DNA of 64,000 bases, taken from the NCBI GenBank assembly GCA_944390935.1, contig CALXRU010000007.1, positions 1 to 64,000 of the forward strand, in the 5' to 3' direction. This document shows positions 1 to 64,000 of the stretch, one piece after another. Origin of the DNA: Acidaminococcaceae bacterium. GTDB lineage: Bacteria; Bacillota; Negativicutes; Acidaminococcales; Acidaminococcaceae. Within the stretch, counting starts at the first letter, position 1. Each line of letters opens with the position of its first letter. The translations under genes and the position numbers were made by a program. A model generated the notes under the pieces. The model was given only the letters and a program-made list of their open reading frames with translations. It ran no database searches and was not told the DNA's origin.

Positions 1-119
1 TTTTCCGCAAGTGCTTCCAGCTGCCTGCGCCCGGCTTCGGTAAGGTCAGAATCAGTCCAGCCGCCTGTTAAATGCTGCGTATGGTGTGTTGCTTCTCCGT
101 GCCTCACAAGGATAATCAT
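1..119 (-). CDS. Histidine phosphatase family protein (N-terminal part only)
   Basis: Only the first 39 codons lie in the window; the gene runs off the left edge. The translation opens with MIILVRHGEA and continues with a GGWTDSDLTEAGRRQ stretch. These are the RHG phosphohistidine motif and the following conserved segment of the histidine phosphatase (phosphoglycerate-mutase-like) superfamily. The ATG lies 12 bases after the divIVA stop with AGGGCGG just upstream, so it is probably the last-read gene of the divIVA run. Members include phosphoglycerate mutases, broad phosphatases and alpha-ribazole phosphatase (CobC); the substrate cannot be decided from this fragment. Confidence 0.85.
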   Translation of the reverse strand, partial: MIILVRHGEATHHTQHLTGGWTDSDLTEAGRRQLEALAE

Positions 120-131
120 AATCGTTCCGCC

Positions 132-950
132 CTATTCTTCCGTATTTTTGTCAAAGCCTTTCAGCAGCTCAAGCTGCGATTCCAGCAGGTTTATCATGTG
201 CTGGCGGTGTACGTTGGCTTTTTTTACCTGGTCTTCAAACATATTTTTGGCAAGGCCTGCTTTGTTTTCGGCTTCAAAAATCATTTTGCGTGCGCGGTCA
301 TCTGCATCGCTGATGGTTTTCTGAGCCTGAACGCGGGATTTGTTAAGAGTTTCCACCGCTTCCTCGCGCGCCCTGTCCAGAATATTTTTGCAGGCTTCTT
401 CGCTTTTAACTTTCATCTGCGCTACTTCCACTTCGGCAGCTACGCGCATTTTGTTGACAAACTGCTGCGTGTCGCTTTTCAGTTTGTTCATTTCGGCTTC
501 GGTTTCATTGCGCAGCTTGCCTGCTTCCGCTTCGGCGTCGTTGCGTACTTTTTCGGCGTAAGTGTCGGCATCGGCGCGGGCCTGTGCGGCAGCTGCGTTG
601 GCTTCGTTTACAAGGCGGCCTGCTTCGTTCTGCGCCTCCTGCTTGATGCCTTCGCATTTGGCAGCAGTTTCGTCAAGCATAACCTGCGCTTTTTTCTCGC
701 TGGTCTTTTTAACTTCGTCCGCCGTTTCCTGCGCCACAACCAAAGTGTTCTGCATGGTTGCTTCCATCTGCTGGTAGTATTCCAGTTTCGCGCTGACGCG
801 CTCCACCGTTTCCTTCAGCTCAATGTTGTCCTGATACAGGCGTTCAAAATCCTTAACCACCTGCGCAAAAAATTTGTCAACTTCTTCGGTTTCGTATCCG
901 CGAAAGCCTTTGGTAAAAGTTTTGTTTTTCAAATCAAGAGGTGCAAACAT
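132..950 (-). CDS. divIVA: DivIVA family cell-division/polarity protein
   Basis: 272 aa protein. The first 60 residues (MFAPLDLKNKTFTKGFRGY, then EEVDKFFAQV) match the conserved lipid-binding DivIVA domain that senses curved membrane at septa and poles. The remainder is a long Ala/Glu/Lys-rich coiled coil, consistent with oligomerisation. I place the start at the ATG at 950, which has GGAGGAAAGAG directly upstream; an in-frame TTG at 965 would add five residues ahead of this ribosome site. It follows ylmH by about 15 bases in the classical sepF-ylmH-divIVA division cluster. The coiled-coil part is longer than in Bacillus DivIVA (about 165 aa), as is common in Negativicutes and actinobacteria. 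Confidence 0.92.
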   Translation of the reverse strand: MFAPLDLKNKTFTKGFRGYETEEVDKFFAQVVKDFERLYQDNIELKETVERVSAKLEYYQQMEATMQNTLVVAQETADEVKKTSEKKAQVMLDETAAKCEGIKQEAQNEAGRLVNEANAAAAQARADADTYAEKVRNDAEAEAGKLRNETEAEMNKLKSDTQQFVNKMRVAAEVEVAQMKVKSEEACKNILDRAREEAVETLNKSRVQAQKTISDADDRARKMIFEAENKAGLAKNMFEDQVKKANVHRQHMINLLESQLELLKGFDKNTEE

Positions 951-965
951 CTCTTTCCTCCACAA

Positions 966-1751
966 TTAAATATAGCGTTTCAGGGTTATGCTCATGCGCC
1001 CTTTTTTGGTCGTGCCGCGTATCTCGGCAACTTCCACGCGCCCACGACTGCGGAAGCTGATAACGTCGCCTTCGTTTACGCTTTGCGAAGGCTTTTTGGC
1101 TTCCTTCCAGTTTACGCGCACGTTAAGGCTTTTAATTTCATCCGCCATGCGCGAACGCGATACGCCGTAACCAGCCGCTGCAACGGCGTCAAGGCGTAAA
1201 TCCGCCACGGTGGCGTTGATGATTTTAACTTTTTCCTCGCGCTGGGCTAAATCCTCACGCGCAATTTCGTTAATAATTACCGGCGCGCTGCCGATTTGCG
1301 TCAGGTTGCTTTCAATGTAGTTGGCAAAGCTTTTATCGGCAACAAAATGCGCGCCCTCCGGCGTGATAACGATATCGCCCAGAATTTCGCGCTTGCAGCC
1401 CATGCCCATAAACGCACCCAGAACATCGCGGTGGCCGATGGTGTAAAAACGTTTGTCCCACTTAACTTCAAAGCAGCCGATTTCATAATCGGGCGTGCCC
1501 ATAAAGTTATCGTCGATAAACGCTGCCCTCACCCGCTCGGCGTTGTTGAAACCGCCGTCGGCTTCGATTTTCATGTTATCGTAGTTGGCGGCGATAATTT
1601 CCGCCACGTTGTAGCTGTGCGGGTCCAAAAAATCAGTAATGCGGTATTTGCGGCTTTTACGCGCGTTTTCGGCAATGTCCAGCAGCTTGGCCGCCAGCTC
1701 TTCATCGCCGCCCGCTTTAAAATAACGCAGTATTTTCTCTCTGTCTGCCAT
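966..1751 (-). CDS. ylmH: YlmH-type S4-domain RNA-binding protein
   Basis: 261 aa. The N-terminal two thirds match the YlmH family (motifs NAERVRAAF and HRDVLGAFMGMG). The C-terminal 75 residues are an S4 RNA-binding domain (GYGVSRSRMADEIKSLNVRVNW). YlmH homologues bind ribosomes or tRNA and act in rescue of stalled nascent chains, although the gene sits with division genes. The ATG at 1751 abuts the proC stop codon (TAA immediately followed by ATG), with AGGG upstream, so translation is probably coupled. DivIVA follows directly. The family assignment is firm; the cellular role is from knowledge of the family. Confidence 0.92.
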   Translation of the reverse strand: MADREKILRYFKAGGDEELAAKLLDIAENARKSRKYRITDFLDPHSYNVAEIIAANYDNMKIEADGGFNNAERVRAAFIDDNFMGTPDYEIGCFEVKWDKRFYTIGHRDVLGAFMGMGCKREILGDIVITPEGAHFVADKSFANYIESNLTQIGSAPVIINEIAREDLAQREEKVKIINATVADLRLDAVAAAGYGVSRSRMADEIKSLNVRVNWKEAKKPSQSVNEGDVISFRSRGRVEVAEIRGTTKKGRMSITLKRYI

Positions 1752-2579
1752 TTATTTACCCTGCAATTCTGCGCTGCGTTCAAGCACCGCCATTACTGCT
1801 TCGTACATGGCTGCGCGCACGCCGCGGTTTTCCAGCGCGTAAATACCGGCAATCGTTGTGCCGCCGGGGCTTGTTACCTGGTCGCGCAGCACTGCCGGGT
1901 GCAGCCCAGTTTCCAGCACCATTTTGCCGCTGCCGGCAAAGGTCTGCGCCGCAAGTTTAATCGCCATAGCGCGCGGCAGGCCTGCTTTTACAGCGGCATC
2001 CGCCAATGCGTCAATCATCATAAACACATATCCAGGCCCGCAGCCGCTGATTGCCGTAATGGCTTCAATAGCGCTTTCGCTGATAATTTCAATTTCGCCG
2101 CAGCTGCCAAAAATTGCTTTGGCTGCTTCCAGCATATCTTCGCTGACGTTTGCGTCCGGCGCGATTGCCGTCATGCCTGCACCTACTGCCAGCGGTGTGT
2201 TGGGCATTACGCGGATAACCGCATGTCCCGGCACCAAAGCGTGCAGCTTTTCAAGATTTACGCTGCCCATAATGGAAAGCACCGTCGCCGTTTGCGGAAT
2301 GGCAGCGGCGACTTCTTTGGTAATAGCGGCATCCGCAACCTGCGGCTTAACTGCCAGAATTACAAAGCCTGCCGTTTTAACAGCTTCCACATTATCGCTG
2401 ACGGTATTGACTTTATATGTTTCTTCCAAATATTCACGGCGTGCAGCCGAAGGGTCGCTGACGGTAATCAGCGCAGGTTCGGCAATATCAGCATGCAGCA
2501 TGCCTTTTAAAATGGCTTCCGCCATCATGCCGCCGCCGATAAAAGCAATGCGCCCCGTTTTAGCAGTTATTTTTTCCAA
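1752..2579 (-). CDS. proC: Pyrroline-5-carboxylate reductase
   Basis: 275 aa, the usual length for ProC, which reduces 1-pyrroline-5-carboxylate to L-proline with NAD(P)H. An N-terminal Rossmann motif (IAFIGGGMMAEAILKG) and the C-terminal family signature (LRDQVTSPGGTTIAGIYALE, about residues 220-240) are visible. It starts with TTG at 2579, preceded by GAGGTGG, inside the last codons of sepF; the two genes overlap by 13 bases. The position between sepF and ylmH is occupied in many Firmicutes by yggT, which is absent here. Proline synthesis is thus tied translationally to a division-gene cluster. Confidence 0.95.
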   Translation of the reverse strand: MEKITAKTGRIAFIGGGMMAEAILKGMLHADIAEPALITVSDPSAARREYLEETYKVNTVSDNVEAVKTAGFVILAVKPQVADAAITKEVAAAIPQTATVLSIMGSVNLEKLHALVPGHAVIRVMPNTPLAVGAGMTAIAPDANVSEDMLEAAKAIFGSCGEIEIISESAIEAITAISGCGPGYVFMMIDALADAAVKAGLPRAMAIKLAAQTFAGSGKMVLETGLHPAVLRDQVTSPGGTTIAGIYALENRGVRAAMYEAVMAVLERSAELQGK

Positions 2580-3097
2580 GGCTGGCCACCTCTTTCGTCA
2601 TAAATGTTGTCGTCGGCGTTGATATCCACGTTTTTAGGCGCGCATACCAGAATGTTATGGCCGATTTTTTTCATGCTGCCGCCAAGCGCATAAACCACGC
2701 CGCTGATAAAGTCGGTCATGCGTTTCATAACAACCTTGTCGGTAGCTTCAAAATTAACAACAACCGGCTGGCTGCCGTTCAGGTAATCGGCAATCTTCTG
2801 CGAATCGTCAAAAGATACGGGCTCCAGCACAACAACTTTAACCTGTTTCTGCGCCATCGGGATGGAGATGGTTTTGGAAGCAGGCTTCGGCGCTGCTGCC
2901 GGTTTTTGTTTAAACAGCGGTTTGCGTTCCGGTTCAGGCTGTTTTACCGGCGCAGCAGGTTTTTCCGCTGCCGGTTTGCGGCTGAAGAAACTTTTTTTAG
3001 GCTTTTCTTCCAGCTCCTCGTTTACGGATTCTTCGATTAATTCTTCTTCTTCCTCGTATAAACCAAGCGCTTCGGAAATTTTGTCTAAAAACTTCAT
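2567..3097 (-). CDS. sepF: SepF cell division protein
   Basis: 176 aa. The N-terminus MKFLDKISEALGLYEEEEEL is an amphipathic membrane-targeting helix followed by an acidic stretch. Residues about 35-85 are a low-complexity Lys/Pro/Ala linker. The C-terminal 90 residues (VVVLEPVSFDDSQKIADYL, then VVNFEATD) are the SepF FtsZ-binding domain. SepF anchors FtsZ to the membrane and organises the septum. I chose the ATG at 3097 because GAGGTGA lies nine bases upstream; the in-frame GTG at 3109 falls inside that ribosome site. It is preceded by yggS and overlaps proC. Confidence 0.93.
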   Translation of the reverse strand: MKFLDKISEALGLYEEEEELIEESVNEELEEKPKKSFFSRKPAAEKPAAPVKQPEPERKPLFKQKPAAAPKPASKTISIPMAQKQVKVVVLEPVSFDDSQKIADYLNGSQPVVVNFEATDKVVMKRMTDFISGVVYALGGSMKKIGHNILVCAPKNVDINADDNIYDERGGQPWKK

Positions 3098-3115
3098 AAA
3101 ATTTATCACCTCAAG

Positions 3116-3814
3116 TTAAAATTTTAAACTGTAATCACGCTGCCCGAAAAGCGCCGTGCCGATACGCACCATATTGGCGCCTTCTTCAATGGCAACTTCG
3201 TAATCGTGTGTCATGCCCATCGAAAGCGTATCAATGTCGGGTCGCTGCTGTTTCAGCTCACAAAACAGCTTGTAGCCACCGGCAAATACCCAGCGTATGT
3301 CGTCATGGTTATCCGCCACAGGCGCGATGACCATTAAACCGCACACATGCAGGTTTTTAAAGCTGTCCAGCTGCGGCAGGATTGCTGCGTAATCTTCGGG
3401 GCTGAAGCCGGTTTTCTGTTCCTCGCGGGCGATATTGATTTGAAGCAAAACCTCCTGCACCTTGCCCGCTTTGGCGGCTTCTTCGTCCAGCTTCTGCATT
3501 AAATGCAGGCTGTCCGCCGATTCAATCATATCAAAAATGGCAACTGCCTGTTTGGCTTTGTTGGTCTGCAAATGGCCGATTAAATGCCACCTGCCCACTG
3601 CGCCTAGCATTTCGCGTTTGGCTTTGGCTTCCTGCACACGGTTTTCGCCGATGGTGGTTACGCCAAGGCTTAACGCTTCGGTAATAACTTCCGCCGGGTG
3701 GTTTTTGGTTACCGCCACCAGCGTTACGGCGCTGCCGGTAATTTTTTCTTCGCTGCGCCTTGCCAGCGCGGCATCTATTTTGGCTTGTACATTCTTTAAA
3801 TTTTCCTGTAACAA
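3116..3814 (-). CDS. yggS: YggS/PLPBP family pyridoxal-phosphate homeostasis protein
   Basis: 232 aa, matching the YggS (PROSC/PLPBP) single-domain alanine-racemase-like fold. The PLP-binding lysine lies in the motif VTLVAVTKNHPAEVI (about residue 36), and the GENRVQEA, WHLIGHLQTNK and SMGMTHDYEVAI motifs are all present. The protein binds PLP and influences vitamin B6 and amino-acid balance; it has no known enzymatic activity. The start is TTG at 3814, supported by AGGGGG eight to ten bases upstream. The gene lies between pgeF (43-base gap) and sepF (18-base gap), the usual yggS-sepF neighbourhood of Firmicutes. Confidence 0.93.
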   Translation of the reverse strand: MLQENLKNVQAKIDAALARRSEEKITGSAVTLVAVTKNHPAEVITEALSLGVTTIGENRVQEAKAKREMLGAVGRWHLIGHLQTNKAKQAVAIFDMIESADSLHLMQKLDEEAAKAGKVQEVLLQINIAREEQKTGFSPEDYAAILPQLDSFKNLHVCGLMVIAPVADNHDDIRWVFAGGYKLFCELKQQRPDIDTLSMGMTHDYEVAIEEGANMVRIGTALFGQRDYSLKF

Positions 3815-3857
3815 TATAAAGACCCCCTAAAGGTTTTATATTCGCCGTTAATATAAT

Positions 3858-4670
3858 TTATCCTTTTTGGCGTTTCCAAATAGTTACGCCCATGCGTCCG
3901 GTTTTGCCGCCCTCGGCGCGATAGGAGAAAAACAGCTCCTTGTTGCATTCCGTGCAGATTCCGGCGCGGTAAATATGCTGAGGCAGCACGCCCGCTTCCA
4001 GCAGCGACTGCCTGTTCCATTCGGGTAAATCCGCCATGTATTTACCATTGCCTTTGGGCTTAAAACACTGCGCGTGTTTTTTACCGGCATTGTACACGGT
4101 ATCGTCCACCTCATAACAGCAGCTGCCGATGCAGGGACCGATGCCCGCAATAATATCCTGCGGCTTTGCGCCGAAAGCTTCCTGCATTTTCTGCACCGTT
4201 TTCTGCGCGATATCTGCAACAGTGCCGCGCCAGCCCGCATGTGCAAGGCCGATGCAGCCCGTAACGGGGTCAGCAAAAATTACCGGCACGCAGTCCGCAA
4301 AAAATAACAGCAGCGGTACATCAGGCAGGTTTGTTACCAGCGCGTCCGTGCCCTTAACGGCATCGGCGTAAGCCAGTGCGCCCTTGCCTACAGCTGCTTC
4401 GTCAACAACGGCAACAACGTCGCCATGCACCTGTTCGCAGCAGGTAAATTTATTAGCAGCAACGCCCAAAGCAGCGGCGTATTTCCGGCGGTTGCTTAAA
4501 ACCTTATCGGCATCGTCGCCGACGTGCAAAGCAAGGTTAAACCAGCCCGGCACAAGGCTGCTTTCGCCATGCAGGCGGCAGCTGAAAGCGTTGCCGAAAC
4601 CTGCCTGCGTAAAAGCACTAAAGCTGCCGAACCATAAGTTATTTTTATTTTGCAGTGTAAATCCGTCCAT
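3858..4670 (-). CDS. pgeF: PgeF/YfiH-type multicopper polyphenol oxidase-fold protein
   Basis: 270 aa. Conserved CNF1/YfiH (DUF152) motifs are visible: CCEQVHGD, FADCVPV, GLAHAGWRGT and GPCIGSCCYEV, which supply the Cys/His metal-binding and catalytic residues. Members act as purine nucleoside phosphorylase/adenosine deaminase-type enzymes or as peptidoglycan-editing factor PgeF. The start is placed at the ATG at 4670, with GGAGATTAAG immediately upstream and one base between the stop of the upstream radical SAM gene and this ATG. An upstream in-frame start at 4709 would overlap that gene. A location upstream of yggS-sepF is common in Firmicutes. Confidence 0.9.
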   Translation of the reverse strand: MDGFTLQNKNNLWFGSFSAFTQAGFGNAFSCRLHGESSLVPGWFNLALHVGDDADKVLSNRRKYAAALGVAANKFTCCEQVHGDVVAVVDEAAVGKGALAYADAVKGTDALVTNLPDVPLLLFFADCVPVIFADPVTGCIGLAHAGWRGTVADIAQKTVQKMQEAFGAKPQDIIAGIGPCIGSCCYEVDDTVYNAGKKHAQCFKPKGNGKYMADLPEWNRQSLLEAGVLPQHIYRAGICTECNKELFFSYRAEGGKTGRMGVTIWKRQKG

Positions 4671-4671
4671 C

Positions 4672-6399
4672 TTAATCTCCACATACGCCGCAGCGCTTGC
4701 AGCCGTCAAAACACATCGGCGTAAAACGCTGCGCTTTGGCGTTCTCCCATTCTCTAATTAAATAGGCTTCCTTAAAGCCCATGTCAAGGTGCTTCCACGG
4801 CAGCGGCGCACCCGGTTCATATTCGGCTTCCGCCAGATCTTCTATATCAATGCGGTCATTTTTTAAAGCCTGTTTTAAGGTAATGCCTTCCTCAAACGCC
4901 TGCAATAAATAGCGGCCGGTGTTTCTGTCACCGCGCGCCAGTGCCGCCTGCAAAACAGTTTCTTTTAAAGATTCCGTCAGCAGCTTGATGTGTTTTGCTT
5001 TGCGGAAAGCGTCCTCCAGCATTTTAAAGCGCTTTTTAAGCACTTTGGTACTGCACAGCGGCGACCACTGAAACGGCGTAAACGGCTTCGGCACAAAGGC
5101 ATTGACGGAAATTATCAGTTCGCCCTTGTTGCCCACTTCGTCCATCTTTTGGCGGATGCGCTGCACCATTTCAATCATTTCGGCAATATCGGCGTCATCC
5201 TCCTGCGGCAGGCCTATCATGTAATACAGCTTTACGTTTTTCATGCCGCTGGCCGCCGCAAGCGTTACCGCTTTATAAATATCATCTTCGGTAATGCCCT
5301 TGTTTATAGTGTTACGCATTTTTACGCTGCCGGCTTCCGGGGCAACGGTCATCGTCTGCTGCCCGCTTTGCGCCAGCGCCTGCGCTAAAAGCTCGTCCAA
5401 AGTATCTGCCCGCAGGGATGCACAGGTAAACGGCACTTTGTTTTCAATCAGCGCCGAGGTCAGCTCGTGTATCTGCGGGTAATCGGACACCGCCGCGCCC
5501 ATTAAACCAACCTTGGCGGAAACTGCCGGGCGGTTCAGGATTTTTTGCAGCAGCAAGTCATAATTGCGTGCGCGCGGTTTGCGGAAGCAGTAGCCCGCCA
5601 TGCAGAAACGGCAATGCCTGCCGCAACCGCGTGCCACTTCGGCGATAAACATATTCTGAAACTCCGTTTCCGAAGTCAATATCGCCGATGTATTAGGGTA
5701 TTTATCCAAATCACGCACCCAACGTCGTTTTACAGCTGCCGGTACGCGTGTGTCATGCTCCATGCCGTAAAAATTGCCGTCGGCATCGTACTGCGGCGTA
5801 TAAAAGCGCGGCACATACAAGCCTTCAATCTGCGCCAGGCGCACAAGCATTGCTTCTTTACTTAAACCTTCCGCCTTGGCGGCATAAACGGTATCCAGCA
5901 AATCGTTAATAACTTCTTCGCCTTCGCCGATAACAAAAACATCGGCTACTTCAGCCAGCGGTTCCGGGTTAAAGGTTGCGCACGGCCCGCCGATAACCAC
6001 CAGCGGCTCTTTATCATTGCGGTCAGCGGCGCGCAGCTTGATGTTGCTCATTTGCAGCATCGTTAAAAGATTGGCGTAATCCATTTCAAAGGACATCATT
6101 ACGCCGATAACTTCAAATTCATTCAGCTGGCGCTGCGTTTCCATGCTCATCAGCGGCGTGCGCGTACGTTCATATTCTGCCAGCGTTTTGTTATCCGGCA
6201 GGAAGAAGCGCTCACAGGCCGTATCGCCGCGCGCGTTGATAATTTGATATAAAATGTGCATGCCAAGGTTGGACATGCCCACTTTATAGCTGTTGGGGTA
6301 CACAAAGGCAAAGGCGCGCCTTGCCCCCCGTGCAAAGCACTGCGCGCCTGTTTCTTTTGCCAGCGTTTCTAAAATTTTATTCTTTAATTCCCAAGTCAA
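4672..6399 (-). CDS. B12-binding-type radical SAM protein (TIGR03960-like)
   Basis: 575 aa. An N-terminal region with a cobalamin-binding-like Rossmann fold (VYPNSYKVGMSNLGM through VVIGGPCATFNPEP) is followed by a radical SAM core whose cluster motif ARGCGRHCRFCMAG (CxxxCxxC) sits near residue 260. The C-terminus carries another cysteine group, CFDGCKRCGVC. This architecture matches the uncharacterised radical SAM family TIGR03960. Many genomes pair it with a DUF2344 protein, which is not adjacent here. The start is TTG at 6399 with GAGG upstream. It lies 12 bases after the polyphosphate kinase gene and one base before pgeF, so it is part of the long minus-strand run. The substrate is unknown; a role in RNA or protein modification is a guess. 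Confidence 0.85.
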   Translation of the reverse strand: MTWELKNKILETLAKETGAQCFARGARRAFAFVYPNSYKVGMSNLGMHILYQIINARGDTACERFFLPDNKTLAEYERTRTPLMSMETQRQLNEFEVIGVMMSFEMDYANLLTMLQMSNIKLRAADRNDKEPLVVIGGPCATFNPEPLAEVADVFVIGEGEEVINDLLDTVYAAKAEGLSKEAMLVRLAQIEGLYVPRFYTPQYDADGNFYGMEHDTRVPAAVKRRWVRDLDKYPNTSAILTSETEFQNMFIAEVARGCGRHCRFCMAGYCFRKPRARNYDLLLQKILNRPAVSAKVGLMGAAVSDYPQIHELTSALIENKVPFTCASLRADTLDELLAQALAQSGQQTMTVAPEAGSVKMRNTINKGITEDDIYKAVTLAAASGMKNVKLYYMIGLPQEDDADIAEMIEMVQRIRQKMDEVGNKGELIISVNAFVPKPFTPFQWSPLCSTKVLKKRFKMLEDAFRKAKHIKLLTESLKETVLQAALARGDRNTGRYLLQAFEEGITLKQALKNDRIDIEDLAEAEYEPGAPLPWKHLDMGFKEAYLIREWENAKAQRFTPMCFDGCKRCGVCGD

Positions 6400-6411
6400 A
6401 CGTAAAACCTC

Positions 6412-7893
6412 TTATTTTATAGCTTTTTCAATGGCGTCGATAACGGTTTTCAAAACCTTGATTCTGGCGTAGTATTTGGAATTGCCCTCAACCACAGTCC
6501 ACGGCGCATAGTCCGTGCTAGTGCGGATAAGCATTTCGTTAACAGCCGCTTCGTAGGCATCCCATTTATCGCGGTTGCGCCAGTCTTCTTCGGTAATTTT
6601 CCATTCTTTTTCAGGGTCGTTTTCACGCTCTTTAAAGCGTTTGTACTGTTCGTCCTTATCAATTTGCAGCCAGAACTTGCACACAATCGTGCCGTGTTCC
6701 GCCCATTGCGCTTCCGTTTCGTTAATCTCGCCGTAAGCGCGCTGCCATTCGGCATCAGTAGCAAAATGCTCAATGCGTTCCACCATTACGCGGCCGTACC
6801 AGGTGCGGTCAAAAATGGCAATTTCACCGGCACGCGGCATTTTAATCCAAAAACGCCACATGTAGTGGAACTGTTTTTCAACCGGATTCGGCGCTGCATA
6901 GGGGTTAACGGCGTAGCCAAGCGGGTCAAGCGACCTTGCAAGGCGTTTAATCGCGCCGCCCTTACCGCCTGCGTCCCAGCCTTCAAAGGCGACTATCAAA
7001 GAACGCTGCGCTTCGTACAAATCCAATTGCAGCTGTTTTAATTTTTCGCGGCATTTGGCAAATTCAGCTTTATATTCCTCTTTGGTCAGCGATTTTGTAA
7101 GGTCAACTTTTTCCAGCACATTGTTCAGCGCTACATGGCGCGGCGGCAAAATAATGTTGCGGTGCTGCGCCCTGATTTCTGCCGCTGCCAGCGCGTTCTG
7201 CAAGGTTTTAACAATGCTTTCCACAATCTGCACGGTGGCAAAGCGTTCATCGTCACCGGCAATTAAATGCCACGGCGCGTTTTCAGTATCCGTTTCGGCA
7301 AACATTTCTTCGTAAGCGTTGATGAATTTATCGTAATCAGCATCGTCGTGTTCCTCAACGTCCAGCTTCTTCCAGTTTTTGCCGTAGATTTTGTTCAGCT
7401 TCTCCATGTTTTCCTTCTGCTGTTTTTTGGAAACATGCACAAAGAATTTTAAGATTACGTAACCGTCGTCGGTAAGCTGTTTTTCAAACGCGCGGATATG
7501 TGAATAAGACGTATTCAGCCAGTGCCCTACCTGGCTTTTGTCGGCAACGACATGTTCGTTTTTCAAAAAGTACCAGCTGCGGTGGTAAACGGCGATGTTG
7601 CCATAGGACGGCAGCTGTTTCCAGAAGCTGGTAAAAAACGGCTGCTTACGCTGTTCTTCCGTCATTTTGGACGCAGAGAAAACCTTGAAACCGCGGGAGT
7701 CCATTTTCTGCATCATCTCGTTGATGATATCCGTGCGCATGGCTCCGCGCCAGCCTTCAACCAGAATGATGACCGGTATTTTCGCTTCACGGCATTCGCG
7801 CTGCAATTTGCCCAGCAAATCGCCGTACCGGTCCATTTTTTTGTCGTACTCGTCCTTTTTTAATTTTTGCTTCAAATCAATTTTTTCCAGCAT
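6412..7893 (-). CDS. pap: Two-domain PPK2 polyphosphate:AMP phosphotransferase
   Basis: 493 aa with two tandem PPK2 domains of about 230 residues each, the arrangement of class II polyphosphate:AMP phosphotransferases, which make ADP from AMP using polyphosphate. The C-terminal copy has an intact Walker A (VAFEGWDAGGKGGAIKRLAR) and a lid/Walker B segment (FDRTWYGRVMVERIE). The N-terminal copy has a degenerate loop (VEGWRGAMRTDIINEM) lacking the lysine-containing GKG. Such loss in one domain is typical of the family. The ATG at 7893 has AGAGGCG upstream. Its neighbours are a membrane-anchored unknown upstream and a radical SAM gene downstream. The gene name is by architecture; a nucleoside diphosphate product cannot be excluded. 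Confidence 0.88.
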   Translation of the reverse strand: MLEKIDLKQKLKKDEYDKKMDRYGDLLGKLQRECREAKIPVIILVEGWRGAMRTDIINEMMQKMDSRGFKVFSASKMTEEQRKQPFFTSFWKQLPSYGNIAVYHRSWYFLKNEHVVADKSQVGHWLNTSYSHIRAFEKQLTDDGYVILKFFVHVSKKQQKENMEKLNKIYGKNWKKLDVEEHDDADYDKFINAYEEMFAETDTENAPWHLIAGDDERFATVQIVESIVKTLQNALAAAEIRAQHRNIILPPRHVALNNVLEKVDLTKSLTKEEYKAEFAKCREKLKQLQLDLYEAQRSLIVAFEGWDAGGKGGAIKRLARSLDPLGYAVNPYAAPNPVEKQFHYMWRFWIKMPRAGEIAIFDRTWYGRVMVERIEHFATDAEWQRAYGEINETEAQWAEHGTIVCKFWLQIDKDEQYKRFKERENDPEKEWKITEEDWRNRDKWDAYEAAVNEMLIRTSTDYAPWTVVEGNSKYYARIKVLKTVIDAIEKAIK

Positions 7894-7925
7894 AGTATCG
7901 CCTCTATTCAGTTTTATATAAATGC

Positions 7926-8441
7926 TTAATACGGGTCGGTATAAGGCTTTAAGGCACGAGGCTTATCAAGTATCTGCGCCATTACAAAACCGTCCAGCAC
8001 GCGGCGGCGGGTCATGCGCCCGTCAAACAGCGGCTTTTGGGGTTTGGCGGCAGGCATGGCAGCCACAGGTTTAAACGCTGCCTGCGCCGGCTGCGGCACA
8101 AACACCGGTTCCTTGTAAACAGGGAATGTTTTCTGCTCTTTAGGTTGTTCGTGGTAAACCCTGCCCTGCTGTTTTGCTTTTTTATCTTCGGGAAATTCCA
8201 CATACCATGGGATTTTTTCTTCCTGCTTTTTGGGCTGGGCAGCTTCCTCATACACTTTGCCGTTTTTGCGCTCTGCCTTAATTTCGGGCTGGGGCTCTGC
8301 TTCCTGCGGCTGCTCAATATCCGGCAGCGGCGGAAAATGCCCGCGTTCTTTTTTGCGCTTGCGGCGCGACGATTTATCAATGACAATCGTCAGAATGAAT
8401 ATCAGTAAAGGGAATAAGCCCTTTAAATCTTCAAAATCCAT
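7926..8441 (-). CDS. Unknown protein with one N-terminal membrane segment and a basic Pro/Lys/Gln-rich tail
   Basis: 171 aa, not recognised. Residues about 8-24 (LKGLFPLLIFILTIVID) form one hydrophobic segment, followed at once by a strongly basic stretch (SSRRKRKKERGH). The rest is low-complexity, rich in Pro, Lys, Gln and Glu, and looks disordered. The final 30 residues (MTRRRVLDGFVMAQILDKPRALKPYTDPY) are more ordered. By the positive-inside rule the tail is probably cytoplasmic. The ATG at 8441 has GAGGGATAACT upstream. It follows floA by 13 bases and precedes the PPK2 gene by 32, so it is very likely co-expressed with nfeD-floA. A role in flotillin microdomains is suggested only by position. 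Confidence 0.8.
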   Translation of the reverse strand: MDFEDLKGLFPLLIFILTIVIDKSSRRKRKKERGHFPPLPDIEQPQEAEPQPEIKAERKNGKVYEEAAQPKKQEEKIPWYVEFPEDKKAKQQGRVYHEQPKEQKTFPVYKEPVFVPQPAQAAFKPVAAMPAAKPQKPLFDGRMTRRRVLDGFVMAQILDKPRALKPYTDPY

Positions 8442-8454
8442 AGTTATCCCTCAT

Positions 8455-9468
8455 TTATTTTTGAACGGGGTTTTTATCAACTTCCATGTCCTGTTCCGTA
8501 CCGGCAATCATTTTACGCATATCGGTATCGGCGTTGATGTTGTTCATACGGTAATAATCCATCACGCCAAGGCGGCCGTTTTGCAGTGCATCCGCCAGTG
8601 CGGCAGGCACTTTGGCTTCTGCTTCCACAACTTTGGCCTGCATTTCCTGCGTGTAGGCTTTCATTTCCTGTTCTTTGGCAACGGCCATGGCGCGGCGTTC
8701 TTCCGCACGGGCCTGCGCAATGCGTTTATCGGCTTCCGCCTGGTCGGTCTGCAATGCTGCGCCGATGTTGCGTCCTACATCGACATCCGCAATATCAATC
8801 GAAAGAATTTCAAACGCAGTACCGGCGTCAAGCCCTTTGGCAAGTACGGTGCGGGAAATGTAATCCGGGTTTTCCAGCACGTCGGTGTGGCTGCTGGCAG
8901 AACCGACATTGGTAACAATGCCTTCGCCTACGCGGGCGATAATGGTTGCTTCGCCTGCACCGCCGACCAGCCTGTCAATATTGGCGCGCACGGTAACACG
9001 TGCTTTAACTTTCAGTTCAATGCCGTTTTTGGCAACAGCGGAAACTACCGGCGTTTCGATAACCTCCGGGTTAACGCTCATCTGCACTGCTTCCAGCACG
9101 TTGCGGCCTGCAAGGTCGATAGCGCAGGAACGCTCAAAAGTCAGGGGAATCTGCGCACGATGCGCGGCAATTAAAGCGTCGATAACGCGGTCAACATTGC
9201 CGCCTGCCAGGTAATGCGCCTCCAGCTGGTTGACGTTAACATCCATGCCTGCCTTGTTGGCCTTAATCAGCGGCAGCACAATCTGCGAAGCGGGAACGCG
9301 GCGCAAACGCATGCCGATTAAGTTGAAAATGCCGACGTTGACACCGGCAGCAATGGCCGAAATCCACAATCCCAGCGGCACAAAATTAAAAAACAACGCA
9401 ATAACGGCGATGATGATAATTACGGAAATCAACCCGCCGCTGAATAAAAAGCTCAGTAACAAATCCAT
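8455..9468 (-). CDS. floA: Flotillin-like protein FloA
   Basis: 337 aa. Two hydrophobic segments near the N-terminus (about residues 8-60) are followed by an SPFH-like domain ([25 protein letters not shown]) and an Ala/Glu-rich coiled coil with the FloA signature ([20 protein letters not shown]). FloA proteins scaffold functional membrane microdomains and affect membrane fluidity and secretion. The ATG at 9468 has AAAGGATG upstream. It lies 15 bases after nfeD, the canonical nfeD-floA pair, and just before a small membrane-anchored unknown. Confidence 0.95.
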
Positions 9469-9483
9469 TTAATGCACATCCTT

Positions 9484-9954
9484 TCAGTTATTTATCTGCT
9501 TAACAAGCAGCTTGCTGCCTTCAATTTTAACAATTTCAATTTCAGCGTCCTTGTCTATGTAATCGCCAAAGCTGACAACGTCCACACGCTCACCGTCAAT
9601 AACGGCGGTGCCTGCCGGACGCAGCGGCGCAATTACCTTACCCTTTTTGCCAAGATAAGCGGAATAATCACCGGCGCCGGTATAACCTTCGCTGTTCTTC
9701 TGCTTTTCGCGCAGTACAAACGGGTTCCAGCTTAAAGACGACGGCACAAGCCAGAACAGCAGCGCGCAGATTGCCGCCAGCACTGCCACCGTACCGCCGA
9801 CGATTATGAATGCGTCCCAACCGCCGCCGAGAAAATAATAAAAGCCTGCCATCATCGACACAAAGCCGACCGCGCCTAAAATTCCGCCCGGCACGACAAG
9901 CTCAAGCCCAATCAAAACAACACCTGCCACAAGCAGCACCGTATCCAGCAACAT
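9484..9954 (-). CDS. nfeD: NfeD-family membrane protein
   Basis: 156 aa. Three hydrophobic segments fill the first 80 residues (LLVAGVVLIGLELVVPGGIL, then VSMMAGFYYFLGG and IIVGGTVAVLAAICALLFWL). The C-terminal 65 residues form the small OB-like NfeD domain (LGKKGKVIAPLRPAGTAVIDG). This is the short form, without the N-terminal serine-protease domain of long NfeD proteins. It partners flotillins, and floA follows after 15 bases. The ATG at 9954 has GGAGGTGATTGG upstream, and it is the first gene after a sigma-A-type promoter at 9988-10016. Confidence 0.93.
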   Translation of the reverse strand: MLLDTVLLVAGVVLIGLELVVPGGILGAVGFVSMMAGFYYFLGGGWDAFIIVGGTVAVLAAICALLFWLVPSSLSWNPFVLREKQKNSEGYTGAGDYSAYLGKKGKVIAPLRPAGTAVIDGERVDVVSFGDYIDKDAEIEIVKIEGSKLLVKQINN

Positions 9955-9987
9955 CCAATCACCTCCGAAAAAAACACTTATAATAAT

Positions 9988-10016
9988 ATTATATCAAAAT
10001 ATTAAACAACGGGCAA
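9988..10016 (-). promoter_or_regulatory. Promoter of the nfeD-floA-...-divIVA run
   Basis: On the minus strand TTGCCC (10011-10016) and TATAAT (9988-9993) are separated by 17 bases, and the -10 is preceded by TG at the extended position. It lies 34 bases upstream of the nfeD ATG. The -35 box coincides with the U-tract of the terminator of the preceding tRNA unit. No convincing terminator was found downstream until the window edge, so it may drive up to 12 genes. Confidence 0.7.
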
Positions 10017-10049
10017 AATAAAAAACGCTGTAGCGTAAACTACAGCGTT
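10017..10049 (-). terminator. Intrinsic terminator after tRNA-Asn
   Basis: A 10-bp perfect stem (AACGCTGTAG with CTACAGCGTT; 10024-10033 and 10040-10049) with a 6-base loop is followed on the minus strand by a T-rich run. It ends the tRNA-Asn transcript and, since no terminator is seen after cbiC, probably also read-through from the cobalamin operon. Confidence 0.85.
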
Positions 10050-10058
10050 GAACTTCAA

Positions 10059-10134
10059 TGGCTCCCCGAGTAGGACTCGAACCTACGACGCCCTGATTAA
10101 CAGTCAGGTGTTCTACCGGCTGAACTATCGGGGA
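10059..10134 (-). tRNA. tRNA-Asn (anticodon GTT)
   Basis: A 76-base cloverleaf. Acceptor strands TCCCCGA and TCGGGGA pair perfectly, and discriminator G is followed by an encoded CCA (10059-10061). The anticodon arm is CCTGA-CTGTTAA-TCAGG with GTT at 10099-10101, and the T arm contains GGTTCGAGTCC. It has its own promoter (10152-10180) and terminator. The anticodon reads AAC/AAU asparagine codons. Confidence 0.96.
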
Positions 10135-10151
10135 ATTTATTGACAAAAGTT

Positions 10152-10180
10152 ATTATAATCTTTTATCGCATTGATGTCAA
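10152..10180 (-). promoter_or_regulatory. Consensus promoter of tRNA-Asn
   Basis: TTGACA (10175-10180) and TATAAT (10152-10157) on the minus strand with a 17-base spacer are both perfect consensus boxes, as expected for a stable RNA gene. It begins six bases after the cbiC stop codon and initiates about 10 bases before the mature tRNA 5' end. Confidence 0.9.
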
Positions 10181-10185
10181 TAATT

Positions 10186-10812
10186 TTATCGCGTCAGCTT
10201 GTAAATAAGCGCGTTGCAGATAGCCGCCGCCACATTGCTGCCGCCCTTGCGACCAACGGCGACGATGTAAGGCACGCCGGTCTGCATGATGATTTCCTTG
10301 GATTCCACAACATTAACAAAGCCGACCGGCACGCCGATAACCAGCGCCGGTTTGATTTTACCTTCCTTTACCAGTTCGTCAAGGCGTACCAGCGCGGTCG
10401 GTGCATTGCCAACGGCGATGATAACAGGGCCTTCAACGGTGCAGGCTTTTCCCATGCAGGCTGCCGCACGGGTGCTGCCTGCTTCTTTAGCACGCGCCGC
10501 CACGTCCGGGTCTGCCATAAAGCAAACTGCTTTTGCGCCTAATTTTGCCAGCCCCATTTTATTGATGCCGGTGCAGGCCATGTTGGTATCGGTAACAATC
10601 GTTGCGCCGTTTTTCAAAGCCTCCAGCGCTTTTTCAACAGCGCCTTCGGAAAAGCGCATGTTGCGTGCGTAGTCAAAATCTGCCGAAGTATGGATAACAC
10701 GCTTAACAATGCTCAGTTTTTCCGGGTCGATTTGCAGTTCACCCAGTTCTTCGCCGATAATTTCCATGCTGCGTTTTTCAATATCCGCAGGCAGTACATT
10801 TTGTAATTTCAT
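10186..10812 (-). CDS. cbiC: Cobalt-precorrin-8 methylmutase
   Basis: 208 aa, full family length. CbiC moves the C11 methyl group to C12, turning (cobalt-)precorrin-8 into cobyrinic/hydrogenobyrinic acid. The catalytic-histidine motif RVIHTSADFDYA is at about residues 38-49, and the motifs TDTNMACTGIN and IGVPVGFVNVVESKE are present. It is the last gene of the riboswitch-controlled operon, 12 bases after cobO, with a strong AGGAGG ahead of the ATG at 10812. No terminator lies between it and the tRNA-Asn promoter. Confidence 0.95.
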   Translation of the reverse strand: MKLQNVLPADIEKRSMEIIGEELGELQIDPEKLSIVKRVIHTSADFDYARNMRFSEGAVEKALEALKNGATIVTDTNMACTGINKMGLAKLGAKAVCFMADPDVAARAKEAGSTRAAACMGKACTVEGPVIIAVGNAPTALVRLDELVKEGKIKPALVIGVPVGFVNVVESKEIIMQTGVPYIVAVGRKGGSNVAAAICNALIYKLTR

Positions 10813-10824
10813 AATTTCCTCCTG

Positions 10825-11349
10825 TTACTTTTCAATGCCTTCGCGCGCCATAATGCCCCTGTCCATCGGGTGTTTTACCTTGCGCACTTCCGATACGTAA
10901 TCGGCAAGCTCTATCAGTCTGGCGGACGGGTTGCGCCCGCTCATAACCACTTCCAGGTTTTCCGGCTTGTTCAGCAAAAATTCAATCAGCCTGTTTTCAT
11001 CAAACACTCTGGCGTTAATTGCTCCGATAACTTCATCCAGCACCAGCAGCGCATAATTGCCGCTGCGGACTTTTGCCAGCACCATGTCAAACATTTTGTT
11101 ATGTTCAAGCAGCAGTGCGTGTTTTTCCTCATCGTTCATCTGAAAGGTAAATTTTTTGCTTTCCTTGCCGCGCATAACTTCAATATCCGGCAATTTGGCC
11201 AGCGAATACAATTCGCCGCTGTCGCGGCTTTTTAAAAACTGCACCAGCAGAACTTTCTTGCCGCGCCCGGCGCAGCGCACCGCAAGCCCGACGGCAGCAG
11301 TTGTTTTGCCCTTGCCGTCGCCGCAGTAAATATGTGTTAAACCAAACAT
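10825..11349 (-). CDS. cobO: Corrinoid adenosyltransferase (CobO/BtuR family)
   Basis: 174 aa. Transfers the adenosyl group of ATP to reduced corrin cobalt, forming the Co-C bond of adenosyl-corrinoids. The Walker A motif GDGKGKTTAAVG is at residues about 9-20; LLVQFLKS and the LLVLDEVIGAI Walker B segment follow, as in CobA/CobO/BtuR. I place the start at the ATG at 11349, one base after the cobQ stop; an in-frame GTG at 11358 would overlap cobQ by eight bases and is close to an AGAGG. It lies between cobQ and cbiC in the operon. Confidence 0.95.
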   Translation of the reverse strand: MFGLTHIYCGDGKGKTTAAVGLAVRCAGRGKKVLLVQFLKSRDSGELYSLAKLPDIEVMRGKESKKFTFQMNDEEKHALLLEHNKMFDMVLAKVRSGNYALLVLDEVIGAINARVFDENRLIEFLLNKPENLEVVMSGRNPSARLIELADYVSEVRKVKHPMDRGIMAREGIEK

Positions 11350-11350
11350 T

Positions 11351-12880
11351 TTAAACACCGGCCTCTAAAATTTCGTAAACCTTCTGCATATCGATATTCT
11401 TTCTGATGTTGTCAGCCAGAATATCGTACTGCTGTTTTTTGTACTCGTCAAAGTTGATGACTTTGATGTCGTCGCTGCTCATGCCTTTTTTGGCAAGCAG
11501 TGCTTCCACAACGGCGGCAGCTACACCTTCGCTGTCAAAAATGCCGTGTACGTAAGTGCCGTAAACATTCATCACGCCTTCAACATGCTGCGCGCCCTCC
11601 GGCATTACGCCGCCTTCTTCATAAATCGGCTGCATCTGTGTCAGCGCGTTGGCTTTATCAAATTCGGTTACGCCGGAATGGATTTCGTAGCCGTAAAATT
11701 CCTTGCCGCTGAGGTTTGCAAAAACGCCCTGCACCTTGCCGAAGTGTCCGTCCACGCGGATAGTGCGTTTCTTTTCGGCAAAAATTGTTTCAACATCCAG
11801 CAGGCCGATACCGGCAGTGTCGCCGCCTTCTTCAACGCCATACGGGTCGCTGAGGTTTTTGCCCAGCATCTGGTAACCGCCGCAGACGCCGAAGATAACC
11901 GTGCCTTTGCTGGCGTGCTTCAGGAGTTCGGCTTCAAAGCCGCTCTGGCGCAGCCATTTAAGGTCGCCGATGGTGTTTTTAGTGCCCGGAATGATAATCA
12001 TATCCGGATTTTTTAAATCCTGCACCTTATCGACATAACGCAGCGATACGCCCGGGATAAGTTCAAACACGTTAAAATCGGTGTAGTTGGACATACGCGG
12101 AATACGCACAACGGCGATATCGACGGCTTTCACCTCGGTATGCTCCGTCAGGCGTTCAGAAAGGCTGTCCTCGTCCTCGATATCGACATGCAGCATCGGC
12201 ACAACGCCGATAACCGGCACGCCCGTTTTTTCTTCAATCATTTTCAAACCGGGGCGCAGAATTTCCACGTCGCCGCGGAATTTATTGATGATAACGCCTT
12301 TTACCATGGCGCGTTCTTCCGGTTCAAGCAGCATCAGCGTGCCGTAAATGGAAGCAAACACGCCGCCGCGGTCGATATCTGCCACAAGCAAAACAGGAGC
12401 ATTTGCCATTTTTGCCATGCCCATGTTGACGATGTCGTCCGTTTTGATATTGATTTCCGCCGGGCTGCCCGCACCTTCGATAACGATGATGTCGTTTTTA
12501 TCCGCAAGGCCATTAAAAGCTTTCATAATTTCCGGCTTTAAGGTATGCTTCATTTTAAAATATTCTGCCGCCGTCATCGTGCCAATCGGCTCGCCGTTGA
12601 CGATAACCTGCGAACCGCAGTCGCTGGTCGGTTTCAGCAGAATCGGGTTCATGGCAACGTCAGGCTCAATGTTGGCAGCTTCAGCCTGCACCACCTGTGC
12701 CCTGCCCATTTCCGCGCCGGTGCGCGTTATAAAAGAGTTAAGGGCCATGTTCTGCGATTTGAACGGCGCCACCTTATAGCCGTCCTGGTTGAACACACGG
12801 CACAGCCCTGCCGTTACAAGGCTTTTGCCCGCATTTGACATTGTTCCCTGAACCATTATTGTTTTGGCCACGTTAATCAC
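11351..12880 (-). CDS. cobQ: Cobyric acid synthase (amidotransferase)
   Basis: 509 aa. Amidates side chains b, d, e and g of adenosylcobyrinic acid a,c-diamide using glutamine and ATP. The N-terminal dethiobiotin-synthetase-like ATPase ([20 protein letters not shown]) is followed by a class I glutamine amidotransferase domain with nucleophile motif [11 protein letters not shown] (about residue 330) and a late conserved histidine ([12 protein letters not shown]). The start is uncertain: GTG at 12880 (overlapping the preceding gene by eight bases) or GTG at 12871. Both are near GGGAG, and homologues commonly begin at the latter (AKTIMVQGT). Equivalent to cbiP in Salmonella naming. Confidence 0.95.
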
Positions 12881-14003
12881 TCGCTCCCATTAAAAATTTG
12901 TGTATATCATGGTAAGCGCCAATTTCCGGCGCATTGTCATCACTGTTAATTTCGGCTGCCACTACCGGTACTTTGCCTGCGCTGTGCTTGCCGGTAACAC
13001 AGCTGGTTACATGGTCGCCGCAGATAAGTATTTTCAGCGGCTGTTTTACATTTTGCAGCACCGCGCCGATAAATTCCTTATCAATGCGCGCGATAAAATC
13101 TGCCTTGCCGTTGTAATCGTAACGGTGCGCCGCTTCATCGCTGCCGTTAAAATGCGCAAGCACAAAATCGTAATCCTGCAAAAATTGCAGCGTCTGCCCT
13201 GTCTTGGCGCTGATATCGGTATCAATATCGGCCGTTGTGCCCGGCAGCACCGGTGCAGGCATGTTCAGCGCGCGGGCAATGCCGCGTACAATCTCCGCCT
13301 TGCACACTGCCGCCCCGCGGATATTATGCAAACTTTCAAACGACGGCAGCACTTTGCGCTCCGAAGCGCCCCACGGGTAAATGCGGTAGCTGACGCCGTT
13401 TCTCGCAAAAGGTTTCAGCTTCGCCGTTGTTTCTTCTATAAAAGTTTTTAAAAGCAGCGATTTGTTTTTTAAATCGCTCAAAAGCTCATCAAAATTCTGC
13501 CCCATGCTTTCATGCGGCGGCGCGATTTTACAGTTATGCAGAATCTGCGGGTCGTTGTCCAATATCAGCAGGTTACGGTATTCCGACAGATGCATAAACT
13601 CAATGCCCTGCCACAGCTCGTTGCAGATTGCGGCGGCTTTGGCCATTTCATCGGGCGTAAGCCCCATGGCGTTAAACGATACCAGCCTGCCTTCGGCATC
13701 AACCGAAGCAAGGTTGCAGCGCAGCACCATTTCGTATTCGCTGATGTCGCGCCCGTTGGCCAAAAGCTCCAGATAAGCGCGGTTCAGCGGAAAGTCCTTC
13801 TGCTCCACGCCCAAGAGGCGCAAAATGCAGCCCAGGCTTTCTGCCGCAAAATCATTGCCGCAGATGCTTATCTCGCTGTAAGTACCGCGTTCCAGCAGTT
13901 TATCAATATTCGGATGTGAGGCAAATTCAAACGGCGTTTTGCCGCCAAACTGCGGTATCGGGTCGTCGCCCAAACCGTCAATTATCACCATCAGTGAGTG
14001 CAT
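12873..14003 (-). CDS. ApgM-like (archaeal-type iPGM, alkaline phosphatase superfamily) protein in the B12 operon
   Basis: 376 aa. The N-terminal metal-binding motif [11 protein letters not shown], the GCILRLLG segment and the C-terminal [21 protein letters not shown] (metal-ligand Asp-His and His) match the COG3635 archaeal-type cofactor-independent phosphoglycerate mutase family. It lies between cobD and cobQ, overlaps cobD by 26 bases, and the operon has no other nucleotide-loop phosphatase. I infer that it acts on a B12 intermediate, for example as a non-homologous alpha-ribazole-phosphate phosphatase, or on threonine phosphate, rather than in glycolysis. The ATG at 14003 has AAAGGAAG upstream. 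The family call is good; the role is inference. Confidence 0.8.
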
Positions 14004-15054
14004 TGTGTACTTCCTTTAATGCTTTGGCAAATCTCATGTTGTCCGCATGCCTTTTAACGGCAATGCGGTAGTAATTGCCCTGTAAATTATGGTAATTGGC
14101 GCAGCTGCGGATTAAAAAGCCCTTTTTGGCAAGCTGCTCCTTTAAATCCAAAGGCTGCGGCATTTTAAAAAAGATGTAGTTCGCTTCCGAACCGTATGTT
14201 ACTGCGCCGCATTTTTGCAGCGCATTGGTTAAATAGCGGCGTTCTTTGGCAATCAGCGCTTTGGCTCTGGCAACGTATACCGTTTCGTCAAGCGCGGCAA
14301 TGCCTGCTTCCTGTGCCGGTGTTGATACGTTCCAGTCCTGCCCTACTTCGTGCAGACACAGCACCAAAACTTCATCTGCCGTAAGGCAATAGCCAAGGCG
14401 CAAGCCCGGCATGGCGTAAGTTTTGGTAAACGCCTTTAAAATAACAAGCTGTTTGTTGGCGGCAAGATGCGGCATCATGCTGTACGCTTTTTCTTCCGCC
14501 ACAAAATCCATAAAGCATTCGTCAATTAAAATACGGATGTTAAGCTGTTTGCATTTTGCAATAACCTGTTCCAGCAGCGCCTTGTCAATCAGCTTGCCGG
14601 TAGGGTTATTGGGGTTGCAGATAACAACCATGTCCAAGTCCGCCGTCAACTGCTTTAAAATATCGGGCTGCGGCTCAAAGCCGTGCTCCTCCTGCAAAAG
14701 GTAATAGCAAATATCGCAGTCCACGCTGCGCAGTGCCTTTTCATAATCGGCAAACGTCGGCGCCAAAAGCAGCGCTTTTTGGGGGCGCAGTGCCAGTGCC
14801 AGCTTAAAAAGCACATCGGCAGCGCCGTTGCTGAAAAATATATAATCCTGCGGCACGGCTAAAAATTTTGCCAGTTTAGCGCTTAAACGGCGGCAAAACG
14901 GGTCGGGGTAATCCACGCAGCCGTTAAGGGATTTTACAATAGCCTTTTTAACGGACTGCGGCAGCCCCAGCGGGTTAATGTTTGCCGAATAGTCCACTAT
15001 GTTGTTTTTACCGCTCGCGGTGTAAACATCGCCGCCGTGCACATAGGTATACAT
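13978..15054 (-). CDS. cobD: L-threonine-O-3-phosphate decarboxylase
   Basis: 358 aa, a class I aminotransferase-fold PLP enzyme. It makes (R)-1-aminopropan-2-ol O-2-phosphate, the arm attached by CbiB. Signatures: YSANINPLGLP near the N-terminus, VVICNPNNPTG and the PLP lysine motif ILKAFTKTYAMPGLRLGY (about residue 210). The ATG at 15054 lies three bases after the cbiB stop with GGAG in the cbiB end. It overlaps the apgM-like gene by 26 bases. Histidinol-phosphate aminotransferase is the main look-alike; the operon position favours CobD. Confidence 0.92.
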   Translation of the reverse strand: MYTYVHGGDVYTASGKNNIVDYSANINPLGLPQSVKKAIVKSLNGCVDYPDPFCRRLSAKLAKFLAVPQDYIFFSNGAADVLFKLALALRPQKALLLAPTFADYEKALRSVDCDICYYLLQEEHGFEPQPDILKQLTADLDMVVICNPNNPTGKLIDKALLEQVIAKCKQLNIRILIDECFMDFVAEEKAYSMMPHLAANKQLVILKAFTKTYAMPGLRLGYCLTADEVLVLCLHEVGQDWNVSTPAQEAGIAALDETVYVARAKALIAKERRYLTNALQKCGAVTYGSEANYIFFKMPQPLDLKEQLAKKGFLIRSCANYHNLQGNYYRIAVKRHADNMRFAKALKEVHNALTDGDN

Positions 15055-15057
15055 GCT

Positions 15058-16029
15058 TTACTCTCCAATTAAAAATATCTTAATCAAATAAACAAGCGAA
15101 AAGCTTAAAATGCTTAAAATGCAGGTCATGTACATCAGGCCGTTCATTTTTACAATGTCTCCGGCATCGGTCTTTTTCAGCTCGTCGCCAATGGTATCCT
15201 TCGGCACCCATTTGCCAAAGTAAAAATGCCCGCCGCCCAGCTTAATGCCAAGCGCACCGGCTGCCGCCGATTCCGTCATGGCCGAGTTGGGGCTTAAATG
15301 GTGCCGCCTGTCGCGTTTAAAAATACGCCACGAGCCTGCCGCATCCATATTGAGGAAATATGCCGCCGCTACCATTAAAAGGCCGGAAACGCGCGCCGGT
15401 ATAAAATTGGCAACGTCGTCCAGCTTAGCTGCGCAGCGCCCGAAATACAGATACTTATCGTTTTTATAGCCAACCATGGAATCCATGGTGTTGATTGCTT
15501 TATACAAAAATGCCAGCGGCGCACCGCCGATAAACATGAACAGCATCGGCGCAATTACGCCGTCGGAAGTGTTTTCCGCCACCGTTTCCACTGCGGCTTT
15601 GGCAACTTCTTCTTCCGTCAGCTCAGCCGTATCGCGCCCTACAATCCACGACAGTTTTTTGCGTGCTTCCGGCAGGTCGCCCGCCTGCAAAGCGTCGCAC
15701 ACCTGCATGGCTGCTTCCTTCAGCGAGCGCATGGCAAAAATCTGGTAGAACATAAAGGTTTCGATGATAAATGCCAGCACCGGGCTGTACATTTCCGCAA
15801 AATGCAGAATAAAATACGGCACGGCAAAGCTTACGCCCAGCACAATTACTACCAGCATAAACCCGCCCATCAACAGCCCTTCCGGCTTTTCACCGGTAAA
15901 GCGGCGCAGCACTTTTTCCGTTACGCTTATCAGCTTGCCGATAAAGCAAATCGGGTGCGGCAGCCAGCGCGGGTCGCCAAAAAGCAAATCCAAAACAAAC
16001 CCCAATATAATCGCAGTTAAAAGAACCAT
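15058..16029 (-). CDS. cbiB: Adenosylcobinamide-phosphate synthase
   Basis: 323 aa membrane protein with several hydrophobic segments. CbiB joins aminopropanol phosphate to adenosylcobyric acid. Family motifs: FGDPRWLPHPICFIGKLI near residue 15, AVETVAENTSDGVIAPM (about 150) and the HHLSPNSAMTESAAAGALGIKLGG segment (about 240-265). The ATG at 16029 has AAGGGTTT upstream. It is followed by cobD with its ribosome site in the last codons, consistent with coupled expression of substrate and ligase steps. Confidence 0.95.
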   Translation of the reverse strand: MVLLTAIILGFVLDLLFGDPRWLPHPICFIGKLISVTEKVLRRFTGEKPEGLLMGGFMLVVIVLGVSFAVPYFILHFAEMYSPVLAFIIETFMFYQIFAMRSLKEAAMQVCDALQAGDLPEARKKLSWIVGRDTAELTEEEVAKAAVETVAENTSDGVIAPMLFMFIGGAPLAFLYKAINTMDSMVGYKNDKYLYFGRCAAKLDDVANFIPARVSGLLMVAAAYFLNMDAAGSWRIFKRDRRHHLSPNSAMTESAAAGALGIKLGGGHFYFGKWVPKDTIGDELKKTDAGDIVKMNGLMYMTCILSILSFSLVYLIKIFLIGE

Positions 16030-16054
16030 ACTACAAACCCTTCATCATAAACAA

Positions 16055-17416
16055 TCATTTATTTTTGTAAGCCTCGCAGGCTTTAACAAAATTTTGTGCA
16101 AACTGCGGGTTGCCCCACAAATGCACATGCGGATAACCGGCGTAAAGGTTCGGCGTTGTGTAAACCGCCTCCCACGCTTTCGTGCCGGACGCCTTGGCAA
16201 CAGCAAAGGTATCGCCGTTATTGGTGCTGTCGGAATAATGGAACTCGTGCCCGTTAATCCCTTCGCCAGCCTTGCAAAGCAGGTTATCGCGCTTGGCGGT
16301 TAAAGTAACGTAGCCAAAACGGTTCAGGCGCTCCGTCATGTAGGTTTCGCCGCTTACGGCACCCACCCAGGCAAATTTTTCACCGCTTTTGGTGCGGAAG
16401 TAATCCATCAAATACATAAAGCCGCCGCATTCCGCCATGCACGGCAAACCCGCCGCCAATGCGGATTTAATGCTTTGGCGCATGCTTTCGTTATCCTGCA
16501 GTTCCTTGGCGTAAAGCTCGGGATAACCGCCGCCCAGATACAAACCGTCGCAATCAGGCAGCTTGCTGTCCGTCAACGGGCTGAAAGGTACAAGTTCCGC
16601 GCCGAGGCTTTCCAAAAGCTCCAGCGCGTCCTGATAATAAAAGCAAAAGGCTTTGTCCTCCGCCACGGCGATTTTTACATTGGCAAGGCGCTGCTGCTGC
16701 ATATCGGTATATGCCAGCACAGGCGCGCTGTTTGCAATTTTCAGCAGCGCATCAAAATCAATGCTCTTTTCCGCCTGTTCCGCCAGGCGGCTGATAATCT
16801 TCTGCAAGTCTTCAATTTCAGCGGCGGTAACGAGCCCCAGATGGCGGCTTTCAAAATTGCAGTTTTCCATGCGCGGCATATAGCCAACCAGCGGGATACC
16901 GGTTTCTTTTTCGATAGCTTCCTTATAAAACAGGTAGCTCATTGCCGTTACATTGTTTAAAACCGCACCGGCAACGCGCACATCGCTGCGGAAGTTCTTA
17001 AAACCATTAATCGTCGCCGCTATGGAAAGCGCCGCGCCCTTGGCGTTGACAACCAGAATTACCGGCGTCTGCGTCAGGCGCGCCAGATCGTAGGCACTGC
17101 CCTTCAGCGTCGTGCCCATGCCGTCAAAAAAGCCCATTGCGCCTTCCAGCACGGCAATATCGCAGTCCCTGCCGTTTTTGGCCAGCAGGTATTTTGCCGT
17201 TTCCTCCGGCAGCATGAACAAATCCAGATTGCGGGACTTGGCGCCGATAACGCGCGAATGGAACATCGGGTCGATATAATCCGGGCCGGATTTAAAGGCC
17301 GCCGTTTTCAAGCCCTTGTTCATCAGCGCTTTCAGCACCGCGCAGGTTAAAGTTGTCTTGCCGCTGCCGCTGGCAGGTGCAGCCAGCATAAAACGCGGCA
17401 AAGTCAGTTCTGCCAT
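16055..17416 (-). CDS. cbiA: Cobyrinic acid a,c-diamide synthase
   Basis: 453 aa. Amidates the a and c carboxylates of (cobalt-)cobyrinate. The N-terminal ATPase motif FMLAAPASGSGKTTLTCAVL, GFFDGMG and a C-terminal type I amidotransferase domain with nucleophile AECGGFMYLMD (about residue 330) and the late HEFHYSD motif are present. I chose the ATG at 17416: GGGTGA lies six bases upstream within the end of cbiET, whose stop is one base away. An in-frame GTG at 17425 would overlap. Confidence 0.95.
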   Translation of the reverse strand: MAELTLPRFMLAAPASGSGKTTLTCAVLKALMNKGLKTAAFKSGPDYIDPMFHSRVIGAKSRNLDLFMLPEETAKYLLAKNGRDCDIAVLEGAMGFFDGMGTTLKGSAYDLARLTQTPVILVVNAKGAALSIAATINGFKNFRSDVRVAGAVLNNVTAMSYLFYKEAIEKETGIPLVGYMPRMENCNFESRHLGLVTAAEIEDLQKIISRLAEQAEKSIDFDALLKIANSAPVLAYTDMQQQRLANVKIAVAEDKAFCFYYQDALELLESLGAELVPFSPLTDSKLPDCDGLYLGGGYPELYAKELQDNESMRQSIKSALAAGLPCMAECGGFMYLMDYFRTKSGEKFAWVGAVSGETYMTERLNRFGYVTLTAKRDNLLCKAGEGINGHEFHYSDSTNNGDTFAVAKASGTKAWEAVYTTPNLYAGYPHVHLWGNPQFAQNFVKACEAYKNK

Positions 17417-17417
17417 G

Positions 17418-18629
17418 TTACTCACCCTTTTTTAACGCCGTCATAATATAAACGGGGTTCTGGGACATCATTAAATTATACGCACCCAGCTTTTTGGCGC
17501 GCGCCGCAAATACGTTCACAATGTCCAGCGCATAGTCTTCGCGCTGTTTGTAATACTCAACAACTTCTATCAAGGTTTCCACGGTAATGGCGTTAACCAC
17601 TACGCGGCAGCTTGCATTTTTGCTGTAAATGCAGTCCAGCATTTTGCACAGGTTGCCGCCGCTTCCGCCGATAAACACACAATCCGGCACCGGCATTGCT
17701 TCAAGGTTTTCCGAAGCCTCACCCGCTACAACCGTCAGGTTTTCCACGCCGAACAGCTCTTTGTTCTTCCCAATCAGTTCCAACGCTTCCGGATTGCGTT
17801 CAAACGCATAAACCATGCCGCGTTTTGCCTGCAAGGCAAGCTCGATGGAACAGGATCCCGTGCCTGCGCCGATATCGTAAATAACGTCGGTTTCCTGCGG
17901 CATCAGTTTGGATACGGACACCGCGCGGATTTCCTGCTTCGTCATCGGCACTTTGCTGCGGATGAATAAATCATCGCTCAAGCCGTGTACGTTATGAGCC
18001 AAGGCTTTAGCGTCTTCGTTGATAATCATCATTACGGAAAGCGAGCCGAAAGTTTTTTCTGCGCCTTCTTCCGCCGTCAGGCAGGTTACTTTTTCATCGC
18101 CGTAAGAAAGGTTTTCGCCGACGTAAACCGTCACGCCGCCAAGCCCGTGAGCGCACAACTTGGCACACAGCGCCTGCGGGCTGTTTTCGCCGCCGGTAAG
18201 GGCAAACACTTTTTGGTTATGGGCAACGGCTTCAATAAAGTTCTGCCTGCGCCCGTGCATGCTGACGATTTTGGCATCGTCCCAGCTCATCTCCAGCAGC
18301 TGTGCAAAATAAACAAGGCTGCTGATGCCGCAGTAACGCACGCACTCACAATCCGGAAGCTTGCCGCTGATGGTTTTGGCAAGGCTGAAAAAGCCCACGT
18401 CGCCGCTGACGAGTACGCTGACAATATCCTTGTCCGCATCGGCTTCGCTGCAAATCTTGCATATTTCCGCTGTCTTAATGGTGTCATAAGTGCGCTTGCC
18501 TGACGCAAAATTTGCCAGCATACGCTTGTCGCCGATTAAGATTGTACTCTGTTCTATTACTTCGCGTGCTGCGCCGGTTAACAGCTTGGGATTGCCCGGC
18601 CCGATGCCTACGATATTAACCCTTAACAT
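17418..18629 (-). CDS. cbiET: Fused cobalt-precorrin-7 C5-methyltransferase / C15-methyltransferase (decarboxylating)
   Basis: 403 aa fusion. Residues 1-205 are a CbiE-type tetrapyrrole methylase (VNIVGIGPGNPKLLTG at the N-terminus). Residues 215-403 are a CbiT-type SAM methyltransferase with motif I DVIYDIGAGTGSCSIELALQ. Together they methylate C5 and C15 and decarboxylate the C12 acetate, as does CobL of the aerobic pathway. In Salmonella the two are separate genes; fusions are common elsewhere. It is preceded by cbiJ (10-base gap) and followed by cbiA. Confidence 0.93.
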   Translation of the reverse strand: MLRVNIVGIGPGNPKLLTGAAREVIEQSTILIGDKRMLANFASGKRTYDTIKTAEICKICSEADADKDIVSVLVSGDVGFFSLAKTISGKLPDCECVRYCGISSLVYFAQLLEMSWDDAKIVSMHGRRQNFIEAVAHNQKVFALTGGENSPQALCAKLCAHGLGGVTVYVGENLSYGDEKVTCLTAEEGAEKTFGSLSVMMIINEDAKALAHNVHGLSDDLFIRSKVPMTKQEIRAVSVSKLMPQETDVIYDIGAGTGSCSIELALQAKRGMVYAFERNPEALELIGKNKELFGVENLTVVAGEASENLEAMPVPDCVFIGGSGGNLCKMLDCIYSKNASCRVVVNAITVETLIEVVEYYKQREDYALDIVNVFAARAKKLGAYNLMMSQNPVYIMTALKKGE

Positions 18630-18639
18630 TTTTTCACCT

Positions 18640-19407
18640 TCATTCCGCGGTCTGATAGCGTCTTTTAATCTCCGACGCTATCTCGGCATAACCGCTGCCG
18701 TGTTCGTTTTCGCTTCTGGCGATAATCACAAGTTCGGCACCGACTTCGTGCGCAGCGGCAATTTTTTCTTCAAAGCCGCCGGCCTTGCCGGAATCCTTCG
18801 TTACCAGATATTTAGCGCCAAAATGTTTAATCATGGCGATGTTTAAATCTTCTTCAAACGGTCCCTGCATGCAGACGATGTTGGCAGGTTTGTAACCAAG
18901 CTCCACCGCTTTCGCCAGCGAGTCCTGCATCGGCAGGATACGCAGCGCGATACGTTCCGCGTAATCCGGCACCGCCGTAAAATCAGGCAGGTTTTTGCTG
19001 CCCGTCGTTAAAAATATTTTGCCTTCGGTGTGGCTTAATACTTCGGCTGCTTCGGCGGCGTCATGTACAACCACGGCACTGCCGTAGCCCGCTTCCGCCG
19101 GGCGTACCAAACGCAGGTACTCCGTGCCCGTGGCCGCGCAGGCTTCTTTCACCGTCTGCGTTACAACCGTTGCATAAGGGTGCGTCGCGTCAATAACGCA
19201 GTCCGGCTTGTGCCCGGCAATAAACGCCTGCATCGCAGCCAAATCCATGCGCTCGGGCAGCACCTTTACATTGCTGTGCTGCTCAATCAGCTTTGCGCCG
19301 TAGGTTGTCGCCACACTGACAAAAATTTCAATATCAAGCTGCGCCAGTTCTTTTACAAGGCCTCGCCCTTCGCTGGTACCGCCGATAATCCAGATACGCC
19401 TGTTCAC
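18640..19407 (-). CDS. cbiJ: Cobalt-precorrin-6A reductase
   Basis: 255 aa, the CbiJ/CobK family. It uses NADPH (NADH in some species) to reduce the macrocycle of (cobalt-)precorrin-6A. The N-terminal nucleotide-binding motif IWIIGGTSEGRGLVKELA, the conserved CVIDATHPYA (about residue 85), and the C-terminal LVTKDSGKAGGFEEKIAAA are visible. It starts with GTG at 19407, overlapping the cbiH stop by four bases (GTGA), which indicates translational coupling. Confidence 0.94.
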   Translation of the reverse strand: MNRRIWIIGGTSEGRGLVKELAQLDIEIFVSVATTYGAKLIEQHSNVKVLPERMDLAAMQAFIAGHKPDCVIDATHPYATVVTQTVKEACAATGTEYLRLVRPAEAGYGSAVVVHDAAEAAEVLSHTEGKIFLTTGSKNLPDFTAVPDYAERIALRILPMQDSLAKAVELGYKPANIVCMQGPFEEDLNIAMIKHFGAKYLVTKDSGKAGGFEEKIAAAHEVGAELVIIARSENEHGSGYAEIASEIKRRYQTAE

Positions 19408-20132
19408 AGCTTGTAGCCTCTGGGCGTAACCAGTTTGCCGTTAATAACTTCGGTCTGGGAGTTGCCGATAATTACGGTTGAGAACATGTCAACCTGTTTA
19501 TCGCGCAGCTCCTGCAAAGTGGTAATTTCATAGCTTTCTCCCTCGCGGCCGATATTGCGGACAATGCCTGCCGGTACATCGGGGCGCTGGTTTTTCAGCA
19601 TAATGTCGCACGCCTTTTGCAGATAGTCATGGCGTTTAAAGCTGGACGGATTGTACAGGCAGATGCAGAAATCAGCCTGAGAAGCGCAGTCCAGACGTTT
19701 GGCGATTTTTTCCCACGGGGTAAGCAAATCGCTTAAGGAAATCAGGCAGAAATCGCTGATGAGCGGTGCGCCTAAAACTGCCGCGCCGGAGCAGGCAGCC
19801 GTAATGCCGGGCACTACTTCAATTTCCAGTTCCGGATGATCTGCCGCAACCTGGTACATAATGCCTGCCATGCCGTATACGCCTGCATCGCCGCTGGAAA
19901 TCATCGCTACGGTTTTGCCCTTCAGCGCTTCTTCCACAGCAAGGCGGCAGCGGTCAACTTCCTTACGCATGCCGGTGCTCAAAAATTCCTTACCGGCAAA
20001 ATCTTCTTTAATCAAATTTATATAAACATGGTAGCCCGCAATAACATCGCATTTTGCCAGCGTTTCTTTGGCGCGGGTAGTCATCTGCTCCACGCCGCCG
20101 GGGCCTAAACCTACAACATAAACTTTCTGCAT
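19404..20132 (-). CDS. cbiH: Cobalt-precorrin-3 (C17)-methyltransferase
   Basis: 242 aa tetrapyrrole methylase (CbiH/CobJ). It methylates C17 and drives ring contraction. The N-terminal motif VYVVGLGPGGVEQMT, MISSGDAGVYGMAGI (about residue 78) and VVPGITAACSGAAVLGAPL (about 108-126) are diagnostic of the C17 enzyme. The ATG at 20132 has AGGATGG upstream. It lies 18 bases after cbiG and overlaps cbiJ by four. Confidence 0.95.
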   Translation of the reverse strand: MQKVYVVGLGPGGVEQMTTRAKETLAKCDVIAGYHVYINLIKEDFAGKEFLSTGMRKEVDRCRLAVEEALKGKTVAMISSGDAGVYGMAGIMYQVAADHPELEIEVVPGITAACSGAAVLGAPLISDFCLISLSDLLTPWEKIAKRLDCASQADFCICLYNPSSFKRHDYLQKACDIMLKNQRPDVPAGIVRNIGREGESYEITTLQELRDKQVDMFSTVIIGNSQTEVINGKLVTPRGYKL

Positions 20133-20150
20133 TTTTGCACCATCCTAATT

Positions 20151-21191
20151 TTAATTTTCAAAATCTATCGTCAGCGGTTCTTCGGCAATAGCCAAAGTCA
20201 TGCCGTTGTGCGCAATTTTTTTAACGGTTAATTTACCGCCGCTTGCCAGCACTGCCGCGCGCTCGCAAACATTGTCCACGCCCGCTACGCTTTTTACAAA
20301 TTCGCTCGGCGTAAAATCTCCCTGCGCCTCCTGCAATTCTTCCGCGCTGTAAAACACGCCGGGCAGGTTGTATTCATCCATAAAAAGCATCAGGCAGCGC
20401 TCGTTCATCTTTAAATTTACGGAAGCGATATTTTTTACGCTGCGCAAATCATAGCCGTATTCCTCAAGCTGCGAAAGCACAAAGGCTTCCAGCTTTTCAA
20501 ACGGCGTATCGCGGCGGCAGCCGATGCCCAAATGCACAATCTGCGGAATCAGTGTCAGCGTGGTATCAAACGGCTTTTTAGTGCTGTCCGTGGTAATGGC
20601 CACGCCAATTTCGCCGCTGTCGGCACGCTCCACATTCTTCGGCAATGCGCCCGCAAGCGGATAATCACTGTAAAAGCCCACGGTTTTACCGTCAACCAGC
20701 GCTGCGGCAAATTCCTTGGCAGCGTGCATATCGCCGATAACCATATCGTGGTTTGATGCCCATTCGTCAACGGCAAACAGGCTGTTTACGTCCGTCGCCG
20801 TGGTAACAACCGGCTGCGCTTCAATTTCATCCGCAATTTTGCGCGCCAGCACGTTTGCCCCGCCGATATGCCCGGAAAGCAGCGAAATTACAAAATTTGC
20901 CTGCTCGTCTATAACAAGCACCGCCGGGTCGGTGGTTTTGCTTTTTACAAACGGCGCAATGGTACGCACCGCAATGCCCGCAGCGCCAACAAACACCAGC
21001 ACGTCGGCAGTTACAAATGCTTCCGCGCATACGGCTTTGTAATCGCTTGTGGCAATTAAATTTTCATCTGCGTCGGCAAACTTCGACAGCGTATAGCACT
21101 CTGCCTCGTAGCCCAAAACTTCTAAAAACTTGCCCACGGCAACGCTTAACTGGCCGCCGCGGTTACTGAACGAAAATAATACCGCCTGCAT
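20151..21191 (-). CDS. cbiG: Cobalt-precorrin-5A hydrolase
   Basis: 346 aa. CbiG opens the delta-lactone of cobalt-precorrin-5A and releases acetaldehyde; it marks the anaerobic early-cobalt route. The N-terminal region (LVFVGAAGIAVRTIAPFVKSKT) and mid domain (VISLLSGHIGGANVLARKIA), then the C-terminal CbiG domain (VHLGIGCRRDTPFEKLE, about residue 220) are all present. The start codon overlaps the cbiF stop by one base (TAATG). Confidence 0.95.
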   Translation of the reverse strand: MQAVLFSFSNRGGQLSVAVGKFLEVLGYEAECYTLSKFADADENLIATSDYKAVCAEAFVTADVLVFVGAAGIAVRTIAPFVKSKTTDPAVLVIDEQANFVISLLSGHIGGANVLARKIADEIEAQPVVTTATDVNSLFAVDEWASNHDMVIGDMHAAKEFAAALVDGKTVGFYSDYPLAGALPKNVERADSGEIGVAITTDSTKKPFDTTLTLIPQIVHLGIGCRRDTPFEKLEAFVLSQLEEYGYDLRSVKNIASVNLKMNERCLMLFMDEYNLPGVFYSAEELQEAQGDFTPSEFVKSVAGVDNVCERAAVLASGGKLTVKKIAHNGMTLAIAEEPLTIDFEN

Positions 21192-21976
21192 TATTTAACC
21201 TCGGGTTTAAGGTTCAGCTTGCTCGGGTCGGCTTCACGGTAGCCGTGCGCAAAAGTCGGGTTGTAAAGCTCGCTTCTGTCATATTCGCTGCCGAGGAAGT
21301 AACCAACGGTAATCAAAGCGGTTTTGGTAATGTTTTCTTTCGCTGCCGTTTCAGCAATGGTGCCGACGGTGCAGTGGCAAACCTTTTCATCCGGCCAGGA
21401 CGCTTTATAAACAATCGCCGCCGGGGTATCTTCCTTGTAGCCGCCTGCAATCAGTTCTTTTTGCAGTTTATCCAGCATGCTGCTGCTTAAAAAGATAACC
21501 ATGGTTGCATTGTGTGCTGCGTAATCGGCAATTTTCTGGCGGGGCGGCACGGGGGTGCGGCCTTCCATACGGGTAATAATTACCGACTGGCTGACATTCG
21601 GCAGGGTGTATTCTGCTTTTAAGGCAGCCGCTGCTGCGCAGAAGGAGCTGACGCCGGGAACAACCTCGTAATCAAGGCCATAGCTGCGCAAAAGGTCAAT
21701 CTGCTCGCGGTGAGCGCCGTAAATGCTGGGGTCGCCGGTGTGCAGGCGCACAACCAGTTTGCCTGCCTGCGCTGCCGGTACCATGGCTGCAATAACTTCT
21801 TCCAGCGTCATTTTAGCGCTGTCCATAATCACGCAGTCAGGTTTGGCGTATTTTAAAAGTTCGGGATTAACCAGCGAACCTGCGTAAATAATCAAATCGG
21901 CCTTTTCCAAAAGTTCTTTGCCTTTAACCGTAATCAAATCAACGGCACCGGGGCCTGCGCCAATAAAATAAATCAT
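21191..21976 (-). CDS. cbiF: Cobalt-precorrin-4 C11-methyltransferase
   Basis: 261 aa tetrapyrrole methylase (CbiF/CobM). Motifs: IYFIGAGPGAVDLITVKG at the N-terminus, VRLHTGDPSIYGAHREQID (about residue 78-96) and the VVPGVSSFCAAAAAL SAM-binding segment. It adds the C11 methyl group. The ATG at 21976 overlaps the cbiL stop by four bases (ATGA) and has AAAGGAG upstream within cbiL. Confidence 0.95.
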   Translation of the reverse strand: MIYFIGAGPGAVDLITVKGKELLEKADLIIYAGSLVNPELLKYAKPDCVIMDSAKMTLEEVIAAMVPAAQAGKLVVRLHTGDPSIYGAHREQIDLLRSYGLDYEVVPGVSSFCAAAAALKAEYTLPNVSQSVIITRMEGRTPVPPRQKIADYAAHNATMVIFLSSSMLDKLQKELIAGGYKEDTPAAIVYKASWPDEKVCHCTVGTIAETAAKENITKTALITVGYFLGSEYDRSELYNPTFAHGYREADPSKLNLKPEVK

Positions 21977-22674
21977 TTGTCAAACTCCTTTTCCTTAACC
22001 AAAATTATCGAAAAATAACTGCTTTTTTCGTCTATTGCATTCAAATCGCGGTAAACCTGTTCACCCGGCAGGCCGCAACGTTCCACCATGGCCGCATGGG
22101 TTAAAAGTCCGCGTTCTTTCAGCTCGTCGCGCACGGCGGCAATCTGGCTGGCCGATTTCATCAGCACCTTGTTGCCGGGGGCGTCCAAAAACTTGCTGCT
22201 TTCCTTATAGCTGCCGGGCAGGATGATTAACGGCTCCGCTTTTTCACACAGTGATACGTTAAGCCTTGCGGCAACTGCGCAGAAGCTGGTTACGCCAGCG
22301 ACGAGCTCTGCTTCGTACCCTGCTTTAAGCACCAGTTTGTGCACATAAATGCAGGTTGCGTAAACCGTCGGGCAGCCCAGCGTGATAAACACCACGTTTT
22401 TGCCTTCGTCCAGCAGTTTGATGATTGCGTCAGCGCCTTCCTGATGCGCTTTCGCCAGCGCTTCCTTATCCTTCGTCATCGGCATGTAAACAATCAGCTG
22501 TTCCTTTTCATCAATGTTTACCACCTGATTGACGATGTTTTTCGCCGTCATAATATCGCCGTCGCCTTTGGGCAGCGCCACAACATCGCATTCCTTCAAA
22601 AGGCGTACCGCTTTCAGCGTCAGCAGTTCCGGGTCGCCGGGGCCGATGCCCACGCTGTAAAGTTTACCTCGCAT
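21973..22674 (-). CDS. cbiL: Cobalt-precorrin-2 C20-methyltransferase
   Basis: 233 aa tetrapyrrole methylase (CbiL/CobI), the first dedicated methylation of the corrin branch. It begins MRGKLYSVGIGPGDPELLTL, with FITLGCPTVYATCIY (about residue 93) and VAGVTSFCAVAARLN (about 120). I place the start at the ATG at 22674, preceded by AGGA and overlapping the cbiD end by 11 bases. Earlier in-frame starts would run through the end of cbiD and add residues that do not fit the family. Confidence 0.94.
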   Translation of the reverse strand: MRGKLYSVGIGPGDPELLTLKAVRLLKECDVVALPKGDGDIMTAKNIVNQVVNIDEKEQLIVYMPMTKDKEALAKAHQEGADAIIKLLDEGKNVVFITLGCPTVYATCIYVHKLVLKAGYEAELVAGVTSFCAVAARLNVSLCEKAEPLIILPGSYKESSKFLDAPGNKVLMKSASQIAAVRDELKERGLLTHAAMVERCGLPGEQVYRDLNAIDEKSSYFSIILVKEKEFDK

Positions 22675-23818
22675 TATCTTCATCCTTCCTTTTCTGTTGG
22701 TGCAGCCTGATAAGTTCATCAGCATGGGCTGTTTTGCCCAAAATACCATATACGTTACTGAACATCAGCGCGCCGGTTTTTAATTTGCCGTGCACGCGGT
22801 GCTGCATGTAATAATCTATTTTTTCCGTCACGGCGGGCATAACCTTGTCAAACAGGTTCTCCGCCTTCAGGATTTTAATAACTTCGTCGGTAGTTAAAGC
22901 CGCGTAAATTTTTTTGCCGGTTTCAAGGCTTGCGCCGTTAAACAGCGCCTGCAAGGCAAACAGCTCCGTGCGGCAATCCGCATACTTGCTGTGCGTGTTC
23001 ATAACACCCTGCGCCAGCTTCACCAGCTTGCCGCTGTGCCCAATCAAAAGCAGGCTTTCAAAGCCCTTGTAAACAGCGTAATCCAAAAGCTCGCCCACAA
23101 AATTGCTGCACGTAACGGCGTTATCAATATCTACCATTAAATTATCGCGCGTAAAATCTTCGCCGTAGTTGCCAAAAAACACCAACAAATCCTTATTGCC
23201 CTTTTCGGCCTGCACGTTAATTTCGGCGTACATAGTTTCAATCAGCGCCGTGTCGCTCATCGGCTCCACAATGCCGCTGGTGCCCAAAATGCTAATGCCG
23301 CCCACAATGCCAAGGCGCGGGTTAAAAGTTTTGGGGGCAATTTCAACGCCCGCCGGAGCGGATATTGTAACCTTTAAGCTGCCGCTGTAGCCAAACTGCG
23401 CCGCTGCGTCCGTCAGGCTCTGCAAAATCATTTTGCGCGGCACCGGGTTTATCGCCGGTCCACCTACTGCACAGGCAAGGCCGGGCTTTGTTACCCTGCC
23501 GACGCCCTCGCCGCCTTCCAGCACATGCTCCGGCGCGTCAGTTTTTTCCACGCGCGCGTAGATTAAAATACCATTGGTATCGTCCGGGTCGTCGCCGCTG
23601 TCCTTCTGGATGGCACAAACAGCGTAATCCGGCGTCAGCTCCACCTCGCGCGTTTCCAGGTGCAGGCGGATGCCCTTCGGCGTATCAAGCTCAACTGCAT
23701 CGACACGCTTGCCGCTTAGTAACATCTGCGCCGCCGCTTTGGCTGCCGCCGCCGCACAGCTGCCCGTTGTGTAACCACAGCGCATCTCTTTGCCCTGCGA
23801 AAACGTATATTCTTCCAT
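22664..23818 (-). CDS. cbiD: Cobalt-precorrin-5B C1-methyltransferase
   Basis: 384 aa. CbiD methylates C1 in the anaerobic pathway. The signature RCGYTTGSCAAAAAKAA is at residues about 13-30, with GGEGVGRVTKPGLACAVGGPAINPVPR and LLIGHSGKLVKLAQGVMNTHS further on. The start is placed at the ATG at 23818 with AAAGGA upstream; an upstream in-frame codon at 23842 would add eight residues. It is the first gene of the 14-gene cobalamin operon, about 55 bases after the riboswitch terminator. Confidence 0.95.
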   Translation of the reverse strand: MEEYTFSQGKEMRCGYTTGSCAAAAAKAAAQMLLSGKRVDAVELDTPKGIRLHLETREVELTPDYAVCAIQKDSGDDPDDTNGILIYARVEKTDAPEHVLEGGEGVGRVTKPGLACAVGGPAINPVPRKMILQSLTDAAAQFGYSGSLKVTISAPAGVEIAPKTFNPRLGIVGGISILGTSGIVEPMSDTALIETMYAEINVQAEKGNKDLLVFFGNYGEDFTRDNLMVDIDNAVTCSNFVGELLDYAVYKGFESLLLIGHSGKLVKLAQGVMNTHSKYADCRTELFALQALFNGASLETGKKIYAALTTDEVIKILKAENLFDKVMPAVTEKIDYYMQHRVHGKLKTGALMFSNVYGILGKTAHADELIRLHQQKRKDEDNAR

Positions 23819-23872
23819 GCAAATCCTTTCCAAATCCGGCAATATCTGCCAGATAGTAATTTATGCTGATAA

Positions 23873-24055
23873 TAAAAAAGGCTCCTGCCCTACGGCAGAA
23901 GTCACAAATACTAAAGCACTGCCGGCGGCAGCACCGTTTTTGCTCTCTCCATCGCCCGTAGATACAGCCAAATCAGCCATGCTTCCGGCTTAAAACCGGC
24001 GGCGGGACCGCTGCGGGCTTACACCGCAGTACACAGGCCGATTTATTCACTTACC
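23873..24055 (-). promoter_or_regulatory. Cobalamin riboswitch with intrinsic terminator
   Basis: The leader of the B12 operon. Minus-strand order: P3-like helix CTGCGG/CCGCAG with GTGTAAG in its loop, the conserved CGGTCCCGCC, a P5-like hairpin (GCCGG/CCGGC-type, about 23985-24002), a GCATGGCTGA segment in the B12-box position, CGGGCGATGG, and a further GC-rich hairpin. The last element is a terminator at about 23873-23903: CTTCTGCC pairs with GGCAGGAG, then TTTTTT. The B12-box segment departs from the usual GCCACTG. Ligand binding is expected to favour termination. The identity rests on the core motifs plus the position directly upstream of cbiD. Confidence 0.87.
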
Positions 24056-24060
24056 GTATC

Positions 24061-24089
24061 ATTATATCATACAATCTATAAAAATCCAA
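24061..24089 (-). promoter_or_regulatory. Promoter of the cobalamin operon
   Basis: TTGGAT (24084-24089) and TATAAT (24061-24066) on the minus strand with a 17-base spacer and TG just before the -10. It lies directly upstream of the riboswitch aptamer, putting the 5' end near 24054. It is divergent from the ynzC promoter at 24118-24146. Confidence 0.82.
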
Positions 24090-24117
24090 TAAAAAATCAT
24101 CCTCCGCTGCGTAAAAC

Positions 24118-24146
24118 TTGCCCGCGGCTGCCGCCCCTGCTATAAT
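24118..24146 (+). promoter_or_regulatory. Promoter of ynzC-rluA
   Basis: TTGCCC (24118-24123) and TATAAT (24141-24146) with a 17-base spacer on the plus strand, 26 bases upstream of the ynzC ATG. It is divergent from the B12-operon promoter. Confidence 0.7.
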
Positions 24147-24171
24147 AAAACCGATACAGGAGGAAAACACC

Positions 24172-24363
24172 ATGGAAATGAAAGAAATGATTGCGCGCAT
24201 TAACTTTCTGGCACGCAAAAAACGCACCGTCGGCTTAACCGAAAGCGAACTGATTGAACAGAAAGAGCTGTACGAAATGTACCTCGGCAACATCCGCGCG
24301 CAGGTAAAACAAAAGCTTGACAGCATCACCTTTGTAGATAAGGAAGACCCGGTGCAGCACTGA
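24172..24363 (+). CDS. ynzC: DUF896 (YnzC-type) small protein
   Basis: 63 aa. The sequence MEMKEMIARINFLARKKRTV followed by GLTESELIEQKELYEMYLGNIR matches UPF0291/DUF896, a two-helix family found in Firmicutes, including YnzC of the SOS-linked yneA operon. Its function is unknown. I chose the ATG at 24172, with AGGAGGAAAACACC upstream. Its TGA overlaps the next ATG by one base (TGATG), so it is coupled to the pseudouridine synthase gene. Confidence 0.88.
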   Translation: MEMKEMIARINFLARKKRTVGLTESELIEQKELYEMYLGNIRAQVKQKLDSITFVDKEDPVQH

Positions 24364-25010
24364 TGTTTACTTTAGGACGCGGCACCATTTATTACGAAGA
24401 CGATTACCTGCTCGTCATCAATAAACCGGCTGGTATACTGGTGCACCCCACCGTTAAGGAAGACGGCAATACGCTTTACAACTACGTTAAACGCTATTAC
24501 GAAGCGCATAACATCGAAAGCGGACTGCACCCGGTATCGCGGCTTGACCGCAACACCTCCGGCCTTGTCATTTTTGCCAAACAGCCGCACGTGCAGTTTT
24601 TACTGTCGCAACAAAATGTAATCAAAAAATATCTTGGCATCACAGCCGCATTGCCTCCCACTTTAAGCGGAAGCATTGAAGCGCCCATCGCCCGCAAGGA
24701 AGGCAGTATTATTGAACGCTGCGTCAGCGAAAGCGGCAAATACGCCCGCACGGATTATGAAGTGCTTGCCACAAACAAAAACAAAGCGCTGCTGGAGCTT
24801 ACGCTTTACACCGGGCGCACGCACCAGATACGCGTACACCTGGCGCACATCGGCTGCCCGCTTTATAACGATAACCTTTACGGCACGCCCGGCCCGCAAA
24901 GCCGCCACGCCCTGCACGCCAGCTATTTAAAATTTGAGCACCCCGCGGACGGCAGGCTTTTGGAAATTTCGTGCGGCTTGCCGGAAGATTTGCGCAAAAT
25001 TATATACTAA
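24363..25010 (+). CDS. RluA-family RNA pseudouridine synthase
   Basis: 215 aa, shorter than the 300-residue RluD type, with no S4 domain. The catalytic-aspartate motif LHPVSRLDRNTSGLVIFAK (about residues 56-74), the preceding DDYLLVINKPAGILVHPT and the late TGRTHQIRVHLAHIGCPLYND are all typical of RluA/RluC-type enzymes that convert uridine to pseudouridine in rRNA or tRNA. Substrate position cannot be read from sequence. It starts inside the ynzC stop codon. Confidence 0.92.
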   Translation: MFTLGRGTIYYEDDYLLVINKPAGILVHPTVKEDGNTLYNYVKRYYEAHNIESGLHPVSRLDRNTSGLVIFAKQPHVQFLLSQQNVIKKYLGITAALPPTLSGSIEAPIARKEGSIIERCVSESGKYARTDYEVLATNKNKALLELTLYTGRTHQIRVHLAHIGCPLYNDNLYGTPGPQSRHALHASYLKFEHPADGRLLEISCGLPEDLRKIIY

Positions 25011-25024
25011 TTCTGAATATAGTA

Positions 25025-25033
25025 TGCTATAAT
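25025..25033 (+). promoter_or_regulatory. Extended -10 promoter of fba
   Basis: TGCTATAAT on the plus strand, an extended -10 element with a consensus TATAAT at 25028-25033. No clear -35 is seen. It lies about 35 bases upstream of the fba ATG. Confidence 0.6.
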
Positions 25034-25068
25034 TAACTTATAAAGTTTTTGTAAAGGAGTTGTAGTAA

Positions 25069-25998
<930 letters not shown>

Positions 25999-26042
25999 TC
26001 CCCAAAGCCTCACGGCTGATTGAAAGTGAATAGTAAATTACA

Positions 26043-26067
26043 AAGGGCAGGAAAATCTCCTGCCCTT
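26043..26067 (+). terminator. Hairpin after fba
   Basis: A 10-bp perfect stem (AAGGGCAGGA with TCCTGCCCTT) and 5-base loop, 44 bases after the fba stop. It is followed by GTTG rather than a clean T-run, so termination strength is uncertain. Confidence 0.55.
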
Positions 26068-26090
26068 GTTGTATGTTCTGAAATGTATAA

Positions 26091-26133
26091 CAGCCTTTTA
26101 CCTGCGCTTGTAGGTAAAAGGCTGTTTGTCTTT
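26091..26133. terminator. Bidirectional hairpin between convergent fba and rfbB
   Basis: A 13-bp perfect stem (CAGCCTTTTACCT, 26091-26103, with AGGTAAAAGGCTG, 26112-26124) followed on the plus strand by TTTGTCTTT. It sits just after the rfbB stop on the other strand, so it probably ends transcripts from both sides, with the better T-tract on plus. Confidence 0.7.
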
Positions 26134-27151
26134 ATCTTCCGCTATACATTTTTTCATAATACTTTTGGTATTCGCCGCTGATGATTTCCTGCCACCAGTC
26201 TTTATTAGCTAAATACCACTCAATCGTTTTGGCAATGCCGTCCTCAAACTTCGTCTGCGGCAACCAGCCAAGCTCGTTGTGTATCTTCGTCGGGTCGATG
26301 GCATAACGCCTGTCATGCCCCGGGCGGTCTTTCACAAAAGTTATCAAGTCTTTGCTTTTGCCCAGCGCTTTTAAAATAATCTTCACAACATCTAAATTGC
26401 TCTTTTCGTTGTGCCCGCCTACGTTATAAACTTCGCCCTCACGCCCATGGCGGATAATTAAATCAATAGCACTGCAATGGTCTTCCACATACAGCCAGTC
26501 ACGCACGTTGGCTCCGTCACCGTATACCGGCAAGGCTTTATCATGCAGGGCATTGATAATCATTAGCGGAATCAACTTCTCCGGGAAATGATACGGGCCA
26601 TAATTGTTACTGCAACGGGATATAGTCACAGGCAAACCATAAGTGCGGTGATATGCCAAAACCAATAAATCCGCACTTGCTTTAGAAGCAGAATACGGGC
26701 TGGAAGTATGCAGCGGCGTTGTTTCCGTAAAGAACAAATCCGGCCTGTCCAGCGGCAAATCACCGTAAACCTCGTCCGTACTTACCTGATGGTAACGCTT
26801 AATGCCATACTTGCGGCAGGCATCCATCAGTACGCCCGTACCAATAACATTTGTCTTTAAAAACAGCTCCGGCTCTAAAATGCTGCGGTCAACATGGCTC
26901 TCCGCCGCAAAGTTTACAACAACATCAGGCTTTTCCGCTTCAAACAGGCTGTAAACAAAATTACGGTCAGCAATATCGCCTTTAACAAACTTAAAGTTAG
27001 GCTGCTGCATTGCAGGTTTCAAGCTACTTAAATTGCCCGCATACGTCAGCTTATCCAAGCAAATAAATTCATCCTCCGGATGCTGCTTCAGTTCATAATA
27101 TATAAAATTACTGCCAATAAACCCGGCCCCGCCGGTGATGATGAGTTTCAT
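26132..27151 (-). CDS. rfbB: dTDP-glucose 4,6-dehydratase
   Basis: 339 aa extended short-chain dehydrogenase. It converts dTDP-glucose to dTDP-4-keto-6-deoxyglucose, the second step to dTDP-rhamnose. The motifs [10 protein letters not shown] (NAD binding), [31 protein letters not shown] (YxxxK catalytic pair) and [17 protein letters not shown] are present. The start is placed at the ATG at 27151 with GGAG upstream. It closes the polysaccharide locus, 9 kb away from its pathway partners rfbACD. Its GC content is closer to the flanking core genome than to the AT-rich genes before it. Confidence 0.95.
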
Positions 27152-27222
27152 AATTTTTCTCCTTGCGTACAAAGTTATATGTTAATATAATACATTAAAA
27201 TTCCGAATACAATATATCAATT

Positions 27223-28410
27223 TTAATTTTTTATTTTTCGTACCAACCAATACACACCCGGAATATTTTTTATAACCTTTTTTATTCTAACCTTCAACGC
27301 AGGTTTTGTATATTTTTCTATCAATTCACATATATTATATGGTTTATTTTTAAAATCCCGAAAAAATTCTGTACGATGTTTTGACGGTATAGCTGGATAA
27401 ACCATAGCTAGATTATATTGAACTGCATTACAAAAAGGTACTTTCTTTTTCAGTGCATTAAGCTGTTGTACCAGTTTTCTACCCTTTTCTGAATGCGCAA
27501 AAAGAAGCGATGTGCCTTTCTCATCATACATTTCAGGCATCACGTTTTTGACACCCCAAAAATCAGCCAAGGTAATATCTACTGGTCGATTCTTACGACA
27601 AAATTGACAATGGTAACATGAAGGCCGTAAATACAAATTATGCAGAAATCCTCTTAGATAAAGATCTTCATTCAGATCTGCAGCCAGGTATTTGTTATCA
27701 TTCTTTAATAAGAATGATAACAAATACCTTTCCCAGGAAAGGTTTTTGTTACGAAACGAAATCCTTCGGATTTCGTTTAAATCTCCTACTCTTTCTTTTA
27801 AATATTCTCGCCATACAGCAGGTGAAGGAACACCATGACAAATAAAATCCACAACAGTTAAATTATTATATTCTTTTTTAAGAAAATTTTTCAAGCCTAT
27901 TGTTTGACATGGTGTTCCAACAAAAAGTACTTCCCGCCCTCTTTCTAATTCCGCTTTTGCTTTTTTATAACTATCACCTATTCTGCTTTGAAGATATTTG
28001 GATGCTCGTAATTTATCAAGGTCTTCAACTTTTTCAACAAATGTATGATAAACTTCCCATTTCTCATCAAAAGCCGCACCAAAAACAATACCATTTTCCC
28101 GAAGCACGTCTTCTGCCACAAGAGACATAACCCCCCCGGACGAACTCTGTTCTCGGCTAGTAAGATCATTACTGATAACCGCCCAGCTCTCCGGCTCTCG
28201 TTCCTCCGAAGTCTGAACTTGATGTAAACCAGGACAGGTAACTTCACAAGCGCCACATTGAATACATTTTTCTGTATCAACCTGCGGATAACGAAACCCT
28301 TCCATATCTTCTTGCATTATAATTGCCGAAACTGGACAAACAGAACAACAAGCGTAACATCCAACACAATTTGCATGATCTTCGGCAATCATTTTTTCTA
28401 TTGCAATCAT
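27223..28410 (-). CDS. Coenzyme F420 hydrogenase/dehydrogenase beta-subunit-like Fe-S protein
   Basis: 395 aa. The N-terminus carries two 4Fe-4S ferredoxin motifs (CVGCYACCSVCP and CIQCGACEVTCP, residues about 15-60). FrhB-type segments follow (SSGGVMSLVAEDVLRE; LFVGTPCQTIGLKNFL; VDFICHGVPSPAVW) and then RPSCYHCQFC. Such proteins recur in glycan clusters beside polysaccharide pyruvyl transferases, where their redox role is not established. F420 use itself is not implied. The ATG at 28410 has GGTAGGAT upstream. Its coding sequence contains an unusual run of perfect inverted repeats at 27662-27778. Confidence 0.88.
   Translation of the reverse strand: MIAIEKMIAEDHANCVGCYACCSVCPVSAIIMQEDMEGFRYPQVDTEKCIQCGACEVTCPGLHQVQTSEEREPESWAVISNDLTSREQSSSGGVMSLVAEDVLRENGIVFGAAFDEKWEVYHTFVEKVEDLDKLRASKYLQSRIGDSYKKAKAELERGREVLFVGTPCQTIGLKNFLKKEYNNLTVVDFICHGVPSPAVWREYLKERVGDLNEIRRISFRNKNLSWERYLLSFLLKNDNKYLAADLNEDLYLRGFLHNLYLRPSCYHCQFCRKNRPVDITLADFWGVKNVMPEMYDEKGTSLLFAHSEKGRKLVQQLNALKKKVPFCNAVQYNLAMVYPAIPSKHRTEFFRDFKNKPYNICELIEKYTKPALKVRIKKVIKNIPGVYWLVRKIKN
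27662..27778. repeat. Cluster of four perfect inverted repeats inside a coding sequence
   Basis: In 117 bases I read: AGATCT twice (27662-27667 and 27674-27679); a 20-bp perfect stem with a 4-base loop (27686-27705 with 27710-27729); CCTTTCC/GGAAAGG (27727-27733, 27736-27742); and an 11-bp stem AAACGAAATCC/GGATTTCGTTT (27754-27764, 27768-27778). All lie within the F420-dehydrogenase-beta-like gene without breaking its frame. Confidence 0.9.
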
Positions 28411-28425
28411 CTAATATCCTACCTT

Positions 28426-29940
28426 TCATGCTATCCGCAGAATTTTTCTGCCAACCCGTTTACACAAGCCCTTTTCATACTCATTCATACAAAACTTATA
28501 CATAATAAAAATATAAAAAAACGTATCTACAACACACAAAATCAAAAAATTACGCCAATTCAAAGATAATTGTAAAAAATATTCTATACCAAATCCAACA
28601 AAAAGTAGCAAAACAGATCCCTTCATTAATGGCAAAATGTTTTTCCAAAAAAACTTAATATCTAAATGAATTTTTTTGGCATAGTAGCAGTTCATAATAA
28701 AACCAGTCGATATGATCAATGCACCTGCTGTCGCAACAGCACATCCCAAACCATTCCAATATCTAGCCAGCGGAAAACTAGCTAAAAGAGCTATAAAGGC
28801 GCAAATTGAGTACACGGTCATCCTATAACGATTCAAATTCATAGCTTGCAGAATAGCAATCCCTACATTTTGCAACAGTGGTATCATTAGAGCTATCATC
28901 AGCAATACAACAATAGGATATGCTTCTATATAATTAGCTCCAGCCCACAGGTTGATAAACTGTCGACCCACTAAAAAAAACATAACAAAGATATAACCTA
29001 CTACCAAATATTGCAGTCGTCCAATCCTTGTCATTAACTGACTTAATTCTGAAACTTGAACCTTATTAGCCACCATCATAGTAACTTTAGGCAACATAAC
29101 CCCACTGATAGCTGTGGAAAAATTCATGTACATCATCATAAACTGCATGGCAATAGCATAAACTGCCACTTGTTTCGTCCCCGAAACAATTCCTAAAACA
29201 AATTGTCCTGATCCCCAATATATTTTATCCATAATAGCATTCAAAAAAATAAAGAAAGAATATACAGCAATTTCTTTTAAAAATACTGTTTCAAAATGTC
29301 CCCATAAAAAACGTACATGAAGATAATAAAAACAGTAAAAAGCATTAGCAAGCAAACAAGTAAAGTTCAATAAAGTTGATACAACTACCATCATTACTGA
29401 ACCATAACCCCAGTATAAAAAAGGCAACACTAAAAGAGGATTAATTATTACTCGAAGAATATTCGACACTCGAAGAAAAATAAATTTCTCATAGGCATTA
29501 AGTATTGAAGCAAAGATGCTCAGAGGAAAAGAAAAAGCAAAATTGCAAATCAGCAGTATCATCATAATTCTTGCTCGATGCATTTCTTCAAGATTAAGCG
29601 TTGCACCAAACAGATTATCAATATTGATGTATAAAACTGCTCCTATAGCTATACAAAATAGGCCTATAAGGGAATATACGCTAAAAAAAAGACCATTAAG
29701 TTCAGCCTCTCGCTGTGGAGTACCATCTACACGATTCTTTGCTGTATAACGAACGATAGTATTACCAAGCCCCATATCCAGCACACTGAGATATCCAACC
29801 ACTGAACCAATCAATGAATATAACCCGTATTCTGACTGTCCAAGCAGACGAAGCATAATAGGCGTATATACCAGACCAATAACCATATTTGCAATTATAT
29901 TTATATAAGAAAGGATTGCCCCCCAACGTCTTTGGTTCAT
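28426..29940 (-). CDS. wzx: Wzx-type polysaccharide flippase
   Basis: 504 aa, strongly hydrophobic with about 12-14 membrane segments. The N-terminus (LSYINIIANMVIGLVYTPIMLRLLGQSEYGLYSL) is characteristic of MOP-superfamily O-antigen/exopolysaccharide flippases, which move undecaprenyl-linked repeat units across the inner membrane. It lies next to a pyruvyltransferase-like gene and a Wzy-like polymerase. The base composition is AT-rich like its neighbours. The class is secure; the transported unit is unknown. Confidence 0.9.
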   Translation of the reverse strand: MNQRRWGAILSYINIIANMVIGLVYTPIMLRLLGQSEYGLYSLIGSVVGYLSVLDMGLGNTIVRYTAKNRVDGTPQREAELNGLFFSVYSLIGLFCIAIGAVLYINIDNLFGATLNLEEMHRARIMMILLICNFAFSFPLSIFASILNAYEKFIFLRVSNILRVIINPLLVLPFLYWGYGSVMMVVVSTLLNFTCLLANAFYCFYYLHVRFLWGHFETVFLKEIAVYSFFIFLNAIMDKIYWGSGQFVLGIVSGTKQVAVYAIAMQFMMMYMNFSTAISGVMLPKVTMMVANKVQVSELSQLMTRIGRLQYLVVGYIFVMFFLVGRQFINLWAGANYIEAYPIVVLLMIALMIPLLQNVGIAILQAMNLNRYRMTVYSICAFIALLASFPLARYWNGLGCAVATAGALIISTGFIMNCYYAKKIHLDIKFFWKNILPLMKGSVLLLFVGFGIEYFLQLSLNWRNFLILCVVDTFFYIFIMYKFCMNEYEKGLCKRVGRKILRIA

Positions 29941-29956
29941 ATTTTAATAATCCTTT

Positions 29957-31072
29957 CTATTTCATATTTGTATTAAATATTCGATTAAAATAATCAGTTG
30001 ACCGTTTTCGTTCTTTTTCCAGTACTCTGTCAACATTAGACCAATGCGGAGAATCTAACGGCATAGGAATTGTATAGCTGTTTTCCTTTGTTCCTCGCCT
30101 ATCCTCTAATTCAAAAAGTTTAAGAAGTGTATCAATACGCGAACCCATTTTTTCTGTTACATTACTTCCCAAACGGTTGCATACCACAAATGGTGTTTTA
30201 TATAAAATTGAAAAAACAGTCCCATGGAAAGAATCCGTATACATCAGACTTGCGTTTTTAATAGCCCAAAGGAACTCATCCACACCTGTCACATAGTGCT
30301 CATAAATATTCTCATCCAAAAGATTTACGAGCGGTAATCCTGCTTCTTCTGCCACCTTTTGAATAGTAGCGTTCGGTCTTTTACCCAAAAAATATGTAAG
30401 AATATACTTACCACCATGATACCAGGCAGGAACGCGGTTCACTTCATCCCATTCTTCCGGCGTAAGCAATAAAGTAGGATCCACATGTACTTCCGCATCA
30501 CGATTGGAAATTTCTTTTACCAAATCTGCCCCTGCCTGTTCACGAAGGGACAAAGAATGCATCCCAGAGAGTCCTTCTTTGTAAATAGAAATTTCATTTT
30601 CCGGAATAGATGGCGCAGAAATACTAGCTGCATAAGAAATGCGCTTCTCCAAAGGCGCAAACATAAGAAAATTTTCTTTTAAATATTTGTCGTCATTAAA
30701 GTATGGATTCCAAACCTGATCACTACCAGTAATGAAATAATCATACTCTTCCACTATATTCCGTAATTCTTTTACATCTTTTCGGAAATGAATATATCTG
30801 TCTGCCCAATCTCTAATCTTACCTTGCCTAACCATTTCAAGGCCGATGCTTCCGCTAAAAAAATCAGTTCGGAAATTTTTCCAGTTAATCAAATACTTTA
30901 TAGGCTGCTTCCAAGTCCATTTCCAATAGCTTTGAGGGAAAAAATTATCTTCAGTATGCCAAATTGTTTCCACTTTTGTCGCATACTTTAATAGAACTTG
31001 CTGCAAAGCATAGTTTTGCAATAAATTGCCATAATTAAAGTAACCTTCTAATGTAATTTTTCCTATCTTCAC
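29957..31072 (-). CDS. Polysaccharide pyruvyl transferase family protein
   Basis: 371 aa. Features of the CsaB/WcaK family: FNYGNLLQNYALQQVL at the N-terminus, FITGSDQVWNPYFND (about residue 115), YAASISAPSIPE, SLREQAGADLV, and the late MYTDSFHGTVFSILYKTPFVV (His/Ser motif, about residue 280). Members add ketal-linked pyruvate to sugars, though this subgroup is functionally diverse. It starts with GTG at 31072, with GGGAG upstream. Pairing with the Fe-S F420-dehydrogenase-beta-like protein two genes on is a recurrent arrangement in surface-glycan loci. Confidence 0.88.
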   Translation of the reverse strand: MKIGKITLEGYFNYGNLLQNYALQQVLLKYATKVETIWHTEDNFFPQSYWKWTWKQPIKYLINWKNFRTDFFSGSIGLEMVRQGKIRDWADRYIHFRKDVKELRNIVEEYDYFITGSDQVWNPYFNDDKYLKENFLMFAPLEKRISYAASISAPSIPENEISIYKEGLSGMHSLSLREQAGADLVKEISNRDAEVHVDPTLLLTPEEWDEVNRVPAWYHGGKYILTYFLGKRPNATIQKVAEEAGLPLVNLLDENIYEHYVTGVDEFLWAIKNASLMYTDSFHGTVFSILYKTPFVVCNRLGSNVTEKMGSRIDTLLKLFELEDRRGTKENSYTIPMPLDSPHWSNVDRVLEKERKRSTDYFNRIFNTNMK

Positions 31073-31082
31073 TTTTTACTCC

Positions 31083-32825
31083 CTATACAAGCATATACTG
31101 CTCACGTTTTCTTAAAGTTAACTCCACTACATAACTTACTCCAATCATAAGCCAATAACAATACGTAATATTGACTGTATTACCGAAACCAGTAATAGAT
31201 ATTCCTATATCAGCTAATGTTATAAATAAAACAGTATAGAAAATCTTTTCATCTTCTATTTTCTTAAACAATCTTCGCAAAAAGCAAACAATTACATAAC
31301 CCATAGGCAAGATAAAAAGAAAGAGTCCCAAAAAGCCAGCCTGCATAAATTGAGCTGTATACTCGCACATGAAAGGAGAAGCACTATTTAATAATCCTTT
31401 TTTTTCAAGTGGCTTTACAAAACGATTTTTGATCTCCCAATTCTGATCATTTTTAAAATAATCATACAAATATGCTGTATCCAATCCCATTCCCACACCC
31501 AATAGAGGTTGTTTTAAACCAATGTCAATATTAGCAAGGGTTACGCCAATCCGTACATGATTGCTACTAGCACGTTTTTTGGCTTTTTCTTTATCTACTA
31601 AAGATAATAATGAATCATCTATATAAGTTTTTATATTTGCTTTATTCACATCAACTACTGTTTCTTTATTCTGAATAATTTGTGTTTTTTTTGTATCTAA
31701 CGGTGCTTTTTCTTTAGTTTTTTTATGTAAAATTTCTGATTTTTTACTTACTAATAGCACTTTTTCTTGATGCTTACTCTGTAAAATTTCTATTTTCTTT
31801 GTAGCTAACGGTGTTCTTTCGCCAAGCTGAGCAGGTACTTGTAAATGATGTAGAAAATATATAGATCCTCCAAACGAAATGGCCGCACCTATAAATAAAC
31901 AAACAGTAGATATGAATAGCTTACGATTTTTCTTGAAAATAGCTGCTAACGCTAATAAGAAAAGTTCTCCCAAAAACAAAGCCGTGCCTGTTCTCGATTG
32001 ACCTAAATAAATTTCACAAGCCAAAAGCAAATAAAGCAATACTAGTCCAAACCGAGCCATTCTTTTTGATTCTGTTATTTTCCACCATAAAATAGGAAAT
32101 GCAAATGCCATATAGATAGCAAAATATGAAGCTTCCAAAAAAAGAGATCTGTTTCTTGCACCTAAAAACATAGGGAAAGTCGATGTTTCTGTATTACTAT
32201 GTAAAATCGGCCACATGACTGAAATAAAATTTTGCGCCCACATTTGCCCATTTTGATAGCACATATCCACTACACCATAGGCAGCAATTACAACTAAAAG
32301 TCCAATTGTAGCATTTTTTAAAAGTTGGATAGCCCGTGTCATCTGATCACGATACCAACAGAAAATCATATAAGCACCACCAAAAGTGTACAAAACATTT
32401 AAGATAATATTTTTAGCAAATTTCAACACGAGCCAGAATGATAATATTGTATTCTCTTCTACACTAAAACCTATCTTGTTCAAAAATTCTAATGCAGCAG
32501 CGAATTTAGCATTATTAATAGCCTGTCCATTATAAAACATATCCCAATAAGGATAGTTAATAAAGCCACATGTTAAAGAAATAAAAAGGATAGCCACATA
32601 GGTTATAATATACTTTTTAAACTTATGCCATTCGTAAAATGGTTTCCCAGACTTCCATTGACAATATAATGTATAAACAAATCCGATAAGCAATGGCCAT
32701 ATTACAAAATCGCGTGCAAAATCCCCACCAATAAACCCTGGCAGTGCAAAAATTTGGTTAGCAAGCTTTAACGGCGCTGATATTAAAATTAGTATGAATA
32801 ACGTATCAATAATTTTTCTATTCAT
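31083..32825 (-). CDS. wzy: O-antigen ligase/polymerase-like membrane protein (Wzy candidate)
   Basis: 580 aa with roughly ten or more hydrophobic segments and the O-antigen ligase/polymerase signature region (LFLEASYFAIYMAFAFPILWW and YLGQSRTGTALFLGE). A large hydrophilic loop at residues about 330-440 is expected outside the membrane; it contains three tandem 18-residue Lys-rich repeats. After the loop comes RIGVTLANIDIGLKQPLLGVGMG, the usual conserved post-loop segment. Start placed at the ATG at 32825 with GGAGG upstream. The product could polymerise repeat units (Wzy) or act as a ligase; the context of wzx and glycosyltransferases favours Wzy. Confidence 0.83.
   Translation of the reverse strand: MNRKIIDTLFILILISAPLKLANQIFALPGFIGGDFARDFVIWPLLIGFVYTLYCQWKSGKPFYEWHKFKKYIITYVAILFISLTCGFINYPYWDMFYNGQAINNAKFAAALEFLNKIGFSVEENTILSFWLVLKFAKNIILNVLYTFGGAYMIFCWYRDQMTRAIQLLKNATIGLLVVIAAYGVVDMCYQNGQMWAQNFISVMWPILHSNTETSTFPMFLGARNRSLFLEASYFAIYMAFAFPILWWKITESKRMARFGLVLLYLLLACEIYLGQSRTGTALFLGELFLLALAAIFKKNRKLFISTVCLFIGAAISFGGSIYFLHHLQVPAQLGERTPLATKKIEILQSKHQEKVLLVSKKSEILHKKTKEKAPLDTKKTQIIQNKETVVDVNKANIKTYIDDSLLSLVDKEKAKKRASSNHVRIGVTLANIDIGLKQPLLGVGMGLDTAYLYDYFKNDQNWEIKNRFVKPLEKKGLLNSASPFMCEYTAQFMQAGFLGLFLFILPMGYVIVCFLRRLFKKIEDEKIFYTVLFITLADIGISITGFGNTVNITYCYWLMIGVSYVVELTLRKREQYMLV
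31660..31820 (-). repeat. Three tandem 54-base (18-residue) repeats within wzy
   Basis: The unit runs TPLATKKIEILQSKHQEK, then VLLVSKKSEILHKKTKEK, then APLDTKKTQIIQNKETVV. At the DNA level, similar segments recur about every 54 bases (about 31797, 31743, 31689). The copies have diverged but keep a KK-x-x-I-[LI] core. Confidence 0.85.
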
Positions 32826-32866
32826 ACACAACCTCCAATTACATTCATGAATATTTAAATAAAATT

Positions 32867-34039
32867 TTATGAATGCAATACTTCTTCAAATTTATCTAAA
32901 CTTCTCTCCCAATTGAGTTGTTGCACATCCTTATTTCCATTTTCCGCTAAACGGATACGTTCTTCCGGATGCTCAAAAAGATAAGAAACATGCTCTACAA
33001 GTCCCTCAACATCACCAGGCGGTGAAAGCAGAACATTTTTCTTATCTTCTGCATATTCATGAACTCCACCATAATCACTAGATACATAAGCTGCGCCACA
33101 AGCCATTGCTTCTGCTCCAGTTAGTCCAAATGACTCAGCAATAGAAGGACAAAGATAAATGCTAGAATTGTTATAAATTTTTCTAAGCTGTACCTGCTGC
33201 GCATTATGGGTATACTGTATCCAAGTAGGTAACTCTGCTGGTCGTTCAGTCGCACCAAAAAGAAACGCTTCCAAATCTGGATAGATATCTTTAAGTTGCT
33301 GAAGCGCTTCGATGCCATATTTAGCTCCTTTATGCGGTGCAACATGATACAACATCGAAATAACATGATTTCTCCGTTTTCTAATAGGTATATCTAAATT
33401 AAACGCATTAAAATCAATACCATTGGGAATTAAAATACAATCGGCCCCAGCATTTTTTACTTTTTCTGCTAACCATTGTGCTACAACAATGTTTTTCATA
33501 CCCAAACGATATGTAGTTTCTACGCGTTCAGTTGGCCAGTCAGGTGTCCAGTTTTCAAAGCCTTGTATAAAGTATAATTTTTTACCTTTAGTTGCACTTA
33601 AACGAGATACAGATTCAGCTGTCCGTACTGCAGTAGCAATAACGACATCACTATCAGGAATTTCTTTATCACTAATGCCATCTTTCAACAAGATTTTTTT
33701 AACTTTTGGATTCAGTTTAAACCATGTAGGATAATGCATGATAAACAATGGATACAAAAAATTACGTTTTAAAAAAAGTGGAATATACTTTCTTTTAGCA
33801 TGAATCCCCTCGTGACAATCGAATGCTATTCTTACTTCGTACCCTCGCATAGTCAAGCGGTTTGCATATTCAAATACCATCTTCAATCCACCTGAAATCG
33901 TATGTGGTACATCTGGAAACACAAAAGTAATTTTATGTATATGTTTTTTTAGTTCAATCTGTTGTAATTCAGAATGAGTTAATTGATTCTTCATTTCTTG
34001 TATACTTACTTTAGAACATGTTTTTATTTCCGCCACCAT
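32867..34039 (-). CDS. Family 4-type glycosyltransferase
   Basis: 390 aa, GT-B fold. The N-terminal donor/acceptor domain has ITFVFPDVPHTISGGLKMVFEYANRL (about residue 36-60). The C-terminal nucleotide-sugar site has SIYLCPSIAESFGLTGAEAMACGAAYV, with the E-x7-E motif of GT4 retaining enzymes (about residues 305-330). It transfers a sugar onto the growing lipid-linked repeat unit in the cytoplasm; donor and linkage are unknown. The ATG at 34039 has GGAG upstream. A 167-base AT-rich gap separates it from the HAD-type gene before it. Confidence 0.88.
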   Translation of the reverse strand: MVAEIKTCSKVSIQEMKNQLTHSELQQIELKKHIHKITFVFPDVPHTISGGLKMVFEYANRLTMRGYEVRIAFDCHEGIHAKRKYIPLFLKRNFLYPLFIMHYPTWFKLNPKVKKILLKDGISDKEIPDSDVVIATAVRTAESVSRLSATKGKKLYFIQGFENWTPDWPTERVETTYRLGMKNIVVAQWLAEKVKNAGADCILIPNGIDFNAFNLDIPIRKRRNHVISMLYHVAPHKGAKYGIEALQQLKDIYPDLEAFLFGATERPAELPTWIQYTHNAQQVQLRKIYNNSSIYLCPSIAESFGLTGAEAMACGAAYVSSDYGGVHEYAEDKKNVLLSPPGDVEGLVEHVSYLFEHPEERIRLAENGNKDVQQLNWERSLDKFEEVLHS

Positions 34040-34206
34040 GCAAATTCTCCTTGTCTTATATATAACAGCAATATTCTACCTTAAATAAGAATAATTTTTT
34101 AGCCTTTCTTATTGAATAATAATTTAATACTTATATTGAAACAATAACTTTATTAATAAATATGGCAAGAAATAAACACATAAACCAATACTATTTTCTC
34201 ATTATG
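34040..34206. other. AT-rich intergenic spacer in the glycan locus
   Basis: 167 bases, very AT-rich. I see a possible hairpin (AATAAGAA...TTCTTATT around 34084-34113) but no clear T-tract in the minus direction, and no gene or convincing promoter. Confidence 0.4.
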
Positions 34207-36186
34207 CTATCTTTTATGCAATGTTTTTATTAAAAGCATATAAATATTCTTCATTCTTTCGTAATACAAAGCATAAGGAAACCAAGTTCCGAAAACCCTA
34301 GTCAAAAATCCCATTCGCCATAAAGAATCACGGAAATCACATAACAATATACAAGGATACAACAGGTACTTAAATTTTAATCGTGGCTTTGCTATAGATT
34401 TTACTGAATCATCCAAAAAATGTAAATTACCAAAATATGTTGCTGCTTTGATAGATGGAAAACGTCCAAGTTTCAACCAATTAGCAAACATTATTATTGA
34501 ATCAGCTTTAAAGAGAAAATATTTTTTTTCTGTCAACATATCGTCGATAAAAGCCAATGCACCTTCTTGACAAGCACGGATTGCATCGTAATCTTTTTTA
34601 TAAACTACATTATCATACTCCCATTGAGCAAAAATAGGTTCAATATTTCCGTTTTCTTCTTTATATCCTTTTGTAGTACCATGATTTGCTGTAAAAAGCA
34701 TTTCAACAATAGAATTAAATGGTACTTCCATCATTGAAAAATTATCATATTTATCTTTATCAAAAAGATATCCCTTTGCTTCCATATGATCTAATAAAGG
34801 AGATTCCGGACGCAATCCCAAATAATAACCATGAATTTCTGCAGAAATATTAGCCGCCTTTATAACTTTTTCCAGTGCATTTTGCATATGACCATACCAA
34901 CCAATATCTACCACAGCTACTTTGCCAGAAAAATTAATCTGCTTCAGATAGCGAAGAAGTAAATCATACATTTGACGACTATTCACTATCATTTTTTGCT
35001 TTAGCTTTTTCTCAAAAACTTCAATAAAATCAGGATTCTGCCACAAATCACTGTATTCACAATCGTCTACTAAAGAAAATCCAGCAATTGCAAAATCTTT
35101 TTCAAATTCAGTCGGATTAAGTCCAATCTTTTTTAAAAAATCCCGAATTGTCCCCCTACGTCCCCAAAATATTGCTTCTCTGATTTCAGAAATAGAAGAT
35201 GTCATCCAAAGAGAAGGTATAATTAACGCCTTGCGTGATGCATACATATATGTACTAGGCAAAATATCCGTTAATTTTTCATAAGCCTTTTGCATTAATT
35301 GTCCATCACGGGATAAAAAGAATACTTTTTCAATACCATCTAATCTAAATTGCTCTCTAAGCCAGTTCACATACCCATAAAGTACCGGACCTTGTACTTC
35401 GTAGCCAGTTTCAGAAAAAAAGTCAAAAGAAGTATCTGTATAAATTGCATCCCACGAATGCGTATTAGCATGATTGTTGATGAAAGAGCATAGATTTGCA
35501 TAATCAAAACTTTTTCTATACAATTTTTCGTTATAATATAAATTAATTTTGCTATCTTTGGAAATCAGGATAGCATTAATCCCCATTTTTTTAGGTATCA
35601 AATAATCACTTTTCTTATTGTCACCAATATGAAGGATATTATCAGGAGTAATTTTACTTTCATTCAACACATATTGAAAAAGAGAACCATTCTGTTTCAT
35701 TTTTCCTATAGTTGAAGAAACAAAAAGTTTATCGTAAAAAATGTTCAATTTAAGAAGAATCTGCTGAATCAATTCTTCAGGAAGATAAATATCTGTTACA
35801 ATGAAAATTCTTTTACCTTCCTCCACACAATAATCATAAACTTGCTTTATTAATGGATTCCATTGGCAAAGGTTATATTCATACTCTTCTTCTATATGTC
35901 TGATTAAATTTTTTTCGGAATCTGAAAAAGCACCTGTTAATACATTATAAATCTCCTCCATTGTCACTTCTTTTGCTTTTGCTTTTTTTCGCGCACCAAT
36001 CTCTGCCTTCATACGTTCAATTGAGAATTTGCTTTTTCTGCCAAATTCTTGGTCTATCTTCTGTTCTATAAAGTAAAAAATTTCTGTTGGCTGATAACAA
36101 TCTCGCTTTATAAGTGTATCAAAAAGATCGAAGGAAATTACATTATATTTAGAAATTTCTTCTTTTATTTTCTTTATATCAATCAC
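34207..36186 (-). CDS. Large HAD-superfamily protein of the COG5610 type
   Basis: 659 aa. The N-terminal HAD domain shows NVISFDLFDTLIKRD (nucleophile Asp, about residue 20), VTDIYLPEELI (motif II) and LHIGDNKKSDYLIPKKMGI (motif IV, about 190). The remaining 430 residues form a second conserved region (VFFLSRDGQLMQKAYEKL; VAVVDIGWYGHMQNAL) also found in COG5610 proteins in surface-glycan clusters. The function is not known to me; a role in handling phosphorylated sugar or glycan intermediates is a guess. It starts with GTG at 36186, with GGAGATAAAAA upstream. Low GC, like the rest of the locus. Confidence 0.8.
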   Translation of the reverse strand: MIDIKKIKEEISKYNVISFDLFDTLIKRDCYQPTEIFYFIEQKIDQEFGRKSKFSIERMKAEIGARKKAKAKEVTMEEIYNVLTGAFSDSEKNLIRHIEEEYEYNLCQWNPLIKQVYDYCVEEGKRIFIVTDIYLPEELIQQILLKLNIFYDKLFVSSTIGKMKQNGSLFQYVLNESKITPDNILHIGDNKKSDYLIPKKMGINAILISKDSKINLYYNEKLYRKSFDYANLCSFINNHANTHSWDAIYTDTSFDFFSETGYEVQGPVLYGYVNWLREQFRLDGIEKVFFLSRDGQLMQKAYEKLTDILPSTYMYASRKALIIPSLWMTSSISEIREAIFWGRRGTIRDFLKKIGLNPTEFEKDFAIAGFSLVDDCEYSDLWQNPDFIEVFEKKLKQKMIVNSRQMYDLLLRYLKQINFSGKVAVVDIGWYGHMQNALEKVIKAANISAEIHGYYLGLRPESPLLDHMEAKGYLFDKDKYDNFSMMEVPFNSIVEMLFTANHGTTKGYKEENGNIEPIFAQWEYDNVVYKKDYDAIRACQEGALAFIDDMLTEKKYFLFKADSIIMFANWLKLGRFPSIKAATYFGNLHFLDDSVKSIAKPRLKFKYLLYPCILLCDFRDSLWRMGFLTRVFGTWFPYALYYERMKNIYMLLIKTLHKR

Positions 36187-36262
36187 TTTTTATCTCCTTC
36201 TTAATGGATAAAAACAATTTAATCGAAATCAATATTAGTCTATTATGAAAGATATATCAATA

Positions 36263-36283
36263 AATAAGATTACTAATCTTATT
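36263..36283 (-). terminator. Possible weak hairpin after rfbD
   Basis: A 9-bp AT-rich perfect stem (AATAAGATT with AATCTTATT, 3-base loop), about 65 bases after the rfbD stop on the minus strand. The stem is weak and the following T-run poor, so it may not terminate. The remaining spacer (36187-36346) is AT-rich without other clear signals. Confidence 0.35.
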
Positions 36284-36346
36284 TAATTCTTTATACCTCA
36301 TAACAGTTTTAATAATTCTTACTTTTGTTAGTATATTTATTTTCTT

Positions 36347-37186
36347 CTATAATCTATTAATGTATTTATCAATTGCAATTTCCCAATTTTCCAAAATTTT
36401 ACAAAAAGTTATTTTAATAAGTTTTTTACTCAATTTACTGTTCTTTGGTCTTTTTGCTCTTGTTATATATTCAGTAGAAATTATATGATTAACTTTTACA
36501 TCTAATTTAGCAATTTTAAAAATTTCTTCTGCAAATTCCGCCCATGAGCACACACCATCATTGGTTGCGTGATAAATTCCATATTTATCTGTTTTTATCA
36601 TTTCAATCAATAATGGTGCTAAATCTGCTGTGTAAGTTGGACTGCCATACTGATCTGCAACAACATTTATTTCTTTGCGTTCTTTGCCAAGCTTAAGCAT
36701 TGTTTTTACAAAATTATCACCATGTTCACCAAACACCCAAGAAATTCGTACAATAAAATATTTATTCAATATTCTTTGTAGCACCTGTTCTCCTAAAAGT
36801 TTAGTTTTTCCGTAAATATTTATAGGATTTGGAATATCATCTACTTCATAAAACCCTTCTTTAGTACCGTCAAATACATAATCCGTACTAATATAAAGCA
36901 TTTTAGCATTTATTTTTTTGCAAATCTCTGCGATATTTTCAGTTGCTGATGCGTTAACCAAATAACATAATCCCTGCTCATCTTCTGCTTTATCAACGGC
37001 AGTATAGGCTGCACAATGTATTACAACATCAGGCATATAATTAACTATGAACTTTTCAGTTGCATCAAAATCAACCAAATCAAAATCTTTGCGAGTTGCA
37101 CCATAGCATTCAATATTTTGTTTTTGTAATTCTTTTACAACATCATAGCCAAGTTGCCCATTAGCACCAGTAACTAAAACTTTCAC
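36347..37186 (-). CDS. rfbD: dTDP-4-dehydrorhamnose reductase
   Basis: 279 aa short-chain dehydrogenase-fold enzyme making dTDP-L-rhamnose. Motifs: VLVTGANGQLGYDVVKEL at the N-terminus, VVIHCAAYTAVDKAEDE, STDYVFDGTKEGFYE, and the catalytic NIYGKTKLLGEQ (YxxxK) at about 128-140. It starts with GTG at 37186 after AGGTGAGAG. It is third in the rfbA-rfbC-rfbD order, 54 bases after rfbC. It is noticeably more AT-rich than rfbA/rfbC. Confidence 0.94.
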   Translation of the reverse strand: MKVLVTGANGQLGYDVVKELQKQNIECYGATRKDFDLVDFDATEKFIVNYMPDVVIHCAAYTAVDKAEDEQGLCYLVNASATENIAEICKKINAKMLYISTDYVFDGTKEGFYEVDDIPNPINIYGKTKLLGEQVLQRILNKYFIVRISWVFGEHGDNFVKTMLKLGKERKEINVVADQYGSPTYTADLAPLLIEMIKTDKYGIYHATNDGVCSWAEFAEEIFKIAKLDVKVNHIISTEYITRAKRPKNSKLSKKLIKITFCKILENWEIAIDKYINRL

Positions 37187-37240
37187 TATCTCTCACCTAA
37201 TTTATTATATTGAGCAACAGCCTTCTAAACCGTTGGTCAA

Positions 37241-37786
37241 CTAAAATAATTCCTTACAATCTTTCAAAAACGGATTCTTTTTATCCTTTTCAGATAAAAT
37301 AAGATTTTCAACACCCCATTCAACGCCTATATCAGGATCGTTCCAACGTATACCTGCGTCAGCTTCCGGCGCGTAATAATTATCAGCTTTATACAAAAAT
37401 TCCACATCGTCAGTTAAAGTCACAAAGCCATGACCAAAGCCACGCGGTATTAAAAGCTGCTTTTTATTTTCTTCACTCAGTTCCACGCCAACCCATTGTT
37501 TAAAAGTAGAGCTATTTCTACGCAAATCTACTGCTACATCAAGTACCGCTCCTTTTACGCAGCGCACCAGTTTAGCCTGCGCTTTATCACCTTTTTGGAA
37601 ATGTATCCCGCGCAACGTACCTTTTACCGTACTTTTAGAATGGTTATCCTGCACAAAGTCATAATCTAAACCTGCTTCAGCCATTTTCTTTTTATTCCAA
37701 CTTTCCATAAAAAAGCCACGGTTATCGCCAAATACATCAGGTTCTATTATTAATACACCTTCAAGTTTTGTTTTTGTTATTTTCAT
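37241..37786 (-). CDS. rfbC: dTDP-4-dehydrorhamnose 3,5-epimerase
   Basis: 181 aa, normal length. The cupin-type active site segment is visible: FGDNRGFFMESWN, VQDNHSKSTVKGTLRGIHFQ (catalytic His), AVDLRRNSSTFKQW and LIPRGFGHGFVTLTDDVEFLYKADNYY. It epimerises C3 and C5 of the 4-keto sugar before RfbD reduction. AAGGAACG precedes the ATG at 37786; 13 bases separate it from rfbA. Confidence 0.96.
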   Translation of the reverse strand: MKITKTKLEGVLIIEPDVFGDNRGFFMESWNKKKMAEAGLDYDFVQDNHSKSTVKGTLRGIHFQKGDKAQAKLVRCVKGAVLDVAVDLRRNSSTFKQWVGVELSEENKKQLLIPRGFGHGFVTLTDDVEFLYKADNYYAPEADAGIRWNDPDIGVEWGVENLILSEKDKKNPFLKDCKELF

Positions 37787-37799
37787 TTTGCGTTCCTTC

Positions 37800-38678
37800 T
37801 TAATATTTTATTTTTCCTTCTGCTACTTTTTTAAGGTATTGTCCGTAAGGAGCTTTTCCATATTTTTCAGCACTCTCTAAAAGCTGTTCTTTAGTTATCC
37901 AGCCGTTGTTATAGGCAATTTCTTCAAGCATTGCAATGGGTATACCAGTTCTTGTTTCCACTGCTTTCACAAACTCAGCTGCTTCATTTAAGCTGTCTAC
38001 TGTCCCTGTATCAAGCCATGCATATCCACGCCCCAGCGTGATAACATTTAATTTATCATTTTCAAGATAGATTTTATTTAAATCAGTAATTTCAAGCTCT
38101 CCGCGTGCAGAAGGTTTAAGTGTTTTAGCGTATTTACATACGTTGTTATCATAAAAATATAAACCGGTAACAGCATAATTGCTTTTCGGAACAACAGGTT
38201 TTTCTTCTATTGATACAGCCTTGCCATCTGCGTCAAATTCAACAACACCAAAACGTTCTGGGTCATCTACATAATAACCAAAAACCGTTGCTCCTTCTTT
38301 ATTATTGGCAGCTTGTTTTAAATGTTTACTTAACCCTGCACCGTAAAAAATATTATCACCTAAAATTAATGCACAGCTATCATCGCCAACAAATCCTTCA
38401 CCTAAAATAAACGCCTGCGCCAAGCCATCAGGAGACGGCTGTATTTTATAACTTAATTTAATACCATATCTTTCGCCGTTGCCCAAAAGTTTTTCAAAAT
38501 TAGGCAAATCATGAGGCGTGGAAATTATTAAAATTTCTCTGATACCAGCTAACATCAAAGTAGATAATGGATAAAAAATCATTGGTTTATTGTAAATAGG
38601 TAATAACTGTTTGCTTGTTACCATAGTTAGCGGATAAAGACGAGTTCCGCTGCCACCTGCTAAAATTATGCCTTTCAT
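37800..38678 (-). CDS. rfbA: Glucose-1-phosphate thymidylyltransferase
   Basis: 292 aa. [20 protein letters not shown] is the nucleotidyltransferase signature, followed by [20 protein letters not shown] and [13 protein letters not shown]. It makes dTDP-glucose from dTTP and glucose-1-phosphate, the first step to dTDP-rhamnose. I chose the ATG at 38678, with AAGGAG upstream; an upstream in-frame codon at 38720 would place the ribosome site inside the gene. An inverted repeat (38700-38720) lies directly upstream. Confidence 0.96.
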
Positions 38679-38699
38679 TACTTTCTCCTTACGAATTAT

Positions 38700-38720
38700 A
38701 TGATAACAATTCATTATCAT
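38700..38720. promoter_or_regulatory. Inverted repeat just upstream of rfbA
   Basis: ATGATAA (38700-38706) and TTATCAT (38714-38720) form a 7-bp perfect inverted repeat with a 7-base spacer, 21 bases upstream of the rfbA ATG. It could be an operator or a leader hairpin. The 38721-38916 spacer beyond it is very AT-rich, holds TATAAT-like boxes on the minus strand and an A/T hairpin (about 38775-38804), and has no gene. Confidence 0.4.
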
Positions 38721-38916
38721 ATATAAACCATTGAATTAGAATATATTATAATTAAAGATATATTATTTGATTGCAAAAAATATATTAAGCAAATATATTT
38801 TTTGAACAATCCAATAAAGATTTTTCTTATAAATATAATTAATTGTGTTATAATCACTCAAATTTTAAGATTTTTCAAAAATATATTTGTAGTATAGTTT
38901 TATAAACACTACTTTA

Positions 38917-39906
38917 TCAAAACAATCGTCGTAAAATTTTTCCAAAATAAAAACAAGCACAATAATTAACTCTAAAACATAACATTATTATTTTACGATT
39001 AAGCGGTGTTAATTTTGAAAAAAATATTTCTTTAAATATTACATTAAAATTTAATTTTAAAAAATTAATAATTTCATTTTTTCTCTTTTTTGAAATATTG
39101 GAGTCGAAACCATAGCGTGCAATAACAGCTAACAAAGTAAAATAAACTCTATCTCTTCTATATCTTGCTTTATTATAAATATTTTGATTATATTTTTCTG
39201 CTGTAATATTAAGTACTTCGTTCCATGCATCTAACAAATGTAAATTTTTTTCTCTAAATTTACTAGTAGTAATACTGTCTCTTCTAACATAATACATATA
39301 CAACATACTTTCATCTATAACTATTCGACTACAATTTATTAATATTTTGAAATTAGTTAAAATATCTTCATAAACTTTATTGACTGGAAATTTGATATTT
39401 TGAAACAAATTTTTCCTATATAATTTTCCGCAAGCAGATGTCATTTCATGTGTTAAATAAGTTTCAATTATATCATCATCTGTTTTTAATATGATTTTAT
39501 CTGAATAATATCTATTTTCTATACTTTTATAAGTTCTTTTATAGTTACAACAACTAACATCTGCATTCATTTGATGCATATTTCTAAATAATATTTCTAT
39601 ATATTTTTCATCAACATAATCATCAGAATCAATAAAACAAATATAATCACCATTAGAATATTCTAATCCGATATTTCTAGCAGAAGATAATCCACCATTA
39701 GTTTTGTTAATTATATGTATTAAATTAGGATATTTTGTATAATATTCTTCACATATAACTAAACTATTATCAGTAGATCCATCGTTTACTATAATTATCT
39801 CAACATTACTATATGTCTGTTTAACGACAGAATCTAAACATCTTCTTAAATATAATTCAACATTATATACCGGAATAATAATACTAATTAATGGTTTCAT
39901 TTCCAC
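38917..39906 (-). CDS. Family 2 glycosyltransferase
   Basis: 329 aa GT-A-fold enzyme. The N-terminus has ISIIIPVYNVELYLRRCLDSV, then VEIIIVNDGSTDNSLVICEEY, GGLSSARNIGLEYSNGDYICFIDSDDYV (the DxD-type metal site, about residue 95). It probably adds one residue of the repeat unit. The start is either GTG at 39906 or ATG at 39900, both shortly after the preceding stop. It is the most AT-rich gene of the locus, a sign of recent acquisition. Confidence 0.88.
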   Translation of the reverse strand: MEMKPLISIIIPVYNVELYLRRCLDSVVKQTYSNVEIIIVNDGSTDNSLVICEEYYTKYPNLIHIINKTNGGLSSARNIGLEYSNGDYICFIDSDDYVDEKYIEILFRNMHQMNADVSCCNYKRTYKSIENRYYSDKIILKTDDDIIETYLTHEMTSACGKLYRKNLFQNIKFPVNKVYEDILTNFKILINCSRIVIDESMLYMYYVRRDSITTSKFREKNLHLLDAWNEVLNITAEKYNQNIYNKARYRRDRVYFTLLAVIARYGFDSNISKKRKNEIINFLKLNFNVIFKEIFFSKLTPLNRKIIMLCFRVNYCACFYFGKILRRLF

Positions 39907-39911
39907 AGTTT

Positions 39912-40763
39912 TTACCTATTCTTATATCCCAAATACTTAACTACATTATGTAAAAACGCTATTGGTAAATAATAAAACTTACCATTTTTTACTAAATATT
40001 TTGCTTCGTTTATCACAAATTTTACCCCTTCACCTTCTGCTTTGCCAAAGGTATCAAGCAACCATTCTTCCTGTTTATGAAATTTGCCAATTTCGTTATT
40101 GCGTTTGTATTCTTGTAACAATGTATAATCATGAGAATGATATACATTGGCTTCTGCACAATAGGCTGTTTTATAACCATTCATTAAAAATTTAGCAGCA
40201 ATATAAGTATCTTCACCAAAATTCACATGTGTTGGAAAACCACCAATCTGCATTAACAAAGATTTTTTATAAGCAGCAAATGAATCTGAAAAAAATGCTG
40301 TTTTTATACCTTTAACTTTTCTATCTTCAAACGTATTAATTTTAGAAATTTCAGGATAGTTATACAGACGGGCAAATTTACCTAAAATACCAGTATCAGG
40401 ATACGGAATTTGCCTGCCGTATGCTGCTGCAATTTTATCATCAGAAGTTAAACACTTGACTAAATTTTCTACTGAAAATTCATCATATAGCAATGCATCC
40501 TGTGTTAAAAACACTGCAATTTCAGTACTAATCTTATCTAATGCATATTGACGTGTTTTACCATGTCCAAAATCGCTTTTAGCAATTATTTCTACATCAA
40601 AGCCAAAGCATTTTGAAATATCAACAGTTGCATCATTCGAACTACTATCAATCACCAACACTTGTTTTATATTTGCTGTTTGTTTTTTTACCATTTCAGC
40701 AAATTTATTAAATTCTGCTCCGGCATTATATGTAGGCACTATAATACTTACAGGTATATCCAT
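39912..40763 (-). CDS. Family 2 glycosyltransferase, rhamnosyltransferase-like
   Basis: 283 aa GT-A-fold protein. VSIIVPTYNAGAEFNKFAEM and VLVIDSSSNDATVDI lead to KSDFGHGKTRQYALDKISTEIAVFLTQDA, a pattern (FxHGxTRNxA) typical of putative rhamnosyltransferases. The presence of rfbABCD makes rhamnose transfer plausible but not proven. It follows wbaP by four bases, so it may add the second sugar to the primed lipid. Confidence 0.87.
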   Translation of the reverse strand: MDIPVSIIVPTYNAGAEFNKFAEMVKKQTANIKQVLVIDSSSNDATVDISKCFGFDVEIIAKSDFGHGKTRQYALDKISTEIAVFLTQDALLYDEFSVENLVKCLTSDDKIAAAYGRQIPYPDTGILGKFARLYNYPEISKINTFEDRKVKGIKTAFFSDSFAAYKKSLLMQIGGFPTHVNFGEDTYIAAKFLMNGYKTAYCAEANVYHSHDYTLLQEYKRNNEIGKFHKQEEWLLDTFGKAEGEGVKFVINEAKYLVKNGKFYYLPIAFLHNVVKYLGYKNR

Positions 40764-40766
40764 TAA

Positions 40767-42197
40767 TCAATACGCACCTTTTCTGAGTAATACTACTTTA
40801 AATGTTTTAAACAGCAGCGTTATGTCAAGCCATACGCTCCAGTTACGGGTGTACCAGCTATCCAGCAGCACACGTTCTGCATAGTCGATATCACTTCTGC
40901 CGCTTACCTGCCACATGCCGGTTATGCCCGGTTTTACCATCAGGTAATCGTCGATGTATTCTCCGTAACGTTCCATTTCGTCCCTTATTATCGGGCGCGG
41001 GCCTACAAGGCTCATTTCGCCTTTCAGTACGTTGAATATCTGCGGCAGTTCATCCAGGCTTGTTTTGCGTAAAAATGCACCGCTTTTGGTTATGCGCGGG
41101 TCATTTTTAAGTTTAAAGTCTTTTTCCCATTCTGCTCTGGCTTCAGGGTCGTTTGCTAAAAGCTGTTCCAGCTTTTCTTTGGCGTCTACGCACATGCTGC
41201 GGAATTTATAGCAGTTAAATTCTTTTCCGTTTTTGCCTATACGCCTGTGTTTAAATATTACCGGCCCCGGTGAGTCTTTATATATCCATAAGGCTATTAC
41301 TATAAGTATCGGGCTGATAGCTATTGTGCCGGTAATGGTAAGCACGTAATCAAAGATTGTTTTTATCCAGCGGTTGACAGGACGGGCAAGGTTGTTGCGC
41401 AAGCGTAAAAGCATAAGTTTTTCGTTAAACAGACTTTCTGCTTCTATGCCGCCCATGGGTACGCCGACAAGGTTAGGTATTACGCCCATACTTTTTACTA
41501 AGGGCTGTACTTTGTAGATGAGTTTGGTAAGTTTGCCTTGTTCCAAACCGGGTGCTGCTATAAAGACATGCTGAATGTTATATTTGGTTATTACCTGTTC
41601 AGCATCACTGAATTTTCCAAGTACGGGATATTTTTCAAGTATGCCGTCTTCTACTTTGTTATCTTCAAGTAAACCTATTATCTTATAGCCCATACCGGCG
41701 TCATCTTTAATGCCCTGCACTAAAAGCTCTGCCGTTTTGCCTGCGCCGATGATAAGCACCGGCACTTGCAGAAGCTGGTATTTTTCAAGTATCTTTTTGG
41801 CGATATAACGGAATACTACTAAAAGAATAAAGCTTAATATCCAGAATACGGCAATGAACATTCTGCTGGTTGAGCCTGCTATGCGCGCTATATAGAGCAA
41901 TATGATGATTGAGGTAATAGCATAGCAGCTTGTTACAAACAGCTTTTGGATTATCTGCCAGAACTGAGCACGGCGGTTATAGAGCTGTTCGATATTTAAA
42001 AAGATGAGGTACAGCGCCGGGAACACTACCCAGAAGTTAAGCCATGAGATATGCAGGCTGGAGTTGCCTGTGTACCAGTTACGGAAATTAAAGGCAAGGC
42101 TTTCAGCGCAAACGATAGCAAGGTAGTCGATAAATACAAGGACTACCGGCAAGATTATATTGGTATATTTGTTTATTTTTTGAAGATTTTCGGGCAA
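40767..42197 (-). CDS. wbaP: Undecaprenyl-phosphate sugar-phosphotransferase (WbaP type)
   Basis: 476 aa polyprenyl-phosphate hexose-1-phosphate transferase that primes repeat-unit synthesis. About five N-terminal membrane segments (residues about 15-140) precede a Rossmann-like CoA-binding-type middle domain ([18 protein letters not shown]). The catalytic C-terminal domain shows [48 protein letters not shown] and [16 protein letters not shown] prefer TTG at 42197 because AGGTGAG lies just upstream; an in-frame GTG at 42206 overlaps that site. It is the first gene of the locus. Galactose-1-phosphate is the usual WbaP donor. Confidence 0.92.
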
Positions 42198-42267
42198 ATT
42201 TCTCACCTATTATTAAATTTTTATTTAAAACTTATTTATAACTTTATTTTACATTCAATTATGAATA

Positions 42268-42276
42268 ATTATATCA
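42268..42276 (-). promoter_or_regulatory. Extended -10 promoter of the glycan locus
   Basis: TGATATAAT on the minus strand (TATAAT at 42268-42273), an extended -10 with no good -35. It lies about 70 bases upstream of wbaP in an AT-rich stretch and is the most likely start of the polysaccharide operon. Confidence 0.55.
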
Positions 42277-42332
42277 CTTTTAAAATAAAATTTCTACTGT
42301 TACCCTTTAAGTTAACTCCGTTTTTACGCAAC

Positions 42333-42375
42333 AAAAAAAGACTGCAGCAAACCGTTTTTGGTTTACAACAGTCTT
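42333..42375 (-). terminator. Intrinsic terminator after dut
   Basis: On the minus strand AAGACTG...AAACC pairs with GGTTT...CAGTCTT (one internal mismatch region) and is followed by TTTTTTT. It lies 45 bases after the dut stop and insulates the glycan locus promoter from dut read-through. Confidence 0.75.
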
Positions 42376-42420
42376 GTAAATTATGTTATTTAATTTGCGC
42401 TTATTTAAGCAGCTTTAACC

Positions 42421-42870
42421 TTATTTCTCCCCTGTACTGCCGAAGCCGCCGCCGCGTACTGCGTCGGCGTTGTCGCCGTCGGCGGTGAGGTATTTGTAGA
42501 ATATACCCTGGGCAACGCGCTCGCCTTTGGGCAGGGTTACGTTGCTGTCGGTGGTGTTAAACAGCCCCAGCATGATATGCCCTTCGTTGTCCTCGTTGTT
42601 GTAGTAGTCGGCGTCGATAATGCCCACGTTATTCACCAGCGCCAGCCCTTTTTTTACGGCGATGCTGCTGCGGATATGCACGCCAAGGAACTCATCGTCC
42701 TGCATATAGGCTTTTACGCCGGTCGGCACCATTTTCAGTTTGTGCGCTTCAAGCGTTACGTCCTCCGGCAGGTAAATATCGTAACCAGCCGCCATTTTTG
42801 TTTTGCGTTCCGGCATCGGAAAGTCAACATCTGCGTAAGCTGCAATTTTTTCAAAACCGCGAATTTTCAT
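42421..42870 (-). CDS. dut: dUTP diphosphatase
   Basis: 149 aa trimeric-type dUTPase hydrolysing dUTP to dUMP. Motifs in order: AAGYDIYLPEDVTL (motif 1), VHIRSSIAVKKGLAL (motif 2), NNVGIIDADYYNNEDNEG (motif 3), KGERVAQGIFYKYL (motif 4) and the C-terminal RGGGFGSTG (motif 5). The ATG at 42870 has GAGGTG upstream. The pnp terminator lies only about 14 bases before it, with no room for a separate promoter between, so expression probably depends on read-through or a promoter within pnp. Confidence 0.95.
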   Translation of the reverse strand: MKIRGFEKIAAYADVDFPMPERKTKMAAGYDIYLPEDVTLEAHKLKMVPTGVKAYMQDDEFLGVHIRSSIAVKKGLALVNNVGIIDADYYNNEDNEGHIMLGLFNTTDSNVTLPKGERVAQGIFYKYLTADGDNADAVRGGGFGSTGEK

Positions 42871-42883
42871 ATTACACCTCGTT

Positions 42884-42920
42884 ATAAAAAATCCCGCCGA
42901 AAGTTAATTCAGCGGGATTT
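42884..42920 (-). terminator. Terminator between pnp and dut
   Basis: A 9-bp stem (AAATCCCGC, 42912-42920 side, with GCGGGATTT, 42889-42897 side, read on minus) followed by TTTTTTAT. Its T-tract ends a few bases before the dut ribosome site GAGGTG, so it is placed like an attenuator of dut. Confidence 0.8.
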
Positions 42921-42934
42921 AGTTTTTGCTTAAA

Positions 42935-45022
42935 TTATTTGCTCAAACCGCCGTTAAGCACTGCTTTGCGGGACAGGTTAATGCGGCCTTTCTGGTCTAT
43001 TTCCGTTACTTTGACAACGATTTCGTCACCGACGGAAACAACGTCTTCAACCTTGCCGACATGTTCGGTGGAAAGCTGGCTGATATGAACCAGGCCTTCT
43101 TTACCGGGCAGGATTTCAACAAATGCACCAAAATTCATCAGGCGGGTAACTTTGCCGGTATAAACTTTGCCGACTTCCGCTTCGGCGGTAATGCCGTTGA
43201 TGATGTCGATAGCTTTGGCAGCCTGCTCGCTGTTGACAGCGGCAATGTAAATGCGGCCGTCTTCTTCGATATCGATTTTAGCGCCGGTTTCTTCCACAAT
43301 TTTCTTAATGGTTTTGCCGCCGGGGCCGATAACCTTGCTGATTTTTTCAGGATCAATATGGATGGTGGTAATCTTCGGAGCGTATTTGGACAGCTCTTTG
43401 CGCGGTTCGGAGATGCAGTCCATCATGATGCCCATGATGTGTTCGCGGCCGCGTTTAGCCTGTGCCAGCGCCTGCTGGAAGATTTCTTTGTTAATGCCGT
43501 CGATTTTAATATCCATCTGGATGGCGGTGATGCCGTTTTTAGTGCCGGCAACTTTAAAGTCCATATCGCCGAGAGCATCTTCAAGACCCTGAATATCGGT
43601 CAGGATGGTGAAATAATCGCCGTCTTTTACAAGGCCCATTGCCACGCCGGCAACCGGTGCTTTAATAGGTACGCCTGCGTCCATAAGGGAAAGCGTGCTT
43701 GCGCAGACGCTGCCCATGGAGGAAGAACCGTTGGATTCCAGAGTTTCGGAAACCAGGCGGATTGCATACGGGAATTCTTCTTCGGAAGGAATTACCGGCA
43801 GCAGTGCGCGTTCTGCCAGTGCGCCGTGGCCGATTTCGCGGCGGCCCGGGCTGCGCAGCGGTTTGGTTTCGCCAACGCTGTACGGCGGGAAGTTGTAATG
43901 GTGGATATAGCGTTTGTGCAGCTCAACACCAAGTCCATCAAGGGTCTGTGCTTCGCTGAGCGGCGCCAGTGCCAGTACGTTCAAAATCTGGGTCTGGCCG
44001 CGGGTAAACAGCGCGCTGCCGTGCGGACGGGCAAGTAAACCAACTTCGCAGGTTACAGGGCGCACTTCGTCCAGCGCACGTCCGTCCGGGCGGATTTTAT
44101 CCACGGAAATGGTGCGGCGGACAATCTTTTTAACCAGTTTCTGGGTAATATAAGCAACGTCTTTAGCGTTGTCAGGATATTTTTCCATGAACGCATCGGC
44201 GATTTCTGCTTTAATGCGGGCTACGTTTTCTTCGCGTTCCAGCTTGTTGGCGTCCATCAGAGCTGCTTTCAGCTGTTCTGCGCCGTAAGCTTCAATTTCG
44301 GCTGCCAGTTCGGCAGGCGGCTCGTAAACGGGCACTTCCATTTTGGGTTTGCCCACTTCTGCCATAATTTTTTCCTGCCATTCAACCAGCTTTTTAATTT
44401 CTTCGTGGCCGAACCAGATAGCGTCCAGCATTTCATCTTCGCTGATTTCCTTAGCGCCAGCTTCAACCATCAAAATAGCATCCTTGGTACCTGCAACGGC
44501 AAGGTTCAGGCGGCTTACTTTAGCCTGCTCAATGGTCGGGTTGATGATGTACTGGCCGTCAATCATGCCTACGCGCACACCGGCGATAGGGCCTTCAAAC
44601 GGAATATCGGAAATGCAAAGCGCGCAGGAAGCGCCAATCATTGCCGGCATATCCGGTGCGTTGTCCGGGTCTACGGAAACGGCGGTGGCAACAATCTGCA
44701 CGTCGTTGTGGTAGCCTTCCGGGAACATCGGGCGGATCGGGCGGTCGATAAGGCGGCTGGTTAAAATAGCGGTTTCAGCCGGACGGCCCTCACGTTTAAT
44801 AAAGCCGCCGGGGATTTTACCCACAGCGTACATTTTTTCTTCAAAATCAACAGTCAAAGGGAAAAAGTCTACACCTTCACGCGGTGTTTTGGTACCGGTA
44901 GCAGCAACTACTACCGCAGTGTCGCCATAGCGCACCAATACTGCGCCGTTGGCCTGCTTGGCAATTTTGCCGATTTCCATCGTCAGCGTTCTGCCGCCAA
45001 GCTCAATGCTGTAACTATGCAT
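42935..45022 (-). CDS. pnp: Polynucleotide phosphorylase
   Basis: 695 aa, normal length. Two RNase PH domains (N-terminal [21 protein letters not shown]; second [15 protein letters not shown], with the catalytic [27 protein letters not shown]), then KH ([20 protein letters not shown], about residue 560) and S1 ([26 protein letters not shown]) domains. It degrades RNA from the 3' end by phosphorolysis. AGGAGG precedes the ATG at 45022. The usual upstream neighbour rpsO is absent here; a hydrogenase gene and its terminator lie upstream instead. Confidence 0.98.
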
Positions 45023-45141
45023 TTTTTGTCCTCCTAATTTTCTCTCATTTTTGGTTTACCTGCCATATATTCTACAACATTTTTTATTTTCCTTCACTAT
45101 TTTTTACAAAATTTTTTAATTTTTTTGCTTTTTTACGCAGC

Positions 45142-45174
45142 AAAAAGCCCCTGCCCGTTTTTACGGCAGAGGCT
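45142..45174 (-). terminator. Intrinsic terminator after the hydrogenase gene
   Basis: On the minus strand AGCCTCTGCC (45165-45174) pairs with GGCAGGGGCT (45146-45155, one G-U) and is followed by TTTTTG. It lies just after the hydrogenase stop at 45184. The rest of 45023-45141 is T/A-rich and must hold the pnp promoter; I see no clear consensus pair. Confidence 0.85.
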
Positions 45175-45183
45175 TTGGCAAAA

Positions 45184-46740
45184 CTATTCTATTTTTTCAA
45201 ACATATTGGCGCCCATACCACACAGAGGGCATTTATAATCCTCCGGCAAAGCTTCGCCTTCATATATATAGCCGCAAACCTTGCAGCGCCATTTATGCGT
45301 GCCTGCTTCCTGCTGCGGTGCTGCTCCTTCTTCCGCAGGCTGTTTTTCCGCGCCGAGCGCGATATATACGCCGCCCAAATCCTCACTGCGGTCAAAATAT
45401 ACGGTATGCAGCATCTGTTCCGCCAGTTCGCTCAGCGGCTTGCCGTAAAAATCTGCATACAAGGCTTTAATTTCCGGGTTTTCGTGGCTTAAACGCAGCT
45501 TCATGCTGCTGTCGCGCTTATAAAGACCTTCAATGCGTGCCGCACGCAGAGCGTCGCCTTTATATTCCTTGTCTTTGGGCTGTCCGCCGCCGCCGATGCA
45601 GCCGCCCGGGCAGGCCATAACTTCCACAAAGTGGTACTCTGCTTCGCCTGCTTTAATTTTTTCAATAAGTTTGCGGGCGTTGGCAGTGCCGTAAACAACA
45701 GCCACTTTAACTCTTGTGCCTTCAATGTCAACTTCCGCCTCGCGGATGCCGTCCATACCGCGCACAGGCTGCAAATCGTACAAAGCCTGCGGTGCGTCCT
45801 TGCCGGTTGCGTAGCAGTAAGCCGTACGGATTGCCGCTTCCATAACGCCGCCGGTGTTGCCGAAAATAACGCCTGCGCCGCTTGCCTGCCCCATTAAATC
45901 GTCGTAGGCAGCGTCCTCCAGCGCGGCAAAGTCAATGCCCTCATCGCGCGCCAGCATTGCCAGCTCGCGCGTGGTAATAACGTAATCCATGTCGCGCATT
46001 TCCGGCATACCCAAGTAGCGTCCGGCTGCGTTCATCTCGCCGCGGCGGATTTCAAACTTCTTAGCCGTACAGGGCGTTACCGCTACGTTCACAATTTTTT
46101 GCGGGTCGATGCCCATTTTTTGCGCAAAATAGGTTTTAATGGTTGGCCCCTGCATGCCGATAGGGCTTTTGGCACTGGAAATATGCGGCAGCATTTCGGG
46201 GTAATAGGTTTCTGCAAATTTAACCCATGCCGGGCAGCAGCTGGTAAACTGCGGCAGCGGCTTATTGCCTTCGGTAATGCGCTGTAAAAGCTCGCTTGCT
46301 TCTTCCACAATCGTCAAATCGGCAGCAAAGTTGGTGTCAAGCACATAATCTGCGCCCAGTTTGCGCAAAAGTGCCACCATTTTGCCTTCCACAAAGCTGC
46401 CGTCGGGCATGCCAAACTCCTCGCCCAGCGCAATGCGCACCGAAGGCGAAGTGCTGAAAATCACAATTTTTTCCGCATCGCGGATTTCTGCCATTACCTG
46501 ATAAGCCTCTACCTTTTCGGTAATGCTGTCAACCGGGCACATGTTGGCGCACTGGCCGCAGTTGATGCAGATGGGCTTATCGCCGGTAGCCTTTAAATCG
46601 TAAGTGCCGCACACGCCGATGTAATCCGTGCAGACTGTTTTGCAGTTGCCGCATTTAATGCACTTAAACTCCAAACGCTGAATGGACGGGTTATCCGGCT
46701 CGATAGCGACGCGGATGTCTGTAAATTGGTGTTTGCTCAT
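45184..46740 (-). CDS. [FeFe]-hydrogenase with C-terminal rubredoxin domain
   Basis: 518 aa. Two N-terminal 4Fe-4S motifs (CIKCGNCKTVC and CINCGQCANMCP, residues about 28-75). The H-cluster domain has TSCCPAWVKFAETYYPE (L1), VTPCTAKKFEIRRGEM (L2) and VMACPGGCIGGGGQP (L3), with the small-subunit-like region after. The last 40 residues are a rubredoxin (WRCKVCGYIYEGEALPEDYKCPLCG; four Cys). It probably couples proton reduction or H2 oxidation to ferredoxin or a rubredoxin partner in the cytoplasm. The start is the ATG at 46740 after AAGGAGG; 46755 is less likely. Maturases HydEFG are not in the window. Confidence 0.93.
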   Translation of the reverse strand: MSKHQFTDIRVAIEPDNPSIQRLEFKCIKCGNCKTVCTDYIGVCGTYDLKATGDKPICINCGQCANMCPVDSITEKVEAYQVMAEIRDAEKIVIFSTSPSVRIALGEEFGMPDGSFVEGKMVALLRKLGADYVLDTNFAADLTIVEEASELLQRITEGNKPLPQFTSCCPAWVKFAETYYPEMLPHISSAKSPIGMQGPTIKTYFAQKMGIDPQKIVNVAVTPCTAKKFEIRRGEMNAAGRYLGMPEMRDMDYVITTRELAMLARDEGIDFAALEDAAYDDLMGQASGAGVIFGNTGGVMEAAIRTAYCYATGKDAPQALYDLQPVRGMDGIREAEVDIEGTRVKVAVVYGTANARKLIEKIKAGEAEYHFVEVMACPGGCIGGGGQPKDKEYKGDALRAARIEGLYKRDSSMKLRLSHENPEIKALYADFYGKPLSELAEQMLHTVYFDRSEDLGGVYIALGAEKQPAEEGAAPQQEAGTHKWRCKVCGYIYEGEALPEDYKCPLCGMGANMFEKIE

Positions 46741-46835
46741 AGCTGCCTCCTTCATTGAACCTTCATAAAAATAACTGCTGTTTTAATTATACCTTACAGC
46801 CAAAGAAAACACAACAGAATGCTAAAAGAAAACAA

Positions 46836-47528
46836 TTATTTTTTGTAGTAATATTTGTAAGCGGCAAAAATAAGTATTGCCACCGTTACCAGCACCGCCA
46901 GACGCTCGCTGTGCTGCTGAAAGTTAACCAAATCGTGCCCGATGACGACTTCCAGCGCGGTGGAAGGGAATTTACCGATGAGGTTGGCGATGATGTAATC
47001 GCGCGTCGATATTTTGCTGACCGCGCCTATCGCCGTTAAAATTCCGGACGGAAAATATGGCAGCATTCTTGCCGCCGCCATCCATTGCAGCCCTTTGCGC
47101 CCGCTCAAATCGTCTATCTTCATCAGCATGCTGCTTTTGGCAATCATCTTTTCCGCCGTGCTGCGGAACAAATAGCGCATCAGCCAGAAGCTGATAACCA
47201 CGCCCGTCGTTTCCGCCAGCCACGAGATTAAAATACCCAGCGGCAGCCCGAAAATCAGCCCGTTGGCTGTGGAAATAAAAATTGAAGGGAACACGCTGCC
47301 GGCGTTGATTAACACGTCCAGCACAAAGCTGACGACGATTGCCCACGCGCCGAAGGAGCGGAAATATTCCGCCAGCCCGTCCACATCGCCGCTGACGGCC
47401 AGCGCAAACATTGTATTAACTTGGTCACCCGCCAGCCACCATGTAAGCGCGCCGCCTGCAAGCAAAATTGCAAACACCGCCGCCCGCGTGGCTTTTTCCG
47501 GGTCCTGATACCATTTTTCTTCAGGCAT
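46836..47528 (-). CDS. TVP38/TMEM64 (VTT-domain) membrane protein
   Basis: 230 aa with about six hydrophobic segments. The VTT/SNARE-associated signature is visible: NAGSVFPSIFISTANGLIFGLPLGILISWLAETTGVVISFWLMRYLF, with the glycine-rich G-x-x-x-G-x-x-x-G type helix, and AARMLPYFPSGILTAIGAVSKIS. Homologues in the DedA/TVP38 group are implicated in lipid scrambling or undecaprenyl-phosphate recycling; function here is unknown. The ATG at 47528 has GGAGG upstream, 11 bases after recG. Confidence 0.88.
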   Translation of the reverse strand: MPEEKWYQDPEKATRAAVFAILLAGGALTWWLAGDQVNTMFALAVSGDVDGLAEYFRSFGAWAIVVSFVLDVLINAGSVFPSIFISTANGLIFGLPLGILISWLAETTGVVISFWLMRYLFRSTAEKMIAKSSMLMKIDDLSGRKGLQWMAAARMLPYFPSGILTAIGAVSKISTRDYIIANLIGKFPSTALEVVIGHDLVNFQQHSERLAVLVTVAILIFAAYKYYYKK

Positions 47529-47539
47529 TTGTGCCTCCG

Positions 47540-49603
47540 TTAACTGTTAAAAATGCGTTTAAAACGTTCGTCAAACTGCGCGTTTAAGGCTTCTTCAATC
47601 TCGCCGGTAATTTTTTTGTCGGCCAGCGCCTGTTTGGCAAGGCCGCGCGCTTCAATCAAAACGTCTGTATCTTGAAGTATATCAGCAATATACAAATCAG
47701 GCAAGCCATGCTGACGAAGTCCAAAAAGCTGCCCTGCCCCGCGCAGCTTCAAATCCTGCTCTGCAAGATAAAAACCGTCGTTTGATGTGTGCAGCACGTT
47801 CAAGCGTGCCAGCGTTTCCGGCGCGTCCGAATCTGTCAACAGCACGCAGAAGGACTGCGCCTCGCCGCGGCCTACGCGCCCGCGCAGCTGGTGCAGCTGA
47901 GCAAGACCGAAACGGTCGGCGTTTTCGATAATCATCAGCGTGGCGTTGGGTACGTTTACACCTACTTCGATAACCGTGGTGCTGATGAGCGCCTTTATTT
48001 TACCGGCGGCAAAATCTTCCATTATTGCTTCTTTTTCGGCAGGCTTTATTTTGCCGTGCAGCAGTGCGCAGGGTATGCCCTTTAAAAATGTTTTGGCTAG
48101 TTCGTTATACACGTCCGTCGCCGCACGCACGCCCGGCATTTCGCCCTGCTCTATCACGGCGCACACAACGTAAGCCTGGTGCCCCTCCTGAATCTGCCGC
48201 ACCATGCCTGCGTACACTTCGCGCCGCTTATCGCCGGTGTAGCACAGCGTTTTAATGCTTTTGCGCCCCGGCGGCATGCCTTTCATTATGGAAACATCCA
48301 AATCGCCGTACACCGTCAGCGCCAGCGTGCGCGGTATCGGTGTCGCCGTCATAACCAAAACATCCGGCTCAAAAGCCGATTTATTGGCAAGTTTGGCGCG
48401 CTGCTCCACGCCGAAGCGGTGCTGCTCGTCCGTAATGACAAGGGCAAGCTTGTCAAAAACAACGTCGTCCTGTATCAGCGCGTGCGTGCCGACAAGCACC
48501 TGCAAGCTGCCGTCAGCAAGCTGCTCTAAAAGTTCTCGCCTGCGCCCGCCCTTAACGCTGCTGGTTAACAGCCCGATGCTGATACCGGCAGGCTGCAAAA
48601 ACTGCTGCAAGGTTTCGTAATGCTGCTGCGCCAAAATTTCCGTCGGCACCATAATGCAGCCCTGGTAGCCGTTTTCCGCAGCTTTGGCCAGCGCCAGCGC
48701 GGATACCGCCGTTTTGCCGCTGCCTACATCGCCCTGCAAAAGCCTGTGCATAGGCTTGATGTCCTGCATGTCAAGGCTGATATCCTGCCATGCTTTTTGC
48801 TGCGCTTCAGTCAATTTAAACGGCAGGCTTTGCAGCACGCTTTTTAAAATTTTGCCGTCAACGCCCATTTTAATGCCGCTGCGCCCGCTTTTAACCTTGC
48901 TGCGGTAGTACAAAAGCCCGCACTGCAATAAAAACAGTTCTTCAAATACAAAACGGCTGCGTGCTTTGGCCAGCGCCGCAAAACTTTCGGGGAAATGAAT
49001 GTTTTTAAGCGCTTCCAGTCGCGGCGGCAGATTCTTCGCCGCAATTACGTCCTGCGGCAGCGATTCCGGCAGGTAGTCTTCTGCCATGGCCAGCGCCGCT
49101 TTAACGGCTGTACGCAAATTCTGCTGCGTCAGCGCGCCGCTCAACGCATATACCGGCAGTATTCCCGGCGCCGCTGCTTCCTCGCCGTCCTTTAAAATCT
49201 GCACATAAGCGTCGGTAACAATTTTTGCCCCGCCGCGCCCCGGCTGCACCTTGCCGTCAATTAAAAGCTGCACGCCCGGTTTATAATTGCGGGTCTGGAA
49301 CCGCTGATGCGCAAACATATAAATTTCGGCAAACCTGCCGCTGCCATCCGTAACCGTCACCAAAGTATAACGCATGCGCCGCGCCGATATCCTGTCCGCC
49401 ACACGGTAAACCTCTGCGCGGAACAGCTGCTTTTCGCCGTCCGTACGCAGCTCGCCGATGGTTTTAACTTTGCTCTGGTCCACGTAAGTGCGCGGATAAC
49501 GGTTCAGCAAATCGCCAATGGTAAAGACGTTTAAGTTTGCAAAATCCGCCGCTTTTTTAGGGCCAATCCCTTTTAATTTTGTTACCGGCTCCTGCCACCA
49601 CAT
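47540..49603 (-). CDS. recG: ATP-dependent DNA helicase RecG
   Basis: 687 aa, normal length. The N-terminal wedge OB domain (VDQSKVKTIGELRTDG region), then superfamily 2 helicase motifs: RLLQGDVGSGKTAVSALALA (Walker A, about residue 285), the DEQH box (VITDEQHRFGVEQRAKL), VMTATPIPRTLALT (motif III), and the C-terminal motifs LLHGKIKPAEKEAIM and QLHQLRGRVGRGEAQSFCVLL. RecG remodels stalled forks and Holliday junctions. Start MWWQEPVTKLKGIGPKKA; the ribosome site is weak. It is followed by the TVP38-type gene. Confidence 0.97.
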   Translation of the reverse strand: MWWQEPVTKLKGIGPKKAADFANLNVFTIGDLLNRYPRTYVDQSKVKTIGELRTDGEKQLFRAEVYRVADRISARRMRYTLVTVTDGSGRFAEIYMFAHQRFQTRNYKPGVQLLIDGKVQPGRGGAKIVTDAYVQILKDGEEAAAPGILPVYALSGALTQQNLRTAVKAALAMAEDYLPESLPQDVIAAKNLPPRLEALKNIHFPESFAALAKARSRFVFEELFLLQCGLLYYRSKVKSGRSGIKMGVDGKILKSVLQSLPFKLTEAQQKAWQDISLDMQDIKPMHRLLQGDVGSGKTAVSALALAKAAENGYQGCIMVPTEILAQQHYETLQQFLQPAGISIGLLTSSVKGGRRRELLEQLADGSLQVLVGTHALIQDDVVFDKLALVITDEQHRFGVEQRAKLANKSAFEPDVLVMTATPIPRTLALTVYGDLDVSIMKGMPPGRKSIKTLCYTGDKRREVYAGMVRQIQEGHQAYVVCAVIEQGEMPGVRAATDVYNELAKTFLKGIPCALLHGKIKPAEKEAIMEDFAAGKIKALISTTVIEVGVNVPNATLMIIENADRFGLAQLHQLRGRVGRGEAQSFCVLLTDSDAPETLARLNVLHTSNDGFYLAEQDLKLRGAGQLFGLRQHGLPDLYIADILQDTDVLIEARGLAKQALADKKITGEIEEALNAQFDERFKRIFNS

Positions 49604-49631
49604 AAAATCACGCTGCCAATCTAAAAATCTC

Positions 49632-49660
49632 TTGCTTTTAAGTTCATTCTATGGTATGAT
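49632..49660 (+). promoter_or_regulatory. Promoter of rpmB
   Basis: TTGCTT (49632-49637) and TATGAT (49655-49660), 17-base spacer, plus strand, about 54 bases upstream of the rpmB ATG. It is divergent from recG. Confidence 0.65.
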
Positions 49661-49713
49661 ACTTCTGTTAAATTTGTAACTGATGCTCGAATTACGTTAA
49701 GGAGGTGGGACTC

Positions 49714-49905
49714 ATGGCATCCATTTGCGAAGTTTGCGGCAAAGGTATTCAAGCTGGTTGTAACGTCAGCCATTCCAATAGACATTCTAAACGCGCTTGG
49801 AAACCGAACATTCAGCAGGTAAGAGCAGTTGTTAATGGTTCTGTAAAACGTATCAACGTTTGCACCCGTTGCTTGCGTTCCGGTAAAGTTAACCGCGCTA
49901 TCTGA
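49714..49905 (+). CDS. rpmB: Ribosomal protein L28
   Basis: 63 aa. MASICEVCGKGIQAGCNVSHSN and the C-terminal CTRCLRSGKVNRAI are L28 signatures; the two CxxC pairs make this the zinc-binding (C+) paralogue type. The ATG at 49714 has AAGGAGGTGGGACTC upstream, a strong ribosome site. A monocistronic gene with its own promoter and a strong terminator. Confidence 0.97.
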   Translation: MASICEVCGKGIQAGCNVSHSNRHSKRAWKPNIQQVRAVVNGSVKRINVCTRCLRSGKVNRAI

Positions 49906-49920
49906 TTCTGACGGATTTTA

Positions 49921-49959
49921 AAATAAGCCTGATACCTTTGGTATTGGGCTTATTTTTTT
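49921..49959 (+). terminator. Intrinsic terminator of rpmB
   Basis: A 16-bp stem (49921-49936 with 49940-49955; two G-U pairs) with a 3-base loop, followed by TTTTTTT. It lies 15 bases after the rpmB stop. Confidence 0.92.
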
Positions 49960-50117
49960 GGCTGAATCGCCAATTAGAAACGAGCCAAAGGCGATGTTTA
50001 TAATTGTGCCAGTGAAGCCACGCAAATTTTGCGCCTGAATAAGAAGCAAAATTTACGAACCGCATTATTTATCTTACACCAATTAAAAATTTAACAAAAG
50101 TATAATCAAATATATTA
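49960..50117. other. Structured intergenic spacer between rpmB and fni
   Basis: 158 bases with no gene. I see a 9-bp inverted repeat (AAATTTTGC, 50024-50032, with GCAAAATTT, 50046-50054; 13-base loop) and a weaker ATCGCC/GGCGAT pair (about 49966-49995). This may be a decayed repeat element; it has no U-tract of a terminator. Confidence 0.5.
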
Positions 50118-50150
50118 AAACGGTATAACTAAGTGTTATACCGTTTATTT
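50118..50150. terminator. Terminator between convergent rpmB and fni
   Basis: A 12-bp perfect stem (AAACGGTATAAC, 50118-50129, with GTTATACCGTTT, 50135-50146). It lies just after the fni stop on the minus strand. Plus-strand reading is followed by ATTTTTTAT, so the better T-tract is on plus; the minus side has a mixed T/A tract. It closes the nine-gene housekeeping run. Confidence 0.75.
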
Positions 50151-50151
50151 T

Positions 50152-51207
50152 TTATCTTCTTGACCTTGCCAGTTCCACACAGTCCCAACCGCGGCACTGC
50201 ATAAAATCAAGCAGCGGACCTGTAAAATACAAAGGCTTCGTCCGCATACTGCGGATATCGGGCGCGCCCGTTAAAAGCATTAACAGCCGCAGCTCGTCTT
50301 CTGCCTGCGTTATCAGCTCTGCCGCTGCGTCTGCACCGTCGTTAACGGCTGCTGCCAGCACATTGCCCGCCATGCCGATGACATCGGCGCCCAGCGCCAG
50401 GCATTTGGCTGCGTCAAGCCCCGTGCGCACGCCGCCGGTAGCTGCAATAAAGCCTTCGCTGCCGCATACGCTGCCGGTTTCCAGCAAAGTCTGCGCCGTG
50501 TTCAGACCCCAGCCGTTTAAAAGCGTAGTGCCGCCGTAACGTGCCGCTTCAATCGCCGGAAAGTTTGTACCGCCCGCGCCGCCAACGTCAAAACAGGTAA
50601 AACCAGCCTTTAAAAGCTGCTTAACCTGCCGCGCCGCCATACCGCAGCCCGTTTCCTTAACAATCACGGGCACGCAGCACTTTTCCAGAATGCGCTGCAT
50701 ATTGGTAAACAAACCTTTAAACTCGCGGTCGCCTTCGGGCATAATAAGCTCCTGCGCCGGGTTCAAATGGATTTGCAATGCATCGGCGTCAATCATCTTT
50801 ACGGCTTCCAGCGCTTCCTCCGGCGTCGCCAGCGCGCTGGTGTTGGCAAAAATTACGCCGTCGGGGTATTCCTCGCGCACAACCTCGTAACTGTAATAAT
50901 TGGTTTTGCGCTTAACCGCACCATACTGCGAACCTACTGCCAGCGCCGCGCCTGCTTTTTTTGCGGCCTGCGCCAGACGGCGGTTTATTTCGGTAACGGC
51001 CTCTGCCCCACCTGTAACGGCGTTGATTAAAAAGGGCGATAAAAGCAGAATGCCGCCGAACCGTGAGGAAAGGCTGATATCCTGCGGGTTAAGCTCGGGC
51101 AGGCAGTTATGCACAAAATGCACATGCTCAAGGCCGCTCGTCTGCGGGCCGTCGCCAAGCTTCAACGCGTATTTGATATGGTCAAGTTTCCTCTGTTCGC
51201 GCGACAT
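50152..51207 (-). CDS. fni: Type 2 isopentenyl-diphosphate delta-isomerase
   Basis: 351 aa FMN-dependent enzyme (Idi-2) interconverting IPP and DMAPP. Motifs: DHIKYALKLGDG at the N-terminus, PFLINAVTGGAEAVTEINRRLA, ALAVGSQYGAV, LQIHLNPAQELIMPEGDREF, VIVKETGCGMAARQVKQL and a C-terminal FMN-binding ATGGVRTGLDAAKCLALGAD. It follows ispH-rpsA by 17 bases, grouping two isoprenoid steps. The presence of IspH shows use of the MEP route, where an isomerase is not essential but balances IPP and DMAPP. Confidence 0.95.
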   Translation of the reverse strand: MSREQRKLDHIKYALKLGDGPQTSGLEHVHFVHNCLPELNPQDISLSSRFGGILLLSPFLINAVTGGAEAVTEINRRLAQAAKKAGAALAVGSQYGAVKRKTNYYSYEVVREEYPDGVIFANTSALATPEEALEAVKMIDADALQIHLNPAQELIMPEGDREFKGLFTNMQRILEKCCVPVIVKETGCGMAARQVKQLLKAGFTCFDVGGAGGTNFPAIEAARYGGTTLLNGWGLNTAQTLLETGSVCGSEGFIAATGGVRTGLDAAKCLALGADVIGMAGNVLAAAVNDGADAAAELITQAEDELRLLMLLTGAPDIRSMRTKPLYFTGPLLDFMQCRGWDCVELARSRR

Positions 51208-51224
51208 TCAATACCACCGTAAAA

Positions 51225-53294
51225 TTATTTCAAATTATCAAGCTGTTCGGAAAGGTCCTGAGTCAGTTCCGGATTGCTGTTAAGATAAGCGCTGTATTCG
51301 GCTTTTTCTTTTTCTTTGGCAGCTTTGGCAATGCTCAGGCCGATTTTTTTGTGTTCCATGTCTTTTTTGATAACTTTAACAACAACTTCCTGGCCTGCTT
51401 CCAGAACGTCTTCCGGTTTTTCAACGCGGGTGTCGGCAATTTCGGAAACATGAACAAGGCCTTCTACCCTGTCGGTTACTTTAACGATTGCGCCGAAGGG
51501 CAGGAAGCGGGTTACGATGCCTTTAACGATAGCGCCTTCCGGCAGAGCGTTGGCTTCGGTTACCCACGGATCTTCCTGGGTTGCTTTAATGCTGAGTGCA
51601 ACGCGTTTTGCTTCGCGGTCAATCTTTTTAACCAGAACGGTAACTTCGGTTTCGGGTTCAAAATCTTTCGCTTTAACGCTGCGGTCCCAGGAAAGTTCGG
51701 TGTTGTGAACAAGGCCTACAAGGCCTTTGCCTACTTCTACAAACAGGCCGAAATCAGCAATGCGCAGAACTTTGCCCGGTACAACCTGGCCTTCTTCAAC
51801 GCTGTTGTATGCTTCTTCTTCGGCAGCTTCGCGTGCTTCTTTGGCAGCGGCAATGCGTGCAGCCTTAGCTTCGCGCCATGCCTGTGCTTTAGCTTCGCGT
51901 TCAGCGCGCAGCAAATCGCGGCGGCTTACTACAAGGCGTTTTTTAGCGGTGTCAACTTCAATAATTTCAGCTTCCAGCTCCTGGCCGATGTACGGGGTGA
52001 AGTCCTCTACGCGGCGCAGTTCAACGTGGGATGCGGGCATAAAGCCTTCAACGCCTTCAACTGCAACGGCAAGGCCAACGATGTTTTTCTGGCGGTTTTT
52101 GATTACGCGCAGAACTTTAACGGTAGCCGGGCGTTTTTCGCCTTCAGCCAGTTCGGGTACGTTTTTCCACGCAGCATCCTGCTCAGCGCGGATTTTGGAC
52201 AGACGAACGAAATCATCTTTGGAAGTGCCGGGGATAACCTTAGCTTCCACTTCGTCGCCAACATTGATGGTTTTTGCAACTTCTTCGGGGTCGCCTGCAG
52301 CCCATTCGCTGTAAGCGATTGCGCCCTCTTTCATATAGCCAAAGTCTACATAAACTTCATCCTTGTCCTTTTGAATTACAGTTGCCTTCACGATTTTGCC
52401 GGGGTAAATGTCATTGTTTTCCCAGCTCTCCTCCAGCATGCTTCCAAAGTCCATGTTTTCCATGTTTTCCATTACAAATAAAGCCTCCTTGATTAATCGG
52501 TCCGGCGTCGAAGCACCGGCCGTAATTCCGATTTTGGTGCAACCACTGAACATCTCCGGTTTTAATTCCGCAGCTGTTTCGATGTGGTATGCGATTTTAC
52601 AGCGCCGGGCAACAATATCATATAAGTGCCTTGTATTAGCGCTGTTTTTACCGCCGATAACGATAAAAGCGTCAACCTTCGCGGCAAGCTCAGCCGCCGC
52701 GTTCTGGCGTTCGCTGGTCGCATTGCAGATGGTTTTTTCTACTTTGTACTCTCCGGGGCGGGCTTCCTTAATTGCGGCCAGCAGTTCTTCAAATCTGGCC
52801 AGCTCGAAAGTCGTCTGGATTGTTACGCCATATTTATCTGCAACGGGTATACCGGCAATATCTTTATTATATTCTACTATTATAGCATGTTTTCCTGCCC
52901 ATGCCGAGATACTTTTTACTTCAGGATGATTTTTTTCTCCGATAATTATCACAAAGTACCCTTCATCGGCCAGTTTTTTGGCTTTTAACTGCGCCGCGCG
53001 CACATGCGGACAGGTCGCATCGCAAATTTTCAGGCCCTTTGCTTCTGCTTTTTCATAAATTTCGGGCCCGACACCGTGCGAACGGAAAATAACCGTATCG
53101 CCATTTGCAAAATCATCAAGGCTGTCCTTGCAGCCCACGCCCTTCTGCGCAAGCTCGTCAATCAGCTGCGGGTTATGGATTAAAGGCCCCAGCGTCGCCG
53201 GGTTGCCTTCCCTGCCGCACTCGCCACGCGCCATTTCCACCGCACGCTTGACGCCGTAGCAAAAACCGCACGGTTCGGCTATAAACACCTGCAT
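51225..53294 (-). CDS. ispH-rpsA: IspH - ribosomal protein S1 fusion
   Basis: 689 aa. Residues 1-280 are IspH, the 4Fe-4S enzyme making IPP and DMAPP from HMBPP: conserved cysteines in CGFCYGVKRAV (C12), CDATCPHVRAAQ and CNATSERQNAA, plus KNHPEVKS and KNSANTRHL. Residues about 295-670 hold four S1 RNA-binding domains (for example GKIVKATVIQKDKDEVYVDFG; PGKVLRIADFGLFVEVGKGLVGLVH; KGIVTRFLPFGAIVKVTDRVEGLVHVSEI). This fusion is established in clostridia and relatives. The ATG at 53294 abuts the plsC stop, with GGAGTGAAGTAA as the ribosome site. Confidence 0.96.
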   Translation of the reverse strand: MQVFIAEPCGFCYGVKRAVEMARGECGREGNPATLGPLIHNPQLIDELAQKGVGCKDSLDDFANGDTVIFRSHGVGPEIYEKAEAKGLKICDATCPHVRAAQLKAKKLADEGYFVIIIGEKNHPEVKSISAWAGKHAIIVEYNKDIAGIPVADKYGVTIQTTFELARFEELLAAIKEARPGEYKVEKTICNATSERQNAAAELAAKVDAFIVIGGKNSANTRHLYDIVARRCKIAYHIETAAELKPEMFSGCTKIGITAGASTPDRLIKEALFVMENMENMDFGSMLEESWENNDIYPGKIVKATVIQKDKDEVYVDFGYMKEGAIAYSEWAAGDPEEVAKTINVGDEVEAKVIPGTSKDDFVRLSKIRAEQDAAWKNVPELAEGEKRPATVKVLRVIKNRQKNIVGLAVAVEGVEGFMPASHVELRRVEDFTPYIGQELEAEIIEVDTAKKRLVVSRRDLLRAEREAKAQAWREAKAARIAAAKEAREAAEEEAYNSVEEGQVVPGKVLRIADFGLFVEVGKGLVGLVHNTELSWDRSVKAKDFEPETEVTVLVKKIDREAKRVALSIKATQEDPWVTEANALPEGAIVKGIVTRFLPFGAIVKVTDRVEGLVHVSEIADTRVEKPEDVLEAGQEVVVKVIKKDMEHKKIGLSIAKAAKEKEKAEYSAYLNSNPELTQDLSEQLDNLK

Positions 53295-53882
53295 TTACTT
53301 CACTCCTTGCAGAGCTTTAATGTCTGCTGTCAATTTATCTGTCAAATCCTGCAAAACCTCTTTGCTTAAACCTACCGGCGGGAAAGGCACCGGCGTGCCA
53401 AAGCGTACCGTAACCTTTGGCCACAGCCTGCCGCAGCGTTTAATATCCGTGCCGCTTACCGCAGTCGGCACAATAACGGCATTACTTTTGCCCGCCATCA
53501 TCAAAGCGCCCGGTTCCAGCTTGCCAAGCTGCCCGGTTTTGCTGCGCGTCCCTTCCGGGAATATCGCCAGCACTTCGCCGCTTTGCAGAATCTCGATTCC
53601 GTGTTTAATGGCTGCCCTGTCCGCGCCGCCGCGCTTAACGGGGAACGCGCCCAGAGTTTTGTAAATATACCCCAGCACCGGCACAAACAATTCCTGCTTG
53701 GCCATAAAATGCACCTTGCGGGGCGCCGCCACGCCGATAACGGGCGGGTCCAGCAGGCTTAAATGGTTGCTGGCAATAACCAGCGGCCCTGTTTTGGGGA
53801 TATTTTCCGCGCCGTGTACTTCAAGCCGCAGAAAAATGCGGAACAAAATACCCAGCACCACATCTAAAAAAGAATACAGCAT
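53295..53882 (-). CDS. plsC: 1-acyl-sn-glycerol-3-phosphate acyltransferase
   Basis: 195 aa. The acyltransferase motifs are clear: IASNHLSLLDPPVIG (HX4D, about residue 37), FPVKRGGADRAAI and LAIFPEGTRSKTGQL (about 105-119). One N-terminal hydrophobic segment anchors it in the membrane. It makes phosphatidic acid from lysophosphatidic acid. I chose the ATG at 53882 with AGGAG upstream; upstream in-frame codons would overlap cmk. Located between cmk and ispH-rpsA, a conserved Firmicutes order. Confidence 0.94.
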   Translation of the reverse strand: MLYSFLDVVLGILFRIFLRLEVHGAENIPKTGPLVIASNHLSLLDPPVIGVAAPRKVHFMAKQELFVPVLGYIYKTLGAFPVKRGGADRAAIKHGIEILQSGEVLAIFPEGTRSKTGQLGKLEPGALMMAGKSNAVIVPTAVSGTDIKRCGRLWPKVTVRFGTPVPFPPVGLSKEVLQDLTDKLTADIKALQGVK

Positions 53883-53883
53883 T

Positions 53884-54552
53884 TTATTTCTCCTGTACTT
53901 TTTGCAAAATATGCTCTGCCACTTCGTCAATCGTCATGTCAGAGGTATCTAAAAATTCAGCGTCGTCCGCCTTTTTCAGCGGGGAAATTTCGCGCTCGCT
54001 GTCCTGGCGGTCACGCTGGGCAATCTGCTGTTCCAGCTCCGCCAAATCAATCTGCTCGCCTTTGGCAAGCATTTCCTTGTAGCGGCGCATGGCGCGTTCT
54101 TTTACGCTGGCCGTCAAAAAAATCTTAACCTGCGCATGGGGGAACACAACCGTACCGATATCGCGCCCGTCCATAACAACGCCGCCTGCTTCACCCATGC
54201 GGCGCTGCTGGTTCACCATTTCCTCGCGCACGCCGCCCACGGCGGATACTTTGGAAACAATAGCCGTAACCTCCGGCGAGCGGATAGCGTCCGTTACCTC
54301 CGTGCCGTCCACAAACACGCGGTTCACGCTGGCTTCCGGCTTAAAGGTGATTACCATACTGCGCGCCAGTTTTTCCGCCAGCTCAGGGCTGAAATCTTCG
54401 CCGCTTTGCAGGAACTTCCACGCCACGGAACGGTACATTGCGCCCGTATCGATATAAATATAACCAAGTTTGCCTGCCACCAGCTTGGCGATGGTACTTT
54501 TACCCGCGCCAGCCGGTCCGTCGATGGCAATTACCGGTTTTTGTGCATTCAT
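53884..54552 (-). CDS. cmk: Cytidylate kinase
   Basis: 222 aa. Walker A AIDGPAGAGKSTIAKLVAGKLG, then GYIYIDTGAMYRSVAW, VVMDGRDIGTVVFPHAQVKIFL and DRQDSEREISPLKKADDA are Cmk signatures. It phosphorylates CMP and dCMP with ATP. AGGTGGGG precedes the ATG at 54552. Its stop is one base from the plsC ATG. Confidence 0.97.
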   Translation of the reverse strand: MNAQKPVIAIDGPAGAGKSTIAKLVAGKLGYIYIDTGAMYRSVAWKFLQSGEDFSPELAEKLARSMVITFKPEASVNRVFVDGTEVTDAIRSPEVTAIVSKVSAVGGVREEMVNQQRRMGEAGGVVMDGRDIGTVVFPHAQVKIFLTASVKERAMRRYKEMLAKGEQIDLAELEQQIAQRDRQDSEREISPLKKADDAEFLDTSDMTIDEVAEHILQKVQEK

Positions 54553-54569
54553 TTTATCCCCACCTGTTT

Positions 54570-55811
54570 TTATATTTGTGCGGCAAACGTGCCTGCGGCA
54601 TAACCTGTCGAAAACGCCGCCTGCAAATTATAGCCGCCTGTATAACCGTCGATGTCCATAACCTCGCCCGCAATAAACAGGCCCTTTACCAGTTTGGATT
54701 CCATCGTTTTCGGGTCAATCTCTTTCAAACTTACGCCGCCAGCCGTAACAATCGCCTCTGCCAATGGGCGCGTGCCGGTAATGGGCACCACAAACGCCTT
54801 CAGCACGTCAACTATGCGCTGGCGCTCAGCGCGCGAAAGCTGGTTGACGAATTTTTCTTCGTCGATAAAGGCTTCGTCCAGCACCGGCGCAATTAAACGC
54901 TGCGGCAGCAAATCCTTCATGCCGTTAGCCATCTGCTTGCGGCTGTACTGCACAAAATCGCGCTGCAAACGCGCGTCCAGCTTGTCTTTATCAAGCGCGG
55001 GCTTTAAATCAATGTGCAGTTCAATATCCTGCGCGCCCGCGGCGATGGCTTCTGCCACGCACTTGCTCAGCGACAGGATTATCGGTCCGGAAACGCCGAA
55101 ATGCGTAAACAGCATTTCGCCAAACTCCGCGCCGATTTTTTTGCCACCGGCGTACACAGTGCCTTCAATATTGCGCAGGCTTAAGCCCTGCAACTCGGGT
55201 ATATAGGGCGAATCGCTTTCCAGCGGCACCAGGCAAGGTTTTAACGGCACAATGCTATGCCCCACTGCTTTGGCAAGCTTAACACCGCTGCCGTCGCTGC
55301 CCGTACCGGGGTAGGATGAACCTCCTGCCGCCAGTATCACGGCGTCCGCTTCAAAGCGCTGCCCGTCCTCCGTCACCACGCCTTTAATTTTACCGAACTC
55401 CGCCGCAATGCTTTTTACTTTGGTATCCAAAAGCAGCCTGCCGCCGTAATCCTTAAAAATTTTAACCAGCGTGTCAACCACGTCCACAGCCTTATCACTC
55501 ACCGGGAACACCCTGCCGCCACGTTCAACCTTCGTCGGCAGCCCGTTGTCCTCCAACAGCTGCACAATATCCTGATTGGTAAAGCGGCGCAGCGCGCTGT
55601 TTAAAAAGCGCCCGTTGGCGGGGATGTTTTTGATAATCTCCTGCAAATCGCAGTTATTGGTAATATTGCAGCGCCCCTTGCCGGTAATCAGCATTTTTTT
55701 GCCGGGACGGCGCATTTTTTCAATTATCGTTGCCTGCGCGCCGTTCTGTGCAGCGGCAATGCCTGCCAGTAAGCCCGCCGCCCCGCCGCCGATGACAATT
55801 ACCTTAGCCAT
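54570..55811 (-). CDS. HI0933/BaiN-type FAD-dependent oxidoreductase
   Basis: 413 aa. The N-terminal FAD motif VIVIGGGAAGLLAGIAAAQNG is followed by the family segment KKMLITGKGRCNITNNC (about residues 37-53), DAVILAAGGSSYPGTGSDG and a C-terminal GLFIAGEVMDIDGYTGGYNLQAAFSTGYAAG. This matches the widespread HI0933 family, which includes BaiN (bile-acid 7-dehydroxylation accessory) and YhiN; physiological substrates of most members are unknown. The ATG at 55811 overlaps the upstream pseudouridine synthase gene by eight bases. Confidence 0.9.
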   Translation of the reverse strand: MAKVIVIGGGAAGLLAGIAAAQNGAQATIIEKMRRPGKKMLITGKGRCNITNNCDLQEIIKNIPANGRFLNSALRRFTNQDIVQLLEDNGLPTKVERGGRVFPVSDKAVDVVDTLVKIFKDYGGRLLLDTKVKSIAAEFGKIKGVVTEDGQRFEADAVILAAGGSSYPGTGSDGSGVKLAKAVGHSIVPLKPCLVPLESDSPYIPELQGLSLRNIEGTVYAGGKKIGAEFGEMLFTHFGVSGPIILSLSKCVAEAIAAGAQDIELHIDLKPALDKDKLDARLQRDFVQYSRKQMANGMKDLLPQRLIAPVLDEAFIDEEKFVNQLSRAERQRIVDVLKAFVVPITGTRPLAEAIVTAGGVSLKEIDPKTMESKLVKGLFIAGEVMDIDGYTGGYNLQAAFSTGYAAGTFAAQI

Positions 55812-56532
55812 TTATCAGTGCCGCCTTTTTTAAATTTTCCACTTCGGCGTCGTCCAGCTCGCGCATTTTGCCCTTGCTCAAGCCTTTAAGGCTTAACGTG
55901 CCGAACTTGATGCGTTTAAGGTTGCGCACCGGGAAACCGATATAATCGCACATGCGGCGGATTTGCCTGTTGCGCCCTTCGTGAATTGTTATATCAAACA
56001 GCGTCATGTTGCGCGCATGGTCATATTCCAAAAGCGTTACCACCGCCGGTGCCGTCATTCCGTCGTCAAGCTTTACGCCGATGCGCAGCATGTCCAGTTT
56101 TTCCTGCGGCACAATGCCCGGCACGCCCACGCGGTAGGTTTTGTTTACCTCGTGGCTGGGGTGCATTAATCCCTGCGCCAGTGCGCCGTCGTTGGTCAAA
56201 AGCAGCAGCCCTTCGGTGTTGTAATCCAGCCTGCCGACCGGAAACACGCGCTGCGGCAAATCCTTAACGTAATCGGCAATGGTGCGCCTGCCCTGCGGGT
56301 CGCTCATCGTGGTAACCACGCCGCGCGGCTTGTAAAACAGGTAGTAAGCCTTGCGCTCGCGCTTAATGGGCTTGCCGTCCACGGTGATAAAGCATTTTTC
56401 GTCAACCTTGGTGCCAAGCTCCTTCACGGTTTTGCCGTTGACTTTCACCCTGCCGTCCAGTATGTATTTTTCTGCTTCGCGCCGCGAGGCCACGCCCGCA
56501 GCCGCCAGCACTTTCTGTAAGCGTTCTTCCAT
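55804..56532 (-). CDS. rluB: RluB/RsuA-family pseudouridine synthase
   Basis: 242 aa. An S4 domain at residues 1-60 (LQKVLAAAGVASRREAEKYI) precedes the catalytic domain with VGRLDYNTEGLLLLTNDG (catalytic Asp, about residue 102) and EGRNRQIRRMCDYIGFPV. It converts a uridine in rRNA to pseudouridine; Firmicutes members in the scpB neighbourhood (YpuL/RluB) act on 23S rRNA. Start and scpB stop overlap by one base (TAATG). Confidence 0.93.
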   Translation of the reverse strand: MEERLQKVLAAAGVASRREAEKYILDGRVKVNGKTVKELGTKVDEKCFITVDGKPIKRERKAYYLFYKPRGVVTTMSDPQGRRTIADYVKDLPQRVFPVGRLDYNTEGLLLLTNDGALAQGLMHPSHEVNKTYRVGVPGIVPQEKLDMLRIGVKLDDGMTAPAVVTLLEYDHARNMTLFDITIHEGRNRQIRRMCDYIGFPVRNLKRIKFGTLSLKGLSKGKMRELDDAEVENLKKAALING

Positions 56533-57119
56533 TAAACTGCTCCGTTATCGTTTATAATTTCGTCTTTCAGGCTGTCCAAAAGCGATATTTGCTCCGGCTC
56601 GCCGCTGTTTTCCTCGTCCGGCATGGCGGGCAAATCCTTCAGCGAACTCAGCCCGAAGGTCAGCAAAAATTTATCGGTTGTTGCGTATAAAATCGGATGG
56701 CCAAGCGCATCCTTGCGCCCTGCTTCGCAAATCAGGCCGTAATCCAAAAGCGTGTTGACAACGCCATCCACCTTAACGCCGCGGATGGCTTCCATCTCGC
56801 TGCGCGTTACCGGCTGCTTAAAGGCCACAATCGCCAGCGTTTCCATCGCCGCTGCGGATAATTTAACCTCCTGCACTTTTTCAAGCTGCTTTAACAGCTC
56901 GTAATGCTGGGGTTTGGCGCACAGCTGATAGCCGCCCGCCACCTTGCGCAGGCACAGCCCGCGGCTTTCTTCGTTGTAGCTTTCTTCCAAAAGCGTCAGC
57001 AGCTCCCACACCTGCGGTTTATCAAGCTGCATGATTTCGGCAATCTGCGCTACCGTCAGCGGTTCGCCCGCGGCAAAAAGCAGCGCCTCCAGCGAGCCTT
57101 GTAAATAATCATGAAACAT
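56532..57119 (-). CDS. scpB: Segregation and condensation protein B
   Basis: 195 aa, two winged-helix domains. Motifs: LEALLFAAGEPLTVAQIAEIM at the N-terminus and AMETLAIVAFKQPVTRSEMEAIRGVKVDGVVNTLLDYGLI in the second domain. ScpB pairs with ScpA and SMC to organise the chromosome. I chose the ATG at 57119, with GGGAGGACG upstream inside scpA; the overlap with scpA is 11 bases. Confidence 0.95.
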   Translation of the reverse strand: MFHDYLQGSLEALLFAAGEPLTVAQIAEIMQLDKPQVWELLTLLEESYNEESRGLCLRKVAGGYQLCAKPQHYELLKQLEKVQEVKLSAAAMETLAIVAFKQPVTRSEMEAIRGVKVDGVVNTLLDYGLICEAGRKDALGHPILYATTDKFLLTFGLSSLKDLPAMPDEENSGEPEQISLLDSLKDEIINDNGAV

Positions 57120-57834
57120 GGTTTTCGTCCTCCCGGTGCAGGAAAATATAAATCGGCGCAAACGGTTCCGTCTGCGTAATGCTTATTACGTTCAGCTTTA
57201 AAAGCTCCAGCAGCGCCAGGAATCCGGCAATTTTTTCGCTGCGGCTGCCCGTGCGGCTGAATGCTTCTTTAAACTCCACGCCGTTCAGGCGGTGCTTCAA
57301 AAGGCTTACAATCTCCGCCATTTTCTCCTGCACGCTGAACTCCTGCCGCTCAATGTAGGCGGTAACTTCGCTGCTTGCAGCCATCAGCGCCAGCATGGTT
57401 TTAACAAGGTCGCCCGCACTGTACTGAGCAATGTGGCGTGTTATCTTGCCTTCGGCAAGCGGCCTGCGGCAAACATAGCGCGCTGCCTGTTCCTTCATCT
57501 CCAACAGCTGTGCGGCACAGGCTTTAATACGGCGGTATTCAATCAGCATCTCAACCAGCATGGTGCGCGGGTCTGCTTCGTCCTCGTCCGTTTCCGGCGC
57601 TGGCTTCGGCAGCAGCATGCGCGACTTTATCTGAAGCAGCGTCGCCGCCATTACCAGAAACTCGCTGGCAATCTCCATGTCAAACTCCGCCATGGCGGAA
57701 AGATAGGCAATATACTGCTCGGTAATCTCCGCGATTGGGATATCGTAAATATCTATTTTATCTTTTTCGATTAAATGTATTAAAAGGTCCAGCGGGCCTT
57801 CAAAATCACTTACTTTTAAGGAAAGTTCTGCCAT
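57109..57834 (-). CDS. scpA: Segregation and condensation protein A
   Basis: 241 aa kleisin. LKVSDFEGPLDLLIHLIEKDKIDIYDIPIAEITEQYIAYL is the ScpA N-terminal signature, followed by ASEFLVMAATLLQIKSRMLLP; the C-terminal winged helix (VEFKEAFSRTGSRSEKIAGFLALLELLKLNVI) binds SMC. It forms the SMC-ScpAB condensin. The ribosome site is weak. It lies 46 bases after the M50 protease gene, a common pairing in Firmicutes. Confidence 0.95.
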   Translation of the reverse strand: MAELSLKVSDFEGPLDLLIHLIEKDKIDIYDIPIAEITEQYIAYLSAMAEFDMEIASEFLVMAATLLQIKSRMLLPKPAPETDEDEADPRTMLVEMLIEYRRIKACAAQLLEMKEQAARYVCRRPLAEGKITRHIAQYSAGDLVKTMLALMAASSEVTAYIERQEFSVQEKMAEIVSLLKHRLNGVEFKEAFSRTGSRSEKIAGFLALLELLKLNVISITQTEPFAPIYIFLHREDENHVS

Positions 57835-57880
57835 AAATTACGCTTCGGCGCGTTGCTGCGCCAAAATCCTTTATAGTTTT

Positions 57881-58501
57881 TTAAAAAAAGATGCCCAGCA
57901 CAAGGTTCACCAAATCAAGGTACGCCATGGCAAACGGTGTGATGATGTAGCTGATTAAACCGCTGGCAACCAGCGCGATTAAAATGTACAAGCCGTATGC
58001 GCCGACGAAGGAGTTATACTTATACGCCGTTGCGGGCGGCAAAAATTCATCCAGCAGGCGCGAACCGTCCAGCGGCGGTATCGGCAGCAGGTTAAAAAAG
58101 GCAAACCATACGTTGTACTGCATGGTCCACAGCAAAAACGCGCTTACGCCCGGCGTTAAAACCTTAAACTTACTCATCACAACCATAATCAGCGCCGCTA
58201 AAAAGCACAAAAACAAATTGGCCGCAGGCCCTGCCAGTGATACCTTTATCATGCCTTCGCGCCTGTTGCGGAAGTTATTGGGGTTAATGGCAACGGGCTT
58301 GGCCCAGCCGAAGTGGAACAGCGCCAGCATAACAGCGCCTAAAATATCCAGATGCGCCAGCGGGTTAAATGTCAGGCGCCCAAGGTAACGCGGCGTCGGG
58401 TCGCCCATCGCGTCCGCCGTAACGGCGTGGGCGTATTCATGTATGGTAATGGCAATTAAAAGTGCCGGTACCGTATAAATCATTGAGCCAAAATCAAACA
58501 T
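57881..58501 (-). CDS. Site-2-protease-family (M50) membrane metalloprotease
   Basis: 206 aa with about five to six hydrophobic segments. The zinc-binding TIHEYAHAVTADAMGDPTPR (HExxH, about residue 20) and a second motif NLLPIPPLDGSRLLDEFLP (the NPDG-type aspartate, about 140) define the compact M50 YwhC/rhomboid-like group. Substrates are unknown. The start is placed at the ATG at 58501 with GGAGGGACCA upstream. It is first in the scpA-scpB-...-fni run. Confidence 0.9.
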   Translation of the reverse strand: MFDFGSMIYTVPALLIAITIHEYAHAVTADAMGDPTPRYLGRLTFNPLAHLDILGAVMLALFHFGWAKPVAINPNNFRNRREGMIKVSLAGPAANLFLCFLAALIMVVMSKFKVLTPGVSAFLLWTMQYNVWFAFFNLLPIPPLDGSRLLDEFLPPATAYKYNSFVGAYGLYILIALVASGLISYIITPFAMAYLDLVNLVLGIFF

Positions 58502-58535
58502 TGGTCCCTCCACAAAACAATTAAGCAATAATATA

Positions 58536-58564
58536 ATTATACAATATTTTTATAAAAAAAGAAA
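58536..58564 (-). promoter_or_regulatory. Possible promoter of the M50-scpAB-...-fni run
   Basis: TATAAT (58536-58541, minus strand) with TTTCTT 17 bases upstream (58559-58564) inside the T-tract of the preceding terminator. The -10 is consensus and the -35 weak; it is the only good candidate in the 50 bases available. Confidence 0.5.
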
Positions 58565-58587
58565 CGGGACTGTAAAAACCAGCCCCG
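58554..58587 (-). terminator. Terminator of the xerC-codY-hydratase unit
   Basis: On minus, CGGGGCTG (58580-58587) pairs with CAGTCCCG (58565-58572; one G-U), followed by TTTCTTTTTTT. It lies 14 bases after the crotonase-type gene stop. Confidence 0.85.
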
Positions 58588-58600
58588 ATTTTAGCAATAT

Positions 58601-59377
58601 TTATTTACCGGTGAATTTGGGCGCGCGTTTTTCCTTAAACGCCGCAATGCCTTCCTTGCAGTCCTCCGTCGCCATGCACAGTGTCTGCGCAACGGCTTCG
58701 GTGTCAAGCACATCATCAAGGCTCATCGCCGTGTTGTTGATGTATTTTTTTATCAGCGCCAGCGAAAGCGGGCTTGACGCGGCAAGGCGTGCCGCCATTT
58801 TTTCCACTTCGCCTGCAAGGGCGTCTGCCTCGCAGACATGGTTCAGCATGCCGAAGCGTTCTGCCGTGGCTGCGTCAATCAAATCGGCGGTAAACATTAA
58901 TTCTTTGGCGCGGTGCAGGCCTACTGCTTTCGGCAAAAAGTACAGGCCGCCGCAATCCGGTATTAAACCGACTTTGGCAAAGCTTTGCGCAAAACGTGCG
59001 GTGCTTACGGCGTAAACCAAATCGCACGCCAGCATTAAATTAACGCCTGCGCCTGCCGCAACGCCGTTAACCATGGCTATAAACGGTTTATCCATGGCGG
59101 TAATGCGTTTGGCCACAGCGCCGACCTTAATAATGAAGGCACGGCGGCTGGCAGCGTCGGGCAGCGCCTCCAAAAAGGGCAGGTCGCCGCCGGCGCAGAA
59201 CGCTTTGCCGTTGCCCGTCAGTACGGCGCAGCGGATATCCGCATCCTGCTCAACCTTGTCAAGCGCGGCGTGCAAACCGTCAATCAGCGCGTCGTTCATT
59301 GAGTTCAAACTCTGCGGGCGGTTCAGCGTAATGGTTGCCACATGGTCTTTCACAGCAAATAAAACAGCATCTTCCAT
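58601..59377 (-). CDS. Crotonase-family enoyl-CoA hydratase/isomerase, PaaG-like
   Basis: 258 aa. Oxyanion-hole segments KAFCAGGDLPFL (about residue 60) and MVNGVAAGAGVNLMLACDLVYA (about 105-125) are present. In the catalytic stretch AQSFAKVGLIPDCGGLYFLPK, the first glutamate of true enoyl-CoA hydratases is not conserved and an aspartate (PD) takes the second position, the pattern of PaaG-type CoA isomerases. I therefore favour isomerase or ring-opening-type chemistry on a CoA ester over simple hydration. AAGGAGG precedes the ATG. It lies 28 bases after codY with no terminator between, an unusual neighbour for codY. Confidence 0.85.
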   Translation of the reverse strand: MEDAVLFAVKDHVATITLNRPQSLNSMNDALIDGLHAALDKVEQDADIRCAVLTGNGKAFCAGGDLPFLEALPDAASRRAFIIKVGAVAKRITAMDKPFIAMVNGVAAGAGVNLMLACDLVYAVSTARFAQSFAKVGLIPDCGGLYFLPKAVGLHRAKELMFTADLIDAATAERFGMLNHVCEADALAGEVEKMAARLAASSPLSLALIKKYINNTAMSLDDVLDTEAVAQTLCMATEDCKEGIAAFKEKRAPKFTGK

Positions 59378-59405
59378 AATTTTCAGCCTCCTTAGGCATA
59401 CTACC

Positions 59406-60176
59406 TTACCTGTGCTTGTTTAATTCGTCAAACAAAAACTCGTTTTTAATACGGATATAAGTACCCTTCATGCCGAGAGATTTTGTTTCAATCAGGCCGG
59501 CGCTTTCAAATTTGCGCAGCGCGTTAACGATAACGGAGCGCGTAATGCCAACGCTGTCGGCAATTTTGGAAGCAACCAGCAGCCCTTCCGTGCCGTGCAG
59601 CGCGTCCATAATGCTGGTAATGGCTTCCAGCTCGGAAAACGACAGCGTCGAAAAGGCAATCTGCACCATGGCTTTTTTGCGCGCTTCTTCCTCCACGCGG
59701 GCAGCACGCTCGTGCAAAATCTCAACGCCGATAACAGCCGCCGCGTATTCCGCCAGCAGCAAATCCTCATCGTTGAACTCGCGGTCATACTTGGCAACAA
59801 TCAGCGTGCCGATGCGTTCGCCGTTGCCGTAAATGGGCACAATCGTAGTGCGTTTATCCCCAAAATAGCACTTGGTGCCCTTTAAAAACGAACATTCTTC
59901 GTTAACGTGCCCGATGTTGGAAACGGTTTCGCGGCACTCCATAATAAAGTTCAGGTACGCAGGCGGGAAGCGTTTTAAATCCAGCACCTGCTCGCGCATG
60001 ATGTCACATTCAAAATCGTCCAGCAGCGCAAAGCCCTTAATTCCGCCCTTGCGCCCCACAATGTAAACATTGCTGACGATAACTTCCTTCAGCAGGCGCG
60101 CGATGGCGTTAAACTCCACCTTTTCGCCGCGCTGTAACAATTTGTTGATTTTTCTTGTTTTTTCTAAAAGTTCCAC
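59406..60176 (-). CDS. codY: GTP- and branched-chain-amino-acid-sensing repressor CodY
   Basis: 256 aa, the normal CodY length. The N-terminal GAF domain includes FMECRETVSNIGHVNEECSFLKG and TIVPIYGNGERIGTLIVAKYDREF. The C-terminal winged helix-turn-helix is ASKIADSVGITRSVIVNALRKFESAGLI (about residues 200-228), the nearly invariant CodY DNA-binding segment. I place the start at GTG 60176 (VELLEKTRKINKLLQ), with GGGAGGGG upstream. The in-frame GTG at 60194 and ATG at 60191 precede or overlap that ribosome site and would add residues absent from CodY. It follows xerC directly, without hslVU between. Confidence 0.95.
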   Translation of the reverse strand: MELLEKTRKINKLLQRGEKVEFNAIARLLKEVIVSNVYIVGRKGGIKGFALLDDFECDIMREQVLDLKRFPPAYLNFIMECRETVSNIGHVNEECSFLKGTKCYFGDKRTTIVPIYGNGERIGTLIVAKYDREFNDEDLLLAEYAAAVIGVEILHERAARVEEEARKKAMVQIAFSTLSFSELEAITSIMDALHGTEGLLVASKIADSVGITRSVIVNALRKFESAGLIETKSLGMKGTYIRIKNEFLFDELNKHR

Positions 60177-60190
60177 AGTAGCCCCTCCCA

Positions 60191-61111
60191 TCACGCACGC
60201 GGAAAATTCTTTTCGTAAACGGAGGTAATGCGCTCCGTTGTAACATGCGTATAAATCTGAGTAGTAGATAAATTAGCGTGGCCCAAAAGCTCCTGCACCG
60301 CCCTTAAATCCGCACCGTGGTCCAGCAAATGGGTGGCGAAGGTGTGCCGTATGGTATGCGGCGATACGTTTTTGCGCAGGGCCAGTTGTTTAATATATTT
60401 ATCAAGTATGCGGCGCACGCTGCGGTCCGTCAGCGGCCCACCCAGCCGGTTAACCAAAAGTTGCTCATGCGCTTTGGCGTGATATTTTGCCATTAGCTGG
60501 CCGCGCGCATCGTTAAGGTAACGCTCCACCGCCTCGCGGCAGGTATGCCCGATGGGCACAAGCCTGTCCTTGTTGCCCTTACCGTGCAGCAGCACAAACA
60601 TATTGCCAAGGTCGATGGTTTCAAGCGTCAGCCCCACAAGCTCCGAAACGCGGCAGCCGGTTGCGTATAAAAGCTCCAGCAGCGCCTGGTCCCGCATGCC
60701 AAGCTCGTCCGTTTTATCCGGCAGCTCCAAAAGCTCGTTAATTTCAAGCTCCTCTAAAAATACGGGCAGGTGCTTTTCCAGCTTCGGCGTCCGCACTTTA
60801 ACAAACGGGTTCTGCTTAACCCTGCTCTCCCGCTGTAAATATTTATAAAAAGAGCGCAGCGCCGATATGCGTCTGGCAATGGTTGTGCGCGCGTACTTTT
60901 TACCGTTCATCTCCGCAAGGTACGAACGGATATCGGGCACGCTGATGTCATTCCAGTTAAAGCCGCCGCTGTAACGTGTTTTTAAAAACTCAATAAACAC
61001 GGCGATATCGGCTCCATAATTTTTAACCGTCAGTGCCGAAGTGTTTTTTTCTACCGCAAGGTATTGCAAAAATTTCCGCACGTCGGGGTAAGCGCTAAAA
61101 TCCTCTTTCAT
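60191..61111 (-). CDS. xerC: XerC-type tyrosine recombinase
   Basis: 306 aa. The N-terminal SAM-like domain (FLQYLAVEKNTSALTVKNYGADIAVFIEFL) and the catalytic domain with ATGCRVSELVGL (Arg), the lysine beta-hairpin LHGKGNKDRLVPIG, HTIRHTFATHLLDHGADLRAVQELLGHANLSTTQIYTHV (His-x-x-Arg, His, Tyr) are complete. It resolves chromosome dimers at dif, or could be a CodV-type housekeeping recombinase; position between trmFO and codY matches xerC/codV of Bacillus. GAGGGATATTT precedes the ATG. Confidence 0.94.
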   Translation of the reverse strand: MKEDFSAYPDVRKFLQYLAVEKNTSALTVKNYGADIAVFIEFLKTRYSGGFNWNDISVPDIRSYLAEMNGKKYARTTIARRISALRSFYKYLQRESRVKQNPFVKVRTPKLEKHLPVFLEELEINELLELPDKTDELGMRDQALLELLYATGCRVSELVGLTLETIDLGNMFVLLHGKGNKDRLVPIGHTCREAVERYLNDARGQLMAKYHAKAHEQLLVNRLGGPLTDRSVRRILDKYIKQLALRKNVSPHTIRHTFATHLLDHGADLRAVQELLGHANLSTTQIYTHVTTERITSVYEKNFPRA

Positions 61112-61137
61112 AAATATCCCTCTTTTAAAGTAAAATT

Positions 61138-61166
61138 ATCGTATCATAAAGAGAAAATAATTTCAA
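61138..61166 (-). promoter_or_regulatory. Promoter of xerC-codY
   Basis: TTGAAA (61161-61166) and TACGAT (61138-61143) on the minus strand, 17-base spacer, TG in front of the -10. It starts 27 bases upstream of the xerC ATG. Confidence 0.72.
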
Positions 61167-61188
61167 TAAGCACAATATCTATTTTTAA

Positions 61189-61203
61189 AATTTTCTTGCA
61201 ATT
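61189..61203 (-). promoter_or_regulatory. Candidate CodY-binding box upstream of xerC-codY
   Basis: On the minus strand AATTGCAAGAAAATT matches the Bacillus-type CodY consensus AATTTTCWGAAAATT at 12 of 15 positions. It lies 23-37 bases upstream of the -35 box, a position fit for autoregulation. The CodY motif of this lineage is unknown to me, and AT-rich spacers give chance matches. Confidence 0.4.
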
Positions 61204-61229
61204 TTGTTTATTTTTATCGCATAAAATAC

Positions 61230-61256
61230 AAAAAGCAGCGGTTTTTAAGCCGCTGC
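61230..61256 (-). terminator. Terminator after trmFO
   Basis: On minus, GCAGCGG (61250-61256) pairs with CCGCTGC (61235-61241) around an 8-base loop, followed by TTTTTG. It separates topA-trmFO from the xerC-codY promoter. Confidence 0.85.
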
Positions 61257-61264
61257 CGTAATGT

Positions 61265-62599
61265 TTATGCTTCCGTATTTAATTGTTCCTGCACTTTGGC
61301 GAGCGCTTCCAAGGCACGCTCTGCCAGCATGGCGTTTTTGAATTTTTTGCCGCGCACACGCTTGCCCAGCGGCGGAATAAGGCCGTAGTTGACGTTCATC
61401 GGCTGGAAGTTTTTAATCTTCGGGCTGCTGATGTAATGCGCCAGCGCCCCGTGCGCCGTTTCCGCAGGGAAATCAACCGCAGGCTGCCCCAGCACTTTGC
61501 GCGCCGCGTGGATGCCTGCCATTAAACCGGACGCCGCCGATTCCACATAGCCTTCCACGCCTGTAAACTGCCCCGCAAAAAACAGGCGCGGGTTACTGCG
61601 CAGGCTGAAGTCGCTGTTTAACAGCTTCGGCGAATTGATGTATGTATTTTTATGCATCACGCCGTAGCGGACGAACTCTGCTTTTTCCAGCCCCGGTATC
61701 ATGCCGAACACACGCTTTTGCTCACCCCATTTTAAATGCGTCTGGAAGCCGACGATGTTGTACAGCGATGCAGCAGCGTCGTCCTGGCGCAGCTGTACCA
61801 CGGCGTAAGCCTCCTTGCCGGTGCGCTTGTCCACCAGCCCCACCGGCTTCAGCGGGCCAAAACGCATAGTGTCCTCGCCGCGGCGTGCCATTTCTTCAAT
61901 CGGCATGCACGCTTCAAAAAACACTTCTTTTTCAAAATCCTTCACGGGCGCAAGCGCCGCCGTGCGCAAAGCCTCCCAGAAGGCTAAATATTCTTCTTTG
62001 GTTTCAAACGGGCAGTTCAGGTAATCCGCGTCGCCCTTATCATAGCGGCTTGCCCTGTAAACCTTGCTGTAATCCAAGGAATCCGCCGTTACAATCGGCG
62101 CCGCCGCGTCGAAAAAGTGAAAATAATCTTCACCCGCAAGCTGTGCTATGCTTTCTGCCAGTTCGCCGTCCGTCAAAGGCCCGCTTGCGCAGATAACCAC
62201 GCCGGGCAGGCTTTGTAAATCCTTCACTTCTTCGTTTTTAACGGTAATCAGCGGATGGCTTTTTATTTTTGCCGTTACGGCGTCCGCAAAGCCTTCGCGG
62301 TCCACCGCCAGCGCACCGCCCGCCGGAACTTTGTGTTCATCGGCACAGGCCATGATAACGCTGTCAAGACGGCGCATTTCTTCTTTTAAAAGCCCAACGG
62401 CGTTTTCAATATTGCCTGCGCGCAGCGAGTTGCTGCAAACAAGCTCCGCAAATTTATCGGTTTTATGGGCAGCGTCGCTTTTCAGCGGGCGCTTTTCGTA
62501 CAGCATCACAGGCACGCCGCGCTGCGCAAGCTGCCACGCCGCTTCACAACCGGCCAGCCCTGCGCCTATAACGTGTACCGGCTCATTTACTTTTTGCAC
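61265..62599 (-). CDS. trmFO: Methylenetetrahydrofolate-tRNA-(uracil-5-)-methyltransferase
   Basis: 444 aa, full length. FAD-binding [21 protein letters not shown] at the N-terminus, [27 protein letters not shown] (about 50-76), [19 protein letters not shown] near the C-terminus and a late [10 protein letters not shown]. It makes m5U54 in the tRNA T-loop using folate, the Gram-positive-type alternative to TrmA. The start is GTG at 62599, overlapping the topA end by 17 bases, with a modest AAGG upstream. Confidence 0.96.
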
Positions 62600-64000
62600 G
62601 TTTAGCAGCCCTTCCTTTATACGTTTTTACGGCATCCTCGCAGGCTTCGTTGGTGCAGAACAGCTTTTTGTCGCCGTTTCTGTCGGTACGTTCAAACAGA
62701 ACGTGCCCGCATTTGGGGCAGCGCTGTTCGGTCGGCCTGTCCCACGAGGTAAATTTGCATTCCGGATAGTTGGAGCAACCGTAGAAAATTTTGCGCGTTT
62801 TGGTTTTGCGCTCAATAATCTCGCCGCCGCAGTCCGGACATTTAACGCCGATTTTTTTCAGTATCGGCTTGGTGTTGCGGCATTCCGGGAAACCCGGGCA
62901 CGCCAAAAACTTGCCGTAGCGACCCTGCTTGTAAACCATCATGCGCCCGCATTTTTCGCACTTAACGTCGCTTACTTCCACCGGCGCTTCCACGGTTTCA
63001 ATTTCCTTGTCGGCCTTTTCCAGCAGATGAGAGAAAGGCTCGTAGAAGCTTTCCAGCACCTGGTTTTTATTGGCTTCGTGTTCGGCAATTTCGTCCAGTT
63101 CGGTTTCCAAATTTGCCGTAAACGGAATGTTGATGATGTCTTTAAAATACGTCGTCAGCATGTTGACAATCAGCTCGCCCAGTTCGGTGGATACCAGCTT
63201 TTTGCCGTCTTTGACGATGTAGCCGCGGTCCAGAATGGTCTGAATGGTCGGCGAATAGGTACTCGGGCGGCCGATGCCCTTTTCTTCCAGCTCTTTAACC
63301 AGCGTCGCTTCCGTAAAATGCGGGGGCGGCTCGGTAAAATGCTGTTCCGCAGGCAGCAGCTTGTAAAGCTTCAGCGCCGTCTGCGCGGGCAGATACGGAA
63401 CTTCCTTCTCTTTTTCGCTGGCCAGTTCTTTTTTATCGCTCAGCTTCAAAAAGCCGTCAAATTTCAGCACAGCGCCGCCTGCACGCAGCTGGTAGCCCGC
63501 CGCGCCGATAAGCAAAGTAGTTACGTCGTACAGCGCAGCCTTCATCTGGCAGGCCACGGTGCGGTTCCAGATAAGCGTATATAATTTCAGCTGGTCTTTG
63601 CTCAAATACGGCGCAACTTCCTCCGGCGTGCGCGCCACTGAAGTCGGGCGGATAGCCTCGTGCGCGTCCTGAGCGTTCTTTTTGCTGCTGTAAACATTAA
63701 CGTGCGCCGGTACGTATTCCTTGCCGTAGGTTTCGCCGATGTAGCTGCGCAGCTCTGCCGTCGCCACGTCGGATAAACGCACGGAGTCTGTACGCATATA
63801 AGTAATTAAGCCCACAGCGCCGCCTTTGCCGACGTTAACACCTTCGTAAAGCTGCTGTGCCAGCATCATCGTCTTTTTGGTGGAAAAGTTCAGCTTGCGC
63901 ACAGCGTCCTGCTGCAAACTGCTGGTAGTGTACGGCGGCAGCGGGTTGCGTTTGCGCTCTTTTTTGGTTGCTTCTTCCACAACGTAGGCAGCGCCTTTCA
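62583..64000 (-). CDS. topA: DNA topoisomerase I, C-terminal part (5' end beyond window)
   Basis: 472 codons plus stop are present; the gene enters from the right edge, so the Toprim domain is missing from view. The [20 protein letters not shown] segment and [14 protein letters not shown], whose tyrosine is the DNA-cleaving residue, are visible. Three C-terminal zinc ribbons follow: [11 protein letters not shown]...[17 protein letters not shown]...CSNYPEC and [10 protein letters not shown]...CTNEAC. It relaxes negative supercoils. A topA-trmFO-xerC-codY order is typical of Firmicutes. Confidence 0.97.

Follow-up and report, generated by a model that had tools for sequence, protein, structure and literature searches.

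A coding quasipalindrome that distant homologues share at the same codons and that may be homogenised by template switching

A gene for a Coenzyme F420 hydrogenase/dehydrogenase beta-like protein, within a 64,000-nucleotide stretch of DNA from an Acidaminococcaceae bacterium (hereafter the window), carries a cluster of strong hairpins in its coding sequence. Distant homologues carry the longest of these at the same codons, the two arms having changed in concert and mostly nonsynonymously, and many other relatives lack it. Judging from sequence comparison, we give a probability of about 0.55 to the interpretation that this is a persistent coding quasipalindrome whose arms template switching during replication has made alike, at a segment of the protein that tolerates change. 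It looks like a new bacterial instance of a known process, unusual in lasting across distant lineages.

Results

The host gene and its hairpins

The host gene (27223–28410, minus strand) encodes a 395 aa protein of the FrhB/FdhB-C type in an intact open reading frame (ORF), with [4Fe-4S] ferredoxin motifs at the N-terminus followed by FrhB_FdhB_N/C domains. Its membership of the F420-dehydrogenase-beta-like family, proposed in an earlier note on this DNA, is borne out by a Pfam profile match to PF04432 (FrhB_FdhB_C; E 2.6e-21, 76.5 bits against a gathering cut-off of 23.3), and the PF04422 and Fer4 families are matched as well. The gene is of a kind found in polysaccharide clusters. Its upstream neighbour (28426–29940, minus strand) is, going by its sequence, a Wzx-type polysaccharide flippase, and its downstream neighbour (26132–27172, minus strand) is a putative rfbB-like dTDP-glucose dehydratase, a name taken from its translation and the earlier reader. 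Two distant paralogues in the same genome, 39–41% identical (L037, G000:C2:4829-5863; L038, G000:C5:70935-71966), do not have these hairpins.

There are three stems in this gene that are real. The first, hp3 (27686–27705/27710–27729, minus strand), is a perfect 20 bp stem with a 4-nt loop and codes for RYLLSFL-LKNDNKYL. The second, hp2 (27719–27733/27736–27750, minus strand), has 15 positions, 14 of them paired, around a 2-nt loop; its 8 bp core (27726–27733/27736–27743, ACCTTTCC/GGAAAGGT) is one of the four repeats counted in the earlier note, and the extension to 15 positions was not reported there. The third, hp1 (27754–27764/27768–27778, minus strand), is a perfect 11 bp stem with a 3-nt loop that codes for NEIRRISF and, taken alone, is borderline with respect to chance. 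Thus three of the four repeats originally described as stacked within 117 bases (those of 20, 11 and 8 bp) stand, and the fourth, the 6 bp AGATCT/AGATCT repeat hp4 (27662–27667/27674–27679, minus strand), is at chance level. The arm at 27719–27729 is common to hp2 and hp3, which are therefore mutually exclusive. All three stems pair codon positions 3 with 3 and 1 with 2, a phase that sets silent sites opposite silent sites. The reading frame continues through the hairpins, as had been stated, and alignment with homologues shows nothing inserted, hairpin-free members being equal in length across the segment; the hairpin DNA is present in a single copy in the genome. A beta-hairpin in this protein segment is not claimed, single-sequence structure prediction being too poor (pLDDT 37.6), and no solved structure matching the segment was found among the alignments listed.

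Two other repeats were seen in passing. A 19-nt inverted repeat (27827–27845/27900–27918), 89% complementary with its arms 54 nt apart, coincides with two conserved motifs, GTPCQ and CHGVP, and probably exists because the codons for these motifs are naturally complementary; repeats of this type may be common in the host-gene family. Intergenic hairpins at 26089–26126 and L073:5409-5448, far apart in the genome, share a near-identical stem (AACAGCCTTTTAC...GTAAAAGGCTGTT) with different loops, and the pair resembles a repeated terminator or REP-like element.

Comparison with chance and with the rest of the genome

That the 20 bp stem at 27686–27729 exceeds chance expectation, as first proposed, is confirmed by two kinds of randomisation. 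Third-order Markov versions of the window have longest stems of 9–12 bp, and permutation of synonymous codons within the gene, with the protein and codon counts kept, gives a longest stem of 7.6 bp on average and 12 bp at most (150 trials). The mRNA folding suggested earlier was carried out: the RNA spanning 27640–27800 (161 nt) folds with z = −8.8, and the fold of the hairpin region compared with synonymous-codon shuffles gives z = −5.5. Within the 464 kb of the genome sampled for stems, 427 kb of it in ORFs, hp3 is the sole perfect stem longer than 14 bp inside coding sequence, and the only perfect stems of at least 12 bp within ORFs are hp3 and one 14 bp stem near an ORF start; outside ORFs there are 25 such stems, many of them terminator-like.

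The same helix with other letters in distant homologues

No close orthologue was found in the genus, family, class or sampled phylum sets (the two phylum-level searches took nearly the same sample), in viral contigs or in the genome collection. The best homologue, L039, is 55% identical in protein sequence and comes from another family of the same class; the next are 44–49% identical. Plasmid and phage records reach 42% identity to the host gene or less. Homologues are also encoded in L064 (MT837642.1) and other MT83xxxx records, unverified 'Bacteriophage sp.' entries from human faeces that may be bacterial contigs or cargo, and one homologue of this type adjoins a pyruvyl-transferase-like gene.

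Watson-Crick pairs were counted via the protein alignment in 52 genes, with the geometry fixed from the window (20 positions, 4-nt loop). The distribution is bimodal: the window gene has 20 pairs of 20, L058 and L040 18 each, L039 17 and L057 15, and elsewhere L070 has 12 and the other 46 genes at most 10. The hp3 helix is thus at identical codons in four of the 51 homologues (protein identity 44–55%), of which L040 belongs to the window's class and L057 and L058 lie elsewhere in the phylum. Across the five hairpin genes 90% of hp3 cells pair, a figure that owes something to ascertainment, the five having been picked for carrying the hairpin; both-side changes are seen at 10 of 20 pairs, and the covariation is 0.54. 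When the partner is slid by 1–3 columns, 39–45% of cells pair, 0–1 pairs change on both sides and covariation falls to 0.06–0.18; the shuffled control gives 0.23. Ascertainment does not explain the gap, across all 52 unselected genes, between at least 15 pairs (five genes, with one at 12) and at most 10.

The other stems are more narrowly distributed, hp1 and hp2 being limited to the window gene, L039 and L040. There hp2 is a perfect 15 bp stem in L039 and a 12 bp stem in L040, with 95.6% of cells paired over the three sequences, and hp1 is kept in both homologues with three both-side pair changes; together the two stems show four both-side changes. In L040 a single pair position differs in each of the three arms that make up the hp2/hp3 chain, and the shared arm fits a single partner at once, TAT matching hp3 in the window gene and TTT matching hp2 in L039 and L040. 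Neither the AGATCT repeat hp4 (in homologues, by codon comparison) nor hp2 (in L057 and L058) is kept. The L057/L058 group also has a hairpin chain, with second covarying stems ATCTCTTTCAG/CTGGAAGAGAT and ATCGCTTTCAG/CTGGAAGCGAT (L057:2101-2196 and L058:1921-2016) bordering the left arm of the main hairpin.

The kind of change in the arms

The earlier note asked whether stems are kept by compensatory synonymous changes; among these distant homologues the paired changes are mostly nonsynonymous on both arms. When hairpin genes are compared two by two, a change that is nonsynonymous on each arm is in most cases the leading kind of both-side change, and the concerted changes between L039 and L058 comprise five that are nonsynonymous on both arms, one on a single arm and three on neither. 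Shuffling synonymous codons leaves 10–13.8 of the 20 pairs in hairpin genes compared with about 2–9 elsewhere, and complementarity is therefore written into the amino acids too. Codon choice adds further complementarity: shuffles as good as the real sequence numbered 1 of 2000 for the window gene, 0 of 2000 for L039, 5 of 2000 for L040, 21 of 2000 for L058 and 99 of 2000 for L057. The hp3 cells that are not Watson-Crick comprise 2 GU, 6 AC and 4 others, so that no preference for GU over AC is seen, although with so few cells this is a weak test. The loops of the five genes all differ (ATTA, CTAC, TTTT, GTTT and ATTC).

Codons for shared amino acids are more often identical inside the hairpin region than elsewhere between the window gene and L039 (19 of 22 against 63 of 186; permutation p < 0.0002) and between L039 and L040 (12 of 21 against 49 of 161; p = 0.018). 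This rise is absent for the window gene and L040 and is not clear for L057 and L058.

Distribution among relatives

The protein tree divides the hairpin genes between two groups, one of the window gene, L039 and L040 and the other of L057 and L058, to which L070 is sister. Three genes nested in the first group (L035, L042 and L043) lack hp3, and well-supported branches require at least three hairpin gains or losses. A flippase lies directly upstream in all four hairpin homologues, and also upstream of L035, L041, L059 and L060, none of which has hp3. Given these hairpin-free relatives, and the flippase context without a hairpin, the feature is dispensable for the gene family and is not tied to that operon context. 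Absence of the repeats from orthologues had been named in advance as a sign against functional significance; some homologues do lack them, but other, distant ones keep hairpins of different sequence.

Discussion

Three causes had been suggested for the hairpins: template switching, an RNA structure and an inversion hot spot. The last is rejected, nothing supporting it, and the RNA element remains a rival to template switching, which fits best because the stems are Watson-Crick rather than wobble-paired, the arms change in concert, and amino acids are changed on both. During replication the nascent strand would fold back, or the polymerase would switch template, so that one arm is copied from the other; such copying (quasipalindrome correction) would erase mismatches and make both arms change together. 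Substitutions appear to be tolerated in the peptide separating the RISFRNK motif from DLYL, on account of which corrected products would survive and the hairpin outlive its original sequence. The inverted repeats have the short spacers expected of a quasipalindrome (20 bp with a 4-nt loop; 11 bp with a 3-nt loop), and half of the hp3 pairs have changed on both sides regardless of coding effect. Several points count against template switching. The hairpin has stayed at the same codons over several families, a long persistence if it is neutral. So general a process leaves unexplained why this is the sole such gene in the sampled genome. The higher synonymous conservation in the hairpin region, between the window gene and L039 and between L039 and L040, would be predicted by selection on the nucleic acid as well.

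Template switching is known to create and homogenise short inverted repeats in genes (PMC8604942, PMC8794818), and there are several precedents with which the present case may be compared. Quasipalindrome template-switch mutation, described by the Ripley model and in the E. coli thyA and rpsL cases (cited in PMC8604942; PMC7202029), likewise involves a short inverted repeat with a short loop whose arms become perfectly complementary by changing together; it is known mainly from single laboratory or one-species events, whereas here the footprint spans genes 44–55% identical to that of the window. In S. cerevisiae, quasipalindrome template switching yields multi-residue protein changes, with coding inverted-repeat arms homogenised by nonsynonymous multi-base changes much as here (PMC8604942), but those events were traced between strains with ancestral states, and ours is a bacterial case seen through distant homologues, with no direct event seen. 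Template switching has also been proposed to make and maintain RNA hairpins through apparently compensatory changes, multi-base compensation reflecting copying of the opposite arm (PMC8794818); that system was studied in RNA genes, and this one is a protein gene. Finally, the mitochondria of Nematomorpha have perfect palindromes in intact genes, with both arms coding, which are gained and lost between species and kept without evident function, and whose authors suggested repeat conversion because mismatches are lacking and gain and loss are dynamic (PMC6649704). The bacterial gene described here bears similar signs. The mitochondrial palindromes are scattered through the genes and reach 284 bp, in contrast to a 20 bp hairpin at the same codons of one bacterial gene in several lineages.

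The main rival, which we regard as possible though unlikely, is a cis-acting structure under selection in the polysaccharide operon, at the level of mRNA or single-stranded DNA; it could act as an attenuator-like hp2/hp3 switch, a pause or processing site, or an element that slows translation. An RNA element keeps some credibility because distant homologues share the structure with covariation. The helix covaries strongly at the same codons, though template switching predicts likewise; hp2 and hp3 exclude one another, and all three of their arms have changed in concert in L040; and the fold is very stable. Selection on such a structure would also raise synonymous conservation, as seen between the window gene and L039. 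Template switching under constraint from the protein would raise it equally, since a silent change in one arm would be reverted or copied to the opposite arm, possibly with harm there, and local recombination between lineages is a third possible cause. Against a selected structure are the lack of a GU preference (a weak test with so few cells), the unconserved loop, the absence of a terminator-like U-tract after hp3, and the confinement of hp1 and hp2 to one group of genes. No Rfam match rises above chance, the only ones being sub-threshold microRNA matches with E of 0.5 and above. Nor is the helix retained through its clade, as the nested L035, L042 and L043 show, and it is missing from L041, L059 and L060 despite their having the same upstream gene as L035. 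We are doubtful of the specific proposal that a conserved, selected RNA switch lies within this polysaccharide-cluster ORF, with hp2 and hp3 competing for an arm and selection on the structure having overridden the protein sequence, so as to alter residues of both arms in concert.

Use of the hairpins by an antisense RNA from the plus strand, on which hp3 precedes hp2 in antiterminator/terminator order, seems quite improbable. On that strand hp2 is terminator-like (ACCTTTCCCAGGAAAGGT-TTTTGTT), and what are AC mismatches in the sense strand turn into GU pairs, but the ratio of 6 to 2 is not significant, promoter-like sites show no clear excess (6 against 4.0 in shuffles, sd 2.0) and L057 and L058 have not conserved hp2. 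An in-frame insertion of a mobile or selfish palindromic element is disfavoured and very improbable: the hairpin is palindromic, in frame and coding, like the Rickettsia palindromic elements within genes that are named in PMC6649704, but those elements, as described there, are selfish and lose repeat identity, and here identity is kept, no indel separates the gene from hairpin-free homologues, no second copy exists in the genome and homologous hairpins differ in sequence. Chance or an assembly artefact, which a draft assembly of 40 contigs and 88.8% completeness might suggest, is refuted in practice, as no codon permutation reached 20 bp and the hairpin recurs at the same codons in four other genomes.

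Covariation frequently counts as proof that an RNA is functional. In this case a hairpin in coding sequence covaries strongly among distant homologues, yet the protein is altered on both sides by most of the paired changes, and the hairpin is missing from some close relatives, a pattern that fits mutation no less than selection. Should template switching be the cause, a single DNA hairpin has long shaped a segment of this protein, and covariation by itself would be an unsafe sign of RNA function within genes; should it be selection, the hairpins would represent a new regulatory element inside polysaccharide operons.
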